64,000 nucleotides of DNA from Desulfovibrio sp. (lineage in GTDB: Bacteria; Desulfobacterota; Desulfovibrionia; Desulfovibrionales; Desulfovibrionaceae): NCBI GenBank assembly GCA_016208105.1, contig JACQYS010000020.1:124001-188000 (forward strand), in the 5' to 3' direction. The notes under the pieces were generated by a model that worked only from the letters and a program-made list of their open reading frames with translations, searched no databases and was not told where the DNA came from. Of this stretch, positions 1 to 64,000 are shown piece by piece (the stretch's first letter is position 1; the number at the start of each line of letters is the position of its first letter). A program made the position numbers and the translations under genes.

Positions 1-888
1 TCGGGGGATCCGGGCGAGATAATGGAGTTCACCGCACCCCAGGCCCTGCGCGAGGTGTCCTGGATGGGCGAGAAAATCAGGCAGCTTTTGGGCCCCACCT
101 CGCTCACCCTGACCAAGGGCCAGGGCCAGACCCTCTCCCCAGGCGACATCGCCATCCTGGTGCGCTTCAAGGGGCTCATGGACCCCATCCAGAAGGCTCT
201 CAACCGCTACGGCGTGCCCTGTTCGGTTCCTGAGTCCGAGGCCTTCTGGGCGGATTCGCGCGTGAAGGCCATCCTGAACGCCGCAGGGCGTTTTTTGGGC
301 ATGGCCGGGATGGAAGGTGCGCTCACCGTGGCCTGCCCGGACCGCCTGCTGGCCAAGGGGCCCAAGGAAATCGCCTTCTATCTGCGCGACGTGCCCCCCT
401 TCGACCATCTTTTCTGGCAGAGCCCCGAATTCGGCGAACTGGTGAACACCTACACCAAGCAGGGAGGCTGGGCCGGACTTTTAAGCTTCGTGAACGCCCA
501 GAGCGAGCTGGAGCTGGTGGGGCGGCGTTCCGAAAAGGTTCGCATCATGAGCCTGCACGCGGCCAAGGGCCTTGAATTCGAGGTGGTCTTCCTGCCGTCC
601 CTGGAAGACGGCATCCTGCCTTTCGCGGGCATGGGCATGCTGACCGGCAAGCTTTCCCCCTCCGAGGTCCCGCCGGACGAGAATGAGGAGGAGCGGCTCT
701 TCTACGTGGGGCTCACCAGGGCCAAGTCCCGGCTGTATTTGAGCCACGCCGAAAAACGCGAGCTATACGGAAGGCTTCTCATGCTCAAGCCATCGCGATT
801 CCTGAAAAAACTCGACCTGGAGGCAGCCAGGCGCTCGCACCTGGTAGCCAAGACCGTACGCAAGGAGAAGCAGCTGGACCTCATCTGA
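1..888 (+). CDS. UvrD/Rep-family DNA helicase, C-terminal part (5' end outside window)
   Basis: The frame is open from the first base, so the ATP-binding N-terminal half lies off the window and about 295 residues remain. Two late superfamily-1 helicase motifs are visible: SLHAAKGLEFEVVF near residue 184 (motif V region, coupling DNA contact to ATP) and ERLFYVGLTRAK near residue 232 (motif VI with the arginine finger). The protein would unwind DNA in repair or replication restart. The extreme C terminus reads KQLDLI, close to the QL(S/D)LF beta-clamp-binding consensus, so direct tethering to the sliding clamp is possible (inference). The exact subfamily (UvrD, PcrA, Rep or a fusion) cannot be settled without the missing part. 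Confidence 0.85.
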   Translation, partial: SGDPGEIMEFTAPQALREVSWMGEKIRQLLGPTSLTLTKGQGQTLSPGDIAILVRFKGLMDPIQKALNRYGVPCSVPESEAFWADSRVKAILNAAGRFLGMAGMEGALTVACPDRLLAKGPKEIAFYLRDVPPFDHLFWQSPEFGELVNTYTKQGGWAGLLSFVNAQSELELVGRRSEKVRIMSLHAAKGLEFEVVFLPSLEDGILPFAGMGMLTGKLSPSEVPPDENEEERLFYVGLTRAKSRLYLSHAEKRELYGRLLMLKPSRFLKKLDLEAARRSHLVAKTVRKEKQLDLI

Positions 889-1030
889 GACCCTGCGCGT
901 CCCCGGCACAAGCCTTTGGGAACGCGTCAGCCAAACCTGCCGAACCAAACCCGCCCTTTCCGGTCGCACTTGCCGAAATCCGTCCGGATGGCTATCTGCT
1001 GCGGGTACTTCGCAAACCTTCGGAGAAATC

Positions 1031-1780
1031 ATGTCCCAGACCTACACCATCCACCCCATTGTTGCCGGCACCAAGCGTTTCGACAAAGGCTACATGACCT
1101 ACCAGCAGGAAATGGGCACGCCCTACGTCATCCCGTTGTACGCCTGGCTGATCCTTGGGGGCGACAAGAAGATCCTGGTGGATACCGGGGAGCTGAAGCC
1201 CATCGTGAGCCCGGACCGCGAGGAGTTCATCGGCGGCAAGATCGAGACCATAGAGGAAGGCCTTGGCCGCTTCGGGCTCACTCCGGCGGACATAGACATC
1301 GTGATCCATACCCACCTGCACCGCGACCACTGCGAAAACGACTACAAGTTCGAGAATGCCAAGTTCTACGTGCACGAGAAGGAACTGGAGATCGTCCACG
1401 ACCCGCATCCCATGGACTACCGCTACCAGGAGGACTTCATCCTGGACGTGGAGGAGAACGGGCAGATCATTCCTCTCACTGAAGACACCGAGGTGGTTCC
1501 GGGCATAAAGATGATCCACACCCCGGCCCACACCGAGGGCAGCATGAGCGTGCTGGTGGACACGGCCAAGGGTAAGGCGCTCATCACGGGTTTCTGCTGC
1601 ATCATGGACAACTTCTACCCGCCCAAGGAAGTGAAGGGGCTGGGCATGGAGGTCATCCCGCCCTCCACCTGCTTGGACATAAAAGAAGCTTACGACATCG
1701 TGCTCAAATGCCGGGACATGGCGGACATCATCCTGCCTCTGCACGAGCCGCGCTTCGCCAAGGGCGAGCAGATCGGCTAG
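1031..1780 (+). CDS. Metallo-beta-lactamase-fold hydrolase, N-acyl-homoserine-lactonase-like
   Basis: 249 residues. The zinc-binding signature HTHLHRDH (near residue 97) and a downstream histidine in TPAHTEGSMSV (near residue 165) define the metallo-beta-lactamase fold. The length and the early pattern (cofactor-free, about 250 residues, HxHxDH) match the AiiA/AttM-type lactonase branch, which opens homoserine lactones or other lactones and esters. The substrate here cannot be read from sequence. No signal peptide is seen, so it is probably cytoplasmic. The ATG is preceded by GGAG seven bases upstream. It stands alone between the helicase and a lipoprotein gene, with 143 bp upstream and 74 bp downstream. 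Confidence 0.75.
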   Translation: MSQTYTIHPIVAGTKRFDKGYMTYQQEMGTPYVIPLYAWLILGGDKKILVDTGELKPIVSPDREEFIGGKIETIEEGLGRFGLTPADIDIVIHTHLHRDHCENDYKFENAKFYVHEKELEIVHDPHPMDYRYQEDFILDVEENGQIIPLTEDTEVVPGIKMIHTPAHTEGSMSVLVDTAKGKALITGFCCIMDNFYPPKEVKGLGMEVIPPSTCLDIKEAYDIVLKCRDMADIILPLHEPRFAKGEQIG

Positions 1781-1854
1781 GAACAGAAACGGCCGGGCTC
1801 CCGGCCGAACAATGAACTCTCGCCGGTCAAGCCGGCGTCCGGAGCCTTGCCGCC

Positions 1855-2544
1855 ATGATTACACGCCTGCTTCTGCTCTGCCTGCTGACGTTTCTTGCCG
1901 CCTGCGCCCGCCCCCAGAGCCCGAGCCTCTACCAATACGCCATCTTCGACTCCTTCGCGGCCGGGGAGTACGCAGGCAAGATCCCGCTGTCCGAGCTCAA
2001 GACCCACGGTGACTTCGGCTTAGGAACCACCGACGGTTTGACAGGGGAGATGATCGTCCTTGACGGGGTGTTCTATCTGGCGGACGCCCAGTGCCGTCTC
2101 ACCCGGCTCGATATGTCGACACTTTCGCCCTTCGCCTCGCTTGCTTTCTTCAAGCCTGACGCAAAGCAAAGCATCTCACTAAACGACATCCCCGCGCTTA
2201 TCGCGGAGCTCGACGCCCGGTTGCCCAAGGGCACGTTCGCTACCGCCAGGATCACCGCCCGGTTCAAGAAGCTGACCATCCGCAGTGTTCCGGGGTATGC
2301 GAAGCCCTACCCGCCTCTTGGAGAGGCACTAAAGACCCAGTTCGTCATGGAGTTAGATGACGTGAGCGGAACTCTCGTGGGCCTGCGCGGACCGGCCGAA
2401 CCCACGGGTGCCTGGGTGGCTGGGTGGCATTTCCACTTCGTAAGCTCGGACGGGAAAGCCGGGGGGCACGTGCTCAAGGCCGTGGGACTATCCGGAGAAG
2501 CGGCCTGGATGGCGGCCAAGCGGTTCGAGCTAGAGCTTCCTTAA
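1855..2544 (+). CDS. budA: Alpha-acetolactate decarboxylase, predicted lipoprotein
   Basis: 229 residues. After a short hydrophobic leader, a lipobox FLAAC places the lipidated cysteine at about residue 17, so the enzyme should sit outside the cytoplasmic membrane. The mature part matches acetolactate decarboxylase: HGDFGLGTTDGLTGEMIVLDG near residue 58, and the zinc-ligand cluster HFHFVSSDGKAGGH near residue 193. The enzyme converts 2-acetolactate to acetoin, the step before 2,3-butanediol. Most bacterial forms are cytoplasmic and cotranscribed with acetolactate synthase; here no synthase or butanediol dehydrogenase is nearby. The size agrees with the family (about 230-260). Catalytic residues appear present, so I expect activity; the export is the unusual part. 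Confidence 0.85.
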   Translation: MITRLLLLCLLTFLAACARPQSPSLYQYAIFDSFAAGEYAGKIPLSELKTHGDFGLGTTDGLTGEMIVLDGVFYLADAQCRLTRLDMSTLSPFASLAFFKPDAKQSISLNDIPALIAELDARLPKGTFATARITARFKKLTIRSVPGYAKPYPPLGEALKTQFVMELDDVSGTLVGLRGPAEPTGAWVAGWHFHFVSSDGKAGGHVLKAVGLSGEAAWMAAKRFELELP

Positions 2545-2582
2545 TTGTTCCACTCACGAATCCCGCGAAGCTATCGCCGGGT

Positions 2583-2603
2583 CCAGGGGGATCATCCCCC
2601 TGG
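2583..2603. repeat. G/C-rich inverted repeat between convergent genes
   Basis: A perfect 8-bp stem (CCAGGGGG / CCCCCTGG, loop ATCAT) lies in the 99-bp gap between the decarboxylase and the convergent oxidoreductase gene. There is no T-tract on either side, so it is not a classic terminator. Similar G-rich hairpins occur near 20.1 kb, which suggests a dispersed intergenic element or transcript-end stabiliser. Confidence 0.4.
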
Positions 2604-2643
2604 CCGCAGGAGGCATCCTGTTCTCTCTCAAGCAATCTCCGCC

Positions 2644-4356
2644 TTACATCTTCAGTGGGTCCCGACCGCTCTGCTTGAGCGCGGCCATGCCGCCGTGCAA
2701 GTTCTGTACGTCCTTGAAACCGGCCTGCTCCAGGGTGATCTGCCCCTCGTAGGAGCGGATGCCCGTATTGCAGATGAGCACCACGGTCTTGTCCTTGGGA
2801 ATCTCGCCCAGGCGTTCACGAAGCTTGCCCTGGGGGATGTTGTGCCATTTGCCCGGATGGCGCTCCAGGTAGGGGCCGGCGTTGTCCGGCTCGCGGCAGT
2901 CCAGGAAGAAACAGGAATCTCCGTTGCCCGCAAAGAGCTTCTCGAACTCCTCGGGAGAAAGCCCCTGGTTCATACCGGCCAGCATGTTCTCGGCCACGGT
3001 TCCAAGGGTGTTCACGATGTCCATGGCCGAGGAGAACGGCGGCGAGTACGGGTATTCAAGCACGGACAGGTCCTCGGGCACGCACCCTTTCTGCATGAGC
3101 GCTGCCACGGCGCCAACCCGGCCCACCAGGGCGTCCCCGGAAGGGGCGAATCCCTGGATGCCAAGGACCTTGCGGGATTTTTTGTCCACTGTGAGCTCCA
3201 GGGTCATGAGCTCCTTGCCCGGGAAAAAATGCGCCCGGTCGAACTGTATCACCAGCGCGCTTAAGGCGTCGTACCCGGCCTGTTTGGCCTGTTCTGGTGT
3301 GAGCCCGGCCCCGGCGATGCTTCGTTCGAAAAGCTTCACCGCGAAAGACCCCACCGCGCCCGGGAACACCGCCTCCCCGCCCGCCAGGTTGGTGCCGATT
3401 ATCCGGCCCTGACGGTTGGCCATGGACCCGAGCGGCAGGTGGATGGAGCCGCCGGTGACGGCATTGGCCACTTCCACGCAGTCCCCGCCCGAATAGATGT
3501 CCGGGTCCGAGGTGCGCATATACTCATCCACCAGCACGCCGCCGCGGGGCGACACCGTAAGCCCGGCCTCCCGGGCAAGCTCGCTGTTTGGCACCACGCC
3601 CGCCGCCAGGACAACCAAATCAGCATCCAGGGTGCGCTTGTCCGTGACCACGCGCTGGGCCTTGCCGTCGCCCTCGATGGCCAGGACTTTTTCCCCGAAA
3701 TAGAGCTCGACGCCCTTTTCCAAAAGATGATGGCTCGCCATGTCGGCCAGCACAGGGCTTATGTTGCGGGGCAACAGGTGGTCCATCAGCTCCACCACGG
3801 CCACCTCCAGGCCCCACATCTCGGCCAGGGCTTCGGCCACTTCCAGCCCGATGAAGCCGGAGCCGACCACCACGGCCCGCCCTGCCTTGCCCGTGCTTAT
3901 GAGCCCGCGGATGGCCGTAGCGTCGTGCAGGTTGGCCACGGCGTGCACCCCGGGCAGGGACTCCCCGGGGATGTTCAGCTTCCGGGGAGATGCCCCGGTG
4001 GCTATAACCAGTTTGTCGTATGGGATTTCGGATTGAACGCCGGTGTCCAGGTTGCGGGTATGAACGAGCTTCTTGTCCCGGTCAATCCGGGTTGCTTCAG
4101 TGCGGGTAAGAACATCTATATCCTTGCATTCCCTGAAGAATGCCTCGTCACGCACCAGTTTGAAGCTGGTGGTGCGCAGTTCCTTCAAGTCCGACACGTC
4201 ACCGGAGATGAAATAGGGAATGCCGCAGCCGCCATAGGAGACGATCTGGTCGCGGTCTATCATGGTCACTTTTGCTTCTGGGCGCAGGCGTTTGTAGCGG
4301 CAGGCGGCCTTGGGGCCGAGAGCCACCGCGCCGATGATGACGACGTGCTCGGACAT
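2644..4356 (-). CDS. CoA-disulfide-reductase-like FAD/NAD(P)H oxidoreductase with C-terminal rhodanese domain
   Basis: 570 residues. Residues 1-450 form a pyridine-nucleotide-disulfide oxidoreductase: N-terminal FAD site (IIGAVALGPKAACR), the single redox cysteine C44 in YGGCGIPYF typical of CoA-disulfide and persulfide reductases, and a second dinucleotide fold near residue 150 (VVVGSGFIGLEVAEAL). Residues 460-565 are a rhodanese domain with the active cysteine in ICNTGIRS. This fusion is known from CoADR-RHD and Npsr enzymes that reduce CoA-polysulfide or elemental sulfur, fitting a sulfur-metabolising organism. The ATG follows GAGGAG. It is probably monocistronic, 88 bp downstream of the response regulator on the same strand. 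Substrate (polysulfide, CoA disulfide or other) is not decided by sequence. Confidence 0.88.
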   Translation of the reverse strand: MSEHVVIIGAVALGPKAACRYKRLRPEAKVTMIDRDQIVSYGGCGIPYFISGDVSDLKELRTTSFKLVRDEAFFRECKDIDVLTRTEATRIDRDKKLVHTRNLDTGVQSEIPYDKLVIATGASPRKLNIPGESLPGVHAVANLHDATAIRGLISTGKAGRAVVVGSGFIGLEVAEALAEMWGLEVAVVELMDHLLPRNISPVLADMASHHLLEKGVELYFGEKVLAIEGDGKAQRVVTDKRTLDADLVVLAAGVVPNSELAREAGLTVSPRGGVLVDEYMRTSDPDIYSGGDCVEVANAVTGGSIHLPLGSMANRQGRIIGTNLAGGEAVFPGAVGSFAVKLFERSIAGAGLTPEQAKQAGYDALSALVIQFDRAHFFPGKELMTLELTVDKKSRKVLGIQGFAPSGDALVGRVGAVAALMQKGCVPEDLSVLEYPYSPPFSSAMDIVNTLGTVAENMLAGMNQGLSPEEFEKLFAGNGDSCFFLDCREPDNAGPYLERHPGKWHNIPQGKLRERLGEIPKDKTVVLICNTGIRSYEGQITLEQAGFKDVQNLHGGMAALKQSGRDPLKM

Positions 4357-4444
4357 GGGCTGGACTCCTCATTATTCTTGAGGGCCCCTTGTACGGCACT
4401 TGGCCCGCCAAGCCAAGGAGTAGAGGACAGGAATTGGACTCGGT

Positions 4445-4840
4445 TCAGTTGGGGAGCGGATCCGGCTCTGCAGCGCCAAGGACGAGCCCGGCCAATGCCC
4501 GCTTGAGCAGATTGATATCGAGAGGCTTGCTGATAAAGGCCAAGGGGCTTGTTTCCTCGGCGCGCTGGCGGGTGGAATCGTCTGAAAATGCGGAAACGAA
4601 TATTACGGGAACGTTCTTGAGCTTTTTGAGCAGATGCGTGGTTTCGATGCCGTCGAGCTTGCCGTCCAGGCGGACGTCCATGATGACCACGTCTGGGCAG
4701 TCCCCTCCAAACGCTTCCAGGGCTTCTTCACCGGAAGTGACATTGCCGCACACGATGAACCCAAGCTTCTTGAGCATCTTCTCGGTGGCCATGGCGGCTA
4801 TCACCTCATCTTCCACGATCATGACTTTGGCTGGGCTCAT
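4445..4840 (-). CDS. Single-domain response regulator
   Basis: 131 residues, only a receiver domain: acidic pocket E10-D11, phosphoacceptor D55 (VVIMDVRL) and the switch lysine in FISKPLD near residue 108. There is no output domain, as in CheY or Spo0F types. The gene starts inside the last codons of the histidine kinase (4-base ATGA overlap), so it is the cognate partner and translationally coupled. It may act by protein contact or pass phosphate to another protein. Which output it controls is not visible here. Confidence 0.9.
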   Translation of the reverse strand: MSPAKVMIVEDEVIAAMATEKMLKKLGFIVCGNVTSGEEALEAFGGDCPDVVIMDVRLDGKLDGIETTHLLKKLKNVPVIFVSAFSDDSTRQRAEETSPLAFISKPLDINLLKRALAGLVLGAAEPDPLPN

Positions 4841-6870
4841 GAGAGCTTCGCCTCCTTCAGAGGAAATACCAGCGAGAACAGCGTGCCCGTATCGGTCCCG
4901 ACTTGCAGCTCGCCCCGCAGCTGCCGGGCAAGCTGCACGACGAGCTGCATCCCCAAAGTTTGCGTCCCGTTTATGTCAAAACCAGCTGGCAATCCTACTC
5001 CGTCATCTGTTACATCCGCTTGGATGTTTCCGTCAACACGCTTGACGAATACGCCAATCTTTCCTGAGCCACGCCCGTTGAAGGCATGCTTGGCCGAATT
5101 GGTCACAAGTTCATTGAGAATAAGCCCGAACGGGATGGCCTGATCGATAATAAGCGAGACATCCTGGACATCGACGGTACAGCCGATGCTTCTGCCTCCG
5201 CAGAAGGTGGACACCAGCCGGGGAACGAGCTTCTGGAGGTATTCGCGTATGTTCACCCGGGACAGGTTGTCCGACCGATAGAGCTCTTCGTGCACCAGGG
5301 CCATTGAGGAGATGCGGTTTCGGCTCTCCACGAACAGGTCCAGGGACTCCTGATCGCTCACCCGGTCGGCCTGAAGATAGAGGAGACTCGATATGACCTG
5401 GAGGTTGTTTTTGACCCTGTGGTGGATTTCACGAAGCAAAACCTCTTTTTCCTTCAAGGAATCGCTTACCGTCTGCTCGGCCTGTTTGCGCAGGGTGATG
5501 TCCTCCGCGACTCCGACGAAATACACCGCCTCGCCGGCATCGTCTCGTACAGCCGAAACCGTCAGGCGCACCCAGATAAGGCTCCCGTCTTTTTTCCGGC
5601 AGCGCTTGTCCATGGCGTAATTGCTGAGTTCCCCGGCGAGCATTTGGCGGGCATACGTCAGGTCGGTTTCCAGATCTTCTGGGAGGGTAAGAATGTTGAA
5701 GGTTTTACCGCGCAATTCCTCCATGGAGTAGCCACTGATATCCTGGAACCGATCATTAATCCTAAGGAACGTACCGTTCAAACTCAACTGCATGATGCCA
5801 ACAGCAGCCTGTTCGAAGATGGCCCTGAACCGTCTTTCGCTTTCGCGCAGCTGCGTCTCTCCCGCCAGGATGCGCCCAGCCATGTCCTCTATCGCCAGCT
5901 CGAAACGGTTAAGCTCCGCGAATGCCGGTTTACGGTGGGCGCAGTACCCACTTCCCTCGGGAAGGCATTCCAGGTTCTTCGCGGATTCCGCCATGGGCCT
6001 GGCAATGGTTCTGTCCAGCTCACGGCGCAGAAGAATGGTCAGCATGATGAACACGGCCGACATCACCAACGCTACTCCGGCCACCGGAGCCAAAGTCGGC
6101 GCGAATGCCGTGATGGCGCGGGTGCGGACCAGCACCTTCCAGCCAAGGCCAGGCACTGCGGCCTGGGCTCCCAGATAGAACCTCCCGTCTTCTTCGAAAA
6201 CGAGTCCTCCGAGTCCTTGTTTGGACGCCCTAAACAGGGGTGAATCCCCAATGTTGGCCTGGGTGGCCACCATTGCGGCGTCCGGGTGAGAGAGCACATT
6301 CCCGTAAGCGTCGCAGATGATCACCTCACCCCGCCAGGGTGTGGAAAGAGTTTCCACATAGTTGGTCATTTCGCGCAGGTTCAGCTCCCCGGCCAAAGTG
6401 ACGCCGGTGTCGGTTGCCACGCCTATAAACACGGTCATGTTTCCGGACTGGGGAGACGGCAGGGGACGAGACAACAGCAGCCTGCGTCCTGCCGCGCTGT
6501 CGAAGCGGATGGGAAAATCCAGCCCTCTTGTGCCCTGCGGTTCAACCGAGACAATGGTGTTGTTTTTGTCGATCAAGAGGAGGCGTTCCATGACCGGCAG
6601 GACCGCGAGCATGTCCTTGAGTGACTGTGGAGATGCGGTGGCTGCGAAGTGCTCCAGCGAGTGCCACACCCCGTCCATATATCCCTGAGTGAAGATCGCC
6701 AGAGTCTTGGCGAACTCCTCGTTCTGACGCTCCACGGATCGTTTTTGCTGCACCCCGAGGTACAGTGTCAGAAGCCCCAGGCAGACCACGGCGGGAAAAA
6801 GCATGCGGAAAAACAGGCTGGTCTGGAGGATCTTGGCGATGGGTTTCGGATTCATCTGGCTCCGGCTCAC
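4837..6870 (-). CDS. Membrane sensor histidine kinase (periplasmic sensor, PAS, HisKA_2)
   Basis: 677 residues. A first membrane helix (residues 15-40) and a second near 255-282 enclose a roughly 215-residue periplasmic sensing region of PDC/Cache type. Next come a linker, a PAS domain (about 340-465), a HisKA_2 dimerisation box with the phosphorylated histidine in REIHHRVKNNLQVISSL, and a C-terminal HATPase domain with DDGVGLP. HisKA_2 kinases often pair with single-domain regulators, as here. The start overlaps the end of the upstream binding-protein gene by four bases, so binding protein, kinase and regulator form one operon. The ligand is unknown; amino acids or small acids are typical for this architecture (inference). 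Confidence 0.9.
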   Translation of the reverse strand: MSRSQMNPKPIAKILQTSLFFRMLFPAVVCLGLLTLYLGVQQKRSVERQNEEFAKTLAIFTQGYMDGVWHSLEHFAATASPQSLKDMLAVLPVMERLLLIDKNNTIVSVEPQGTRGLDFPIRFDSAAGRRLLLSRPLPSPQSGNMTVFIGVATDTGVTLAGELNLREMTNYVETLSTPWRGEVIICDAYGNVLSHPDAAMVATQANIGDSPLFRASKQGLGGLVFEEDGRFYLGAQAAVPGLGWKVLVRTRAITAFAPTLAPVAGVALVMSAVFIMLTILLRRELDRTIARPMAESAKNLECLPEGSGYCAHRKPAFAELNRFELAIEDMAGRILAGETQLRESERRFRAIFEQAAVGIMQLSLNGTFLRINDRFQDISGYSMEELRGKTFNILTLPEDLETDLTYARQMLAGELSNYAMDKRCRKKDGSLIWVRLTVSAVRDDAGEAVYFVGVAEDITLRKQAEQTVSDSLKEKEVLLREIHHRVKNNLQVISSLLYLQADRVSDQESLDLFVESRNRISSMALVHEELYRSDNLSRVNIREYLQKLVPRLVSTFCGGRSIGCTVDVQDVSLIIDQAIPFGLILNELVTNSAKHAFNGRGSGKIGVFVKRVDGNIQADVTDDGVGLPAGFDINGTQTLGMQLVVQLARQLRGELQVGTDTGTLFSLVFPLKEAKLS

Positions 6871-7985
6871 TTCTGCACTGTGCGGAAGCGGGCGTCACGA
6901 ATCGTGACGATGAAGTTTTCCCGGTTGACGTCGCCAGCTTGGTCCAAGGCAAAGTCACCGATCACGCCCTGAATCTGTCCGGTGGAAACCAGGGCCTGTT
7001 CGAGCCCCTGGCGTTGACCCTTGGTTATGCGCAGGGCCTGGGCGATGAGCTTGACCGCTTCGTAGGAATAGGCCGCAGCGAAATTCGCAGGCCAGCCGAA
7101 ACGATCTTCGTAGCGTTTCCGGAAATCCTGAAAGGCGGGGGAATCGTTTTCCTCCGTATAGCTGGTGGAAAATATGATCCCTTCCACGCTGTCGCCGCCC
7201 GCAAGGAGTATTTCCCGGGTGTAGGGCCAAGTGGGGCAGAGAATCCCCATGCCGCTCCCAGCCAACGCTCGTGCCTTGGCGAACTGGGCCACATCTCTGG
7301 CGGAAGCGGCCATGACCACCGCCTGCGCTCCGGATGCTTCGGCTCCTTGCAAGAGTTCCCGCCAATCCGGCTTGTCCTTCGAGGAAAAATGGACGCTACC
7401 GGCCACGGCCCCACCCATTTGGGTGAAGAATTTCATGAAAGCCGTATTGAAGCTCTCCACATAGGAGATATTGTCCGAATCCCCTAGCATGTAGACCTTG
7501 CTTAGACCGAGCTTCGACCTGCTGAACTCGGCCAGAGTCTTCGCCCAGCTTTGGTTGTCCGGTATGAGGCGGAAGAACATATCCGTTTTTCCTGTCAGGG
7601 CCGGAGTGGCCGTGGTGGGAGAGACAAGCACGGCTCTTCGCTCTTCGATCAAGGGCATTGCCGCCATGGTCTGCGAACTGGTCATATGGCCGACAATAGC
7701 CACGGCTCCGGATGCGAGCAGGGATTCGTCAGCCTTTATTGCCCCCTCGGGGGTGTTGCCGTCGTCCACGGCAATCAGTTTCAGCCTGGAGCCGGCAACT
7801 CCTCCAGACGCATTCACATCCTCAATGGCCAAGGTCGCCCCGTTGCGTCCCTGGACGCCGAGGTCAGAGAACGTCCCGGTCAGTTGCCCGGAAAAACCGA
7901 TGACTATGGCGGGGTCGGAACGACAGAAAACAGCAAGCATTGCCGCGGCGATGGTCAAGCCGACCAGGAGTGTTTGCCGTTTCAT
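6867..7985 (-). CDS. Periplasmic amino-acid-type binding protein (Peripla_BP_6), sensor partner
   Basis: 372 residues with an N-terminal signal; the sequence LAVFC near residues 17-21 may be a lipobox. The mature part follows the LivK/AmiC fold: IVIGFSGQLTGTFSDLGVQGRNGATLAIEDVNASGG at the start and the paired-lobe pattern throughout. No permease or ATPase gene is adjacent; instead the gene overlaps a histidine kinase by four bases. This context argues that it is a ligand sensor feeding the kinase rather than a transporter component (inference). The ATG at 7985 is the first that keeps the signal peptide. Confidence 0.85.
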   Translation of the reverse strand: MKRQTLLVGLTIAAAMLAVFCRSDPAIVIGFSGQLTGTFSDLGVQGRNGATLAIEDVNASGGVAGSRLKLIAVDDGNTPEGAIKADESLLASGAVAIVGHMTSSQTMAAMPLIEERRAVLVSPTTATPALTGKTDMFFRLIPDNQSWAKTLAEFSRSKLGLSKVYMLGDSDNISYVESFNTAFMKFFTQMGGAVAGSVHFSSKDKPDWRELLQGAEASGAQAVVMAASARDVAQFAKARALAGSGMGILCPTWPYTREILLAGGDSVEGIIFSTSYTEENDSPAFQDFRKRYEDRFGWPANFAAAYSYEAVKLIAQALRITKGQRQGLEQALVSTGQIQGVIGDFALDQAGDVNRENFIVTIRDARFRTVQK

Positions 7986-8035
7986 CCGTATCGCCGCCCA
8001 TGTCCAGGTTAACGAGTCTTGCGGAGATTAACGAC

Positions 8036-8051
8036 CCGGGGCCCGCCCCGG
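8036..8051. terminator. GC-rich hairpin between GGDEF-EAL gene and sensing operon
   Basis: CCGGGG-CCCG-CCCCGG forms a 6-bp perfect stem in the 229-bp gap. No clear T-run follows on the minus strand. It may be a weak terminator of the GGDEF-EAL gene or part of the leader of the sensing operon. No other feature is seen in this gap. Confidence 0.3.
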
Positions 8052-8214
8052 AGTCAATCACGGCAAACATTACGCCAGCCAAAGTATGTTGGCAATCTAT
8101 TGGAGGAAAATATGCGGGACGATTCCTGTTTTCGTCCGGCTCCAGAGATGGTGCAGGAACTGCGGAGCCCATAACGAACGTGGGACGGGAACTTGGATGA
8201 GAGGAGAAGCCGTT

Positions 8215-11037
8215 TTAGCCGTTTCGCAGGAGGGCCTGGGCCTGATTCACCGCCAGTGGATGGGCATGGAGATACCCCTGCTGCAAACCGCATCCCAGCT
8301 CCAGCAGCATATCCCGCTGCCGCCCTGTCTCCACGCCCTCGGCCACCACGTCCAGCCCCAGGGCCCTGGCCATGGTCACCACGGCCTTTACCACCGCAAG
8401 ATTCCCGGGCTGGTCGTCCATGGCCATGACGATGGACAGATCGATCTTCAGGTTCGAAACTGGCAGTTTGGTCATCAGGGCCAAGTTGGAATACCCGGTC
8501 CCGAAATCATCGATGGAGAGGTGCACGCCGAGCGAAGCCAGCTCGTTCAAGCGATCTATGTTCTGGCTGGAGGCCTCCATGATGGCCGTTTCCGTGATCT
8601 CCAGATGGAGCTTCTCCGGGTTCAGGCTGTGCTTGCCAAGGATTTGGCGCACCATGGGCGTAAAACCTGGATCCGCGATCTGACGGGGTGAGACGTTCAC
8701 CGAGAGAAAGATGTCACTGGCACACTCGCTGTCGTCCACCCAGGCGGCCAGGGTTTGGCAGGCACAGTCCAGAACCCACTCGCCCAGGGTGATGATGAAG
8801 CCGGTGTCTTCGGCCAGACGGATGAATTCCATGGGCGCTATGGCTCCCCGCTGCGGGTGATGCCAGCGGCTGAGCACCTCGAAACCGGCCAAAGCCCCTC
8901 CCCTTCCCGCATCCACTATTGGCTGGAACACCAGATAGAACTGCCCGTTTTTAAGCGCTTCGGGCAACTCCTGTTCAATGAACTGAAGAGACTTGATGTT
9001 TTCCAGAAGTCTGGCGGTAAACGCCTTAGGACGTCTTCTTCTGAATTGCTTGGCGTGGTGCATGGCCAGATTGGCATTTCGGATGAGTTCATCCGGCGAC
9101 GGGTCGCTTGGCGGATTGAGTTCGATTCCAATGGAAACGCTTACCTGCACACGCGTCCCATCCACCTCAACCGGCTGTGCGAGTGCCTTGGTCAGCCTTC
9201 TGGCCAGCCTGATGGATTCGCGCGCCGAGGGGATGGCGCGCACTAGCACCACGAAATCGTCCCCCCCGTACCTGGCCAGCGTGTCTCCTTCGCGCAGCAT
9301 CGCCTGAAACCTTGCCGCCACCTGCTGCAGGATCACATCCCCTGAGGCGTGCCCAAGGCTGTCGTTTATGACCTTGAACCTGTCGATGTCGATAAAGAGT
9401 ACCGAGTAGCATTCCTTGGGATTGCGCTTGGCCCAGGAGATGGCCTGCTGGATCCGGTCGCGCAGGAGAGTCCGGTTGGCCAGGCCGGTCAGCGGATCAT
9501 GCAAGGCCATGTGGCGAAGCCTGGACTCCATGACGTAGCGCTCAGTGATATCACGGCCCTCGGCGATGAGCAGCAGAGGCTCCCCGACTTCACTCAATAC
9601 GCCTTGCAGGGAAAACTCCACATGGAGAAGCTGCCCCTCGGCCCCCCTGTGGTTTGTTTCAAAAGTGACCACTCCGCCGGACTGAACCTTCTCAATGGCC
9701 TGTTTGAGCTGGAGTTGCTTTTTGGGGTCATCATTCCACCAGGGTGTTTCCCAGAAAGGCTTTCCCGCAACAGAATTCATGTCGACACCCGCCGCGCTGA
9801 GGGCGGCCGGATTGGCTTTCAGCAACAGGCCCTCTGGCGAAAGAAGCCCTATGAGCTCCTGAGTATGCTCGAAAAGGGCTCTGAATTTCTTTTCGCCATC
9901 AGCCAGCGCGGATTCGGCGATGAAACGCTGTTTCTCCCTCAGAAGCAGACTGTCGGCCATTTCGTTGAATGAGCGAGCCAGCACACCCAGCTCGCCCCCG
10001 GGGACATCCCCTTCCGCGATCGGGTGCAGGTTGCCCGCGCCTAACCGTTTTGCCGCCTGCACCAAGGTTCCGGCCGGGCGCAACAAGGCGCGGGTTCCGA
10101 GATAACGGGCCAGGCCCAGAGCAAGCAATGCCGCGACAGCCAACAAGAGCATGTTGCGCGCCAGCAGGTCAGTAGACATGGTCTCGATAGATTTGACCGG
10201 AACGGCAAGCACCACCGCTCCATATGGGCGCGGTTCCCCTTCCAGCCATAAGCGCATGAACGTATAAAAACGCGGTGTCCCATCGTACCCGGGGGCTTTG
10301 AAGAAACCTGAAGCCCCACCCTTATCCAACAATTCTAGTATATTACTTGCCACTGGCTCGCCTTCAGGACGTGAAGGCGACCTCGGATGGCGAAGCAGGC
10401 GGATTCCCTTGTTGTCCACAAGCAATAGAGCCCCGCCCTGGGGCATCTGGAACTTGTCCAGATACTGCTCAAGGAAATTCAGCTTAACCGCGGCGACTAA
10501 CATGCCGCTGAACTCCCCTGCCTTGTCCCGCCTGGGTAAGGCGAAGTGGAAGACTGGCTCCTCGGTGGTGTGGCTGATGGCGTATTCCCCGGCGCTGAAA
10601 CGCATGCTTTGTTTGCCCAGGACCCAGTAACGCCTGTTGGCCACGGAAATGTTTTTGGATACCGGCTTTGCCCCGGCCACGAGCAGGCCGTTGGAATCGA
10701 CGACGGCGAACGTGACGTATGCCGGGTTGGCTGCGAGCACCTCGCGGAGGATCCGCTCGTTTCCGGCAATATCATCTGGGGGGATGTCCGCCAGGAGGCG
10801 ATCCAAGGTCTCAAGCAGATTTTTCGTCTTGTCCGAGAACTGGCGCTGGAGGGTGAAAACAGCCTCAACCACATCCAGCGAGTCTCGCTTGAACTCGTCC
10901 ACAATGAGCTTGCGCTGCTCCAGCCCGAGATAGGCTATCAAGCCCAAGGCCGGTACGGCTGCCGCCAGGGAGACGACGATGAGGGTCCGCCGAATATGAC
11001 CAGCCAGACAATGGATTTTGACAGACAGCTTGCTCAT
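8215..11037 (-). CDS. Membrane GGDEF-EAL cyclic-di-GMP protein with periplasmic Cache, HAMP and PAS
   Basis: 940 residues. A membrane helix near 15-35, a periplasmic dCache-like region to about 280, a second helix, HAMP (about 310-370), PAS (390-510), GGDEF (about 515-680) and EAL (about 690-940). The diguanylate cyclase motif is ARYGGDDF, a D-for-E change in GGDEF. In the phosphodiesterase domain the signature is EVL instead of EAL, but the metal and catalytic positions are kept: the first glutamate, SVNVSPRQ, LEITET, IDDFGTGYS, LKID and VAEGVET. I expect an active phosphodiesterase, while cyclase activity is less certain. It would tune cyclic-di-GMP in response to a periplasmic ligand. Monocistronic. 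Confidence 0.9.
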   Translation of the reverse strand: MSKLSVKIHCLAGHIRRTLIVVSLAAAVPALGLIAYLGLEQRKLIVDEFKRDSLDVVEAVFTLQRQFSDKTKNLLETLDRLLADIPPDDIAGNERILREVLAANPAYVTFAVVDSNGLLVAGAKPVSKNISVANRRYWVLGKQSMRFSAGEYAISHTTEEPVFHFALPRRDKAGEFSGMLVAAVKLNFLEQYLDKFQMPQGGALLLVDNKGIRLLRHPRSPSRPEGEPVASNILELLDKGGASGFFKAPGYDGTPRFYTFMRLWLEGEPRPYGAVVLAVPVKSIETMSTDLLARNMLLLAVAALLALGLARYLGTRALLRPAGTLVQAAKRLGAGNLHPIAEGDVPGGELGVLARSFNEMADSLLLREKQRFIAESALADGEKKFRALFEHTQELIGLLSPEGLLLKANPAALSAAGVDMNSVAGKPFWETPWWNDDPKKQLQLKQAIEKVQSGGVVTFETNHRGAEGQLLHVEFSLQGVLSEVGEPLLLIAEGRDITERYVMESRLRHMALHDPLTGLANRTLLRDRIQQAISWAKRNPKECYSVLFIDIDRFKVINDSLGHASGDVILQQVAARFQAMLREGDTLARYGGDDFVVLVRAIPSARESIRLARRLTKALAQPVEVDGTRVQVSVSIGIELNPPSDPSPDELIRNANLAMHHAKQFRRRRPKAFTARLLENIKSLQFIEQELPEALKNGQFYLVFQPIVDAGRGGALAGFEVLSRWHHPQRGAIAPMEFIRLAEDTGFIITLGEWVLDCACQTLAAWVDDSECASDIFLSVNVSPRQIADPGFTPMVRQILGKHSLNPEKLHLEITETAIMEASSQNIDRLNELASLGVHLSIDDFGTGYSNLALMTKLPVSNLKIDLSIVMAMDDQPGNLAVVKAVVTMARALGLDVVAEGVETGRQRDMLLELGCGLQQGYLHAHPLAVNQAQALLRNG

Positions 11038-11240
11038 GCCAGTATTGGAAAGCCTTGCTCTCTCTTCGAAATAAAAGGGTAGAGAGAATCCATTCTCATT
11101 AGATCATACGTGAAACCCTACCACAAACTTGCTCCTTACCCTACCTTCAGTTTCAACGAAATGCCAGACTGAAACTATTCGTTCTTTCTGTATTTTGTGT
11201 ATTTTTCGCACCCGTAATCAATAATAACAGGCACAAACTC

Positions 11241-11261
11241 ACCACGTTTCTTCAACGTGGT
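11241..11261. repeat. Perfect 8-bp inverted repeat downstream of bfr
   Basis: ACCACGTT-TCTTC-AACGTGGT lies just beyond the bfr terminator, between the bfr 3' end and the GGDEF-EAL promoter region. It may be an operator for the GGDEF-EAL gene or a second transcript-end hairpin. The remaining sequence of the 294-bp gap (11038-11331) is AT-rich and shows nothing else that I can name. Confidence 0.35.
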
Positions 11262-11270
11262 TGCGGCAAA

Positions 11271-11305
11271 AGAAACAGCCCCGCCAGCAGAGATGCTGAC
11301 GGGGC
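11271..11305 (-). terminator. Rho-independent terminator of bfr
   Basis: Read on the minus strand, a 12-bp stem (GCCCCGTCAGCA / TGCTGGCGGGGC, one mismatch, 4-base loop) is followed by TGTTTCTTTT. It begins 26 bp after the bfr stop codon. Confidence 0.85.
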
Positions 11306-11331
11306 CGTACACATAGAACAGAGGAGCCTTC

Positions 11332-11865
11332 TTACGCCGCGCCACCACCCACAACGAAGCCCTTGGGAACTCCGCCCGTGGCGGAAGGGGTCCCGGCGAT
11401 TTTCGAAAGATAGGTGTCGCCCAGACTCTTGATGTGGCCGTCCACATTGTCGAAGTAATTAAAGTGCGCCTGCTCTTCGTCGATGATGGTCTCGAAGAGC
11501 TTTGCGCTGACACTGTCACCGCTTTCACGGCACACATTCAAAAACTGGTTGTACTGATCCACGGTTTCGTCTTCCAGATTGGAGTCGAAGGGGAAGATGG
11601 CTTTCACATCCTGGCCCTTTTTCACTTTGCCCGCGCTGTCGGTGGACGGCTCGCCGCCCAGCTCCTTGACGCGCTCGGCGAACATTTCGGCGTGTCGCAT
11701 CTCGTCGATGGCGATAAGCTTCATGTTCTTGGCCAATTCCCCATAATCCATATTGTCCAGGTTGTAGTGCTGGTTCATGTACTGGGTGATGGCGTAGAGT
11801 TCCATGGACCGGGCCTTGTTCAGGACCTCGATCACCTTTTTCTTGCGGGCCTGCCTGTCTGCCAT
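11332..11865 (-). CDS. bfr: Bacterioferritin, Desulfovibrio type
   Basis: 177 residues, a four-helix ferritin-like protein. Ferroxidase ligands are visible in SMELYAITQYMNQHY (Glu), IDEMRHAEMF (Glu and His) and ETIIDEEQAHFNYF. The close similarity of ELAKNMKLIAIDEMRHAE and NLGDTYL/SLGDTYLSKIAGTPS regions to the bacterioferritin of Desulfovibrio desulfuricans, known to bind Fe-coproporphyrin III, supports the same role: iron storage and oxygen or peroxide protection in an anaerobe. Met in the NMKLIAID stretch is the expected axial haem ligand. A strong ribosome site (AAAAGGAGAG) precedes the ATG. Monocistronic, with a clear terminator. No Fur-like site was recognised upstream. Confidence 0.93.
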   Translation of the reverse strand: MADRQARKKKVIEVLNKARSMELYAITQYMNQHYNLDNMDYGELAKNMKLIAIDEMRHAEMFAERVKELGGEPSTDSAGKVKKGQDVKAIFPFDSNLEDETVDQYNQFLNVCRESGDSVSAKLFETIIDEEQAHFNYFDNVDGHIKSLGDTYLSKIAGTPSATGGVPKGFVVGGGAA

Positions 11866-12029
11866 GAGTCTCTCCTTTTGGCGCCATGAAACCGGGACGC
11901 CTGGGTGTTCGAACCAATGAAGCTGTCAGCTGGATTGTCGCTTCGAGTACTACACGAATCCAAGCCTCAGAGGCAACCCACAGGCTCCACGATACGCACG
12001 ACCGGCTTCAAACCCTGGCCGGCACACTC

Positions 12030-12070
12030 CAAATAACAAAACTCGGATTCACGCTGCGTGAATCCGAGTT
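12030..12070 (-). terminator. Rho-independent terminator of the epimerase gene
   Basis: A perfect 14-bp stem (AACTCGGATTCACG / CGTGAATCCGAGTT, loop CTG on plus) at 12040-12070, followed on the minus strand by TTTGTTATTT. It lies 74 bp after the epimerase stop codon. Confidence 0.85.
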
Positions 12071-12143
12071 CCAATGCGGGAGGGTTCCCGTCGGCCTTTT
12101 CACCATGAGATGGGGTGAGGCTGCAAGAGAACGTGTGTATCTC

Positions 12144-13169
12144 TTATTTCCCGGACAGACCGAAGTACCACTCAGCGGCCATTTCCAGGCCTTCCTTGAT
12201 CTGAACCACTGGTTCATAGCCCAGGAGAGATTTTGCCAGGGAGATGTCCGCCAGGGAATGGCGAACGTCTCCGGGGCGCTCGTCCCGGTGCGTTGGCCGA
12301 GCGGTGGAAGCCTCGGGCTTGCGGGTCGCAACCAGGTCTCGCAGGAGAAAGTACAGTTCGTTTAGCGTGGTACGTTGCCCGCAGGCCACGTTGTAGGATT
12401 TTCCGGGAGCCTCAGGATGTTTGGACACCGCTGCCAGGATGTTGGCCCTCACGGCGTTCTCCACGAAGCAGAAGTCCCGGCTGGTCTCGCCGTCGCCGTT
12501 GATGAAGACCGTCTCGCCGCTCAGCAACGCAGCGAACCATTTGGGGATGACCGCAGCGTAGGCTCCCTCAGGGTCCTGCCTGGGGCCGAAAATGTTGAAG
12601 TAGCGCAGCCCTATCAATTCCATGCCGTAGCAGGAACCGAACACGCCGGCATAGAGCTCGTTGGCCCGCTTGGTAACGGCATAGGGGGAAAGCTGGTTTC
12701 CGATGCGCTGTTCGAATTTGGGAAGATCGGGATGGTCGCCGTAAACAGAGCTTGAAGACGCATAGACGAAGCGCGCCACCTTGGCGTCCTTTGCGGCTGT
12801 GAGCATGTTCACGAACCCGCCGAGGTTGACCGAATTCGAGGTGACCGGGTCTTCGATGGATCGCGGCACGCTGCCAAGGGCAGCTTGATGGAGAACGTAG
12901 TCGACGCCCTGGCAGGCCTTACGGCAAGCCTCAATGTCCTGAATATCCCCCTCGATCAATGAAAACCTGGTCCAGGCCTCTTCACCCACGGAGTTTCTCA
13001 CAGAGTCCAGGTTGGAGCGGTGCCCGGTGGCGAAGCTGTCCATCACCACCACGGTCTGGCCCAGTTTCAAGAGCTTCGCCGTCAAATTGGAACCAATAAA
13101 CCCGGCTCCGCCAGTTACCAGCCATTTCAAAGGAGACTGCTGCAGGGACAGGGCTACGGTATCGAACAC
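12144..13169 (-). CDS. wbpP: UDP-N-acetylglucosamine 4-epimerase, WbpP/TviC type
   Basis: 341 residues, extended short-chain dehydrogenase. The NAD site [14 protein letters not shown] starts near residue 16, the catalytic serine-tyrosine-lysine set is SSSSVYGD and SPYAVTK, and the segments [32 protein letters not shown] and [10 protein letters not shown] match WbpP of Pseudomonas closely. That enzyme interconverts UDP-GlcNAc and UDP-GalNAc (or the uronic forms) for surface polysaccharide. The start appears to be a GTG; a start a few codons later is possible because the first 15 residues are poorly conserved. It stands alone, without glycosyltransferase neighbours, next to bfr. Confidence 0.87.
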
Positions 13170-13409
13170 TCTGAGGACCTCCGCATCAAACGATTATTCA
13201 CTAGGACTATTCTGGGCCGTATGGAATCTAGGACGAGGCGCAAGTGCCCCGCTCTAGTGAACCACTTCTTTGGTCTTGGCAATCAAGAAAGCACACCATT
13301 GCCCACAATGGGAAGCAATGAAGCGCAACCGGCGAATAATGCAAAGGGGAGGAAGCCCTCAACAGGAATACATGGCTCAAGGCGTCGCCGGATAATCAGC
13401 GGGACAGAC

Positions 13410-13895
13410 TCAGGCCGTGGCCTCGAAGCGCCCGGCAGCCCTGTTCTTGCGGACCTTTCCCGCTTCGAACACCACGCCGTTCATGCTGATGTAGACCCCG
13501 GGGGGAAGCGACTGCACCGCGCCCACGGCGCAGCCGATGTTGAAGCCCGCGTCCGAGCCCTTGAACCGGGCCGGGCTCAAGGCTCCGGTGAACACGATCA
13601 CCTTGTCCGTAAGACCCATGAGGGCCTTGGCCGTTTCCGCCATGGTGTCGGTGCCGTGGGTGACCAGGATAAAAGGGCACGGATCGGCAGCGATGCGTTC
13701 GCGAAGCAAGGCTCTGTCCTCATCGGTCAGGTGCAGGCTGTCCTTGCGCAGCACCTCGTTGACCGAGAATTCGAACGCTGCCTGGGCTTCCTTCAAGATT
13801 TCACCCGCCTGGGGTTCGCCCACCACATAGTCCGAGAGGTCATCGAAGTAGATTTTGTCGATGGTGCCGCCCATGGTGTAAATTGCTATCTTCAC
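13410..13895 (-). CDS. Short asparaginase-domain protein (N-terminal domain only)
   Basis: 161 residues with a GTG start. Both catalytic segments of L-asparaginase are present: TMGGTIDK at the N terminus (first threonine nucleophile) and THGTDTM near residue 80 (second threonine with Asp). Ordinary asparaginases are about 330 residues with a second C-terminal domain that completes the active site and dimer; that domain is absent here, with no frameshift evident because the frame ends cleanly. It directly follows aspA with 2 bases between stop and start, so the pair could convert asparagine to aspartate and then fumarate. Activity of the one-domain form needs assay; a related amidohydrolase role is possible. 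Confidence 0.8.
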   Translation of the reverse strand: MKIAIYTMGGTIDKIYFDDLSDYVVGEPQAGEILKEAQAAFEFSVNEVLRKDSLHLTDEDRALLRERIAADPCPFILVTHGTDTMAETAKALMGLTDKVIVFTGALSPARFKGSDAGFNIGCAVGAVQSLPPGVYISMNGVVFEAGKVRKNRAAGRFEATA

Positions 13896-13897
13896 GC

Positions 13898-15394
13898 TTA
13901 TTCTTCCTTGCCGCTCGTGGAGGCCTGGGTCCCAGGGCGGTCCGAAGTGAAACAGACGTATTCGCGATTCGGCTGAGAGGGACGCAGCATGTGCTCGGGA
14001 TTCAAAACATCGCCAAGTTTTGCGTCATCCCATCCCAAAAGCGTCTTGGCCGCTTCCTGCACCGTGAGGTTCTCCCGGGCAGCGTGTTGGGCCACTTTGG
14101 CCGCAGTGTCGTACCCGACGTAGGGGCACAGGGCCGTGGCAAGCCCCAGGCTCTGCTCCACGTTGCGGCGGCAGCGTTCCTCGTCGGCCTCTATGCCCTT
14201 AATGCATTTGTCAGCCAGCACCACGCAGCCCCGGCGAAGGAGCATGAGCGAATTGAACAGGTTGTGGGCCAGCACCGGTTCCATGGCGTTCAGTTCAAGC
14301 TGCCCGGCCTCGGCGGCCATGGTCACGGTCAGGTCAGAGCCGATCACCTGGAAGGCGATCTGGTTGACCACCTCGGGAATGATGGGGTTCACTTTGCCAG
14401 GCATGATGGACGAGCCCGGGGCCATCTTGGGCAGACGAATCTCGCCCAGGCCGCAGCGCGGGCCGGAGGACAACAGCCGCAGGTCGTTGCATATTTTGGA
14501 AAGCTTCACGGCCGTACGCTTGAGCACCCCGGAAAACTGCACGTATGCGCCCGTGTCCTGGGTGGCCTCCACCAGATTTTCGGCCAGAAGCATGCCCTGG
14601 CCGCTCACTTGGTTTAGGAGGGCCACCACCAAGGGGGCATACTCGGGCGGGGCGTTGATACCCGTGCCGATAGCCGTGCCGCCCAGGTTGATCTCCCGGA
14701 CCAGGTCCAGGGCTTCGAGCAGGCGCTGGCGATCTTCCTCCACCATGATACCCCAGGCTTTGAACTCCTGGCCCAGGGTCATGGGCACGGCGTCCTGGAG
14801 CTGAGTACGCCCGATCTTTATCACATGGGCGAATTCCCGCCCTTTTTCCTCCAAGGCCTGGCTCAGACGCCCCATGGCCTTGTGCAGGGCCTGGCCCATG
14901 ATCACCAAGGTGAGCCTGATGGCCGAGGGATAGACGTCGTTGGTGGACTGGGAGAGGTTGACGTGGTTGTTGGGATGCAAAAACTGGTAGTCGCCGCGCC
15001 TTTTGCCCATGAGCTCCAGGCCCAGGTTGGCGATAACCTCGTTGGCGTTCATGTTGCTGGACGTCCCTGCCCCGCCCTGGATCACGTCCACCCGGAAATG
15101 TCCCCGATGCTTGCCGGCCATGAGCAGATCGCAGGCCCGGCAGATCGCGTCCATGCGTTCGGAGTCCAGAAGCTCCATCCTGTGGTTGGCCAGGGCCGCC
15201 GCCTTCTTGATGGCGGCCAGAGCCTTGATGAACTCAGGGTAGTGGGAGATGCGCACCCCGGTTATGGGGAAGTTGTGGATGGCCCGCAAGGTCTGGACCC
15301 CATAGAGCACGCCCGCAGGGACCTGCATCTCGCCCAGGGAGTCGGATTCCAGGCGGTACTGTCCTGACGCGCCGCCGGAACGTGTGTCGACCAT
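13898..15394 (-). CDS. aspA: Aspartate ammonia-lyase
   Basis: 498 residues of the fumarase/aspartase superfamily. The signature GSSIMPGKVNPIIPE carries the flexible catalytic loop serine, and the N-terminal part (GVLYGVQTLRAIHNFPITG) and STNDVYPSAIR fit aspartase. The enzyme deaminates aspartate to fumarate and ammonia; in a sulfate reducer, fumarate can be used as electron acceptor or carbon source. It is 4 bases downstream of livF and directly upstream of the asparaginase-like gene, so it is part of the liv operon, implying that the transporter brings in aspartate, asparagine or a related amino acid (inference). Slightly longer than E. coli AspA (478) at both ends. Confidence 0.93.
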   Translation of the reverse strand: MVDTRSGGASGQYRLESDSLGEMQVPAGVLYGVQTLRAIHNFPITGVRISHYPEFIKALAAIKKAAALANHRMELLDSERMDAICRACDLLMAGKHRGHFRVDVIQGGAGTSSNMNANEVIANLGLELMGKRRGDYQFLHPNNHVNLSQSTNDVYPSAIRLTLVIMGQALHKAMGRLSQALEEKGREFAHVIKIGRTQLQDAVPMTLGQEFKAWGIMVEEDRQRLLEALDLVREINLGGTAIGTGINAPPEYAPLVVALLNQVSGQGMLLAENLVEATQDTGAYVQFSGVLKRTAVKLSKICNDLRLLSSGPRCGLGEIRLPKMAPGSSIMPGKVNPIIPEVVNQIAFQVIGSDLTVTMAAEAGQLELNAMEPVLAHNLFNSLMLLRRGCVVLADKCIKGIEADEERCRRNVEQSLGLATALCPYVGYDTAAKVAQHAARENLTVQEAAKTLLGWDDAKLGDVLNPEHMLRPSQPNREYVCFTSDRPGTQASTSGKEE

Positions 15395-15398
15395 GGGA

Positions 15399-16095
<697 letters not shown>

Positions 16096-16103
<8 letters not shown>

Positions 16104-16881
16104 CGATGTGGACCTCCTCTCCCAGGTAGGCCTCGATGACCTTGGGGTTGGACTTGATGGCCTCGGGAGCTCCTTCCGCTATGGTAACGCCGTAATCCAG
16201 CACCCACATGTGTTCGCAAATCTCCATGACCAGTTTCATGTCGTGCTCGATGAGAAACACGGTAAGCCCGAACTGGTCCCGGATGTCTCTTATGAACCGG
16301 ATAAGTTCCTGGGTTTCCTGGGGGTTCATGCCCGCGGCCGGTTCGTCCAGGAGGAGAAGGCCTGGTTGGGTTGCCAGGGCCCGGGCGATCTCCAGCCTGC
16401 GCTGGGCCCCGTAGGGAAGGCTGTTGGCCTGCTCGTCAGCCAGATGGCCAAGCCCCACCACTTCCAGAAGCTCCATGGCGCGCTTGCGCATGGCCTTGTC
16501 TTCCTTCAAGTAGGCGGGAGTGAAAAATACGGCCTGGATCCAGCTGGTTTTCTGGCGCAGGTGGCCGCCGATCATCACGTTCTCAAGCACGGTCTCGTTG
16601 CCGAAGAGGCGGATGTTCTGGAAGGTGCGGGCTATGCCCTGTTTGCAGACCAGGTACGGGGGCAGCCCGGTCATCTCCTGGCCCATATAGAAGGAACGGC
16701 CTTCCGTAGGCTTGTAGAATCCGGTGATCATGTTGAAGCAGGTGGTCTTACCTGCCCCGTTGGGCCCGATGAGCCCGGTGATGCTGCCCTGGTGCAGCGA
16801 GGCCGTAAATCCATTGACCGCAGTGAGGCCGCCGAAGCGCATGGTCAGGCCCTTGACCTCTAAGATGATGTCCTTACTCAT
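16096..16881 (-). CDS. livG: Branched-chain-amino-acid-type ABC transporter ATPase LivG
   Basis: 261 residues from the ATG at 16881, which overlaps the livM stop by one base; the frame is open further upstream but that part only shadows livM. Walker A GPNGAGKTT, the LivG-type YGAQRRLEIARAL signature in place of LSGGQ, and Walker B LLLDEPAAGMNPQE are visible. It pairs with LivF to energise uptake. Confidence 0.93.
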
Positions 16882-17912
16882 TACCGCTCCCCCTTCTTGC
16901 CAAGGAGCCTGGCCCAGCTGAACTCGCGCATGCCCATGAGCCCCTCGCGTCTGAAGAGGATGATGACGATGAGCGCCAGCGAGAACACCACCATGCGCAT
17001 TCCGGGAATCCCGGCCACTTCGAAGCTGCCAAGCGAGATGGGGTTTTCCACCACACGCAGCCACTCCAGCAGCACAGTGATGCCCACTCCCGCCAGAACC
17101 GAGCCGGTGAGCGACCCCAGTCCGCCCGTGACCACGATCATGAGCACGTTGAACGTCAGGGTAAAGAGGAACATCTTGGGATCTATCGTGGTCACCAGGC
17201 TTGCCAGAAGCGCTCCGCCAATGCCCGCGAAGAAGGAGCCCACCGTGAAGGAGAGCAGCTTATAGCGAAAGACGTTCACGCCCATGGCCTTGGCCGCGAT
17301 CTCGTCGTCGCGGATGGCCTTCAACACGCTTCCCGTATTGCACTTGAGAAGGCGCACGATGACGTAGAGGGTCACCAGGCACCAGCCGAAGTTCCACCAC
17401 AGGTTGGCATGGGCCGGTATGCCCTTGAGGCCAAGCGAGCCGTTGGTGATTCCGGAAACGTTGGTAGCCACTACCCGCACGATCTCGGCAAAGCCCAAAG
17501 TGGCGATACCCAGATAGTCGTCGCCAAGGCGAAGCAGCGGAAACCCGACGATGAAGCCGAACACCGCAGCCACCAAGCCTCCCGCGACAACCGCGGCCAG
17601 GAAGGGGGCCTGGGCGTTCTGCACCCATTCGTAAGCGCCGCCCAGGATGTACATGGTGTCCTTCTGATCCGGGGTGAGGATCAAAATGGAGCACACATAG
17701 GCGCCGATGGCCATGAATCCGGCGTGGCCAAGGCTGAACATGCCGGTGAAGCCGTAGATGAGGTTCAATGACAGGGCCAGGATGATGTTCACCGCGATGA
17801 GGTTCAGTATCTGAATCTTATAGCCGTCCAGGGAGCCTTCGGCCCACCAAAGGAAAAGCCCCAAGACCGACACGGCCGCGATATTGAGGAGGAATATGGC
17901 GCTCTTGTTCAT
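16881..17912 (-). CDS. livM: Branched-chain-amino-acid-type ABC transporter permease LivM
   Basis: 343 residues with about nine to ten predicted membrane helices and the LivM segments LSLNLIYGFTGMFSLGHAGFMAIGAY and GDDYLGIATLGFAEIVR (quoted in part). It forms the membrane channel with LivH. The stop overlaps the livG start by one base and the start overlaps the livH stop by one base, so the three genes are translationally coupled. Confidence 0.92.
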   Translation of the reverse strand: MNKSAIFLLNIAAVSVLGLFLWWAEGSLDGYKIQILNLIAVNIILALSLNLIYGFTGMFSLGHAGFMAIGAYVCSILILTPDQKDTMYILGGAYEWVQNAQAPFLAAVVAGGLVAAVFGFIVGFPLLRLGDDYLGIATLGFAEIVRVVATNVSGITNGSLGLKGIPAHANLWWNFGWCLVTLYVIVRLLKCNTGSVLKAIRDDEIAAKAMGVNVFRYKLLSFTVGSFFAGIGGALLASLVTTIDPKMFLFTLTFNVLMIVVTGGLGSLTGSVLAGVGITVLLEWLRVVENPISLGSFEVAGIPGMRMVVFSLALIVIILFRREGLMGMREFSWARLLGKKGER

Positions 17913-18805
17913 TATACTTTGTCCTCCACTCTCGCTCCGAACAGGCCCGTCGGCTTAATCATAAGAACCACTATGAGCAGAACAAAGGCGAAGGCGTCGC
18001 GGTAGCCGGCCAAATCCGGGAAGAAGGCCACGGTCATGATCTCGATGAACCCCAGAATGACGCCGCCCACCACCGCGCCGTGGATGGAACCGATGCCGCC
18101 GAACACGGCGGCGATGAAGGCCTTGAAACCTGGGATGGTTCCCATGATGGGCTGGAGCTGCGGATACCGGAGCGCCCACATGATGCCGCTGGCCGCAGCC
18201 AGGGCGGAGCCGATGCCGAAGGTGATGGCGATGACCCGGTTGACCGGCACGCCCATGAGGTAGCTTGTCTCTATGTCCTTGCTGATGGCCCGCATGCCAA
18301 GGCCCGTCTTGGTGCGGTAGACGATGTACAACAGCCCGAGCATCAAAACCACCGACAGCACCGGAACGAAAAGCGTGATGGGCAGGATGCGCACATTGCC
18401 CAGGATGAAGGGCTGCTCCATCCACTCGGGGCGGTAGACCGCGCGGGGTATAGCCTGAAAGAACACGATGGCCACGTTCTGCAAAAAGAATGAAACACCG
18501 ATGGAGCTTATCAGTGCGGAAATTCGGGGCGCGTCGCGCAGGGGGCGGTAGGCCACCTTGTCCACCATGATGCCCACCCCGGCCGTGAAGGCGATGGAGA
18601 GGGCGATGGCCAGGGGCCAGGGCAGGGCCAGAAGGGTCACCCCCCAGAAGACGAAATAGGCGCCCAGCATGAATATTTCGCTGTGGGCGAAGTTGATCAG
18701 GCGCAGGATGCCGTAGACCATGGTGTAGCCTATGGCGATGAGCGCATAGAGGCTGCCCAGGGTCAGGCTGTTGAGCGCGTGTTGGATGAACGTTTCGACA
18801 TTCAT
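17912..18805 (-). CDS. livH: Branched-chain-amino-acid-type ABC transporter permease LivH
   Basis: 297 residues, about eight membrane helices. LGSLYALIAIGYTMVYGI at the N terminus, RLINFAHSEIFMLGAY and the FGGIGSIHGAVVGG loop are typical LivH features. Start ATG at 18805. Separated from livK by 91 bp that include a stable hairpin. Confidence 0.92.
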   Translation of the reverse strand: MNVETFIQHALNSLTLGSLYALIAIGYTMVYGILRLINFAHSEIFMLGAYFVFWGVTLLALPWPLAIALSIAFTAGVGIMVDKVAYRPLRDAPRISALISSIGVSFFLQNVAIVFFQAIPRAVYRPEWMEQPFILGNVRILPITLFVPVLSVVLMLGLLYIVYRTKTGLGMRAISKDIETSYLMGVPVNRVIAITFGIGSALAAASGIMWALRYPQLQPIMGTIPGFKAFIAAVFGGIGSIHGAVVGGVILGFIEIMTVAFFPDLAGYRDAFAFVLLIVVLMIKPTGLFGARVEDKV

Positions 18806-18835
18806 TGGTGAAAGTCCTTTTGTGGTGCCGTGAAA

Positions 18836-18862
18836 GGGCGGGGAGCCTTACGCCCCCCGCCC
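18836..18862 (-). promoter_or_regulatory. livK-livH intergenic hairpin
   Basis: An 11-bp stem (GGGCGGGGAGC / GCCCCCCGCCC, one mismatch, 5-base loop) without a T-tract follows livK. Such hairpins between a binding-protein gene and its permease genes typically protect the upstream message and lower downstream expression, giving excess binding protein. This role is inferred. Confidence 0.55.
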
Positions 18863-18896
18863 GGATCGTCGTCAACGGCGCGTGATGCGCACCCGG

Positions 18897-20030
18897 CTAA
18901 AGCTCGGGAGCGACTTCGCCCACGTAAACCTTCTTGCCGTCCTTGATCTCGATGAGACCGATGGGCTTCACCGCGTCATGGGTCTCGTTGATGGTGGTGG
19001 AGCCGGTCACGCCCATGAAGCCCTTGGTCTCGGCCAGGGCCTTGGTGATAGCTTCAGGTTCAGCCTTGCCGGCACGCTTGATGGCGTCGATGATGATCAT
19101 GTAGGCGTCGTACCCCAGGGCGGCGTTCACGTTGGGTTCCTTTGAAAGGAACGTCCTCTTCCATTCCTCGGTGAACTTCTTGGCGGTGGCGTTCATGTCC
19201 TTCATGGAAGGATCGTAGGGGAAGGTGGTCTGCACGAAGCCTTCCACGGCCTTGCCGCCGATCTTGGTGATCTCGGGGTTGTCCATGGCGTCGCCCCCCA
19301 TGATCTTGAAGGTCGCGCCAAGCTCCTTGGCCTGCTTCATGATGATGGCGCCTTCAGCAAAGTAGGAGGGGATGAACAGGACGTCGGGCTTCTCGGAAAT
19401 GATCTTGGAGAGCTGCGCGGTGAAGTCCTGGTCGCCGGACTGGTAGTTCAGGGTGGAGACCACCTGACCGCCCATCTTGGTGAAGGACTTCTTGAAGAAG
19501 TTGGACAGGCCCACGGAATAGTCGTTGGCCACGTCGACCAACATGGCGGCCTTCTTCAGGCCAAGGGTCTTGTAGGCATACGTTGCCGCACCGGCGCCCT
19601 GCAAGGGATCGATGAAACACACGCGGAAGATGTACTTCTTGCCCGCGGTCACCAGGGGATTGGTGCAGCTGGTGCCCACCTGGGGGATGCCGGCCTTTTC
19701 GGACACTTCTCCGCCGGCCATGGCCAGGGAGGAACCGTAGGTACCGATGATGGCCTGAACCTTATCCTTCTCGATCAGGCGCTTGACCGCGTTGGCGGCT
19801 TCGACCTTGTCGGACTTGTTGTCCACAGTGACGATCTCGACCTTCTTGCCAAGGACGGTGTTCACTTCCTTGTTGGCCAACTGCACGCCTTCCAGCTCGA
19901 GCTGACCACCGAAGGCATTCTGCCCGGTCAGGGGCAGGAACACGCCGATGCGAACCGTGTCGTCAGCGGACCAGGCCAGACCCGCAAAAGCGAAGACCAT
20001 GGCCATGCACAGGGCAATAATCCTTTTCAT
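18897..20030 (-). CDS. livK: Periplasmic amino-acid binding protein LivK
   Basis: 377 residues from the second ATG of ATGTCGATG, chosen because GGAGG lies seven bases before it and only one base before the first. A clear signal peptide ends at ...LAWSA near residue 22. The mature protein starts TVRIGVFLPLTGQNAFGG, the common LivK/LivJ pattern, and shows the usual two-lobe repeats. First gene of the operon livK-livH-livM-livG-livF-aspA-asparaginase. Ligand not determined; the operon suggests an aspartate- or asparagine-type substrate. Confidence 0.92.
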   Translation of the reverse strand: MKRIIALCMAMVFAFAGLAWSADDTVRIGVFLPLTGQNAFGGQLELEGVQLANKEVNTVLGKKVEIVTVDNKSDKVEAANAVKRLIEKDKVQAIIGTYGSSLAMAGGEVSEKAGIPQVGTSCTNPLVTAGKKYIFRVCFIDPLQGAGAATYAYKTLGLKKAAMLVDVANDYSVGLSNFFKKSFTKMGGQVVSTLNYQSGDQDFTAQLSKIISEKPDVLFIPSYFAEGAIIMKQAKELGATFKIMGGDAMDNPEITKIGGKAVEGFVQTTFPYDPSMKDMNATAKKFTEEWKRTFLSKEPNVNAALGYDAYMIIIDAIKRAGKAEPEAITKALAETKGFMGVTGSTTINETHDAVKPIGLIEIKDGKKVYVGEVAPEL

Positions 20031-20124
20031 CGACATTCCTCCACGTTGTGCGTTGCACCCGGGGACCGCCCGCGCCACCGCGCGCACGGCCGGATGATAT
20101 TCAAAGATTCCGGGCCGTTCCCCT

Positions 20125-20149
20125 GGAGGGGGAGACATCCTCCCCCTCC
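20125..20149. repeat. G/C-rich hairpin between iclR and livK
   Basis: A perfect 10-bp stem (GGAGGGGGAG / CTCCCCCTCC, loop ACATC) lies in the 208-bp gap. There is no T-run, so it is either a transcript-end hairpin for the regulator or part of the livK leader. It resembles the element at 2583-2603. Confidence 0.45.
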
Positions 20150-20238
20150 GTACTGCCGCCGCACCCAACGGTTCGCGTCCTGTTCACTTCCCGTGGAATG
20201 CGGACAAATACCAAAATTCAAGAAACAGGATACCGCGG

Positions 20239-21006
20239 CTATAGAGAAACCACGGCTGAAATCTTTTTGGCCAATTCCACCAAATAACCGACGAACCTGG
20301 CCTCGAATTCCTTCATGGAATACTGGTCCGTGGTGGAGTCGAAGCTGACGCCACCAACCACCTTGCCAGTGCGCAAAGAAAACAGGGGAGCTCCAATGGC
20401 TATGAGCCCGGGCACGAACTCCTCGTTGTTGACCGAATACCCCTTCTCACGCGCCGTTTTGAGGTCAGCCAGAAGTTCGCTCTTGTCCGTGATGGTCTTC
20501 TCGGTTTTGGCTGTAAGGTCCAGACGGTCGAGAAGCTGGTTTAAGTCCGTAGGGTCCATAAAGGCCATGGCCGCCTTGCCCGTGGCCAAATAATAGGGCT
20601 CGGAGGAATAGCTGAAGGAGCGAAACACCGAGGTGTCCTTGGATTCGTGCCTGTAGATGAGGTAGATGGCGTCTCCGGCCACAATACCCACGTCAACGTG
20701 GACGCCGTGTTTGCGGAAGGCCTCTTCCACGAACGGCTTCACCTGCTGCACCATCTCGCTCTTTTCCATAATGGAATGAGCCAGCGAGAGGGAGCGCACT
20801 CCCAGATGGTACAAGCCGGTTCGCTCGTCGCGGCGCAGGTAGCCCAGCTCGCGGAAAGTATTGACGTAGCGGTAGACGGAGGTCTTGTTGAGGCTGACCC
20901 TGCCGGCGATCTGGCTTAAGGTGAACCCCGCATCCTCGACGCCGAAGATGTCCAGGATTCTCAGTCCCTTTGCCAGAGTTTCCGAGGCGTTGTCCTTCCC
21001 CTTCAC
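20239..21006 (-). CDS. IclR-family transcriptional regulator
   Basis: 255 residues. An N-terminal winged helix-turn-helix (about residues 10-70: FTLSQIAGRVSLNKTSVYRY) is followed by the IclR ligand-binding domain (VGIVAGDAIYLIYR, AIGAPLFSLRTGKVVGGVSF). It is located immediately upstream of livK on the same strand, so it most likely controls the transporter-aspA operon in response to a small acid or amino-acid metabolite (inference). Two dyad-symmetric sequences upstream of its own start are candidate autoregulatory sites. Confidence 0.9.
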   Translation of the reverse strand: MKGKDNASETLAKGLRILDIFGVEDAGFTLSQIAGRVSLNKTSVYRYVNTFRELGYLRRDERTGLYHLGVRSLSLAHSIMEKSEMVQQVKPFVEEAFRKHGVHVDVGIVAGDAIYLIYRHESKDTSVFRSFSYSSEPYYLATGKAAMAFMDPTDLNQLLDRLDLTAKTEKTITDKSELLADLKTAREKGYSVNNEEFVPGLIAIGAPLFSLRTGKVVGGVSFDSTTDQYSMKEFEARFVGYLVELAKKISAVVSL

Positions 21007-21074
21007 GAGCGTGCTCCTGAAACCGGATTGTAGCGAAATGATTTGGAATATCAGCGTGCTCGCCGCGCCCAGGC

Positions 21075-21148
21075 CGTTTCTCTCAGCGAAACGATTGATG
21101 CACAGCAGGAACGATCTATTCCTTTCAGGGCGACTTTGTCAACAAAGT
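21075..21148 (-). promoter_or_regulatory. Candidate promoter and two operator-like dyads for the IclR gene
   Basis: A perfect dyad ACTTTGT-CA-ACAAAGT at 21133-21148 contains, on the minus strand, a consensus -35 TTGACA (21142-21137); a weak -10 ATAGAT follows after 17 bp. A second dyad CGTTTC-N7-GAAACG at 21075-21093 lies just beyond the predicted start. Both positions suit repression. The rest of the 410-bp gap (21007-21416) holds only the kbl-tdh terminator. Confidence 0.4.
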
Positions 21149-21286
21149 TACGATCAACAATTCCGTTAAATTGGCGAGACTCACCCCGCCACCGAATCGC
21201 GAGTTCGCGCAGCCTGCACCAAGATGACGTACAGCCAGAAGCATTTGGGATCACGCCATTTTTGACCAAGCTTTTCCCGGATTCAG

Positions 21287-21333
21287 CAGCAATAAAATGG
21301 CGCCGACCTCCGAATACCGGAGACCGGCGCCAT
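21287..21333 (-). terminator. Terminator of the kbl-tdh operon
   Basis: A 16-bp stem with two mismatches (21297-21312 with 21318-21333, loop AATAC), followed on the minus strand by TTTTATTG. It lies 83 bp after the tdh stop. Confidence 0.75.
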
Positions 21334-21416
21334 AAAAGGGATCACAAAGATTCACTCCCCGAAGCGAACGACCAGAGGGGAGCGCCCTTCCGGCGACCCG
21401 GGACATCGTCCCTCTT

Positions 21417-22445
21417 TTACTCAGTCCAATCCAGGATGACCTTGCCGCTTGATCCGCTCATCATCGCTTCGAAGCCTTTCTCAAACTCCTCGGCCGCGAA
21501 GCGGTGGGTGATTACGGAGCTTATGTCCAGGCCGCTTTGGAGCATGGCCACCATCTTGTACCAGGTCTCGAACATCTCGCGCCCGTAAATGCCCTTTATT
21601 TCAAGCCCCTTGAAAATCACATGATTCCAGTCGATGGCCGTGTTCGCAGGCGGAATCCCCAAAAGCGCGACCTTGCCGCCATGGTTCATGTTCTCCAGCA
21701 TGGACACAAAGGCCTGCGGGGCGCCGGACATCTCCAGGCCCACGTCAAACCCCTCGGTCATGCGAAGTTCCTGCATCACTTCGGGAAGCTGCTGCCGGGC
21801 GACGTTCACTGCCCGGGTGGCGCCCATGTTGCGGGCCAAATCCAAACGGTAGTCGTTCACGTCGGTTATGACCACATGGCGCGCGCCGACATGCCGACAG
21901 ATGGCCACGGCCATGATTCCTATGGGTCCGGCGCCGGTAATGAGCACGTCCTCGCCCACCAGATCGAAGGACAGGGCGGTGTGGGCCGCGTTTCCGAAGG
22001 GATCGAAAATGGCGGCCAGGTCGTCGCTTATGTCGTCGGGAATCTTGAAGGCGTTGAAGGCCGGTATGGCCAGATACTCCGCGAAGCATCCAGGCCTGTT
22101 CACCCCCACTCCGAAAGTGTTGCGGCACAGGTGCCTGCGCCCGGCTCGGCAGTTGCGGCAGAACCCGCAGGTCACATGGCCCTCGCCGGAAACCCGGTCG
22201 CCTATTTCAAAGCCGCGCACCTCCTGGCCGATCTGCACGATCTCGCCAACATACTCGTGCCCCACGTGCATGGGGACGGGGATGGTCTTCTGGGCCCATT
22301 CGTCCCATTTCCAGATGTGCACGTCCGTGCCGCAGATGGCGGTCTTTTTGATCTTGATGAGAACGTCGTTGTGCCCCACTTCGGGCTTGGCGGTCCGGAT
22401 GAGCTTGAGTCCGGGACCGCGCTCGGTCTTGGCTAGCGCTTTCAT
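21417..22445 (-). CDS. tdh: L-threonine 3-dehydrogenase
   Basis: 342 residues, zinc-dependent medium-chain dehydrogenase. Catalytic-zinc residues are in [10 protein letters not shown] and [10 protein letters not shown]; the structural-zinc cysteine cluster is [15 protein letters not shown]; the NAD site is [14 protein letters not shown]. It oxidises threonine to 2-amino-3-ketobutyrate with NAD. It follows kbl by 24 bp, giving the standard two-step threonine to glycine plus acetyl-CoA route. Length equals E. coli Tdh (341). Confidence 0.95.
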
Positions 22446-22469
22446 ATGGTGTGTCGCCTTGTCGTTTGC

Positions 22470-23672
22470 CTATTGTATCGCGCCCAGGGTCTTGCCCACT
22501 TTGGCGAAGGCCGCCACGCAGCGGTCGATCTGTTCGGGGGAATGGGCCGCGCTCATCTGGGTGCGGATGCGCGCCTTGCCCTTGGGCACCACGGGGTAGG
22601 AGAACCCGACAACGTAAATCCCTTCCTTAAGGAGTTCCTCCGCCATGCGCCCGGCCAGCACGGCATCGCCCAGCATGACGGGGATGATGGGGTGATCACT
22701 GCCGGCCAGGGTGAATCCCAGCGCGGACATGCCGGCCCTGAACCTGGCCGCGTTTTCGCGCACCCGGTCGCGAAGCCCGGCCCCTTCCCCGCTGCCCAGC
22801 AGCTCGAGCACCGCCAGGGAGGCGGCCGCGATGGACGGGGCCAGGGAATTGGAGAAGAGATACGGACGGGAACGCTGGCGCAGAAGCTCCACTATCTCCC
22901 TTCGCCCTGAGGTGTAGCCGCCGGACGCGCCGCCCAGGGCCTTGCCCAGGGTGCCGGTGATGATGTCCACCCGCCCCAGCACACCGCAATGCTCGGGCGT
23001 GCCGCGTCCTCCCTGGCCTATGAACCCCACGGCATGGGAGTCGTCCACCATGACCAGGGCGCCGTACTTGTCGGCCAAGTCGCAGACGCTCTTCAAGTCG
23101 GCGATGATGCCGTCCATGGAGAAGACTCCGTCCGTGGCGATCAGCTTGAACCGCGCTCCTTCCGCATCGGCCTGCCTGAGCTTGGCTTCCAGGTCGGCCA
23201 TGTCGTTGTTTGCGTAGCGAAAGCGCTTGGCCTTGCACAGGCGTACGCCGTCTATGATGGAGGCGTGATTGAGTTCGTCGGAGATCACGGCATCTTCCGC
23301 GGAAAGGATGGTCTCGAACAGCCCCCCATTGGCGTCGAAACAGCTGGAATAGAGTATGGTGTCGTCGGTTTGAAGGAACTCCGACACCGCTGCTTCAAGC
23401 TTTTTATGAACCGTCTGGGTGCCGCAGATGAACCTGACGGAAGCCATGCCGAAGCCGTAACGGTCCAGGCCGTCTTTGGCGGCCTTTATGAGCCGGGCAT
23501 CGTCGGCCAGGCCCAGGTAGTTGTTGGCGCAGAAATTCAGCACATCCTGCCCAGCCGCCAGGTGAATGCTGGAGGACTGGGGACTCTCTATCACGCGCTC
23601 GGATTTATAAAAGCCGTCAGCGCGTACCTGCTCCACGGTTTGGCGCAGTTGGTTCAGGAATTTTTCACGCAT
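22470..23672 (-). CDS. kbl: Glycine C-acetyltransferase (2-amino-3-ketobutyrate CoA ligase)
   Basis: 400 residues from the ATG at 23672, chosen because AAGGAG lies eight bases upstream and the protein then begins [10 protein letters not shown], as in E. coli Kbl; an ATG 33 bases earlier has no support. A PLP enzyme of the alpha-oxoamine synthase family: VNDDSHAVG-type segment [13 protein letters not shown], and the Schiff-base lysine in [15 protein letters not shown]. It cleaves 2-amino-3-ketobutyrate with CoA to glycine and acetyl-CoA. Nearly identical in pattern to the enterobacterial enzyme along its length. Confidence 0.95.
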
Positions 23673-24108
23673 TGGGTGCTCCTTGCCCCTAATGGATCGT
23701 TCCATCAGGGAATCGTCCCTCTATCCCTCCCGTCAACCACAGGCAACACCTTGTGTGAGCTCAATTCTCGGGGAATGATCTCAGGGACTTCCAGCCCGAG
23801 CTGACTCGCTGGATTCAGCCGATTGCATGTCGAATAGACCTCTTTGCGAAAGAGAAACCCGGGTAAAGAAACGATCCTGTAACGCCAGTTGCTTGCACGC
23901 CTCAACACACTCCGGTTCGGCAACTTTCAGGGAATCATTCGTTGATGAAGGGATAAATCGTCATATTCTCGGACTATTCCCTGGCCAACATATTCGGCAC
24001 AAAAACACGTAACAGCCCTTGGAATCAGTCTGTTTCGCCAGAGGCACTCAGGGGTTCTCAACGAGACATGGAAACAACCTTGTCACTGTAGGTATTTTAG
24101 AGTATTCA
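23673..24108. other. Divergent intergenic region kbl / cheR
   Basis: 436 bp without a supportable gene. It must contain the kbl promoter (minus) and cheR promoter (plus), but neither matches consensus well enough to mark. A small perfect hairpin CTCTTT-GCG-AAAGAG is at 23840-23854. Nothing else is seen. Confidence 0.5.
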
Positions 24109-25011
24109 ATGAATAAAAACCAATATGGCAGATATATGACCCTATTCTCCAGCTCCCCGCTCCTACTGCGCAAAACTACGCCCATCAGCGACGAAGAGTT
24201 CCGACAACTCCGCGACTTCATCTATTCGAAATGCGGCATATGGGTGGACGAAAAGCGCAAGTATCTTTTCGAAAACCGGTTCCAACCACGCATAGCGGAG
24301 TTGGGACTGAAAACATTCGGCGAATATATCAAGCTTTTGAGTTATGGCAGGGACAGCGTCAAGGAGCTCGAACGGGTTTACGAGCTTGTCACCACAAACG
24401 AGACGAGCCTGTTCCGAGACACCAAGCAGCTCGACGGCTTTACCGCAAACGTGTTGACCCCGCTTATAAACGACCTGCGGCAAAAGAATAAATTCGAATT
24501 GAACATCTGGTCAGCCGGGTGCTCCTCCGGTGAGGAACCTTACACCCTGGCCATAATCATCCATGAACTCCTTGGGCTTGAGCTTAAGCGCTGGAGAGTG
24601 AACATCACAGGAGTGGACCTTTCCCCCCCAATGATCGCCAAGGCAAAGGAAGGCGTCTTCGGCGACTACTCCTTCAAAACAACCCCCGACGCCATAAAAG
24701 CCAAGCACTTCACCAAGTGCGCGACCGGCTACAAGATTTCGCCCGCAGTGGCCAGCTTGGTGAACTTCCAGGTAATGAACTTAAACGACTCCCTGGCGCT
24801 TAAAAGGCTTCCCAAGTCCCACATCGTCTTTTGCCGGAACGTCATCATCTATTTCGACGTAAACATGAAGAAGAAGGCCCTTGCGGCGTTCTACGACAAC
24901 CTTCTTCCTGGTGGAACGCTCATGCTCGGGCACTCTGAATCCCTGCACAGCATAACAAACGTGTTCAGGCCGAAAATGCTTTCGAACTGCATCGCGTATC
25001 TCAAAGTATAG
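24109..25011 (+). CDS. cheR: CheR-type protein-glutamate methyltransferase
   Basis: About 300 residues. The N-terminal helical CheR domain (SDEEFRQLRDFIYSKCGIWV) is followed by the SAM-binding domain with SAGCSSGEEPYTLAI, and the FCRNVIIYFD segment that is diagnostic for CheR. It methylates glutamates of chemoreceptors. The start is uncertain: ATGs occur at 24019, 24109 and 24136, and none has a strong ribosome site; homology begins near 24160, so I chose 24109. It forms a pair with the HDOD gene (18-bp gap). No other chemotaxis genes are near. Confidence 0.88.
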   Translation: MNKNQYGRYMTLFSSSPLLLRKTTPISDEEFRQLRDFIYSKCGIWVDEKRKYLFENRFQPRIAELGLKTFGEYIKLLSYGRDSVKELERVYELVTTNETSLFRDTKQLDGFTANVLTPLINDLRQKNKFELNIWSAGCSSGEEPYTLAIIIHELLGLELKRWRVNITGVDLSPPMIAKAKEGVFGDYSFKTTPDAIKAKHFTKCATGYKISPAVASLVNFQVMNLNDSLALKRLPKSHIVFCRNVIIYFDVNMKKKALAAFYDNLLPGGTLMLGHSESLHSITNVFRPKMLSNCIAYLKV

Positions 25012-25029
25012 AACGGAGTTCCTGCAACC

Positions 25030-26238
25030 ATGCCAACGATAGGGATCAAGCAACTCCAGCCTGGCGCGACAACAGCAAAGGACGTCACTTCCCCCGACGG
25101 CCGCGTGCTCTTGGCCAAAGGCTGCACGATCGAACCCTGGCACCTAGGACTTTTTCAGGGACTCGGCATCACGGACGTGGAGATCGAAGATCCGAACGCG
25201 CAAAAACGCAGGGATCAGGCAATAGATTATGTCCGGGAATTTTTCGCCTTCGTCAATCCAGACAATCCGACCGTCATTTCGTTGTACAATTTCGCGGTGG
25301 ACCTTGTTGAACAAAAGCTGGACCAAGGCTGGTCCCTGCCTTCCCTGTCTGTGCGCCGCGCGGAAAACGTGGAACACCTTGCGGACGTTTTCCCCATGGA
25401 AATCGTCAAGCCGGAACGCATCGTCGATCACGAGACAAAACTGGCCAGCTTCCCCGACGTCTACTTCAGGCTGAGAAAGGAAATAGACACCCAGAAGGCC
25501 TCGGTGAACCGCCTGGGCGCACTTGTGAGCCAGGACGTCGGACTTGCCTCGAGGCTGCTCAAGCTGGTCAACAGTCCCATGTATGCCGTGGCAAAACCTG
25601 TCGAAAGCATTGACAGGGCCATCTCCATCATCGGCATCAACGAGCTCTCGACGCTCGCCCTTGGGATTTCCGCGATCAACTATTTCAAGGGCATCCCCCC
25701 CGAGCTCATCGACATGGCCACGTTCTGGCGCCACTCCATCTCAAGCGGAATATTCGCCAACATACTGGCCAAGGCCATGGGCGAAAAGAACACCGAGCGC
25801 TTTTTCATCGCCGGCCTTCTGCACGATGCGGGCAGGCTCATTCTCTTCAAGGAAATGCCGTATGCCTCCTCGGACGCGCTGATCTTCGCGCGGGAGAACG
25901 TTCTGCCCATTGTCGAAGCCGAACAGACCGTCTTCGAATTCACGCACACCTCGGTGAGCGAGCACCTGCTGCGTCAGTGGAATTTCCCACCCCAGCTCTC
26001 GGACCTCATCAATTTCCACCACGACCCGCTTTCGGCCTCGAATCCTCGGGAAGCGGCAGTCATCCACGTGGCGGACGTGTTTGCCAATGCGATGGATATC
26101 GCAACGGGGGGCATGTACGTTCTGCCTCAGTTTGAGGAAAAGGCATGGGATCTTCTTGGAATTCCGGCTGACTCGGTGGCCAATATCTGCCGGGAGCACG
26201 AGACTCAGGTTGATCAAACCGTGAAGGCCTTCTTCTAG
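25030..26238 (+). CDS. HDOD-domain signalling protein
   Basis: 402 residues. An N-terminal region of about 130 residues of unclear fold (starting MPTIGIKQLQPGATTAKDV, reminiscent of the small domain in front of some HD-GYP and HDOD proteins) is followed by an HDOD domain (about 150-350) with ALVSQDVGLASRLLKLVNSP and an HD-like GLLHDAGRL. HDOD proteins act in signalling or regulated degradation rather than known catalysis. Cotranscribed with cheR, so a role in taxis or cell-state signalling is plausible. Confidence 0.85.
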   Translation: MPTIGIKQLQPGATTAKDVTSPDGRVLLAKGCTIEPWHLGLFQGLGITDVEIEDPNAQKRRDQAIDYVREFFAFVNPDNPTVISLYNFAVDLVEQKLDQGWSLPSLSVRRAENVEHLADVFPMEIVKPERIVDHETKLASFPDVYFRLRKEIDTQKASVNRLGALVSQDVGLASRLLKLVNSPMYAVAKPVESIDRAISIIGINELSTLALGISAINYFKGIPPELIDMATFWRHSISSGIFANILAKAMGEKNTERFFIAGLLHDAGRLILFKEMPYASSDALIFARENVLPIVEAEQTVFEFTHTSVSEHLLRQWNFPPQLSDLINFHHDPLSASNPREAAVIHVADVFANAMDIATGGMYVLPQFEEKAWDLLGIPADSVANICREHETQVDQTVKAFF

Positions 26239-26297
26239 CGCTCCACGGTCAACCGAAACGCCGTAAAGACCCTTCTTTCACTGACCAAGCCATGACG

Positions 26298-26329
26298 CGC
26301 TTTGCCCCCCTCGGGTATTGGGCAAAGCG
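26298..26329. terminator. Possible bidirectional terminator hairpin
   Basis: CGCTTTGCCC / GGGCAAAGCG, a perfect 10-bp stem with a 12-base loop, sits between the convergent HDOD and TPR genes. T-richness on either side is modest. Confidence 0.5.
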
Positions 26330-26379
26330 TGCACTCTCTTCATTTACCTTTGCTGTCCGGAATGATGGTGGCTGCGAGT

Positions 26380-27132
26380 TCAAGCCTGGCCCGTCTGGGC
26401 TTTTGCCTCAAGCCTCTGGCAATGCGCCAGAAACGCCCTGGCCTCTGTGAACTCCGGATTCACGGCCAGGGCTATGTTCAGATGACGGGTGCACTCCTCG
26501 ATCATCTGTTTTTCATAGAAAGCCCTGGCCATGTTGAAATAGACATTTTCATCCATGGCATTGAGTTCGAGGGCTTTTGAGTAGAAATTCAACGCCTCGT
26601 CGAACATCTTGTTCTTACGCAGATTGATTCCGAAACTGTTGAATCTCTCCCTGTGCTCCTCACCGAAAGCTTCATCCAGGTTGAGCAGTGTGTTCAGCAC
26701 TTTCCTGAGCTTGGAGAAGTCCTTCTGCTCGGAATAGACGTCGCCCAGCCCATAATTCGCCGTAACGTTGAGATCGTCTATCATGAGCGCCTTGATGAAA
26801 GACTTCTCGGCCTCGTCTATCTGCCCGTTCTCAAGCTGACCCTGCCCCTTGGCGAGCTTTTGCGCCAAGCTGTTCAACGCCGGGACAGTGTACACCTTAT
26901 AATACTGCGGCTCCGGAGTGTAATTCACCAGGAAATCCCTGGCCCCCAATTCTTTTTTCACGCCAGACGGTACGTGATGGACATTGAGCGGCTGCACGTC
27001 GAAACGCTCCTTGTCCAACTGCCGGGCGAACCAATAGGTCACGGTCTCGCGCTTCATGGCGGTATCGCCCACACCGACCGCGGTCTCCTGTTTCAGGGAG
27101 TAGACGCCAAGTATGACGGGATACTCAACCAT
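26380..27132 (-). CDS. Tetratricopeptide-repeat protein
   Basis: 250 residues. The first about 90 residues are not recognised; residues 90-240 hold three to four TPR units (AEKSFIKALMIDDLNVTANYGLG, ALNFYSKALELNAMDENVYFNMA in part, HLNIALAVNPEFTEARAFL). TPRs mediate protein contacts. No signal peptide. The conserved N-terminal module resembles a small adaptor rather than an enzyme. Its partner cannot be inferred from neighbours. Confidence 0.75.
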   Translation of the reverse strand: MVEYPVILGVYSLKQETAVGVGDTAMKRETVTYWFARQLDKERFDVQPLNVHHVPSGVKKELGARDFLVNYTPEPQYYKVYTVPALNSLAQKLAKGQGQLENGQIDEAEKSFIKALMIDDLNVTANYGLGDVYSEQKDFSKLRKVLNTLLNLDEAFGEEHRERFNSFGINLRKNKMFDEALNFYSKALELNAMDENVYFNMARAFYEKQMIEECTRHLNIALAVNPEFTEARAFLAHCQRLEAKAQTGQA

Positions 27133-27290
27133 GCCTTACGTTCTCCTCGTCCGTCTTGTGAAAGAAGAATGCAGCAACAGGACTTTCCAGACCGCCCAGG
27201 TAGCAAGAGACGATACTCGTGCCGTTGCTCATTTGTGGTGTACTCTCATGCGGCTTGCCGCCGCAAGTACCTTGAAAGGCTCCTTTCCCG

Positions 27291-28202
27291 CTACTCCGCC
27301 CCGGAAGGATCACGCTTGCGGAACCAGCTAAGAGTCCGGACACCGTCAGCCGTGTACAGCGCCACTCCGAGCCAGATGAGGACAAAGGTGGCCGACTGGG
27401 ACACCCCGAACGGTTCTCCGTAGGCCAGCACGCCAAGCAGGAACATGCCTGTGGGACCTAGGTACTGCAATACGCCAAGGGTCGTCATGGTGATGCGCCG
27501 CGCCCCGAAAGCAAACGCCAGCAGAGGCGCCGTCGTCACCACTCCGGCTCCGGCAAGGAGCACGTCGATAGCCAGGCCCTGATGCCCGAATTCCCCGGAG
27601 TCCGTGGCGGCAAGGTACGCCAGGTACGCCCCGGCAGGCACGCTGAGAATCAGGGTCTCGGCGAAGAGCCCCTGCAGGGATTCCATGGACATGAGTTTGC
27701 GCACCATTCCGTAGAGTCCGAAGGTCATCGCCAGGACCAAGGCAACCCAGGGCAAGCGACCCTGAACGGCCACCTGCACGGCCACTCCAGTCGCAGCCAA
27801 GCAGACCGCCAGGGTCTGGGCCCGGTTCAGGCGGTCGCCGAAAACAGCCATGCCCAGGACAACGTTCACAATGGGGTTGAGGTAATACCCGAGGCTTGCC
27901 TCAAGCACATGCCCCTCATTCACGGCCCAGACGTAGAGAAGCCAGTTCACGCCGATAAGGCTGCTGCTGCAGGCCAACAGGAAGAGATTCCTGCCGGAGC
28001 CCAGAGCGCTCCGAAGCGTACCCAGGCCGCCCAGAAAAACGAGGAGAACCCCTGTACAGGCCAGGGACCAGACGATGCGGTGGCAGATGATCTGCAAAGC
28101 CGGCACCCCTGAGAGGGCTTTCCAATATATGGGCAGGAGTCCCCAGCACAGAAACGCCGAGGCAGCAGCCAGGACTCCGGGAGTAGAATGCTTCATTTGC
28201 AT
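27291..28202 (-). CDS. rarD: RarD-type EamA-family membrane transporter
   Basis: About 303 residues with ten predicted membrane helices and the RarD hallmarks CWGLLPIYWKAL, HRIVWSL, GVNWLLYVWAVNEGHVLEASLGYY (in part) and LQYLGPTGMFLLGV. EamA proteins export small metabolites; the first RarD was linked to chloramphenicol sensitivity in Pseudomonas. The start is uncertain: ATG codons at 28232, 28202 and 28196, all with weak ribosome sites. I chose 28202 because membrane helix 1 begins shortly after it. Confidence 0.88.
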   Translation of the reverse strand: MQMKHSTPGVLAAASAFLCWGLLPIYWKALSGVPALQIICHRIVWSLACTGVLLVFLGGLGTLRSALGSGRNLFLLACSSSLIGVNWLLYVWAVNEGHVLEASLGYYLNPIVNVVLGMAVFGDRLNRAQTLAVCLAATGVAVQVAVQGRLPWVALVLAMTFGLYGMVRKLMSMESLQGLFAETLILSVPAGAYLAYLAATDSGEFGHQGLAIDVLLAGAGVVTTAPLLAFAFGARRITMTTLGVLQYLGPTGMFLLGVLAYGEPFGVSQSATFVLIWLGVALYTADGVRTLSWFRKRDPSGAE

Positions 28203-28794
28203 GGTCACATCCAGTTGAAAAGGGATGCACATTGCCCCTTTCCATCAGGTTTGTGAAGTCTAGAAATGGCCTTCCGATGCAGGCTCCGTCCTGGTCTGCC
28301 CGCCAGGTTCCAGGGGGTTGAGGCCCCAAGGGACTCAAGGGCCCACCACAGTCACATTCCAGATCTCCAAGAACCGACCTTTCGTGAGGGTTCTCCAGGT
28401 GCGAACGACGTGGCGACAGTCATCGCCGGGTTGCCGTCCAGCCTTACCGGTACTCGGTCCCCGGGAAAGGATACTCAGGTGGTAGGTATTGTACTGACAT
28501 CAGCCAACGGAGCAGACATAGGAAAAAAATGCATAAAATTGAAATCAGGGGTTGCATTACTTTGCACAGTAGCGCAAAAGAGGTGAACCCTACCGATAAA
28601 AGTGACGTGGACGGATCATTATCCGGCCATGATATCTGCCTCGCTGATGATACGGGCTGTACCCGTGATGCAAGCCCTCGTGCGTTTGCTGTCGCGGAGC
28701 TTACAGACATTCACATATCTCGATGCTCTTTTGTTGCCTCCTTATTCCGGAGGTGTTCTCTGACGTATCTGAGCTACTACAAGGAGTGATCTTC
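28203..28794. other. Intergenic region upstream of the nuo operon
   Basis: 592 bp without a supportable gene; short open frames in it lack a ribosome site and any family resemblance. It should carry the nuo promoter(s) and the rarD promoter. The one clear signal is a dyad at 28552-28577, annotated separately, next to an AT-rich stretch at 28521-28545. Confidence 0.6.
28552..28577. promoter_or_regulatory. Operator-like dyad upstream of nuoA
   Basis: Pattern TTGC-N2-TACT-N6-AGTA-N2-GCAA, with 10 of 13 positions paired about one centre. It lies 218 bp before nuoA beside an AT-rich stretch. It could be a transcription-factor site or the start of a leader hairpin. No known motif was recognised. 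Confidence 0.4.
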
Positions 28795-29205
28795 GTGGCA
28801 GACTACGCAACGATCGATTTGCTTTATGTGGCTGCGTTCTTTCTCGGCGGATTAAGCTTCGCGATTGGTCCCTTTGTCATAGTATACTTTCTCTCCCCAC
28901 GCTCGACCAGGAACACTAAAAAGAAGACAACGCAGTTGATCGAGTGCGGCATCGACCCTATCGGGGACGCCTGGATCAAGTTCGGTGTAGTTTACTATCT
29001 TTACGCATTGATGTTTGTCGCCTTTGCTGTGGACATACTGTTTCTGTTCCCGGCGGCAATTGTCTACAACAAACCAGGTATTGTTAATGACCTGCAGGCC
29101 TTCATTGAAATTCTGATGTTTGTCGGCATCCTCTCTCTTATTATACTCTATGCCTGGAAAAAGGGAGTGTTCAAGTGGGAACGCAAGATTTACAACCATC
29201 AGTAG
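28795..29205 (+). CDS. nuoA: Complex I subunit NuoA
   Basis: 136 residues from a GTG with AAGGAG eight bases upstream. Three membrane helices and the family block [22 protein letters not shown] followed by [18 protein letters not shown] (in part). The ECG cysteine in the first loop is conserved in NuoA. It is a membrane-arm subunit near the quinone site. First gene of a run of thirteen; it overlaps nuoB by 31 bases. Confidence 0.95.
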
Positions 29206-29672
29206 TCCAATTTGCCCAGCTCGACAAACTGCTGGCTCTTTGCCGGGCGAACTCCCTATGGCCCATGACTTTCGGCCTGGCGTGCTGCGCCATTGAGATG
29301 ATGGCCACAGGCGCGTCGCGGTTCGATCTTGCCAGATTCGGCGCCGAAGTGTTCAGGCCCTCTCCACGCCAGAGCGATGTGATGATCGTCAGCGGAACCA
29401 TCAACAAGAAAATGGCTCCCGCCGTCGAGACTCTCTACGACCAGATGCCTGAACCGAAATGGGTTATAGCGATGGGCAACTGCGCCATCTCCGGGGGGCC
29501 TTTCGTCTTTGAAGGCCAATACGGAATAGTCGAGGGAGCACATAAACTCTTTCCTGTAGATGTAATAATTCCAGGCTGCCCGCCCAGGCCGGAAGCACTT
29601 ATAGAAGGAATACTGACCCTTGAGGAAAAACTGACCGGCTCCCGCAGGTGGCCTAGAGTGGAGGCAGGTTGA
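29175..29672 (+). CDS. nuoB: Complex I subunit NuoB (N2 cluster protein)
   Basis: 165 residues, GTG start with GGGAG seven bases upstream, inside the end of nuoA. The four cysteine ligands of the terminal [4Fe-4S] cluster N2 are seen: tandem C37-C38 in [11 protein letters not shown], one in MGNCAISGG and one in [10 protein letters not shown]. It hands electrons to quinone at the interface with NuoD. Confidence 0.96.
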
Positions 29673-29674
29673 TC

Positions 29675-30316
29675 ATGAAGCTTTCCTCGATAAAACAACA
29701 TCTGGAAGCCGTACCCGGCGCAAAAGTACAAGAAACAGAATACTCCAAAAAAGGGTACTTGCTGGACGTCGCGGTATCCCCCGAGCACCTCGTGGAGGCC
29801 GTGACCATAGTCGACAGGGAAGGATTCTTCATCGAGACCATCACCGGCGTTGACTGGCTCGGGGAAAAGGAAGCCGCCGTCAAGGAAGCGGCTGCCAAGG
29901 CGGCTGCGATTGCGGAAGCCAAGGCCAAGGCCGCTGCGGCCAAAGCCGCCAAGGCGGCGGAAGAGGCCGCGGCTGCCGGAGAAGAAGTTCCGCCCCCGGC
30001 TCCAGTGGAGGCAGCGCCCGAGGCCGCACCGGAGCCCGCCCCTGCCGCCCCGGCGAGCGTGCAGATCGACGACCTGGAAGCCGTGTACGACTTCAACCGT
30101 TACGATGAATTCTGCCGGGTGGTGATCAGGGTGCGCACTCCTCGCAACAATCCCGTGATACCAACCATTTCCCACATATACCAAGCCGCGCATTGGCACG
30201 AAAGGGAAACCCACGATTTCTTCGGCATCAAGTTTGCCGGGCATCCGTATCTTGTGCCGCTGCTCTTGCCTGAAGACGCCGACTTCCATCCTCTTCTGAA
30301 GGATTTCAACTCATGA
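29675..30316 (+). CDS. nuoC: Complex I subunit NuoC with Ala/Lys- and Pro-rich insertion
   Basis: 213 residues from the ATG at 29675 (GGAGG ten bases upstream; a TTG at 29669 overlapping nuoB is the alternative). Residues 1-62 match the N-terminal part of NuoC (ETITGVDWLG) and residues 132-213 the C-terminal part (HWHERETHDFFGIKFAGHP). Between them is a low-complexity insert of about 65 residues: first an Ala/Lys/Glu stretch likely to be one long helix, then a Pro/Ala stretch. The normal family is continuous here. The subunit belongs to the peripheral arm. Confidence 0.93.
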   Translation: MKLSSIKQHLEAVPGAKVQETEYSKKGYLLDVAVSPEHLVEAVTIVDREGFFIETITGVDWLGEKEAAVKEAAAKAAAIAEAKAKAAAAKAAKAAEEAAAAGEEVPPPAPVEAAPEAAPEPAPAAPASVQIDDLEAVYDFNRYDEFCRVVIRVRTPRNNPVIPTISHIYQAAHWHERETHDFFGIKFAGHPYLVPLLLPEDADFHPLLKDFNS

Positions 30317-31431
30317 GAGCCTACGCCCAAAGCACCTGCAACGAGACGTTCGTTTTGAACCTTGGGCCGCAGCATCCGGCAACGCATGGCGTTCTTCGCG
30401 TCAAGCTGACCATGGACGGCGAGTACATCGTCGAAGCCGAGCCCGTGCTCGGCTACATCCACCGGATGCACGAGAAGATGGGCGAAAACCGGACCTGGCT
30501 CCAGTTCATGCCCAATACCGGGCGGATGGATTACCTGCACGCCCTGGCCTACAACCATGGTTTCGTCTGCCTGGTGGAACGTGCCATGGGCATCGAGGTG
30601 CCGGAGAGGGCCGAGTACATCAGGGTGATCACCTCCGAACTGAACCGGATATCAAGCCATCTCCTCTGGTTCGGGGCCTACATCCTGGATCTGGGCGGCT
30701 TCTCCCCCCTGCTCTACGCCTTCGACGACAGAGAGCAGATACTGGACCTTTTGGAATCGGTGACCGGCTCGCGCCTCACCTACAGCTACTTCCGCTTCGG
30801 GGGCGTTTGCGACGACATCGACGAGAACTTCGTGGCCGGGGCCAGGGCGTTCGTCACCCGCATGCGCGAACGCATGCCCATGTACCACAGCCTGGTCACC
30901 AAGAACATCATACTCATGAAGCGCTTGCAGGAGATCGGACCCATCTCCGCCGAGATGTGCCGCAAGTACGGCGCCACCGGCCCCGTGGCCAGAGGCTCGG
31001 GCATCGACTTCGACGTGCGCAAGCACGAGCCCTATTCGGTGTACCCGAACCTGGATTTCGACATCCCGGTATACACCGAGTGCGACTCCATGGCCCGCTA
31101 CATGGTCCGCATGGACGAGATACTGCAAAGCCTGCGCATCATCGAGCAGGCCCTGGACAAGCTGCCGGAAGGCCCCATCATGCCGCCCAAGGCTCCCAAG
31201 GTGATAAAACCGCCCAAGGGGGACTACTACCAAGCCGTGGAGACGGCGCGCGGCTCCCTGGGGATGCGGGCTGTCAGCGACGGCACCAACACCCCGTACC
31301 GGCTGAAGCTTCGGACCCCCGGTTATTCCAACCTGATCGTGTTCGGCGAGGCCTGCCGGGGGATGCTGCTCCCCGACGCCCTCGCGCTGTTGGGCAGCCT
31401 GGACCTGGTAATTCCCGAGATAGACCGGTGA
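30313..31431 (+). CDS. nuoD: Complex I subunit NuoD (49-kDa type)
   Basis: 372 residues; ATGA overlap with nuoC. LGPQHPATHGVLR carries the conserved histidines of the quinone pocket; RMDYLHALAYNHGF, FGAYILDLGGFSPLLYAF (in part) and the C-terminal LGSLDLVIPEIDR are typical. The hydrogenase-type cysteines are absent, so this is a complex I subunit, not a Ni-Fe hydrogenase large subunit. Confidence 0.95.
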   Translation: MRAYAQSTCNETFVLNLGPQHPATHGVLRVKLTMDGEYIVEAEPVLGYIHRMHEKMGENRTWLQFMPNTGRMDYLHALAYNHGFVCLVERAMGIEVPERAEYIRVITSELNRISSHLLWFGAYILDLGGFSPLLYAFDDREQILDLLESVTGSRLTYSYFRFGGVCDDIDENFVAGARAFVTRMRERMPMYHSLVTKNIILMKRLQEIGPISAEMCRKYGATGPVARGSGIDFDVRKHEPYSVYPNLDFDIPVYTECDSMARYMVRMDEILQSLRIIEQALDKLPEGPIMPPKAPKVIKPPKGDYYQAVETARGSLGMRAVSDGTNTPYRLKLRTPGYSNLIVFGEACRGMLLPDALALLGSLDLVIPEIDR

Positions 31432-31443
31432 GGAGCATTCGCT

Positions 31444-32436
31444 ATGAGCATTCATCCTGAAGTGTTGCGCCTGCTGGCATTCCTGCTCGGGATCATCGGA
31501 TTCGTGGCCATGAACGCCGCGTACCTGGTGTGGCTCGAGCGCAAGGAAGCAGGCCATATCCAGCGGCGCATCGGCCCCAAGGAGGTCGGTCCTTTCGGGC
31601 TCTTGCAGCCCATGGCCGACGGCCTCAAGCTGATGACCAAGCAGCTCATCGTTCCGGAAGGGGCGGACGCCATCCTCTTCAAGCTGGCCCCAATCCTGGT
31701 GATGACTCCGGCCATCATGTCCTTCGTCACCATTCCCTACGGAGAGACCCTGGTCCCCAGGAACTTGGACGTCGGCCTCCTGGCCGTGTTCGCCTTCGCC
31801 TCGGTGAACGTGCTCGGGCTTCTGCTGGGCGCCTGGGGCTCGCGCAACAAATACGCCATCATCTCCGCGGCCCGCGTGGTCTCCCAGAACGTGGCCTACG
31901 AGATCCCCATGCTGGTGGTGGTGGTCACCCTGGTCATGATCACCGGGACGCTCAATCTGCAGGACATCGTCATCCAGCAGGCCGGCGGATTCTGGCACTG
32001 GAACGTGTTCAAGCTCTCGGCCAGCCCGCTCATGCCGGTGGCCTTCATTATCTTCTTCATCTGCATGCTGGCCGAAACCAACCGGGCCCCCTTCGACATG
32101 GCCGAGGCCGAGAGCGAGCTCATCGCCGGGGCCTTCACCGAATACCCCGGCATGGGTTTCGGCGTCTTCTTCATGGGCGAGTATGCCAACATCGTGGTCG
32201 GCACCAGCATCGCCACCATCCTGTTCCTTGGAGGCTGGCAATGCCCCTTCGGGCTGTTCCCCGGGGTGCACTGGTTCATGATCAAGATGTACTTCCTCAT
32301 CTTCACCGTCATCTGGATCAGGTGGACTTACCCGAGAACCACTTTCTACGGGCTTCTGAACCTTTCCTGGAAGATTTTGATCCCGATCTCCTTCTTCAAC
32401 CTGATTCTCACCAGCGCCATGTTGAAGGTTTTCTAA
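31444..32436 (+). CDS. nuoH: Complex I subunit NuoH
   Basis: 330 residues, eight membrane helices. The block LVWLERKEAGHIQRRIGPKEVG (in part) and EVSQ-type cytosolic loop AETNRAPFDMAEAESELIAG (20 residues) contain the acidic residues that line the quinone-proton coupling channel. It anchors the peripheral arm to the membrane. Confidence 0.96.
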   Translation: MSIHPEVLRLLAFLLGIIGFVAMNAAYLVWLERKEAGHIQRRIGPKEVGPFGLLQPMADGLKLMTKQLIVPEGADAILFKLAPILVMTPAIMSFVTIPYGETLVPRNLDVGLLAVFAFASVNVLGLLLGAWGSRNKYAIISAARVVSQNVAYEIPMLVVVVTLVMITGTLNLQDIVIQQAGGFWHWNVFKLSASPLMPVAFIIFFICMLAETNRAPFDMAEAESELIAGAFTEYPGMGFGVFFMGEYANIVVGTSIATILFLGGWQCPFGLFPGVHWFMIKMYFLIFTVIWIRWTYPRTTFYGLLNLSWKILIPISFFNLILTSAMLKVF

Positions 32437-32437
32437 C

Positions 32438-32881
32438 ATGATCAAGTACACCCAAGAGATCGTCAGCGGGACATGGAGCCTGATCGTCGGCCTGGCCATA
32501 ACGATCAAGTACTTCTTCATGCCAGTGGTCACATTGCAGTATCCGCATGAGACCCTGCCCATGACCCCGCGCTATCGCGGCCACATCGACCTGGTGTTCG
32601 ACGAGAAGCTCGGCGGCACCAAATGCATCGTGTGCGGCAGCTGCCAGAAGGCTTGCCCGTCGAACTGCATCACCGTGGCCGGAGAAAGGCCGGAAGGCGC
32701 CAAGCTCAAGGTGCTGACCCAGTTCACCCTGGACTTCACGAAATGCAGCCTGTGCGGCCTGTGCGTGGAGAGCTGCGCTCCGGGAGCCATCGACTTTTCC
32801 AAGGAGTACAACTTGGCGGGCTACAAGAATGAGGAATTCATTTTTGACCTCCTGAAACGGCTGGAGGCGAAGAAATCATGA
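32438..32881 (+). CDS. nuoI: Complex I subunit NuoI (two 4Fe-4S clusters)
   Basis: 147 residues. Two classical ferredoxin motifs, CIVCGSCQKACP and CSLCGLCVESCAPGA, bind clusters N6a and N6b. In the absence of NuoEFG in this operon, NuoI is the likely electron entry point, as in ferredoxin-linked complex I forms. It starts 1 base after nuoH and overlaps nuoJ by four bases. Confidence 0.95.
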   Translation: MIKYTQEIVSGTWSLIVGLAITIKYFFMPVVTLQYPHETLPMTPRYRGHIDLVFDEKLGGTKCIVCGSCQKACPSNCITVAGERPEGAKLKVLTQFTLDFTKCSLCGLCVESCAPGAIDFSKEYNLAGYKNEEFIFDLLKRLEAKKS

Positions 32882-33408
32882 CTCCTTCCCTGATCTCGGC
32901 CGAGAGCCTTTCCGGCCTGTTGTTCCTGGGCTTTATAGGGATCACGCTCTTCGGCGCCCTGGTGGCCACCGGCGCCAAGCGGCTCATCCGAAGCGTCGCG
33001 GGCCTTGCCCTGTGCTTTCTCGGAGTGGCCGGACTCTACTACTACCTGGCCAGCCCCTTTTTGGCCTTGATGCAGCTCCTTATCTACGTGGGCGCGGTGT
33101 GCGTGACCATCATCTTCGCCGTAATGCTCGCTGAGACTTCCGAGAACAAACGGGTGGTAAGGCGAAACCCCTCGGCCATGGCCTTGGCGATCATCGCAAG
33201 CGCCGGGCTCGTGTGGGCGCTCGTCACCCTGGCCTTCAAGACGGAGTGGAAGTCCTTCCAGGCTCCGGATGCAAGCGGCAGCATTGAGAAGATCGGCCAG
33301 TCGCTGCTTACCACGTACAATTTCAGCTTCGAACTCATCTCCGTGGTGCTTCTGGTGGCCATTGTCGGGTCGCTGGTGCTGGCCCGGTCCGGAAGGAGCA
33401 AGACATGA
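32878..33408 (+). CDS. nuoJ: Complex I subunit NuoJ
   Basis: 176 residues, five membrane helices, with the family segments GLALCFLGVAGLYYYLASPF (20 residues) and LLIYVGAVCVTIIFAVML. It carries the hinge-type helix implicated in coupling. ATGA overlaps on both sides. Confidence 0.93.
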   Translation: MTPSLISAESLSGLLFLGFIGITLFGALVATGAKRLIRSVAGLALCFLGVAGLYYYLASPFLALMQLLIYVGAVCVTIIFAVMLAETSENKRVVRRNPSAMALAIIASAGLVWALVTLAFKTEWKSFQAPDASGSIEKIGQSLLTTYNFSFELISVVLLVAIVGSLVLARSGRSKT

Positions 33409-33731
33409 ACATACTCCTTATAAGCAACTGCCTCACCACCTACCTGGTGATAGGCGCGCTTCTTTTCGGCATCGGCGTTTACGGCATGGTGCAGCGCCAG
33501 ACCTTCATCGGCATGCTGATTTCCGCGGAACTCGTATTGAGCGGGGCCTCGGTGAACTTCATGGCCTTCAACCGCTTCCTGGCTCCGGACCCGGTGGTCG
33601 GCCAGGTGTTCACGCTGTTCATCATGGCCATCGCCGCTGCCGAAGCAGCCATTGCCTTGAGCATCATCATCGCAGTCTACCGCAACTATAAATCCATCGA
33701 GACTGACGAGACCGTGGATTTGAACGGCTAG
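33405..33731 (+). CDS. nuoK: Complex I subunit NuoK
   Basis: 108 residues, three helices, MrpC-like. GMLISAELVLSGASVNFMAF contains the conserved intramembrane glutamate, and AAAEAAIALSIIIAVYR the second. It sits between NuoJ and the antiporter-like subunits. Confidence 0.95.
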   Translation: MNILLISNCLTTYLVIGALLFGIGVYGMVQRQTFIGMLISAELVLSGASVNFMAFNRFLAPDPVVGQVFTLFIMAIAAAEAAIALSIIIAVYRNYKSIETDETVDLNG

Positions 33732-33751
33732 AGAGGAAAGGGAGGGTCGTA

Positions 33752-35248
33752 ATGGATGTTATTGTTTCCATAAAGCCGCTGCTTGCCATTCTTGCGGCCC
33801 TGGCAGGCTCCATGTTTGTCTTGATTTCAGGGCGCAATCCCAATGTCCGGGAGTCCTGGTCGTTCGTCGCCGCGGTGGTCATGTTCTGCATCATCGCCTC
33901 GATGGTGCCCACGGTCGCTCCCGCCCCCCTGGGTTTGGGCAAAACGCTGGTGTACCAGCTATTCAAGATCCTGCCCGGGCTGACCGTCACCTTCAGAGTG
34001 GACGCCTTTTCCATGGTGTTCGCCCTGGCCGCCTCCTTCCTCTGGATACTCGCGGTCTTTTATTCCGCAGGCTACATGAGGGGGCTGCACGAGCACGCCC
34101 AGACGCGGTTCAACACCTGCTTCGCCCTGGCCCTGTTCGGCGCCATCGGCGTGGCCTTCTCGGACAACCTCTTCACCCTCTACCTCTTCTACGAGATCGT
34201 CAGCGTCTGCACCTACCCCCTGGTCGCACACCACCAGGACGAGGAGAGCTACGAGGGCGGCAAGAAGTACATCCTGTACCTGACCACCACGGCCAAGGGC
34301 CTTGTCCTGCCGGCCATGATTTTAATCTACGTGCTCACCGGCACGCTCGATTTCGCGCACAACATCCACAGCGGCATCTTTGCTTCCGGCACCAACGGAA
34401 CCTTGATCACCATACTCTACGCCTGCTGCATCCTCGGGTTTGCGAAAAACGGCATCATGCCGTTCCACAACTGGCTGCCAAGCGCCATGGTCGCCCCGAC
34501 CCCGGTCTCGGCACTGCTGCACGCGGTGGCGGTCGTCAAGGTCGGCGTGTTCTGCACCACCCGGGTCATGCTCTACGTGTTCGGCACGGACACCATGCAG
34601 GCCCTGAACCTTGGCATACCGACCGCGTACTTCGTCTCCTTCACCATTCTCACCGCATCGATCATCGCCCTCACCAAGGACAACCTGAAGGCCCGGCTGG
34701 CCTACTCCACAGTGAGCCAGCTGTCCTACATCGTGCTTGGCGTGTCGCTTCTGACCATCGACGGCATACAGGGCGGCATCATCCACATCGCCAACCACGC
34801 CTTCTCAAAGATCACGCTCTTCTTCTGCGCCGGCGCCATCTACGTGGCCACGCACAAGAAGGCCATCTCCGAAATGGGAGGGCTTGGCCGCACCATGCCC
34901 TTCACATTCGCGGCCTTCGCCATCGCCTCGCTCAGCATGATCGGGGCGCCGCCGGTGGCCGGTTTCGTCACCAAGTGGAAACTCCTGGTGGGCGCCATGG
35001 AGATGCCCTCGCACTACATAGGCATTCTCCTTATCCTTCTGGCCAGCACCATGCTGAACGTGGCCTACTTCGCCCCCGTTACCTTCAAGGCCTTCTTCGG
35101 AAAGCCTCCCAAGGGCGAAAAATTCGAGGGCATCAAGGAAGCGCCCCTGACCATGGTGATCCCCATCATGATCGCGGCGCTCATCTCGGTGGCCATCGGC
35201 ATCTTCCCTGACTTCTTCATGACTTTCGTAAAGGCGGTGACAGGATGA
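33752..35248 (+). CDS. Antiporter-like subunit (MrpD/NuoM type), first extra copy
   Basis: 498 residues, about 14 membrane helices, proton-conducting transporter family. The conserved glutamate of helix 5 (LFYEIVSVCTYPLVAHHQ) and the lysine-containing stretch CCILGFAKNGIMPFHNWLPS are present, as is LAYSTVSQLSYIVLG. It is closer in pattern to MrpD and NuoM than to NuoL, because it lacks a long C-terminal extension. It occupies the nuoL position and is followed by a second antiporter-like gene. Expected to translocate protons or sodium in the membrane arm. Confidence 0.88.
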   Translation: MDVIVSIKPLLAILAALAGSMFVLISGRNPNVRESWSFVAAVVMFCIIASMVPTVAPAPLGLGKTLVYQLFKILPGLTVTFRVDAFSMVFALAASFLWILAVFYSAGYMRGLHEHAQTRFNTCFALALFGAIGVAFSDNLFTLYLFYEIVSVCTYPLVAHHQDEESYEGGKKYILYLTTTAKGLVLPAMILIYVLTGTLDFAHNIHSGIFASGTNGTLITILYACCILGFAKNGIMPFHNWLPSAMVAPTPVSALLHAVAVVKVGVFCTTRVMLYVFGTDTMQALNLGIPTAYFVSFTILTASIIALTKDNLKARLAYSTVSQLSYIVLGVSLLTIDGIQGGIIHIANHAFSKITLFFCAGAIYVATHKKAISEMGGLGRTMPFTFAAFAIASLSMIGAPPVAGFVTKWKLLVGAMEMPSHYIGILLILLASTMLNVAYFAPVTFKAFFGKPPKGEKFEGIKEAPLTMVIPIMIAALISVAIGIFPDFFMTFVKAVTG

Positions 35249-35496
35249 TAGCCAAATTCATTACTTTCCTCCGCGACCGTTTGAAGCTGGTCATCCGGTG
35301 CTGCTACGTTGCACTGGCGGCTCTCGTGGCCTGGGACCTGGCCTTCGTGGACAAGTCGCACGCCCACACCTTTGCGGAAAAGATTCCCGGATTCTGGGCC
35401 GCGTTCGGCTTCGTCGCCTGCGTGCTGATCATAATCGTCTCCAAATGGTACGGCCATCTGGGCATCATGACTCGCGAGGACTACTATGATGAATGA
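35245..35496 (+). CDS. Small two-helix membrane protein in the nuo operon
   Basis: 83 residues. Two hydrophobic segments (about residues 17-35 and 46-66) flank a short polar loop with HAHTFAEKIPGF, and the tail ends MTREDYYDE. It overlaps the upstream antiporter gene by four bases (ATGA) and the downstream one by eleven, so it is made in fixed proportion with them. No family name is recognised. It may be an accessory subunit that joins the two extra antiporter modules (inference). Confidence 0.8.
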   Translation: MIAKFITFLRDRLKLVIRCCYVALAALVAWDLAFVDKSHAHTFAEKIPGFWAAFGFVACVLIIIVSKWYGHLGIMTREDYYDE

Positions 35497-37282
35497 GTAC
35501 TGGTTCCACCCGGCACTGATTCTCATCGCCGGAGCCTTCATCCTTCCCTTCATTCCAAGGGCGCTGAAGAAGGCCTACCTGGTCACTGTGCCGGTGCTGG
35601 CGTTCATGGCGGTGCTTCGCATGCAAGGGCACTACGGCACCTACGGCGTGGTGCAGTTCATGGACTGGACCCTGACCTTCGGTCGCGTGGACGCATTAAG
35701 CATGGTGTTCGCCTACATCATGACGCTCATGTGCATCATAGGCTCCATCTACGGCATGCACGTTGAGGAGGATTTCCAGCACATCGCGGCCTGGACCTAC
35801 GTGGCCGGTTCGCTAGGGGTCATCTTCTGCGGAGACTACCTGGTGCTCTTCCTGTTCTGGGAAGTGATGGCCTTCTCCTCGGTCTTTCTGGTCTGGTTCC
35901 GCAGGCGCAAGGAGTCGTTGTGGGTGGGCTACCGCTACCTCATGGTCCACACCGCGGGCGGGCTGTTTTTGCTGGCCGGCTTCGTGCTGCGCTACCATGC
36001 AACAGGCGGTGACCTGTCTTTCGGCCCCATCGGGGTGGATAACCCGAGCCTGTACACCTACCTGATCATGATTGGGTTTATCTTAAACGCCGCGGTGCCG
36101 CCCTTCCACGCATGGCTGCCGGACGCCTACGGCGAAGCGACCGTGAGCGGCGCGGTGTTCATGTGCGCCTTCACCACCAAGACGGCCGTGTACGCCCTGG
36201 CGCGCGGCTTCGCGGGCATGGAGATCCTGGTGCCCTTGGGGGTGTGCATGGCGCTCTACGGCGTTGTCTACGCCGTGCTCGAGAACGACTCCAGGCGACT
36301 GTTGGCCTACCACATCATAAGCCAGGTCGGGTACATGGTGGCCGGCGTCGGCATCGGCACGCAGCTGGCCATCAACGGCGCCTGCGCCCACGCCTTCGCC
36401 CACATCCTCTACAAGGGCCTTCTCTTCATGGGGTGCGGAGCCGTGCTCCACATGACCGGCAAGAGCAAGTTCTCCGAGCTTGGCGGCCTGTACGCCAAGA
36501 TGCCCCGGACGTTTATCTTCACGCTCATAGGCGGGCTCTCGATCTCCGCGTTCCCGCTGTTCAGCGGCTTTGTGAGCAAAGCCATGATCGTGGCCGCAGG
36601 CTTCGAAGAGCACAACTACTGGGCGGCCTTCCTGCTCACCCTGGCCTCGGCCGGAACCTTCCTGCACACTGGCCTCAAGGTCCCCTACTTCATCTGGTTC
36701 GGCAAAAACAACTGCAGCAAGGAAACCATGGCCAGGGCGGCTGATCCGCCGATGAACATGCAGGCCGCCATGATCGCCGCCTCCATCCTGTGCATCTTCA
36801 TAGGCTGCTACACGCCGTACCTGTACGACATGCTGCCCTACCCCGAGGTGGCGGCCGGGTACCACCCCTATACCGCGTACCACATCTCCGAGACCTTGCA
36901 GATTCTCCTCTTCACGGCCTTGGGCTTCTTCCTGCTGATTAAGAAGCTGACTCCGGAACCGTTGATCAGCATCGACATGGACTGGTTCTACCGCATGGGC
37001 GGACGGGCCTTCTACTGGCTGGCCAAGAAGCCCATCCAGGGCGCGGACAACGGCGTGAACGAAGCCTACCGCGTCATCGGCCTGGTTCCTCTCATGAAGA
37101 CAGCGCGCTTCTGGTCCTGGTTCGACTGGCACGGCATTGACGGCGTGGTGGACGGAATCGCCCACGCTGTGCGCGGCGTCGGCACCACCCTGCGCCACAT
37201 GCAGAGCGGCCGGCTCCAGTACAACATCATCTATGCGATGTCCCTCGTTGCCATTGCGCTCGTCGTATACGTTTTCGCCTGA
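35486..37282 (+). CDS. Antiporter-like subunit with long C-terminal extension (NuoL/MrpD type)
   Basis: 598 residues, the length of NuoL. The transporter core has LFLFWEVMAFSSVFLVWF with the helix-5 glutamate, AAVPPFHAWLPDAYGEATVS and LAYHIISQVGYMVAG. After about residue 460 there is an extra hydrophobic helix, a hydrophilic stretch and a terminal helix (VGTTLRHMQSGRLQYNIIY), resembling the NuoL end that brings in the lateral helix. It is the best candidate for the distal NuoL role. Two ATG codons lie in tandem at the start. Confidence 0.88.
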   Translation: MMNEYWFHPALILIAGAFILPFIPRALKKAYLVTVPVLAFMAVLRMQGHYGTYGVVQFMDWTLTFGRVDALSMVFAYIMTLMCIIGSIYGMHVEEDFQHIAAWTYVAGSLGVIFCGDYLVLFLFWEVMAFSSVFLVWFRRRKESLWVGYRYLMVHTAGGLFLLAGFVLRYHATGGDLSFGPIGVDNPSLYTYLIMIGFILNAAVPPFHAWLPDAYGEATVSGAVFMCAFTTKTAVYALARGFAGMEILVPLGVCMALYGVVYAVLENDSRRLLAYHIISQVGYMVAGVGIGTQLAINGACAHAFAHILYKGLLFMGCGAVLHMTGKSKFSELGGLYAKMPRTFIFTLIGGLSISAFPLFSGFVSKAMIVAAGFEEHNYWAAFLLTLASAGTFLHTGLKVPYFIWFGKNNCSKETMARAADPPMNMQAAMIAASILCIFIGCYTPYLYDMLPYPEVAAGYHPYTAYHISETLQILLFTALGFFLLIKKLTPEPLISIDMDWFYRMGGRAFYWLAKKPIQGADNGVNEAYRVIGLVPLMKTARFWSWFDWHGIDGVVDGIAHAVRGVGTTLRHMQSGRLQYNIIYAMSLVAIALVVYVFA

Positions 37283-37306
37283 TCCACAACCGGGAGGAAA
37301 GAGGGA

Positions 37307-38830
37307 ATGGACGTTTTGATCATGAACGAGATGGGGTTTCCCATCCTGAGCACCCTGATCTTCCTGCCCCTGGCCGGAGCGCTGGCCCTGTTGTGCATTC
37401 CCGGGGACAGTGCCGCGAAGATCTGGTCCTTGGTAATCACCACGGTAACCGCGGCCATCTCTCTGCCGTTGTACTGGAACTTCGATCTGACCACGGCCAA
37501 GTACCAGTTTGGTGAGCACACCCCCTGGATCAGCTCCTTAAACATCAACTATACCCTTGGGGTCGACGGCATTTCCCTGCTGCTCGTGCTTTTGACCACC
37601 CTGATCATGCCCCTTTGCGTGCTGGGATCGTGGAAGTACATCAGCAAGCGGGTCAAGGAGTTCATGATCTGCCTGCTGCTCATGGAAACGTCCATGCTGG
37701 GCGTATTCATGGCCCTGGATTTCGTGCTCTTCTATGTGCTCTGGGAAGCCATGCTCATCCCCATGTACCTGCTCATCGCGGTCTGGGGCGGGCCGAGGAA
37801 GGTGTACGCCTCCATAAAGTTCTTCCTCTACACCCTGGCTGGCTCCGTGCTCCTTCTGGTTGCCATCATCGCCCTCTACCTGAGCCAGGGGACGTTCTTC
37901 ATCCCGGCCATGATGGGCCAGGCCTACTCCACCAACTTCCAGATACTGGTCTTCCTGGCATTCTTTTTGGCCTTCGCTATCAAGGTGCCGATGTTTCCCT
38001 TCCACACCTGGCTGCCGGCCGCGCACGTGGAAGCCCCCACGGCCGGAAGCGTCATCCTGGCCTCGGTGCTTCTGAAGATGGGCACTTACGGATTCCTGCG
38101 CTTCTGCCTGCCTATCACCCCCGAAGCCACCATGATCTTTTTGCCCTATGTCCAGTGGCTGTCCGTGGCCGGCATTCTCTACGGCGGGTTCACGGCCCTG
38201 GCCCAGCAGGACATGAAGAAGCTGATCGCCTACTCCAGCGTGGGGCACATGGGATTCGTCACCCTGGGCATCTTCGTCTTGAACCAGCGCGGCATCGAAG
38301 GGGCCATCCTCCAGATGATCAACCACGGCATCACCACCGGCGCGCTGTTCTTCTGCGTGGGCATGATCTACGAGCGCACCCACAGCCGCGAGCTGGCCTC
38401 GGCCGCTGGCATCGGCAAGTTCATGCCCTTCTACGTTACCTACTTGGCCTTCTTCTCGCTTTCCTCTCTGGCATTCCCGGGAACAAACAGCTTCGTGGGC
38501 GAATTCCTTATCCTGGCGGGAAGCTTCGCGGACAACAAGATACTCTCCGCCTGCGCCATACCCGGCGCCATTCTCGCAGCTGCCTACATGTTCAGGATGC
38601 TGCAGCGGGTGGTCTGGGGCGGCACGAAGAATCCCGGCCATCCAGGCCTTCTGGACCTGAACCTTCGCGAGATCATTACCCTGGCCCCGCTTCTTGTGTT
38701 CGTTTTCTGGATAGGGCTTGCGCCTGAGCCGTTCATGGATGTGATGCACGTAAGCGTTACCCAACTGATCAAACAGACCGGCATTGCCTCGCACGGAAGT
38801 GTTTCCGTTACGAGCCTGATGATTCCGTAG
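37307..38830 (+). CDS. nuoM: Complex I subunit NuoM
   Basis: 507 residues, fourteen helices. Conserved helix-5 glutamate in LFYVLWEAMLIPMYLLIAVW (20 residues), the lysines of AFAIKVPMFPFHTWLP and the LIAYSSVGHMGFVTLG segment. Translocates protons in the membrane arm. A good GGAGG site lies ahead of the ATG. Confidence 0.95.
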   Translation: MDVLIMNEMGFPILSTLIFLPLAGALALLCIPGDSAAKIWSLVITTVTAAISLPLYWNFDLTTAKYQFGEHTPWISSLNINYTLGVDGISLLLVLLTTLIMPLCVLGSWKYISKRVKEFMICLLLMETSMLGVFMALDFVLFYVLWEAMLIPMYLLIAVWGGPRKVYASIKFFLYTLAGSVLLLVAIIALYLSQGTFFIPAMMGQAYSTNFQILVFLAFFLAFAIKVPMFPFHTWLPAAHVEAPTAGSVILASVLLKMGTYGFLRFCLPITPEATMIFLPYVQWLSVAGILYGGFTALAQQDMKKLIAYSSVGHMGFVTLGIFVLNQRGIEGAILQMINHGITTGALFFCVGMIYERTHSRELASAAGIGKFMPFYVTYLAFFSLSSLAFPGTNSFVGEFLILAGSFADNKILSACAIPGAILAAAYMFRMLQRVVWGGTKNPGHPGLLDLNLREIITLAPLLVFVFWIGLAPEPFMDVMHVSVTQLIKQTGIASHGSVSVTSLMIP

Positions 38831-38869
38831 GCATTTAAGAACACTTAAGGACCAAGCAAAGGCTACAAT

Positions 38870-40291
38870 ATGAAGCTCACGTTGTTTGCCCCTGAATTGC
38901 TCCTCTTGATGGGCGGCCTTGTCCTTTTTCTGATGAGCACCGGCAAGACCAGCGGCAGGACAGCCAGGGCGATCACCCTGGCCATGGCCCTGCTCAACAT
39001 TGCCGTCTGCGTCGGCTGCCTTCGCTTCGAGGGGGCGCTGTTCTACGACGCCTACAAGATCGACCTGTTCTCCCAGTCCCTCAAGCTCGTCATATCCGTA
39101 GGCTTCGCCATTGTGCTGCTTTTCGGCACCGAGCTCAAAGGAGTCGCCGACGATGTCCGCCCGGAGTACTACTTCTTCCTGACGTTAAGCACGCTCGGCC
39201 TTCTCATGCTGGTCAGCAGCGTCGAGCTGCTTACCATGTTCATCGCCCTTGAACTGTCGTCCTACTCGCTCTACCTGCTGGTCCCCATGCGCGACGACCA
39301 TTCGGGTCTGCGCATGCAGATGGAATCCGCCATAAAGTACGTGCTGTTCGGTGTAGTGGCCACCGGCGTGATGCTTTTCGGCATGAGCTACATGTTCGGC
39401 CTGACCGGCACCACGTACTTCGTGAAGCTTCTGCCCGCCCTGCAGCAGATGATGGGCAACCCTGTGGCCATCGTGGCCATCGCCATGGTCATGGGCGGCT
39501 TCTTCTTCAAGCTGGCGGTGTTTCCCTTCCACTTCTGGGCGCCGGACGTCTACCAGGGCGCTTCCAACGAGACCACCGCCTTCATCGCCTCCGTGCCCAA
39601 GATAGCCGCAGTGGCCATTCTGATCCGCATCGTCACCTTGGTGACCCCTGAGGGGCAGGCCATCATCACAATGCTCATGGTGTTCTCCATCTGCTCAATG
39701 TTCTACGGCAACCTGATCGCCCTGGTGCAGACCGACGTCAAACGCATGCTCGGCTTCTCCGGTATCGCACACGCGGGCTACGTTTTGCTGGGTCTGGTCA
39801 CCCTGCAGGACGCCGGGTACGCCACCTCGCTCTACTACATCGTGGGTTATCTGGTCATGAACATCGCTGGCTTCCTTGTGGTGTGCAAGGTGTCGCAGCA
39901 AGGTGAGAACGTGCGCATCAGCGACTTGAGCGGCCTCTACAAGCGCTCGCCCCTGCTGGCCTTCACCATGGCCGTCAGCATGTTCGCCATGGCAGGCATT
40001 CCGCCCTTCGTCGGCTTCATGGGCAAATTCATGCTCTTAACCGGCGCTTACAAGGCCGGCTACGTGACCCTGGTCATCCTGGCGGCCATCAATACGGCCA
40101 TATCGCTCTACTACTATCTGTCCGTGGTCCGGGTGACCTACACGGCCAGCCCTGGCGACCGCCCCGCTCTGGTGGTGGACGGCACCACCAAGGCTGTCAG
40201 CCTGGCCCTGGTGGTCATCATCATCGCATTGGGCGTCGCCCCGGACAGCATCCTGAAGATCGCCACCGATGCGGTGCGCACCATCCTGTAG
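38870..40291 (+). CDS. nuoN: Complex I subunit NuoN
   Basis: 473 residues, fourteen helices. ELSSYSLYLLV (helix-5 glutamate), FFFKLAVFPFHFWAPDVYQG and MLGFSGIAHAGYVLLGL are NuoN-type. Last gene of the operon; the stop is 27 bp before a strong terminator. Nothing resembling nuoE, nuoF or nuoG is found before or after the operon. Confidence 0.95.
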   Translation: MKLTLFAPELLLLMGGLVLFLMSTGKTSGRTARAITLAMALLNIAVCVGCLRFEGALFYDAYKIDLFSQSLKLVISVGFAIVLLFGTELKGVADDVRPEYYFFLTLSTLGLLMLVSSVELLTMFIALELSSYSLYLLVPMRDDHSGLRMQMESAIKYVLFGVVATGVMLFGMSYMFGLTGTTYFVKLLPALQQMMGNPVAIVAIAMVMGGFFFKLAVFPFHFWAPDVYQGASNETTAFIASVPKIAAVAILIRIVTLVTPEGQAIITMLMVFSICSMFYGNLIALVQTDVKRMLGFSGIAHAGYVLLGLVTLQDAGYATSLYYIVGYLVMNIAGFLVVCKVSQQGENVRISDLSGLYKRSPLLAFTMAVSMFAMAGIPPFVGFMGKFMLLTGAYKAGYVTLVILAAINTAISLYYYLSVVRVTYTASPGDRPALVVDGTTKAVSLALVVIIIALGVAPDSILKIATDAVRTIL

Positions 40292-40317
40292 GACCGATCA
40301 TATTTAACGCTGACAAA

Positions 40318-40361
40318 ATGCCGCAGGCGCCCTGAGCGGACGCCTGCGGCATAAATTGTTT
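40318..40361 (+). terminator. Terminator of the nuo operon
   Basis: A perfect 12-bp stem (ATGCCGCAGGCG / CGCCTGCGGCAT) with an 11-base loop, followed by AAATTGTTT. Convergent with the GntR-family gene, whose stop is about 90 bp further on. Confidence 0.85.
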
Positions 40362-40451
40362 GGGGAGGCTCTCTCCCCTATTGGTTAAAGTTCGTCTGAA
40401 AACGAGGGCTCTTCACTTGCTCCGCATCCGCTTCAACGGATGTCTCCCGCC

Positions 40452-41195
40452 TCAACCGGCGATATCCTCGCACAGATACCGGCCTATCGAGCATTTGAAC
40501 CTGTATTTGTCTCCCCGGTAGATGGCGTGGGTGAATTCCACCGCCCGCCCCTTGTCGTTGAACACCACCCCTTCGGACCAGATGCACGGGCATCTCTCCC
40601 CAATCTTCAGAAGCTTCCGCTCGCTCTCGCTTGGCATGACGGCGCCTATCTCCTGGCGTGAATGGATGAGGTTCATGCCGTATACGCTGTCGATTATTTT
40701 ATACAGAACAGTGTCCAAGGAAAGCGTCAGCAGATCGGGAAACAGCTCGGCCGGAAGAAAACAATGCTCCAGAACCAGGGGGACGTCGCTTGCGAGCATG
40801 AGACGATACAGGGAGATGACCTCCGACCCCACAGCGACCTTGAGATGCGCCGCAACCGTTTCATCGGCAGGGATGGTCTTGGCTTCGAGTGTTTTGTAGC
40901 GCGGCACCAAACCCGCTTTGGCGATATCGTCGTGGTAGGTGGAGATAGTTTCCAGGGACCGGGTGAGCACCGGCCTTTTTTCGGAGAGCAGATACGTTCC
41001 CTTGCCGCGCTTGCGCACCAGCATGTGGTCGCTCACGAGCTTGTCGATGGCTTGGCGCACCGTCATCCGGTGCACTCCGAACATCGTGGAAAGCTCGCTC
41101 TCGTTGGGGATTTTGTCGCCAGGGCGGAACGCCTTGCTGGTTATCTGTTCGGAGAGCCATTCGTAAATGGCCATGTATTTCGATTTGGTGGTCAA
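40452..41195 (-). CDS. HutC-type GntR-family regulator of the taurine genes
   Basis: About 247 residues. Start chosen at a TTG (41195) with GGAGG four bases upstream, so that the protein begins just before the typical YMAIYEWLSEQI; an ATG at 41174 is the alternative, while the longer open frame has no support. The N-terminal winged helix (KIPNESELSTMFGVHRMTVRQAIDKL, in part) is followed by a UTRA ligand domain. It diverges from tpa and the intergenic region has two palindromes that match the HutC operator core GTMTAKAC, so it most likely represses the taurine operon and senses a pathway compound. It is not the MocR/TauR-type regulator known from other taurine loci. Confidence 0.88.
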   Translation of the reverse strand: MTTKSKYMAIYEWLSEQITSKAFRPGDKIPNESELSTMFGVHRMTVRQAIDKLVSDHMLVRKRGKGTYLLSEKRPVLTRSLETISTYHDDIAKAGLVPRYKTLEAKTIPADETVAAHLKVAVGSEVISLYRLMLASDVPLVLEHCFLPAELFPDLLTLSLDTVLYKIIDSVYGMNLIHSRQEIGAVMPSESERKLLKIGERCPCIWSEGVVFNDKGRAVEFTHAIYRGDKYRFKCSIGRYLCEDIAG

Positions 41196-41508
41196 AATCG
41201 CCTCCGTCAAGTTTTCATGCTTTCCGAGAATACCATGCGCTGATGCCTGCCCCATCGCAAGAACCAGCAGAGCACAGACGCTGCGGCTTTTCACTCTGTG
41301 CTTGCAGCACACCATAGCCGGAAAGAACGGTCATGGTCGAGCCTGTGTTGCCTGGTGTTCCAGTCTTCTTTTCCACTTTCCTCCTCCTGGCGGATATCGC
41401 CATTTTTTTATTAAACGACATGGTCATTTAAATTCAAGATGTTATCGCAGCACCACACATTGAATTTGCCAATATTTTTTCATTATTGAAAATTTTTGCA
41501 CTCGCAGC

Positions 41509-41550
41509 TTGACAAATTCACGCTAGCCCTCCACCATATTGTCTAGACAA
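41509..41550 (+). promoter_or_regulatory. Promoter-operator module 1 for the taurine operon
   Basis: -35 TTGACA at 41509-41514; weak -10 candidate CACCAT at 41532-41537 (17-bp spacer); perfect palindrome TTGTCTAGACAA at 41539-41550. The core GTCTAGAC fits the published HutC-subfamily operator pattern GTMTAKAC. The operator would cover the transcription start. Confidence 0.65.
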
Positions 41551-41602
41551 CCTGGAGATCTTTTTCCGCTCCGGGAAGACCATGGGATTTTCTAAAAACC
41601 GC

Positions 41603-41644
41603 TTGACAAAAAAATAACAACCTCACATCATCATGTCTAGACAA
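41603..41644 (+). promoter_or_regulatory. Promoter-operator module 2 for the taurine operon
   Basis: -35 TTGACA at 41603-41608; -10 CATCAT at 41626-41631 (17-bp spacer); operator ATGTCTAGACAA at 41633-41644. The distance from -35 to operator (30 bp) is identical in module 1, and the two operators are 94 bp apart, close to nine helical turns. A transcript from here would have a leader of about 120 nt. The rest of 41196-41760 is AT-rich and shows no gene. Confidence 0.7.
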
Positions 41645-41760
41645 AGTTTGCGCAGGCTTCCTGCACTCCCAGGAAAGGCAAACACCCGCGCAGGCACAGG
41701 AGTCGAAATCGAACCCAGGGCGGATGAATATCCGTCACCCGAGATACTCCGAGGAGGGAC

Positions 41761-43143
41761 ATGATGAACAAGTCCGAAACAGTAAGCCCGGAAGCCTATG
41801 CCCAGTCCGACCTCACGCACGTGTGGCACCACCTGGTGCAGCACCAGGCCTTTGCCGCCAAAGGGCCAATGATCGTGGTCGAGGGTGACGGATTGCGGCT
41901 CAAAGACATTAACGGCAAGGAGTACCTGGACGCCACCTCCGGCGGGGTTTGGTGCGTGAACGTGGGCTACGGCAGGGACCGCATCGCGGACGCAGTCTGC
42001 GCCCAGATGAAGAAGATGCCCTACTACGCTGCCACCGCAGGCAACATCCCCTTCATCGAGCTCGCCGAAGAGGTCACCTCCCACATGCCCGGGCTTACCC
42101 GGATTTACCTGTCCAACAGCGGTTCCGAGGCCAACGAGAAGGCCTATAAGATCGTACGCGCCCTGGCCCACATCACCGGCAACACCACTAAGAAAAAGGT
42201 CCTGTACCGCAACCGCGACTACCACGGCACCACCATTGCCGCGCTGAGCTCCTGCGGACAGCCCGAGCGCAGAGAGTGGTTCGGTCCGTTCGTTCCAGGT
42301 TTCGTGGAGTTCCCCCACGCCTGCTGCTACCGTTGCGCCTTCGGCAAGACCTACCCCGGCTGCGACATCGACTGCGCCAAGTCGGTCGAACGCATCATCC
42401 AGGAAGAAGGCCCGGAGACCATCGGCGGCCTCATCGTGGAGCCCATCACCGCCGGAGGCGGGGTGATACCCCCGGTGAGCGAATACTACGACGTGCTCGC
42501 GGAAATCTGCCGCAGGCACGGGGTTCTCATAATCATGGACGAAGTGGTCTGCGGCATGGGCCGCACTGGCACCATGTTCGGCTACCAGCAGTACGGGGTG
42601 ACCCCGGACATCGTGACCATGGCCAAGGGCGTGGCCAGCGCCTACATGCCGATCTCCATCACCGCCACCACCGAGGACATCTTCAAGGCCTTCCTGCACG
42701 ACCCGGCCGACAAGCTGGCCTACTTCCGCGACATAAGCACCTACGGCGGCTGCGCCGCCGCCTGCACCGCCGCCCTGGAGAACATGAAGATCATCGAGGA
42801 AGAGAATCTCCTTTCTAACGTCACGGCCATGGGCGCCTACCTGCTGGATGGGCTCAGAGGCCTCCTTACCCATCCCAATGTCGGGGACGTGCGCGGCAAG
42901 GGGCTCCTGTGCGGCGTGGAATTCGTCGAGGACAAGAAATCCAAAAAGCCCCTGCCCGAGAGCAAGGTCATCCAGATCGTCGGTGAAGCCGCCGCCCAGG
43001 GCGTGCTGCTCGGCCGGACCAACCGCAGTTTCCCTGGACTCAACAACATCATCAACATGGCACCGGCCTATGTGGTTACCAAGGCGGACATCGACGCCAT
43101 CGTTTCCACCCTTCGCCAGGCAATTGCCAAAATCCTGGGCTGA
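41761..43143 (+). CDS. tpa: Taurine-pyruvate aminotransferase
   Basis: 460 residues, class III PLP aminotransferase. The cofactor lysine is near residue 289 (TMAKGVASAYMP), preceded by the DEVVCGMGRTG motif. The N-terminal part (HVWHHLVQH, DINGKEYLDATSGGVWCVNVGYG in part) matches Tpa from Bilophila. It transfers the amino group of taurine to pyruvate, giving sulfoacetaldehyde and alanine. GAGGAGG lies directly before tandem ATG codons; I use the first. Followed by ald, which regenerates pyruvate. Other omega-amino acids such as beta-alanine are possible side substrates. Confidence 0.92.
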   Translation: MMNKSETVSPEAYAQSDLTHVWHHLVQHQAFAAKGPMIVVEGDGLRLKDINGKEYLDATSGGVWCVNVGYGRDRIADAVCAQMKKMPYYAATAGNIPFIELAEEVTSHMPGLTRIYLSNSGSEANEKAYKIVRALAHITGNTTKKKVLYRNRDYHGTTIAALSSCGQPERREWFGPFVPGFVEFPHACCYRCAFGKTYPGCDIDCAKSVERIIQEEGPETIGGLIVEPITAGGGVIPPVSEYYDVLAEICRRHGVLIIMDEVVCGMGRTGTMFGYQQYGVTPDIVTMAKGVASAYMPISITATTEDIFKAFLHDPADKLAYFRDISTYGGCAAACTAALENMKIIEEENLLSNVTAMGAYLLDGLRGLLTHPNVGDVRGKGLLCGVEFVEDKKSKKPLPESKVIQIVGEAAAQGVLLGRTNRSFPGLNNIINMAPAYVVTKADIDAIVSTLRQAIAKILG

Positions 43144-43170
43144 CGCGCCAACCTGCAAGGAGACACACAC

Positions 43171-44280
43171 ATGAAAGTCGGCGTTTTAAAAGAGATAAAA
43201 GTCAAAGAGAACCGCGTTTCCATGACCCCGGCCGGGGTGCTGGCCATGCGTTCGGGCGGGCACGAAGTTCTTGTGGAAAAGGGAGCAGGGGCCGGGGCGG
43301 GCTTTCCCGACGACGACTACACCGCTGCCGGGGCGTCGCTGGCCACGGCCGACGAGATCTTCGCCCAATGCGGCATGGTCATGCACGTGAAGGAGCCCCA
43401 GCCGTCGGAATTCGGCAAGCTCCGCAAGGACCAGATACTCTTTACCTACCTGCATCTTGCCGCGGACGAAGCCCAGACCAAGGCCCTCATGAAGGCCGGC
43501 AACGTAAACATCGCCTACGAGACCATCCAGAAAAAGGACGGCAGCCTGCCGCTGCTCACTCCCATGTCCGAAGTGGCCGGGCGCATGGCCATACAACAGG
43601 CGGCCAAATACCTGGAAATCCCCACTGGCGGCATGGGCAAGCTGATGGGCGGAGTCCCCGGGGTGGAGCCGGCAACCGTGGTGGTCATCGGCGGAGGCGT
43701 GGTGGGGCTCAATGCCGCCAAGATGGCCTGCGGCTTAGGCGCCCTGGTCTACCTGCTGGATATGAACCTCGACCGCCTGCGCCACCTGAATGACATCATG
43801 CCCCCCAACTGCATCACCATGATGAGCGGGGCCTACAACATCCGCAAGCTTCTGCCCCTGGCCGACGTGGTGGTGGGCGCCGTGCTCATCCCGGGTGCAA
43901 AGGCTCCCCACCTGATAAGCCGGGACGACTTAAAGCTCATGCGCAAGGGCGCCATCCTGGTGGACGTGGCCATCGACCAGGGAGGCTGCTTCGAGACATC
44001 ACGGCCCACCACCCACAGCGACCCGGTCTACGAGGTGGACGGTGTGCAGCACTACTGCGTGGCCAACATCCCCGGTGCCGTGGCCATCACCTCCACCTTG
44101 GCCCTGACCAATGCCACCCTTCCCTATGCAGTGAAGATCGCCAACATGGGCTGGAAGGACGCCTGCCGCGCCAATGAAGACATCCTGAAGGGACTCAACG
44201 TGGTGGACGGCAAGATAACGTACGCCGCGGTGGCCGAAGCCTTCGGGCTGCCCTACACCCCGGCCGATCAGGTGCTGTAG
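43171..44280 (+). CDS. ald: Alanine dehydrogenase
   Basis: 369 residues, normal length. MKVGVLKEIKVKENRVSMTP at the start, the substrate lysine and histidine in MHVKEPQ and FTYLHLAAD, and the NAD site VVVIGGGVVGLNAAKMA. It oxidises alanine to pyruvate and ammonia with NAD, recycling the amino acceptor of Tpa and releasing the taurine nitrogen. Located 27 bp after tpa with AAGGAG upstream of the ATG. Confidence 0.95.
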   Translation: MKVGVLKEIKVKENRVSMTPAGVLAMRSGGHEVLVEKGAGAGAGFPDDDYTAAGASLATADEIFAQCGMVMHVKEPQPSEFGKLRKDQILFTYLHLAADEAQTKALMKAGNVNIAYETIQKKDGSLPLLTPMSEVAGRMAIQQAAKYLEIPTGGMGKLMGGVPGVEPATVVVIGGGVVGLNAAKMACGLGALVYLLDMNLDRLRHLNDIMPPNCITMMSGAYNIRKLLPLADVVVGAVLIPGAKAPHLISRDDLKLMRKGAILVDVAIDQGGCFETSRPTTHSDPVYEVDGVQHYCVANIPGAVAITSTLALTNATLPYAVKIANMGWKDACRANEDILKGLNVVDGKITYAAVAEAFGLPYTPADQVL

Positions 44281-44304
44281 CCGCAACAACAGGGGGAGCC
44301 CGCC

Positions 44305-45060
44305 GTGGAAGAGAAGGACCAGCGCAAGGTCAAGATCGAGGTCAAGAACCTGACCAAGAGGTTCGGCGAGCTCTTGGTCCTCGACGACATCTCCTTTGAT
44401 GTGGCCGAAGGTGAATTCGTGGCCATCGTCGGCCCGACAGGGTGCGGCAAGACCACGTTTTTGAACGCCCTGTCGCGCCTCATTCCCATCACGAGTGGCC
44501 AGATTCTCATAAACGGCGAAGACGCGGACCCCAAACGCCACAACATATCCTTTGTTTTCCAGGAACCCACTTGCATGCCGTGGAGCACGGTGCGCGACAA
44601 CGTGGCCTTCGGCATGGAAATCAAGGGACTGCCCAGGAATGAGATAGAAAAGCGCCTGGACCGCATCCTCGAAATGGTGGGCCTTACCCAGTGCGCCCAT
44701 CTGTTCCCCAACCAGGTCTCGGCCAGCATGATGCAGCGCATCGCCGTGTCGCGCGCCTTCGCCGTGGACCCGGATCTTCTGCTTATGGACGAACCTTACG
44801 GGCAGCTCGACGTGAAGCTCAGGTTCTACCTTGAGGACGAGCTGGTCAACCTGTGGCGAGACCTCAAGAGCACGGTGCTTTTTATCACCCACAACATTGA
44901 AGAGGCAGTCTACGTGGCCGAGCGCATCCTGGTGCTCTCCAACAAGCCCACCACCATCAAGGCGGAGATCAAGGTGGACCTGCCTCGGCCCAGGGACTTC
45001 ATGGACCCGGAATTCGTGCGGATCCGGCGGCAGGTCACGGACCTGATCCGCTGGTGGTGA
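44305..45060 (+). CDS. Sulfonate-type ABC transporter ATPase with degenerate signature
   Basis: 251 residues, GTG start. Of the SsuB/TauB branch. Walker A (GPTGCGKTT, 43-51) and Walker B (LLLMDEPYGQLD, from 158) are intact, but the LSGGQ signature is replaced by VSASM (138-142). In ABC dimers the signature of one subunit completes the ATP site of the other, so this subunit contributes a poor signature to its partner's site. It works with the second ATPase at 47979-48758 and the two permeases as a heteromeric importer, probably for taurine. Confidence 0.9.
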   Translation: MEEKDQRKVKIEVKNLTKRFGELLVLDDISFDVAEGEFVAIVGPTGCGKTTFLNALSRLIPITSGQILINGEDADPKRHNISFVFQEPTCMPWSTVRDNVAFGMEIKGLPRNEIEKRLDRILEMVGLTQCAHLFPNQVSASMMQRIAVSRAFAVDPDLLLMDEPYGQLDVKLRFYLEDELVNLWRDLKSTVLFITHNIEEAVYVAERILVLSNKPTTIKAEIKVDLPRPRDFMDPEFVRIRRQVTDLIRWW

Positions 45061-45145
45061 TCCCCGCGCCCGGCGCGGGATATGCGGCGTAGGAAGTCTA
45101 AAGCTCAAGACTCGAAACAACGGCCGACAACGAGGAGGTTCGCGT

Positions 45146-46213
45146 ATGCTTCAAACGAAACGTTGGATGGCAGCCCTCGCAGCCTGTGCGCTCCTACTGG
45201 CTCTGTCGATCTCCGCCCAGGCTCAAGGCACGCCCAAAGTTCTCAACACAACCTGGCAGGCCGAACACGAGACCTTCGTCCCGTGGTACGCCAAGCAAAA
45301 AGGCTGGGACAAGGCCCAGGGATTCGAATTCAAACTGCACATGTTCGATTCGGGCATGGCCCAGATCGAAGCCCTGCCCGCCAAGCAATGGGTGGTCGGC
45401 GGAACCGGCGGCGTGCCCATGATGTTCGGGGCCCTGCGCCAAAACGCCTATCTCATTGGCATCGGCAACGACGAATCCGTGACCAATGCCGTGCTCGTGC
45501 GCCCGGACAGCCCCATTTTGAAGGCCAAGGGCGCCAACCCCAAATACCCTGACGTGTTCGGCTCGGCCGAAACCGTGAAGGGCAAGACCATCCTGTGCAC
45601 CACCATCTCCTCGGGCCACTACGCCATGAGCCTGTGGCTCAAGGCTTTGGGCCTCACCGACAAGGACGTGGTGATAAAGAACATGGACCCGGCCCAGTGC
45701 GTGGCCGCATTTGAGAAGGGCATCGGGGACGCCGTGGTCCTCTGGGCCCCCCAGATGTACAACGGCCTGAAAAAGGGCTGGAAAGTGGCCTCGGACGTGA
45801 AGAAGGCCGGCGGGTTCGTGCCCATCGTGCTCATCGGCGACAAGGACTACTGCGACAAGAACCCCGAAGAAGTGGCCAAGTTCTTGAAGGTCTATTTCCA
45901 GGGCATCGACCTTCTGCGCAAGGAAGGCGTCAAGCTGGCTCCGGAATACGCCAAGTTCCTCAAGTGGGCCGGCCTCAATATGACCGAGGACGAAGCCAAG
46001 ATGGACCTGGAGCTGCACCCGGTGTTCACACTGGAAGAACAGCTCAAGATGTTCGACTCTTCCAAGGGCGAAAGCCAGGTGCAGGCCTGGCAGAAGGATC
46101 TGGTCAAATTCTTCACCGAACTCGGCAAGCTGAAACCCGCCGAGGGCGAGAAGCTCCAGACCGGCTTCTACATCACCGACAAGTTCCTGAAGATGGTTCC
46201 CAACGTAAAATAA
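45146..46213 (+). CDS. Periplasmic taurine/sulfonate binding protein
   Basis: 355 residues. A clear signal peptide ends at SISAQA near residue 27. The mature part follows the SsuA/TauA/NMT1 fold (AEHETFVPWYAKQKGWDK, MFDSGMAQIEALPAKQWVVG in part). It is the substrate-capturing part of the transporter. It lies between the first ATPase and the permeases, with an AGGAGG site. Taurine is inferred as ligand from the operon; other organosulfonates are possible. Confidence 0.88.
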   Translation: MLQTKRWMAALAACALLLALSISAQAQGTPKVLNTTWQAEHETFVPWYAKQKGWDKAQGFEFKLHMFDSGMAQIEALPAKQWVVGGTGGVPMMFGALRQNAYLIGIGNDESVTNAVLVRPDSPILKAKGANPKYPDVFGSAETVKGKTILCTTISSGHYAMSLWLKALGLTDKDVVIKNMDPAQCVAAFEKGIGDAVVLWAPQMYNGLKKGWKVASDVKKAGGFVPIVLIGDKDYCDKNPEEVAKFLKVYFQGIDLLRKEGVKLAPEYAKFLKWAGLNMTEDEAKMDLELHPVFTLEEQLKMFDSSKGESQVQAWQKDLVKFFTELGKLKPAEGEKLQTGFYITDKFLKMVPNVK

Positions 46214-46286
46214 ACGCGTAAGCCCGCCCGGGAGGCCTTTACAGGAGGGCCTCCCGGGCGATCCAACCCTTGATAGAGGGGGATGC

Positions 46287-47084
46287 ATGACAGCCTACAG
46301 GGAGATCAAAGTCCACACGCCGCTGGCTCTGAAGATTCTGCCGGTGGTGAGCGTGGCCGGGTTCTTCGCCGTCTGGGAGTTCGTGGTGCGCACCGGCATG
46401 GTGCCGGAAACCATGCTGGCCGCCCCGAGCACTGTGGTGGAGCTGCTCTTTCTGAAGCTGTGGAACGCCGATCCGGATGGCGCGCTGCTGCACGAGCATG
46501 CCTGGATAAGCATTCAGGAAGCCTTCAGCGGCTACTTTCTGTCCCTCATGGTCGGGCTGCCTTTGGGATTAGCCATGGGCTGGTTCGTGGCGGCCGAAGG
46601 TCTGGCCCGTCCCGTGTTCGAAATCATCCGCCCCATACCTCCCGTGGCCTGGATTCCCCTGACCATCTTCTGGTTCGGCATCGGCCTGCCAGGCAAGATA
46701 TTCATCATCTGGATAGGCGGATTGGTCCCCTGCGTCATTAACGCCTACGTGGGAGTGAAGATGACCAACCCGACGCTTATCCAGATGGCCAGGACCTACG
46801 GGGCAAGCGACTGGCAGATCTTCAAAAGGCTGTGCATCCCCTCGGCCCTGCCCATGGTTTTCGGAGCCCTGCAGATCGCCCTGGCCTGCTGCTGGACCAA
46901 CCTCGTGGCCGCGGAGCTTCTGGCCGCCGACGCGGGGCTCGGATTCATGATCACCATGGGCCGCAGGCTGGCCCTGCCGGAGATGGTGGTGCTCGGCATG
47001 TTCATGGTGGGGCTCACGGGCGCGGTCATCGGAGTGGCCATCGACAGGGTGGAAAAACGGCTCCTGGCCGGGATCAGGAGATAA
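46287..47084 (+). CDS. Sulfonate-type ABC permease, first subunit
   Basis: 265 residues, six helices, SsuC/TauC family. The cytoplasmic ATPase-contact loop is visible near residue 165 (RTYGASDWQIFKRLCIPSAL, 20 residues), with GFMITMGRRLALPEMVVLGM afterwards. Pairs with the next gene, four bases downstream, to form the channel. Confidence 0.9.
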   Translation: MTAYREIKVHTPLALKILPVVSVAGFFAVWEFVVRTGMVPETMLAAPSTVVELLFLKLWNADPDGALLHEHAWISIQEAFSGYFLSLMVGLPLGLAMGWFVAAEGLARPVFEIIRPIPPVAWIPLTIFWFGIGLPGKIFIIWIGGLVPCVINAYVGVKMTNPTLIQMARTYGASDWQIFKRLCIPSALPMVFGALQIALACCWTNLVAAELLAADAGLGFMITMGRRLALPEMVVLGMFMVGLTGAVIGVAIDRVEKRLLAGIRR

Positions 47085-47087
47085 CTC

Positions 47088-47957
47088 ATGTCCAAAAAAA
47101 CACCACACTGCACCGCAGTAGCCAACGAAACCGTCTCGGGGTGTTCGGACCACGGCCCACTTACCCTGAGGAGGGTGCTCGGCAACCGCTGGTTCCTGTA
47201 CTGCGTCTCCCTGGTCGCGTTCTTCACCACCTGGGACACGGTGGCCCGCTTCGGAGCTCTCGGCGGCGGTACCAGCGCCCTGGCCACTCCCGTGGAGGTA
47301 CTCGAACAGCTGGTGTACCTCTGGGACAACGAACTGGCCGAAATGACCCTCTGGGGTCACATCTGGGCCAGCACCCAGCGCGTGCTGGTCGGCTTTTCCA
47401 TAGCCGCGGCCATCGCCGTGCCCCTGGGCCTGTTCATGGCGCTCAACCGCTACGTGAACGCCCTGGTCAAGCCGCTCTTCGACCTTTTGAAGCCCATGCC
47501 GCCCATCTCCTGGATATCCATCTCCATCCTGTGGTTCGGCATCGGAGAGACTTCCAAGGTCTTCATCATCGTCCTGGGAACGTTCGTGCCCTGCCTGCTG
47601 AATGCCTACAACGGCGTCCGCCTGGTTGAACCCGAGCTCTACGACGTCATCCGGACCCTGGGCGGCAACCGGCGCGACGAAATCCTGCACGTGTGCTTCC
47701 CGGCCTCGTTCCCGGCCATCTTCGCCGGGCTTCAGATTTCGCTCTCCATAGCCTGGACCTGCGTTCTGGCCGCCGAACTGGTCAGCGCCCGGTCCGGGCT
47801 CGGGTTCATCATCGTCCAGGGCATGAACCTCTCCCAACCGGCTCTCGTGATGGGCGGCATGGCTGTCATCGCCATGGCGGCCTGGGGCACCACGCTTCTG
47901 GTCACCGCCTTGGAGAGAAAGCTGTGCCCGTGGAAACGAAAGGTCGCGGGCCTCTAA
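47088..47957 (+). CDS. Sulfonate-type ABC permease, second subunit
   Basis: 289 residues, six helices. The coupling loop reads RTLGGNRRDEILHVCFPASF (20 residues) and the following part GLGFIIVQGMNLSQPALVMG. Sequence clearly different from the first permease, so the channel is a heterodimer. Confidence 0.9.
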   Translation: MSKKTPHCTAVANETVSGCSDHGPLTLRRVLGNRWFLYCVSLVAFFTTWDTVARFGALGGGTSALATPVEVLEQLVYLWDNELAEMTLWGHIWASTQRVLVGFSIAAAIAVPLGLFMALNRYVNALVKPLFDLLKPMPPISWISISILWFGIGETSKVFIIVLGTFVPCLLNAYNGVRLVEPELYDVIRTLGGNRRDEILHVCFPASFPAIFAGLQISLSIAWTCVLAAELVSARSGLGFIIVQGMNLSQPALVMGGMAVIAMAAWGTTLLVTALERKLCPWKRKVAGL

Positions 47958-47978
47958 CCCCTCAGCAAGGACCACGCC

Positions 47979-48758
47979 GTGGACAATGCCGCCAAGCCTT
48001 CCAAGATAAAGATTGAATGCAAGAACGTGTGCAAGACCTTCATCCAGAAGGGCCACCAGGAAGTGCCCGTGCTCGAGGACGTGAGCATCGAGGTCCACGA
48101 GAACGAATTCCTGGTGATATTAGGCCCTGGTCAGTGCGGCAAAAGTACGCTCCTGCGCATCATGGCCGGGCTTGAAATCCCCACCTCCGGGACAGTCACC
48201 CTGGACGGCAAGGAAGTGACCGGGCCCGGCGCGGACCGTGGCCTGGTGTTTCAGGGGTACATGCTCTTTCCCTGGAAGACGGTGCTCGGAAACGTGGAGA
48301 TGGGTCCCAAGCTCTGCGGCCTGCCCAAATGCCAGCAGCGCGAGATCGCCCTGCACTACATCAACCTGGTGGGTCTTTCCGGCTTCGAGCAGCACTACCC
48401 GCACCAGCTCTCGGGCGGCATGAAGCAGCGGGTGGGCATAGCCCGGTCCTACGCCAACAAGCCCGAAGTCATGCTCCTGGACGAACCCTTCGGACAGCTC
48501 GACGCCCAGACGCGGATATTCATGGAGCAGGAGACGGAACGCATCTGGCAGCACGAGAAGCGCACTGTCCTGTTTGTCACCAACAACACCGACGAAGCCC
48601 TTTTCCTCGGAGACCGCATCGTGACCATGGAGGGCAAGCTCCCGGGCCGGGTGCAGCGGACATACACCGTCGATCTCCCGAGACCCAGGGACTTAACCGA
48701 CATGCGATTTCTCGAGATGCGCCGGGAGATCATCGACTCGTCGGTACTCACCCTCTAG
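47979..48758 (+). CDS. Sulfonate-type ABC transporter ATPase, canonical signature
   Basis: 259 residues, GTG start. Walker A is GPGQCGKST (49-57), with Q where the second glycine of the loop is normal; the signature LSGGM (144-148) and Walker B VMLLDEPFGQLD are canonical. It supplies the good signature to the ATP site of the first ATPase and receives the poor one, giving one consensus and one degenerate site. Last transporter gene before the alcohol dehydrogenase. Confidence 0.9.
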   Translation: MDNAAKPSKIKIECKNVCKTFIQKGHQEVPVLEDVSIEVHENEFLVILGPGQCGKSTLLRIMAGLEIPTSGTVTLDGKEVTGPGADRGLVFQGYMLFPWKTVLGNVEMGPKLCGLPKCQQREIALHYINLVGLSGFEQHYPHQLSGGMKQRVGIARSYANKPEVMLLDEPFGQLDAQTRIFMEQETERIWQHEKRTVLFVTNNTDEALFLGDRIVTMEGKLPGRVQRTYTVDLPRPRDLTDMRFLEMRREIIDSSVLTL

Positions 48759-48782
48759 ATTCCAGACACTCGGAGGTACACC

Positions 48783-49940
48783 GTGGTTCACGCGTTCAAC
48801 TCGGTCCGAAGGATCGTTCATGGTTTCGGCAGCATCCAGTCCGTTGGTGAGGAAGCAAAACGCCTGGGCGCTGGCAAGGTCCTGGTGGTCACGGACCCGG
48901 GAGTCCAGAAGGCTGGCATTCTGGACATCCTGGCTAGGGCATTGGAGAATGCGGGGCTCAAGACCGACTTCTTCACGGGCGTGGAACCGGACCCCAAGAT
49001 CGAAGTGGTGGACCTGAGCCTGGCGGCCGCCAGAGAAGCCAAGCCGGACGTGATCATCGGCATGGGTGGCGGGAGTTCCTTAGACATCGCCAAGGCCACG
49101 TCCGTGCTCATGACCAACGAAGGCCCCATCGACAAGTATTTTGGCATGGAACTGGTACCCAAACCGGGCCTGCCGCTCCTGCTCATACCGACCACGGCCG
49201 GAACCGGCAGCGAAATGACCTCCATCAGCGTTCTGTCCGACACCTTAAACGATGTCAAAAAAGGTATCGTGAGCGAACACATGTTCGCCAAGGTCGTCCT
49301 GCTCGATCCGGAACTCACCATCGGCCTGCCTCCGGCTCTCACTGCAACCACGGGCATGGACGCCCTGGTCCACGCCATCGAATCCTTCACGGGCGTACGG
49401 GCCACGCCCTTCACGGACCTCTTGAACCGCGAATCCATCGCTCTTGTGGCCGCCAACCTCCGCAAGGCCTTTGCCAACGGGTCGAACAGGGCGGCACGGG
49501 AGAACATGCTCTACGCCAGCTGCCTGTCCGGAATGGCCTTTTCCAACACCCAGAACGGGCTCATCCACGCCATCGCCTTGGCCATCGGCGGCAAGTTCCA
49601 TCTGCCCCACGGATTGCTCACGGCCTTCATCTGCCCATGGGTGATGGAGTTCAACCTGCTGGCCACCCCGGCCAAGTTCATCGAGATTGCCCGGCTTTTC
49701 GGCGAGAGCGTCCAGGGCCTGCCCGAAATCCAGGCGGCGCGCTTGAGCGTCAAGGCGGTGAAGTCTCTGTTGGATGATCTGCGCATCCCCTACACATTGA
49801 AAAGCTACGGCGTGCCCCGCGAGGCCATCGAAAACATCGCCAAGGCCACTCTTGGAGCGGCGCGGCTTATCGGCAACAACCCGAGGGCCGTGACCGAGAA
49901 GGAGGTCGTGGAGCTTCTGAAGGCCAACTACGGCGACTAG
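48783..49940 (+). CDS. sarD: Iron-containing alcohol dehydrogenase, probable sulfoacetaldehyde reductase
   Basis: 385 residues, GTG start with GGAGG upstream. Group III Fe-dependent dehydrogenase: NAD site GMGGGSSLDIAKA, PTTAGTGSEMTS, and metal ligands in TGMDALVHAIES (Asp, His), GLIHAIALAIGGKFHLPHG (two His). In Bilophila, SarD of this family reduces sulfoacetaldehyde from Tpa to isethionate; the same gene set tpa-ald-sarD is found here, so this function is assigned by context and family. No sulfoacetaldehyde acetyltransferase (Xsc) gene is present, which supports the reductive branch. The final enzyme, isethionate sulfite-lyase, must be elsewhere. Confidence 0.82.
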   Translation: MVHAFNSVRRIVHGFGSIQSVGEEAKRLGAGKVLVVTDPGVQKAGILDILARALENAGLKTDFFTGVEPDPKIEVVDLSLAAAREAKPDVIIGMGGGSSLDIAKATSVLMTNEGPIDKYFGMELVPKPGLPLLLIPTTAGTGSEMTSISVLSDTLNDVKKGIVSEHMFAKVVLLDPELTIGLPPALTATTGMDALVHAIESFTGVRATPFTDLLNRESIALVAANLRKAFANGSNRAARENMLYASCLSGMAFSNTQNGLIHAIALAIGGKFHLPHGLLTAFICPWVMEFNLLATPAKFIEIARLFGESVQGLPEIQAARLSVKAVKSLLDDLRIPYTLKSYGVPREAIENIAKATLGAARLIGNNPRAVTEKEVVELLKANYGD

Positions 49941-49985
49941 AATAGTCGCCGCTGAACGTATGGCTTAGGGTATTGGTTACCCGGT

Positions 49986-50026
49986 TTCAGCCCCATGGAG
50001 AAATCCCAATGGGGCTGAACTCTTTT
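49986..50026 (+). terminator. Terminator of the taurine operon
   Basis: An 11-bp stem (TTCAGCCCCAT / ATGGGGCTGAA), loop of 12, followed by CTCTTTTGG; 46 bp after the dehydrogenase stop. Confidence 0.8.
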
Positions 50027-50182
50027 GGTGGCAGGAGCGTCTGCCGACAACCAACCGCCCTTGTCCGGCATGGCTTTCTGGCTGATGACTTTCGACCAAC
50101 CCGCTGCTACCCTTGGACATGACATTCAGAATGCTCTCGTCCGGACCTTTCACGTCCGCCTGGACAACGCGGCAAGGGTGCG

Positions 50183-52141
50183 ATGGCCTGGACTGAGAAA
50201 GACAGACCCTGGCTGGCAGCCTACTGGCTGGCGGCATTCTGCCTGGCCTGGCTTGTCTTTGACCGGGCCGCCTTCGGCCTCATCGACGACTATTTCTTTT
50301 TTGAAGAGTCCCTTGTTCACGGCCACTGGAAAATGCTCTGGGGCGATCCCTCCGGTCGCTTTTATCCGCTGTGCGGCAAGGAATTCTTCATACTCCGGGA
50401 ATTCGGCATCCTCTCGGCTCCGCTCTTCTACTCCATCCAGGCCTTGAAAGTTCTCGCTGGGGCGTATTTCGCCCTGGGCATACTGCGCCGCGCCGGAGCG
50501 TCTCCCCGCATGGCTTTCGTTGTAGCCCTCTTCGTTTTCGGTTCACCGGCGTACATGGTGGCGGTGTCCAGGCTCTTCGTTGCCGAACTTACCCCGTTCA
50601 CGCTTTTTTTGGCCGCCCTGTGTTTCCTGCCTGACCGGGAACGGGGTCCCGCATGGCGCTTTCCACTCGCCCTGGCCTGCGCCACCATCGCCCTGTTTCA
50701 CAAGGAACCTGGATTTCTGGCCGTGGGGACCATGGGCGCGGTTCTCTTCCTCATGCCTCGCCGAAGCGCTCCCCCGGACCGGTTCATGGGCACATGCCTC
50801 ATGGCCAGCGCGACCTTCTTTTTTCTATCGTATATGGCCTTCGGGTACAGCTACATGACGGAGAACGACTACACCGTCGGGCGCACCCTTGGCATGGCCG
50901 TCACCGCCGAATTCTTCGCACGAAACGACGCTCCGCTTGTCGCCATGTTCATCATCTGTCTGACGCACTGGTTCCGGCTTCTCAAAGCCCGTACCATCGC
51001 ACCTTTCGAAACCGCATGTCTGGCCGCGTCCCTGGTTTACGCCGGGGCCTACCTGGGGCTTCGCATCACCTCTCCATGGTATCTCCTGCCAGCCTACGCT
51101 TTCATTCTGCCGGTTCTTCCACCCGCCCTGGCCTGGACATCTGAAATTCTCCCGCGCGGCGGCAACGCATTTCGAATTGTGCTCTTCCCGGGTTGTCTCC
51201 TTGCTGGTTGCCTCTGGGCGATTGCCGGGTACGGCTTTCTCGATTTCAACAAGGCCGCGGCAAAAGGAGCGGAACAGTTTCTGAACTATCTGAGCGCCAA
51301 CCGCCCGGAGCCCGGCCAGCCAGCCGCTCCCCTTGTCTTCCCGAGAGAGTCCGGTGAGGCCGAAGTATCCCAGAGCCTCCGGGTTCTTTTGATGGCCAGG
51401 GGGCTGGACAAGGCCTTCTCACCGGTCTTTTCCGGGCTCTACGACATATGGCGAACCTTGGATGCTCGGCCGGGATTGGCCGTGCTGACGCCCTACACCC
51501 ACACAAATCTTGAAGAAATACATCAGCTTGCCTCCTGCCGCGCAAGCCTTCTGGACACCGGCGCTCCGGCTGCGTTTCCCAACGCGCTGGCATCTCTTCT
51601 GGGGCTTTCCGCACCAGACGGAACAAGCCGGAAAACACTGATGTCTACAGGAGCATTCAGGGTATTCGCGCAAGCCCCGGCCTCGCCTCAATCATCCGGC
51701 ACCACCCCCTGCCCCCGTGGCTTCGAGTGGTCGTTTCTGCAAGCAACAACCCCGGTCCGGGGTGTCAAGGTCTGCCCGCTGACCGGCGGATCCCTGCCAA
51801 TGCGCCTGACCAACGCGTCCGCGGAGAGTTTCATCTTGAATCAGTCGGATCCGGCAGGAATCGTACGCATCGTCCTATTCACCGCCCTGCCGGGAGAGAG
51901 CCCGCGCCCGATCGGTTCGCATCCCCTGCCTGAGCGCCTCGCGCCAGGAGAAAGCGTCGATATCCGCCTGGACTTTTCCATTTTCACCCGCCAGCCCGGC
52001 ATCATCAGTGTGGCCTTGGGCATGGCTGACGGGCAGGATGTCCGTTTCGTCCTGGACAGACCGCTTTTCACCAGCAATTTCCTTCCCCGCTTTGCCCAAT
52101 GCTGGGCCCCCCAGGAGGACCTGCTGAAAGGTACCCCTTGA
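50183..52141 (+). CDS. Polytopic membrane protein, GT-C-glycosyltransferase-like
   Basis: 652 residues. About ten to eleven hydrophobic helices in the first 380 residues, then a soluble C-terminal region of about 270 residues. The first loop after helix 1 has an acidic pair (LIDDYFFFEE, residues 35-44), the position of the catalytic Asp in GT-C enzymes that use lipid-linked sugars. No named family is recognised with confidence. As the first gene of the sugar locus it may transfer the modified sugar outside the membrane (inference). The ribosome site is weak. Confidence 0.7.
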   Translation: MAWTEKDRPWLAAYWLAAFCLAWLVFDRAAFGLIDDYFFFEESLVHGHWKMLWGDPSGRFYPLCGKEFFILREFGILSAPLFYSIQALKVLAGAYFALGILRRAGASPRMAFVVALFVFGSPAYMVAVSRLFVAELTPFTLFLAALCFLPDRERGPAWRFPLALACATIALFHKEPGFLAVGTMGAVLFLMPRRSAPPDRFMGTCLMASATFFFLSYMAFGYSYMTENDYTVGRTLGMAVTAEFFARNDAPLVAMFIICLTHWFRLLKARTIAPFETACLAASLVYAGAYLGLRITSPWYLLPAYAFILPVLPPALAWTSEILPRGGNAFRIVLFPGCLLAGCLWAIAGYGFLDFNKAAAKGAEQFLNYLSANRPEPGQPAAPLVFPRESGEAEVSQSLRVLLMARGLDKAFSPVFSGLYDIWRTLDARPGLAVLTPYTHTNLEEIHQLASCRASLLDTGAPAAFPNALASLLGLSAPDGTSRKTLMSTGAFRVFAQAPASPQSSGTTPCPRGFEWSFLQATTPVRGVKVCPLTGGSLPMRLTNASAESFILNQSDPAGIVRIVLFTALPGESPRPIGSHPLPERLAPGESVDIRLDFSIFTRQPGIISVALGMADGQDVRFVLDRPLFTSNFLPRFAQCWAPQEDLLKGTP

Positions 52142-52244
52142 GTGTAATGTTTCTGTAATGTAACATTTCTCCTATATCTGACCACACAATGAGCCAGCCA
52201 TGCCCTTACCCTGTCAACTTTCTCCGCCGAGTACCTGAAACACC

Positions 52245-54086
52245 ATGGGCGTGATGCTGAACAGCGAATACGAGGCCATGTTTTCGGCCGAAGAGTCCCA
52301 CTGGTGGTACCGGGGACTGCACGACCAAGTGCTGCTGGCTCTGGAAAAGGCTCCAGCCGGAGAAGGTCCCCGGCGAATACTGGATGCGGGATGCGGCACG
52401 GGCATGATGCTCGAAATTCTCCATGCCGAACATGCTTTTGGGTTCGACCTCTCCGGCGAAGCCCTGCGTCTTGCGGCGAGGCGCACCCCCGGCCGGTTCG
52501 TCCGGGCCACGACCCTGTCCATCCCCTACTTGTCAGGCACTTTCGACGCGGTTCTCAGCCTGGACGTGCTCTCAAACGTCCCCCAGCACGCCGTTCAGGA
52601 TGTCCTTCATGAACTATTAAGGGTTCTCAAGCCCGGTGGCCGGCTGGTGCTCAACGCCACGGCCTTCCAATGGCTCCACAGCGAACATGACCGGGCCGTG
52701 GGAGTGGTTCGCCGCTATACAGCCCCTGAGGTGCGCCGCCTGCTGGAGACTGCGGGTTTCGAGATCGACCGGTGCGGCTATTCCAACTCGATTCTCTTTC
52801 TGCCGGCCGCCTGCTACCGGCTGGCCAAGAAAATCCTGCCCGAACGCAAGGGCGATCCCTCCTCGGACCTTTTCGCTCTGCCCAAGCCAGTAAACTCTCT
52901 GCTGTTTCGGATACGTTCCCTGGAAAACCGCCTCATCCAACGCCTCGGCGTGAGCATGCCCGCAGGTCTTTCGGTGTTCGCAACAGCCCGCAGGCCCATA
53001 CCGCCCTCCACATCGCCCCTTCCGAAGCAACCGGGTGAACTCAAGGCGGATTTTTCCTCGCTGGATGTCTCGGTGGTCATACCGGTCTACAACGCCGAAA
53101 AGAGCATCGATCCCTTATGCGTCGAGATCATGTCCACCCTCTCCTGCCGCTTACTCCAGATCGTCCTGGTCAACGACGGCAGCCGGGACGCCAGCCACGA
53201 GGTCTGTCTGGGGCTTTGCGGGCGGTATCCGGACGTGGTCACCTATCTGAGGCTTTCCAAGAACTTCGGCGAGCACAACGCCGTCATGGCCGGTTTGAAA
53301 GCCGCCCGGGGGGACTACACCCTCATCCTAGACGACGATTTCCAGAATCCTCCATCAGAAGCTCCACGCCTGCTCGCCCATTGCGTCGCGGGAGAATTCG
53401 ACGCCGTATACGGGGCCTTCATCGAAAAAAGGCACTCCTTCTGGCGCAATCTGGGCAGTTGGCTCAACGGGTGCATGTCCCGCCGGCTTCTTGGAAAACC
53501 GGAAGGCCTCTACCTCTCCAGCTTCAAATGCTTAAACCGGTTCCTTCGTGAAAAGGTTGTCGAATACACGGGCCCCTGGCCCTATCTGGACGGCTTGATT
53601 CTGCGATCCACGGACCGGGTGGGACAGGTCGCGGTGGAACACCATGAGAGAGCGCGGGGAATATCCGGCTATACCCCAGCCAAGCTTTTCTCCCTCTGGC
53701 TCACCATGTTCGCCTCTTTCTCTCCCGCCCCGGCGCGGTTTGCTGCCGCCACTGGCTTGATACTTGGCCTTGCGGGCATTGGAACCTTCGCGGTTGGGCT
53801 GACCATGTGGTCTACCCCCTGGATGCTGGGGGGGCTGATCTGCCTTTTGGGAGGGGCCATGCTTGCCGGGACGGGACTCGCTGCAGAGTATTCCATACGG
53901 GCCCTGATGGAGCTAAACGGCTCTCCCCAATTCGTTGTGAGGGATCGTCACGGAGCCGGGTGCGCTCCTGACGAGGAGAGTTCCAGAGGACCGGAGTCCG
54001 GAAAGCTGCCAAAACCTGGGCCGCATACGGTTGCCCAAGCGGGTAAGAAGAAAAAGGCGATGTCCAGCCGGGAGCCACGCCGATGA
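52245..54086 (+). CDS. Fusion: SAM methyltransferase plus GT2 glycosyltransferase
   Basis: 613 residues. Residues 1-245 are a class I methyltransferase with DAGCGTG (47-53) and a Methyltransf_11-like pattern. From residue 273 a GT2 glycosyltransferase starts (DVSVVIPVYN), with LVNDGSRD and the metal-binding LDDDFQNPP near 362. Two hydrophobic helices near 485-550 resemble the membrane anchors of DPM1/ArnC-like enzymes that charge a polyprenyl phosphate. The C-terminal 60 residues are polar. No frameshift was seen. The fusion suggests that methylation and lipid-linked sugar formation are coupled. Confidence 0.87.
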   Translation: MGVMLNSEYEAMFSAEESHWWYRGLHDQVLLALEKAPAGEGPRRILDAGCGTGMMLEILHAEHAFGFDLSGEALRLAARRTPGRFVRATTLSIPYLSGTFDAVLSLDVLSNVPQHAVQDVLHELLRVLKPGGRLVLNATAFQWLHSEHDRAVGVVRRYTAPEVRRLLETAGFEIDRCGYSNSILFLPAACYRLAKKILPERKGDPSSDLFALPKPVNSLLFRIRSLENRLIQRLGVSMPAGLSVFATARRPIPPSTSPLPKQPGELKADFSSLDVSVVIPVYNAEKSIDPLCVEIMSTLSCRLLQIVLVNDGSRDASHEVCLGLCGRYPDVVTYLRLSKNFGEHNAVMAGLKAARGDYTLILDDDFQNPPSEAPRLLAHCVAGEFDAVYGAFIEKRHSFWRNLGSWLNGCMSRRLLGKPEGLYLSSFKCLNRFLREKVVEYTGPWPYLDGLILRSTDRVGQVAVEHHERARGISGYTPAKLFSLWLTMFASFSPAPARFAAATGLILGLAGIGTFAVGLTMWSTPWMLGGLICLLGGAMLAGTGLAAEYSIRALMELNGSPQFVVRDRHGAGCAPDEESSRGPESGKLPKPGPHTVAQAGKKKKAMSSREPRR

Positions 54087-54487
54087 GCCCCTTGAGCAAA
54101 GTCCGCCTGGTGGACATCCCCACCATTTCCGACTCCAGAGGACGGCTGTCCGTGCTGGAACAGGGAGCTGGCGTGCCCTTCGAAATCCGGCGGGTGTTTT
54201 TCATGCACCACATGGAAGCCGACAGGGGCGGCCATGCCCATCGGGACACCGAACAGGTGGTTCTGGCCGCGGCCGGATCATTCAGGATCACCCTTACCGA
54301 CGCCAAGTCCAGCCTCACATATGTTCTGGATGATCCCTCCAGGGGGGTCTACATGCCCCCCATGGTGTACGTGACCCTGACTGACTTCAGCCCCGGTGCG
54401 GTCTGTCTGGTGCTGGCCAGCACCATCTACGACATGAGCCGTTCCATCCGCACATACGAGGATTTCCTGAGGGAGATGACCCCATGA
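54083..54487 (+). CDS. dTDP-4-oxo-6-deoxyglucose 3,4-ketoisomerase, FdtA/QdtA-like cupin
   Basis: 134 residues, a single cupin. RGRLSVLEQGAGVPFEIRRV, HHMEADRGGHAHRDTEQVV (in part; the catalytic histidines of FdtA/QdtA) and the aromatic-rich C-terminal turn fit the WxcM-like sugar ketoisomerases. They move the keto group from C4 to C3 before amination. The start overlaps the fusion gene by four bases and the stop overlaps the 2,3-dehydratase start, so all are coupled. Confidence 0.87.
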   Translation: MSPLSKVRLVDIPTISDSRGRLSVLEQGAGVPFEIRRVFFMHHMEADRGGHAHRDTEQVVLAAAGSFRITLTDAKSSLTYVLDDPSRGVYMPPMVYVTLTDFSPGAVCLVLASTIYDMSRSIRTYEDFLREMTP

Positions 54488-56184
54488 TCCGTTTTTCGCG
54501 ACAAGTTGGACCGGAAGCGGCTTTCCTGCGTTCGCACCTGGCCTTGAGCGGCCAATGCCCCAGCGTCGAAGACGCCTATGCCTGGTATCTGGCCCAACGA
54601 GACGAAAAGGGGTTCGAAACCCGTGTCATCCCTCTCTCCCAAGTGGACGGCTGGGAGTTTGGCGAATCCCCGCGCATGATGTATCACCGCAGCGGACGCT
54701 TTTTTGCCCTGGTGGGCGTCAGGGTGGAAACCACCTTCGGCCCGGTGAAAAGCTGGGACCAGCCCATCATCAATCAGCCCGAGATCGGCATCCTGGGTTT
54801 TCTGACCCGCAAGTTTGACGGCATCCCCCATTTCCTGGTGCAGGCCAAACGCGAACCCGGCAATATCAACGTGCTCCAGCTGGCTCCCACGGTGCAGGCC
54901 ACCTGGAGCAATTATACCCGCGTACACAAAGGCAAGGACACCCCATACCTGGAGTTCTTCACCAGCTCCATGCGCTCCAGGACCCTCCTGGACCATCTTC
55001 AGACCGAACAGGGCAGCCGTTTTCTGGGCAAACGCAACCGGAACATGATCGTGGAGACAACCCATGACATCGAGGTCAGAGATCCCTACAAGTGGATGAC
55101 CCTTGGCCAGATCAAGGCCCTGATGCACGTGGAGAACGTGGTCAACATGGATGCCCGCTCCGTGCTCTCGCTCATTCCCCTGGTGAACCTGGACGGTTGC
55201 CTCGATCCCTGCGGACTGGGAAGCTGGTGGGAGGCCTTGGGACAGCGAGGGTTGGCCCTGTGCAGCTCCACTTCCAATACCGGCCAGGAGCACTCCAGCA
55301 TGGAGGAGATTCTCGCCTGGCTGAACAACCTGAAAACCCGCCACTCCCTGAATATTTCCAGGGTGCCTCTGGACCAGCTGCGGCACTGGACCGCGGACGA
55401 TACCTCCATCCGCCACGAAACAGGCCAGCACTTCTCGATAATCGGCCTGGACGTTGAGGCCTGCTGCCGGGAAACGCTGCGCTGGTCTCAGCCCATCCTG
55501 CACCACCCGAAGCGGGGCTTGCGCGGGTTCCTGCTCAAGACCATAAACGGGGTGCTTCACTTTCTTGTTCGGGCCAGCCTGGAGCCGGGAAGCCACAACG
55601 GGGTGGAAGTCGGTCCAACCGTTTCCTGCAGCGACGCCCGGGAACGCCTTGGCGGCAGGCTCGCCCCCAAACTCCTCGAACTCTTCATCGACCCCGCCCC
55701 GGAAAATGTCTTCCATCGATGCGTCCAATCCGAAGAGGGTGGCCGGTTCCACCATTTCGAGAACGAGTACATTTTCCTGCACGCCCCTGACGGCATGTCC
55801 CACCCGGGTCCGCACTACCGCTGGATGAGCCTTGGTCAACTGCTCAGGCTGGCGCGCCATGCCCACGTGAACATGGAGGCCAGGAACCTGCTCTCCTGCC
55901 TGAGCGTCCTGCCTGAAACCGGTACGTGGCCCGACCAGTTGAAATCGGCCTCAAGCAACAGCGTGGCCAGGCTCCGGGCCGTTCCCGGCCGGAGAGATGC
56001 CAAGCGTACCAGCGGGCACTCTATGCAAAACGTCCAGGACCAGCTGTCACAGGACGCTGTACTACCTGATGTTTTGGCCAACGCGTCAACCAGGGCACAT
56101 CGTCTCGCGGTTGGCGATGCAGTGGGCTTTGCTGCCGGCTCGTCACAAACACACGATTCCGGATCTCCCGACAGCCAGGCATGA
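54484..56184 (+). CDS. NDP-hexose 2,3-dehydratase
   Basis: 566 residues made of two tandem copies of the family domain (about 35-210 and 300-455). Each copy has the repeated block W-x-QPI, GxxGFL and a HFLVQA or HFLVRA strand. This is the EvaA/TylCVI type, which removes water across C2-C3 of dTDP-4-keto-6-deoxyglucose in antibiotic deoxysugar pathways. The last about 90 residues are Ser/Thr/Gln-rich and are not conserved in the family to my knowledge. Finding it in a non-actinobacterial surface-glycan context is uncommon. ATGA coupling on both ends. Confidence 0.88.
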   Translation: MIRFSRQVGPEAAFLRSHLALSGQCPSVEDAYAWYLAQRDEKGFETRVIPLSQVDGWEFGESPRMMYHRSGRFFALVGVRVETTFGPVKSWDQPIINQPEIGILGFLTRKFDGIPHFLVQAKREPGNINVLQLAPTVQATWSNYTRVHKGKDTPYLEFFTSSMRSRTLLDHLQTEQGSRFLGKRNRNMIVETTHDIEVRDPYKWMTLGQIKALMHVENVVNMDARSVLSLIPLVNLDGCLDPCGLGSWWEALGQRGLALCSSTSNTGQEHSSMEEILAWLNNLKTRHSLNISRVPLDQLRHWTADDTSIRHETGQHFSIIGLDVEACCRETLRWSQPILHHPKRGLRGFLLKTINGVLHFLVRASLEPGSHNGVEVGPTVSCSDARERLGGRLAPKLLELFIDPAPENVFHRCVQSEEGGRFHHFENEYIFLHAPDGMSHPGPHYRWMSLGQLLRLARHAHVNMEARNLLSCLSVLPETGTWPDQLKSASSNSVARLRAVPGRRDAKRTSGHSMQNVQDQLSQDAVLPDVLANASTRAHRLAVGDAVGFAAGSSQTHDSGSPDSQA

Positions 56185-57146
56185 AACTGCTCGTCCTCGG
56201 AGTTTCCGACATTTTCCGGCGCAGGGTGCTCCCTGCCCTGGCTGCGACAGGGGTCTCCTCCCTGGACGTATGCTCCGCGTCGCATGTCCCGTGCGAGGCT
56301 CCTGCGGGAGTGCCCATGCGGACGTTCTCAGTCTACGAGGAGGCGCTCGCCCAGAGCGAAGCGCAGGCCGTCTACATCTCCACTTACAACGGCATGCATT
56401 CCCGGCTGGTTTTGGACGCTCTGGCCAGCGGCAGACACGTGGCCGTGGACAAACCCGCTTTCCTCAATGCGACGCAAGCCGATACGGCCCTTGATCTGGC
56501 CCGGTCACGCGGCTTGGTATTGGCTGAGGTCACGGTCTGGAATGAACATCCCCGGGCCGCAGCCATGAAACGTCTTTTCGAAGCGGTGGGAGGCCCCACC
56601 CGGCTTTCAGCGTGTTTTTCCTTCCCTCCCCTGCCCCCAGGCAATTTCCGCATGGACAAGGCCCTGGGCGGCGGCGCGTTCCTGGACCTGGGGCCCTATG
56701 CGGTGAGTCCCGGCCGATTCTTCTTCGGGTGCGCGCCGCTGGAAGTATGCTGCCACAGGCTGGGCAGTGCGGACGCCCAAGGGGAGGACTCCGGGGTGGA
56801 AACATCTTTCGCCTGTCTCTTCACCTATCCCGGAGGCCGGAGCTTCACGGGAGTATTCGGCTTTGATACGGGCTACGCCAACACCCTTCAGGTTCTGGGC
56901 CCCTGCCTGGCTGCCCGCATGGACCGTGCCTTCACCCCCCCGCCGGATCAACACCTGGAGATCGAATATAATGCGCCGCAGGGCTCTGGGCGGGAGAGTT
57001 TCGCACCGGCCGACCCCTTCACCCTGTTCTTCTCCCGCTTTTTTGCGGCCATACGAGCGGGAGACGGTTCGCAGTTCGCCCGAGCCCTGCGCGAAGACTC
57101 TCAGGTCTTGGCCAGACTGATCGCCGCAGCCAGCATGACGGCTTGA
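56181..57146 (+). CDS. Gfo/Idh/MocA-type sugar 3-ketoreductase
   Basis: 321 residues. N-terminal dinucleotide fold (KLLVLGVSDIFRRRVLPAL) and the VAVDKP motif near residue 92 (family EKP, with the catalytic lysine). The pattern G-x-x-D-x-x-RR-x-LPA resembles the C3-ketoreductases that follow 2,3-dehydratase in 2,6-dideoxysugar pathways (TylCII/SpnN/OleW types). It would reduce the diketo intermediate to a 2-deoxy sugar. Role assigned from family and neighbour. Confidence 0.82.
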   Translation: MKLLVLGVSDIFRRRVLPALAATGVSSLDVCSASHVPCEAPAGVPMRTFSVYEEALAQSEAQAVYISTYNGMHSRLVLDALASGRHVAVDKPAFLNATQADTALDLARSRGLVLAEVTVWNEHPRAAAMKRLFEAVGGPTRLSACFSFPPLPPGNFRMDKALGGGAFLDLGPYAVSPGRFFFGCAPLEVCCHRLGSADAQGEDSGVETSFACLFTYPGGRSFTGVFGFDTGYANTLQVLGPCLAARMDRAFTPPPDQHLEIEYNAPQGSGRESFAPADPFTLFFSRFFAAIRAGDGSQFARALREDSQVLARLIAAASMTA

Positions 57147-57168
57147 TCGAAACCACAGGAGCATCACC

Positions 57169-58266
57169 ATGACCATCCCCGTGTGGGGCTATCTCGACGA
57201 GTACGAATCCCTGCGCGAAGAGTTCCTTCAGGCGGTGGACAGTGTCTTTTCTTCGGGAAAGCTGATTCTCGGTCCCAATGTCGAGGCATTTGAGAAAGAG
57301 TTCGCCGCCTATTGCGGAACATCACACGGAGTCGGGTTGGACAACGGCACCAATGCCTTGACCCTGGCTCTTCTGGCAGCCGGCCTTAAGCCTGGCGGGG
57401 AAGTGGTCACCACGTCCAACACAGCCGTGCCCACCGTGGCTGCCATCGTGAACGCCGGGGGCGTCACCCGCTTTTGCGACATCGATCCCAGGACATATCT
57501 GATGGACCCGGCCCGTCTGGAGGCAGCCGTCACCCCGAAAACGGCCGCCATCGTTCCCGTCCACCTGTACGGGCAGATGGTCGACATGGAAGCGGTGAAC
57601 GCCGTGGCAAAAAAGCACGGACTGCTGGTGGTGGAGGACTGCGCCCAGGCCCATGGCGCAACCAGGCATGGCAACAAGGCGGGTTCGCTCTCCAGCGCGT
57701 CCGCCTTCTCCTTCTACCCCACCAAGCTGCTTGGCGCCTACGGCGACGGAGGCATGGCCCTCACCAATGATCCGGGGGTGGAGGCCAAGCTGCGCAGGCT
57801 GCGTTTCTACGGCATGGAGAAAACCTATTATTCCCTGGAACAGGGGTACAACTCCCGCCTGGACGAGGTCCATGCGGCCATGCTGCGCATAAAGCTTAAG
57901 GGCCTGGACGCCGCCATCGCCCGCCGCAGAAAGATCGCGGCCCGTTACGACGAGGCCCTGGCGGATTCGCCTTATGTTCTGCCTGCCACTGCTCCAGGCA
58001 ACGAACACGCCTATTACCTCTACGTGGTGCGCCACCAGGAGAGGGACAGGATCATGGAACAGCTGAAGCTCAAGGGGATTCTGCTCAACATAAGCTACCC
58101 ATGGCCAATCCACACCATGCCGGGCTATGCCCACCTTGGTTACCCCACGGGAGCTCTGCCTCACACCGAGGCCGCGGCAAAATGCATCTTCTCCCTGCCC
58201 ATGTACCCCGGGCTTACGCCCTCCGAGCAGGAGGAAGTCATCGACGCCCTTCTGCAACTGGCCTGA
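57169..58266 (+). CDS. DegT/DnrJ/EryC1/StrS sugar aminotransferase
   Basis: 365 residues, PLP dependent. The cofactor lysine is in SFYPTKLLGAYGDGG; VVEDCAQAHGA and GYNSRLDEVHAAML are typical. The 3-aminating members (FdtB, QdtB, EvaB, DesV) share this pattern. It would add an amino group to a ketosugar. A GGAG-type site lies before the ATG; 22 bp after the ketoreductase. Confidence 0.92.
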   Translation: MTIPVWGYLDEYESLREEFLQAVDSVFSSGKLILGPNVEAFEKEFAAYCGTSHGVGLDNGTNALTLALLAAGLKPGGEVVTTSNTAVPTVAAIVNAGGVTRFCDIDPRTYLMDPARLEAAVTPKTAAIVPVHLYGQMVDMEAVNAVAKKHGLLVVEDCAQAHGATRHGNKAGSLSSASAFSFYPTKLLGAYGDGGMALTNDPGVEAKLRRLRFYGMEKTYYSLEQGYNSRLDEVHAAMLRIKLKGLDAAIARRRKIAARYDEALADSPYVLPATAPGNEHAYYLYVVRHQERDRIMEQLKLKGILLNISYPWPIHTMPGYAHLGYPTGALPHTEAAAKCIFSLPMYPGLTPSEQEEVIDALLQLA

Positions 58267-58336
58267 CACGGTTCATCAAAGGACGCTCTTGGGCTTTGGT
58301 GAAGCACATCCCGAACAAGCCGCAGCAGGGGAACGA

Positions 58337-59494
58337 ATGCCCCCCCGCATAGCGGCATTGGTGCCTGCTGCGGGACTTTCCTCCCGCATGGACGGGTTCA
58401 AGCCGCTCATGCCCCTGCGCGACTCCACCGTGCTCGGCTGGGTGACCCGCACCCTGCGCAAGGCAGGAGTGGAGGACATTCTGGTTGTCGCCGGGCACAA
58501 TGCCAGCGAGGTTTATGCCGAGGCGGCCAGGCTCTCCATTACGTGCGTGGTCAACCGCGACTTCGAACAGGGTGAGTTCTCCTCGGTGCTGACCGGCATT
58601 TCCACGCTGCCAACAGATATCGACGCCGTCCTGGTTTTGCCGGTGGACATCCCCCTGGTGCGCCACCAGACCATTCGCACGCTTGCGGAGAGCTTCGGGG
58701 ACATGGCAATCGCGTACCCCACATTTCATGGACAGCGCGGACACCCCCTGTTCGTTGCAGCCAAATGCCTGCCCTATGTGTCCTCATGGAACGGCGCAGG
58801 CGGGTTGAGCGAGGCCTTGCGGGAGCTTGAAAAGCGTTTAGGCGCGGAAGATATTCCAGTGGCCGACGCGAACATCCTCTTCGATCTCGACACCCCGCAA
58901 GACTATCGGGAAGCCCTGCGCCGGGTTCGCCGCCTGAACCGCCCCACGCCTGAGGAGGCACTGGCTCTTCTTGAAATGCACTGCGTCAATGGCCGGGACT
59001 TGGCCCATGCGCACGCCGTGGCCCGGATCGCCCTGGCACTGGCCAGCGCCCTAAACGACGCCCGAGGCTGGCCATTGAACATGGATTTGACGCACTCCGC
59101 CGCCTTGCTTCACGACATCGCCAAGAGCCGCAAGAACCATGAGGCCCAGGGCGCGCGGATTCTCAATGCCGCCGGTTTCCCGGATGCGGCGAGCATAGTG
59201 GAGGCGCACCGCGACGTGAGCATCCCGGACATCGCCCCTATTACCGAGCGCGAGGTGGTCTACCTGGCCAACAAACTGGTGATGGGCGATTGGCCGGTGA
59301 ACATCCACAAGCGCTTCCAGGAGAAGCTGGACCGCTACGGGAACGACCCAAAGGCATTTTCAGCCATCAGCGGCCGCCGGGACAGGGCGCTGGCGATGCT
59401 GGAACGCGTGGAGCGGGAAACGGGAATGCCGCTCAAAGCCATCTTTGAGCGGGCCGGGCTCTACTATCCCCAAATGCAGCAATCCGACCTGTAG
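58337..59494 (+). CDS. MobA-like nucleotidyltransferase fused to an HD domain
   Basis: 385 residues from the ATG at 58337 (GGGGA upstream); the frame is open further back only as a shadow of the aminotransferase. Residues 1-195: nucleotide-transferase fold of MobA/MocA type (ALVPAAGLSSRMDGFKPLMPL in part, VLPVDIPLV, QRGHPLFV). Residues 225-330: HD phosphohydrolase domain (HAHAVARIAL, HSAALLHDIAKSRKNH). The first half resembles the enzymes that attach CMP or GMP to molybdopterin. The HD half could hydrolyse a nucleotide or phosphate ester. No molybdoenzyme gene is adjacent; it may or may not belong to the sugar locus (70-bp gap). Confidence 0.82.
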   Translation: MPPRIAALVPAAGLSSRMDGFKPLMPLRDSTVLGWVTRTLRKAGVEDILVVAGHNASEVYAEAARLSITCVVNRDFEQGEFSSVLTGISTLPTDIDAVLVLPVDIPLVRHQTIRTLAESFGDMAIAYPTFHGQRGHPLFVAAKCLPYVSSWNGAGGLSEALRELEKRLGAEDIPVADANILFDLDTPQDYREALRRVRRLNRPTPEEALALLEMHCVNGRDLAHAHAVARIALALASALNDARGWPLNMDLTHSAALLHDIAKSRKNHEAQGARILNAAGFPDAASIVEAHRDVSIPDIAPITEREVVYLANKLVMGDWPVNIHKRFQEKLDRYGNDPKAFSAISGRRDRALAMLERVERETGMPLKAIFERAGLYYPQMQQSDL

Positions 59495-59503
59495 GACTTT
59501 TGA

Positions 59504-59725
59504 CTACGCCTTTTTCAAAAAGCAGGTCTTCAACACCAGGCCCTTGACCTTGTCGGCATTGCATTCGATCTCGCCTTCGTTGGAGGTGAGGCGGATATTC
59601 TTGATGAGCGTTCCCCTCTTGAGGGTCACGGAACTCCCCTTCACCTTCAGGTCTTTGATGAGCGTGACGCTGTCGCCGTTTGAAAGGAGCGTTCCGTTGC
59701 TGTCCTTCACTTTCATATCATCCAT
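59504..59725 (-). CDS. PhnA-like small protein (C-terminal domain only)
   Basis: 73 residues from the ATG at 59725, chosen because AAGGAG lies seven bases upstream. VKDSNGTLLSNGDSVTLIKD and the all-beta pattern up to TCFLKK match the C-terminal domain of PhnA/YjdM. The zinc-ribbon N-terminal part of full-length PhnA (about 110 residues) is absent. PhnA was found near phosphonate genes but has no settled role. Convergent with the upstream gene with 9 bp between stops. Confidence 0.8.
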   Translation of the reverse strand: MDDMKVKDSNGTLLSNGDSVTLIKDLKVKGSSVTLKRGTLIKNIRLTSNEGEIECNADKVKGLVLKTCFLKKA

Positions 59726-60039
59726 ATCAGTGCTCCTTGCTTTCGAGCTGGGGTTTTGGAAGCTGGCGCCTTGACCGGTCTCACGCCGGCACGACCCATA
59801 CGAACCAGGGGTTTTCATGTCCAATCAAATGTTTCCCCTCTTTGCGGGACACCTCAAACTTCGAAGGAGGGCCTGGGGACTTCTGTCTTTGGACGCAGTT
59901 CCAGCTCCAACCGTCAACTGACAAGGTTCTCTCCATTTCTGCCGCGAGCATCGCCAACCTTTTTCACTTTTCAGATGGCTATTGGCCATATCGGCTACGT
60001 TTTGGCGCGGGCATGAGTCCGAGAAAACCGCGCAAGCAT
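59726..60039. other. Upstream region of the PhnA-like gene
   Basis: 314 bp without a gene I can support. It should contain the promoter of the PhnA-like gene. A short inverted repeat ATGGC-TATTG-GCCAT is seen near 59973. Nothing else is recognised. Confidence 0.45.
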
Positions 60040-60082
60040 GCGAGAAAAAGGAAGCGCCCCGTCTCTTTCGAAACGGGGCGCT
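60040..60082 (-). terminator. Rho-independent terminator of the orphan unit
   Basis: Minus strand: a 10-bp perfect GC-rich stem (AGCGCCCCGT / ACGGGGCGCT) with a 10-base loop, followed by TCCTTTTTCT. Confidence 0.85.
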
Positions 60083-60356
60083 GGAGTTGAAGACCTTTTG
60101 GTATTGAGGCGGGAACTACTTGTTCCGGCTATGTTTTTTCAGTTCTTACTCTTTAACGAAATCTTGTTCTTGGTGTCTTGCTAACAGGGACTCTCTTATC
60201 CGTAGCGCATGATGACGGTCACTCCGTCTGGTTTGCCTGGGCTGACGGGTTTCTCCCGTTGCTTCCGAGGCCTGGTATGGCGCTACTTCTTACGCTGCTC
60301 GTCCAAATGACCCAATGGTGTTCCCTCCGCTGAGGTTCAACAAATATCCTTGGACA
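60040..60356 (-). ncRNA. Candidate non-coding or leader RNA transcription unit
   Basis: On the minus strand a promoter (60391-60364) and a strong terminator (60082-60040) frame about 315 nt with no convincing reading frame. Local hairpins are visible: ACGGG-AGAAA-CCCGT, GACGG-AGTGA-CCGTC and GGAAC-AAGTA-GTTCC. Three tiny frames (up to 16 codons) are possible and one begins close to a GGAGGG site. No known RNA family was recognised by eye; SRP, tmRNA, RNase P and common riboswitch cores do not fit. Confidence 0.45.
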
Positions 60357-60363
60357 CGAGTTT

Positions 60364-60391
60364 AAAATAAGTAGTGAATGATTCTTGTCCA
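60364..60391 (-). promoter_or_regulatory. Sigma-70-like promoter of the orphan unit
   Basis: Minus strand: -35 TGGACA (60391-60386), 16-bp spacer, -10 TATTTT (60369-60364). Predicted start near 60356. Confidence 0.55.
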
Positions 60392-60547
60392 GAGCAGGGA
60401 GCAAGAAAAAGGGAAGGTATTTGAGCAGTGCATCGGCACTGCGAAAGCGTTGCGCACTGAACAGATCTGCCAGCGTTTACCCTGTCACATAGGGCGCTTA
60501 GCTCCTCCCGGAAGTGGAGTCACCCCAGAACGACTGACGTTTCTGAC
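60392..60547. other. 3' region of the ligase gene
   Basis: 156 bp between the orphan-unit promoter and the ligase stop. A 7-bp hairpin GCAGTGC-ATCG-GCACTGC near 60425-60442 followed (minus) by a T-rich run further on may end the ligase transcript. No gene seen. Confidence 0.4.
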
Positions 60548-61801
60548 TCAATCGTAGGTTCTGCAGTCTTCGAGCTTTTTTGCCCCTTCAGGGAAGGCCT
60601 CGGCCGTGCAGGCCTTCAGTTCCGGGCGTATCTTGCATTTGGACTTGAACGCTTCACGCAGGGCGTCCTCATCGACAGGTGAGGTGCAGTGGTACCGCAG
60701 GCAAAGCTTGTCCGTCCCGCCTGGATTGTCCACCACCACCTGCCAGGAGGCGATGCCCGGGAACTGGGCCACGGCCTCAGCCACCTGCGCCAGATAAATG
60801 AACTGGCCTTTCACCTTGGCGGTGTCGTCCACCCGGCCCAGAATGCCCGTGAGCTTGGGCGCGGTCCGGCCGCAGGGGCACTTGTCCACGTTCAGAGAGG
60901 AAAGATCGCCGGTGGCCAGACGAATAAGCGGATAGTCCTTGCAGAAAGGCGTGAACACCACCTCGCCCACCTCGCCCGGCGGCACGGGAAGCCCGGTCTG
61001 CGGGTCGCAGATTTCCAACACGCCCCGGCTGGAAACGTGCATGCCCCCGAGTTCCCGGCATTCGTAGGCCATGGCGCCCACGTCCGCGGAGCCGTACCCC
61101 TGGCGGATCACCATGCCAAACATCTCCTCCACTTCCCTGCGCAGCGTTTCGGAAAGACGCTCCGCCGCCACGAACCCCACCCGCAGCTGAAAGTCCCGCT
61201 TGGGATCAAGGCCCATTTCCCGCGCTTTTTCACCTATGGAACGCAGATAGCTGGTCATGCCCACAAAGCCCGTGACTGGCAGGTTCCTCATAAGCTCGAT
61301 CTGGACCGGAGTGTTGCCAGGCCCGGCAGGGATAACGGCGCAGCCAAGCTGGTTCAGAGGTTCTTCGAACATCATCCCGGCCGGTGTGAGGTGGTAGCTG
61401 AAGGTCATCTGCACCAGATCGCCGGCGCGAAATCCGGCCGCATGGAAAGCCTCGGTCCAGCCCCAGTAGTCCGGCTCGCGGCTTTCCGGATCGTAGAGCG
61501 GGCCAGGGGACTGATAGACATGGCGAAGCCGGCCGAAATCCACGCTCAGAAGGCCACCCAGCCTCTCTCCATTGGCCTGAAGGCCCAGAAGATCCTTTTT
61601 CCTAAGCACCGGGATGCGGGAAAAGGCGTCCATTCCGGTAATATCGGCAGGGACAAGCCCGGCACGCTCCATGCGGGAGCAAAAGGCCGGGGCCTTGGCG
61701 TAGGCGTGGGCAACAAGCTCCTGGACGCGGGCGAGCAGCCGGGCCTCACGCTGGGCCGGGGGCAGGGTCTCAAAGTCGTGGTAGGGATGCTCCGTGGTCA
61801 T
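60548..61801 (-). CDS. Phenylacetate-CoA-ligase-like adenylate-forming enzyme
   Basis: 417 residues from the ATG at 61801 (GGAGG four bases upstream). PaaK family of acyl-CoA ligases: HDFETLPPAQREARLLARVQ (20 residues) at the start, YQSPGPLYDPES, RQGYGSADVGAMAYEC and the GRVDDTAKVKGQFIYL hinge region. Activates an aromatic or other carboxylic acid to its CoA thioester. It follows an ABC-transporter ATPase in the same operon, so substrate uptake and activation may be linked. The usual PaaK P-loop-like motif is not canonical (SPGPLYDP), so phenylacetate itself is not assured. Confidence 0.85.
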   Translation of the reverse strand: MTTEHPYHDFETLPPAQREARLLARVQELVAHAYAKAPAFCSRMERAGLVPADITGMDAFSRIPVLRKKDLLGLQANGERLGGLLSVDFGRLRHVYQSPGPLYDPESREPDYWGWTEAFHAAGFRAGDLVQMTFSYHLTPAGMMFEEPLNQLGCAVIPAGPGNTPVQIELMRNLPVTGFVGMTSYLRSIGEKAREMGLDPKRDFQLRVGFVAAERLSETLRREVEEMFGMVIRQGYGSADVGAMAYECRELGGMHVSSRGVLEICDPQTGLPVPPGEVGEVVFTPFCKDYPLIRLATGDLSSLNVDKCPCGRTAPKLTGILGRVDDTAKVKGQFIYLAQVAEAVAQFPGIASWQVVVDNPGGTDKLCLRYHCTSPVDEDALREAFKSKCKIRPELKACTAEAFPEGAKKLEDCRTYD

Positions 61802-61865
61802 GGGGCCTCCTGGCCGGATATCCTTATTCCGCACATACTAGCACACTGTAATATAAGGGTTTCCA

Positions 61866-61911
61866 AAGGGCCATTGGCCCTTCGGCCGCCGGAGGCCTGT
61901 TCGCGCCTCCG
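61866..61911 (-). promoter_or_regulatory. Tandem hairpins between transporter ATPase and ligase genes
   Basis: Two stems in succession: AAGGGCC-ATT-GGCCCTT (61866-61882) and CGGAGGC-N8-GCCTCCG (61890-61911), the second abutting the ATPase stop codon. They may lower read-through into the ligase gene. No T-tract. Confidence 0.45.
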
Positions 61912-62709
61912 CTACCCCAGCCAACGCTTGCGTCTGCGGTAGTGTTTGACATCCCGGTAGTCGCGCTTCTGGCCGCCTCGGGAGAGCCCCAGGTAGAACT
62001 CCTGAACATCGGGATTGTTCAAAAGCGTCTGGGATTCTCCCTCAAGCACGATGCGTCCGTTTTCCATGATAAAGCCGCTGTGGGCAATGTTCAGGGCCGC
62101 CCTTGCGTTCTGCTCCACCAAAAGGATGGTGGCCCCGGATTCTTGGTTTACCCGGGCGATGATCTCGAAAATCTCTTCCACCAAAAGCGGGGCCAGGCCA
62201 AGGGACGGCTCGTCCAGCAAAAGGAGCCTCGGTTTGGCCATAAGGGCGCGGCCTATGGCCAGCATCTGCTGCTCGCCGCCGGACATGTAGCCAGCCAGCT
62301 GTTTGCGGCGCTCCTTGAGCCGGGGGAAATACCCGTAGACCATCTCCAGGGAATCGGCCTTTTCCGAGCTAGGCCTCGTGTACCCACCGCAGCGAAGGTT
62401 GTCCTCCACGGTCATGTCCTGAAAGACCCGCCTCCCCTCCATCACCTGGAAAACCCCGGTCCGGACGATTTTCTCCGGTGATAGCCGGTGGATGGGCGAG
62501 CCATCGAAGAGAACCCGCCCATCCGTGATCTTGCCTTCCTCACCGACCAGAAGCCCGGAAATGGCCTTGAGCGTGGTGGATTTACCAGCCCCGTTGGCGC
62601 CCAACAGAGCCGTTATCCGCCCGTCAGCGGCCGTGAGCGACAACCCCTTGAGCACAAGGATCACGTCGTTGTACACGACCTCGAGATTCTCAACGCAGAG
62701 CAGATCCAC
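61912..62709 (-). CDS. livF: Branched-chain-amino-acid-type ABC transporter ATPase (second system)
   Basis: 265 residues from a GTG at 62709 with GGAGG five bases upstream, so that the protein begins just before LCVENLEVVYND. Walker A GANGAGKST, signature MSGGEQQM, Walker B LLLLDEPSLGLAP. The C terminus has an extra basic tail of about 30 residues (RGGQKRDYRDVKHYRRRKRW, 20 residues) not usual in LivF. Part of a second liv-type importer; substrate probably the acid used by the ligase next door (inference). Confidence 0.9.
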   Translation of the reverse strand: MDLLCVENLEVVYNDVILVLKGLSLTAADGRITALLGANGAGKSTTLKAISGLLVGEEGKITDGRVLFDGSPIHRLSPEKIVRTGVFQVMEGRRVFQDMTVEDNLRCGGYTRPSSEKADSLEMVYGYFPRLKERRKQLAGYMSGGEQQMLAIGRALMAKPRLLLLDEPSLGLAPLLVEEIFEIIARVNQESGATILLVEQNARAALNIAHSGFIMENGRIVLEGESQTLLNNPDVQEFYLGLSRGGQKRDYRDVKHYRRRKRWLG

Positions 62710-62767
62710 CAGGGCCTCCAGACTGTTGCAGCGGGGCAATTCTAAGGGGCGTGCCCCCCTCCACGAA

Positions 62768-63940
62768 CTATTTACCCAGCCATTCCTTCTTGCGCTCCAG
62801 GGACTGCTTGGCCAGAAGCTGCAATTTCCCGCCCTTGAAAGCGTAGAGATACACGCTCATGTTGGGACGGTGGTCGTCGGGGAAATAGCTGATGGGAGGG
62901 GTGAGCCCCATGGGATCGAAGTCGCGCAGGGTTTCCAGGGCGGCCTTGATCTCCTCGCCGCCAAGCTTGCCCTTGGCCTGGGCGCGCTTGATGCCCTCGG
63001 CCATGACCAGCATGCTGGCGAAACCGCGGATGTAGTGGGTCATCTGGGGTTTGCCGTCGGTGAGCTTCTCGATGACCTTCATGCCGGGCACGTCCTGGCC
63101 GTAAGTGACGGCCGCCTGGAGCGAGATGACCCCTTCGGCTGCTGGTCCGGCCAGAAGGGCCAGGTTCTCGTCCGCACCCCAGATATTGGTGAAGAACTGG
63201 GTCTTGAGCGCCAGTTTCTGGGCATCCTTCAAGATGACGGCCGTGGACTGGGTGGTGCCGCCGATCCAGGTGAAATCCGGGGCCAGCTTGGCCAGGCGCA
63301 AGAGCTGGGCGGTGGCGTCCATTGCCTTCAGATCCACGTTTTCCTCGCCCACCAACTCGAAGCCCAATTCTTTTGCGTATTCCTTGGCAGGAGGAATGGA
63401 GACCAGCCCGTAGGGCACGTTGGGAAAGATAAGGGCCAACTTGGGAGCCCGGGACTCCTTCCAGTTGTCCTTGAAATACTTGAGAGCGGCGCGGACCTGT
63501 GTGGAGTAGTCGGCGGCCACGAAGAAGTTATAGGGTGCTTTTGCCGGATCGGTCAGGTGGGCAGAGTACGATGCAGAGATGGTCGGAATCTTGTCCTTGG
63601 AGACGAACTGGGTCAGGGCTTCGGTGTCCTGGGTGCCCCAACCCTGCAGGAAGAGTATCTTGTCCTGGGAGGTGAACTTCTTGTAGGCCGAGAGAGCCTG
63701 CTGGGCGTTGTAGGCATAGTCAACCAGGGTGAACTTCAGCTTGGCCGCTCCCAGCAGACCAGCATCGTTTATGTACTTGGCCCCGTCGCGCAGGCCGCTG
63801 GCGTAGGGAGTGCTGACGTCGGAGGTGGGGCCGGACAGGTCGGCCAACATGCCGATGCTGATTTCCTGGGCCAGGGCGGCCGGGGCCAGAAGCGCCACCA
63901 GGGCCAGGCCACACGCGAGTTGCCTAAGAATGTGTTTCAC
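62768..63940 (-). CDS. livK: Periplasmic binding protein of the second liv-type transporter
   Basis: 390 residues from a GTG at 63940 (GGAGG upstream), so that the signal peptide ends at LAPAALAQ near residue 25. Mature start ISIGMLADLSGPTSDVSTPY is the LivK/aromatic-acid-binding pattern. Followed by the ATPase and the ligase. Ligand unknown; aromatic acids are bound by several relatives. Confidence 0.88.
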   Translation of the reverse strand: MKHILRQLACGLALVALLAPAALAQEISIGMLADLSGPTSDVSTPYASGLRDGAKYINDAGLLGAAKLKFTLVDYAYNAQQALSAYKKFTSQDKILFLQGWGTQDTEALTQFVSKDKIPTISASYSAHLTDPAKAPYNFFVAADYSTQVRAALKYFKDNWKESRAPKLALIFPNVPYGLVSIPPAKEYAKELGFELVGEENVDLKAMDATAQLLRLAKLAPDFTWIGGTTQSTAVILKDAQKLALKTQFFTNIWGADENLALLAGPAAEGVISLQAAVTYGQDVPGMKVIEKLTDGKPQMTHYIRGFASMLVMAEGIKRAQAKGKLGGEEIKAALETLRDFDPMGLTPPISYFPDDHRPNMSVYLYAFKGGKLQLLAKQSLERKKEWLGK

Positions 63941-63960
63941 GGGCGTCGTCCTCCAGTTGG

Positions 63961-64000
63961 TTAGTGAGCGAAGGGGTAGAGCTTCCAATAGGCCTTGGTC
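63961..64000 (-). CDS. C-terminal tail of a probable LivM permease (rest off window)
   Basis: The last 12 codons and stop of a gene entering from the right on the minus strand, reading TKAYWKLYPFAH. This ending is common for LivM permeases directly upstream of livK in such operons. Only the tail is seen, so the identity is provisional. Confidence 0.5.
   Translation of the reverse strand, partial: TKAYWKLYPFAH

Follow-up and report, generated by a model that had tools for sequence, protein, structure and literature searches.

Operators of the HutC family of regulators follow the consensus NyGTMTAKACNy, and divergons in which two such sites lie between the gene of the transcription factor and a structural operon are a described class; 60 such HutC divergons that include the transcription factor gene have been counted (Suvorova et al., 2015, PMC4494728). 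The GntR-HutC subfamily includes NagR/YvoA of Bacillus subtilis and DasR of Streptomyces, both of which combine a GntR with a UTRA domain and have palindromic operators, the dre sites. These dre sites carry the core GTCTAGAC, the same as that found at the locus considered here. The string also appears in the text of PMC4333415 and PMC4398421, and in NagR, Arg38 reads G-5 and Arg48 reads G-4 of the operator (PMC4333415). AraR of B. subtilis has a GntR-type DNA-binding domain as well, and loops the DNA between paired operators that have to be in phase and properly spaced (PMC4218819). For taurine genes, the described GntR-type protein is TauR of Rhodobacter capsulatus, a regulator of MocR type with an aminotransferase-like domain (PMC5320631) and an activator according to a reference title cited in PMC4494728.

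How does the present locus relate to these systems? Judged from its sequence, it appears to be a real locus of an ordinary kind, a further HutC divergon, with one predicted detail that seems undescribed: a single operator together with two overlapping divergent promoters. The preliminary description of this DNA had held that no taurine locus with twin promoter-operator modules in register was known. This stands with respect to the main text of PMC4494728, which names no taurine operon of the kind and contains the word 'taurine' solely in a reference title, but it does not extend to the design as such, since both double-site HutC divergons (PMC4494728) and the in-phase loop operators of AraR (PMC4218819) have been described. 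The main text of three papers on Bilophila and Taurinivorans taurine metabolism does not contain 'GntR', and among titles and abstract openings, in a literature sample that covered few subscription papers, we recognised no HutC-type taurine regulator.

The window, by which we mean the whole stretch of 64,000 nucleotides that was analysed (G000:C20:124001-188000, from a genome of 4.18 Mb), contains a GntR-UTRA regulator gene and, divergent from it across an intergenic region at 41196-41760, a taurine-type operon (Table 1). A taurine-type operon is supported by the class-III aminotransferase, the alanine dehydrogenase and the sulfonate/taurine-type ABC transporter, the enzyme names being assigned from family and context. 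Because no protein of the genome reaches the Xsc family cut-off (best 337.7 bits against 676.4) and an isethionate sulfite-lyase homologue is encoded on contig 8 (1458.5 bits to 7kq3), the iron-type alcohol dehydrogenase would have a SarD-like role, and the operon most likely sends taurine via sulfoacetaldehyde to isethionate, as in Bilophila (PMC6386719). A tblastn search for an xsc remnant between the distal operator and the regulator gene gave nothing better than E 1.2, and the two RNA family matches obtained are both far below gathering scores. The genome also encodes a choline trimethylamine-lyase homologue (C23:41083-43029; 1678.5 bits to 5fau). Elsewhere in the window, two open reading frames of 652 and 490 aa (50183-52141 and 62492-63964) give no Pfam match at E 0.001. 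The stretch around them contains glycosyltransferase, NDP-hexose 2,3-dehydratase and DegT-type aminotransferase genes, and the two frames possibly belong to a sugar-decoration cluster.

Table 1. Features of the regulator-tpa region and the taurine-type operon, in window coordinates.
Feature	Position	Strand	Basis
GntR-UTRA (HutC-type) regulator	40452..41195	-	Pfam GntR E 2.8e-20, UTRA E 3.6e-33; 247 aa + stop
Regulator start TTG (predicted)	41195		GGAGG at 41201-41205, 5 nt upstream; orthologue starts agree
Terminator-like hairpin with T run	41388..41410	+ direction	Weak: 2 terminator-like sites in region, 0.6 expected (shuffles)
-35-like TTGACA of distal module (putative P2)	41509..41514	+	Exact offset in 24/20,000 shuffles
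Very weak -10-like CACCAT (3/6) of distal module, 17-bp spacer	41532..41537	+	By eye
Distal operator O2 (predicted), TTGTCTAGACAA	41539..41550	.	Direct reading; two sites in G004 too, there 256 bp apart
-35 of proximal taurine promoter P1, TTGACA	41603..41608	+	Kept in 12/12 genomes with proximal site
Candidate extended -10 of divergent promoter, TGNTATTTT (with T as N in the window), separated from TAGACA by 17 bp	41611..41619	-	Conservation
Weak -10 of P1, CATCAT (4/6), 17-bp spacer	41626..41631	+	Consensus scan; poorly conserved in relatives
Proximal operator O1 (predicted), ATGTCTAGACAA	41633..41644	.	Overlaps expected P1 start; kept in relatives
Candidate -35 TAGACA of divergent promoter = O1 half-site	41634..41639	-	Consensus scan and conservation
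tpa, taurine:pyruvate aminotransferase-like, class III	41761..43143	+	Pfam Aminotran_3; substrate predicted from operon
ald, alanine dehydrogenase	43171..44280	+	NCBIfam TIGR00518 above cut-off
ABC transporter ATPase	44305..45060	+	Family search
Sulfonate/taurine-type substrate-binding protein	45146..46213	+	TIGR01728 and TIGR01729, both below cut-off
ABC transporter permease	46287..47084	+	Family search
ABC transporter permease	47088..47957	+	Top NCBIfam match TauC, below cut-off
ABC transporter ATPase	47979..48758	+	Family search
Iron-type alcohol dehydrogenase, likely sulfoacetaldehyde reductase (SarD-like)	48783..49940	+	Pfam Fe-ADH; SarD role predicted

The regulator comprises an N-terminal GntR winged helix (PF00392, 72.2 bits, cut-off 27) and a C-terminal UTRA domain (PF07702, 114.8 bits, cut-off 23.8), the latter in place of the aminotransferase-like sensor domain of a MocR-type TauR. 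The sensor domain of AraR likewise differs from UTRA. Scores for the named equivalogs HutC (114.5 bits, cut-off 220), PhnF (106.5, 156.8), TreR (88.6, 211.95) and PhnR (93.2, 296.75) are below their NCBIfam cut-offs, and the HutC-type repressors NagR/YvoA (E 1e-29) and DasR (E 3e-26), which match distantly, serve amino-sugar genes, whereas the genes here are of taurine type. The residue that corresponds to Arg48 of NagR is Arg43, invariant in 10/10 aligned sequences including the window's own, in line with the G at operator position -4. Arg38 is replaced by Ser33 and the operator has a T at -5, which is what loss of the Arg38 contact would predict. The core GTCTAGAC fits the HutC consensus of PMC4494728, just as the preliminary description had it. 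Together with these contact residues and the fact that regulator orthologue and operator mostly co-occur, this fit supports the assignment of the sites to the neighbouring regulator.

Both TTGACA boxes, each followed 30 bp on (start to start) by a 12-mer palindrome, are confirmed by reading the sequence. The palindromes, ATGTCTAGACAA at O1 and TTGTCTAGACAA at O2, differ by one mismatch; their cores are 94 bp apart, and in the proximal and distal modules alike the core begins 32 bp after the start of TTGACA. Within the window, GTCTAGAC occurs twice against 0.35 expected (at least two in 3/100 whole-window shuffles), and the 12-mer with up to two mismatches occurs twice against 0.87 (at least two in 23/100). 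With that tolerance the 12-mer alone is not rare; what is rare is the clustering of the sites in the gap, as 20,000 dinucleotide shuffles of 41196-41760 produced at least one GTCTAGAC in 31 cases and two or more in none, which makes a chance origin of the pair unlikely. Across the 4.18-Mb genome, TGTCTAGACA is found three times, two of them at this locus, and a reversed control pattern once. A recent duplication of one module from the other is not obvious, given 41 identical positions over 81 bp and 11/24 in the interval between TTGACA and palindrome.

How widely is this arrangement kept? A search of the order (348 genomes) for the regulator gave 20 genomes with a match at E 1e-20 or better and, among these, 15 with at least 58% identity, counting a 113-aa fragment in G108, a copy cut at a contig end in G070 and the copy of G338, which may be cut short because its match runs across a TAG close to the end. 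A search for tpa in 22 chosen genomes (those 15, five further ones of the genus, G045 and G092) gave matches at 1e-150 in 14, with at least 74% identity in 11 (G000, G004, G107, G109-G114, G067 and G070), all of which are among the 15 regulator-bearing genomes. Every one of these 11 has TTGACA 31-33 bp before GTCTAGAC upstream of tpa, and G338 (UBA6079), whose contig ends before tpa, is the twelfth genome with the proximal module; three further loci that repeat G111, G109 and G107 in the compared stretch were not counted separately. The proximal module is thus common to four genera (g1, g45, g54 and g40). The distal site is not general among relatives: a second palindrome is present in 4/12 genomes (G000, G004, G067 and G070), and none was seen near tpa in the stretches examined of the other eight (in G338 only in part). 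Of the six same-genus genomes examined for comparison with G000, G004 alone has the locus, and the gaps of G000 and G004 share essentially one block, 41602-41648, with 42/47 positions identical, the rest hardly aligning.

In the genomes examined of g45 (G112 and G114), and in G338 and G070, the divergent gene is an xsc over the family cut-off, followed by the regulator gene; in G067 the contig end leaves no more than the beginning of an xsc-like gene. The regulator is not always accompanied by the palindrome, because G062 and G069, in which it lies beside xsc and a tpa of only 55% identity is located elsewhere, yielded none of the site forms searched for within 18.0 and 15.2 kb, respectively; GGTCTAGTCA upstream of xsc in both may be a decayed site. 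Beyond the order, 395 genomes sampled from the phylum returned 11 regulator matches, of which one is the window's own and the other ten have E values of 1.2e-56 to 2.4e-51; relatives in 357 plasmid records are all below 60% identity, and a Desulfobulbaceae MAG with a 65% relative shows no operator within the 8.9 kb examined. Stray pieces of the gene also occur. One at G004:C25 ~43493-43610 (L067), near a pyruvate-formate-lyase-like gene (G004:C25:45209-47143), comprises the final 38 codons of the taurine regulator and encodes the same protein sequence as the intact gene of G004 (by eye). A shorter similar fragment of 25 residues at 64% is present with a comparable gene nearby at G001:C1 280434-280508 (L068; by eye) in a genome in which the full regulator was not found. 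These fragments look like a broken copy or a recombination scar.

A consensus scan of the intergenic region returned three promoter-like sites against 0.6 expected; toward tpa it accepted the proximal promoter and not the distal one. On the minus strand it found TAGACA-N17-TATTTT preceded by TG. The form TAGACA-N17-TAT(T/C)TT with TG before it is present in 10/10 of the g1, g45 and g54 genomes that have the proximal site, nine with TG and TATTTT and the tenth, G338, with TG and TATCTT. Among the seven distinct spacers, 7/8 columns of the extended -10 are invariant as against 4/18 other spacer columns (Fisher p 0.003, a post hoc and descriptive value, the pattern having first been noticed in the very sequences tested), and the variable columns of the block include the N of TGN. 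Shuffling of the G000 spacer placed TATNTT at that position in 272/20,000 cases, and TG with it in 40/20,000. The proximal sites of G067 and G070 lack the divergent promoter (TAGACC, TCTTTT); there, the second palindrome carries TAGACA-N17-TATTTC directed at xsc, a weaker case with a -10 match of only 3/6.

What might these elements do? We think it probable that the region is a divergon under a HutC-type repressor in which O1 serves as the main switch of both directions and O2 as an independent second site. The repressor would most likely sense taurine or a taurine metabolite. A dimer on O1 would cover the start of P1 together with the TAGACA of the divergent promoter, which overlaps P1 and would read toward the regulator gene, and both directions would thereby be shut at once. 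O2 is situated on the regulator side of the divergent promoter, before the regulator gene, and begins 30 bp from the start of the taurine-facing TTGACA. It may have as its likeliest role an independent tightening of control, namely autoregulation of the regulator, for example as a roadblock ~55-65 bp into the regulator transcript, and/or closing of a weak second start. Several observations speak against this reading: the -10 of P1 is weak and unconserved, O2 has no regulator-directed consensus promoter (by eye), the TATTTC of G067 and G070 is a poor match, and G062 and G069 keep the regulator beside xsc without a palindrome.

The case for independent sites comes from two genomes, which likewise counsels caution. 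Between G000 and G004, the gap widens from 565 to 713 bp and the inter-site distance from 94 to 256 bp, while the centre of O1 is 122.5 and 124.5 bp from the tpa start and that of O2 349.5 and 333.5 bp from the regulator start. The near-constant inter-site distance of common-site (cooperative) divergons in PMC4494728 is thus not seen in these two genomes; instead the sites separate as the gap widens and each tracks its own gene, O2 from a distance of 350 bp, a pattern which PMC4494728 assigns to independent sites each serving its own gene. This is a hint only that O1 and O2 may act independently.

We envision, tentatively and at somewhat less than even likelihood, a wider scenario in which a HutC operator is shared by two fully overlapping opposed promoters, with the taurine -35 upstream of it and its own half-site TAGACA as the divergent -35. 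In relatives such a switch would act on xsc; here, where the genome is without xsc and has a probable isethionate route, it would act on the regulator itself. The G067/G070 lineage would have split the two jobs onto two palindromes, and the window's genus would have gained or kept the second palindrome as a roadblock on the transcript of the regulator. The locus provides a concrete candidate for the switching of taurine breakdown to sulfite in Desulfovibrio-type bacteria, both in those with Xsc and in those probably using isethionate sulfite-lyase, and a short operator by which further targets could be found.

Alternatively, the two modules might be stacked promoters that are both repressed without looping, the distal one, which this lineage would have acquired, being a weak second start toward tpa under a separate operator. 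Of the stacked repressed promoters originally proposed, the proximal promoter-operator module is supported and the distal promoter is doubtful. TTGACA at the shared 32-bp offset argues for a tpa-directed role of O2, as it arose at that exact place in only 24/20,000 shuffles of the preceding 130 bp, and G004 has TTGACC-N15-TCTAAT just 5' of its distal operator (by eye). Nevertheless, the distal -10 matches in 3/6 positions, G004 has TTGACC at offset 27 instead of TTGACA at 32, and a distal transcript would have to cross O1, for which reasons we hold this arrangement to be possible but rather doubtful. Less probable still, O2 could be a leftover or a drifting spare copy that does little and has either persisted by chance or arisen recently. 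The lack of a visible second site in 8/12 genomes would agree with this, as would the weak alignment of the stretch between O2 and the regulator gene in G000 and G004 (local score 33, equalled in 3/300 shuffles), where the positions of O2 in the two genomes do not align. Against this, the 12 bp of the palindrome match perfectly, and G004 has a second site despite its diverged surroundings, which argues for selection and makes an idle O2 unlikely.

The operators had also been proposed to bind cooperatively in helical register. Their distance is indeed about nine turns in G000 (8.95 at 10.5 bp per turn), but the 256 bp of G004 correspond to 24.4 turns and the 278 bp of G070 and 290 bp of G067 to 26.5 and 27.6, so that looping in register finds no support, the phase required by AraR (PMC4218819) not being kept across the four genomes. 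Two stacked taurine promoters, each with an operator and joined by a small DNA loop of nine turns, are thus the least probable reading, improbable in our view even with the equal TTGACA offsets and the AraR precedent of a GntR-type DNA-binding domain in their favour, given that there is no common phase, that a single palindrome was seen near tpa in the stretches examined of 8/12 genomes and that the distal -10 is weak.

The genome scan that had been suggested in order to define a regulon yielded a single further TGTCTAGACA, at C22:79572. On inspection by eye, neither strand has a correctly spaced TTGACA there, and we recognised no gene of taurine type within the surrounding 12 kb; we take this third copy as chance because the reversed control pattern was likewise found once, and a genome-wide regulon in G000 is therefore not supported. 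Looser TGTMTAKACA sites number six in G000 (control six), two in G004 (control none) and three in G045 (control seven). Across the 348 genomes of the order, TTGACN-gap-GTCTAGAC occurs in 21; because dozens of genomes also matched the reversed control, the pattern by itself is no proof, and what counts here is its position before tpa.

Nine of those 21 genomes are beyond the 12 with the proximal module, two with TTGACA (G061 and G119) and seven with TTGACC or TTGACG. At G061:C10:79898 (L118), GTCTAGAC lies between a PhnF-like regulator and a divergent phnG-like frame (names by eye), with TTGACA inside the start of the latter. Related HutC regulators of the order may therefore have an operator core in common, with cross-talk as a possible result. 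At G119:C95:14284 (L129), TGTCTAGACA is directly 5' of a small Phd-like antitoxin frame followed by a PIN-like frame (names by eye), possibly as the autoregulatory site of a toxin-antitoxin pair. A corollary of these two loci is that GTCTAGAC is not exclusive to taurine. Finally, G271 (L057) presents another twin-site design, in which two GTATAGAC palindromes at 1399 and 1423, 24 bp apart and after a TTGACA, sit upstream of a more distant HutC-type regulator.
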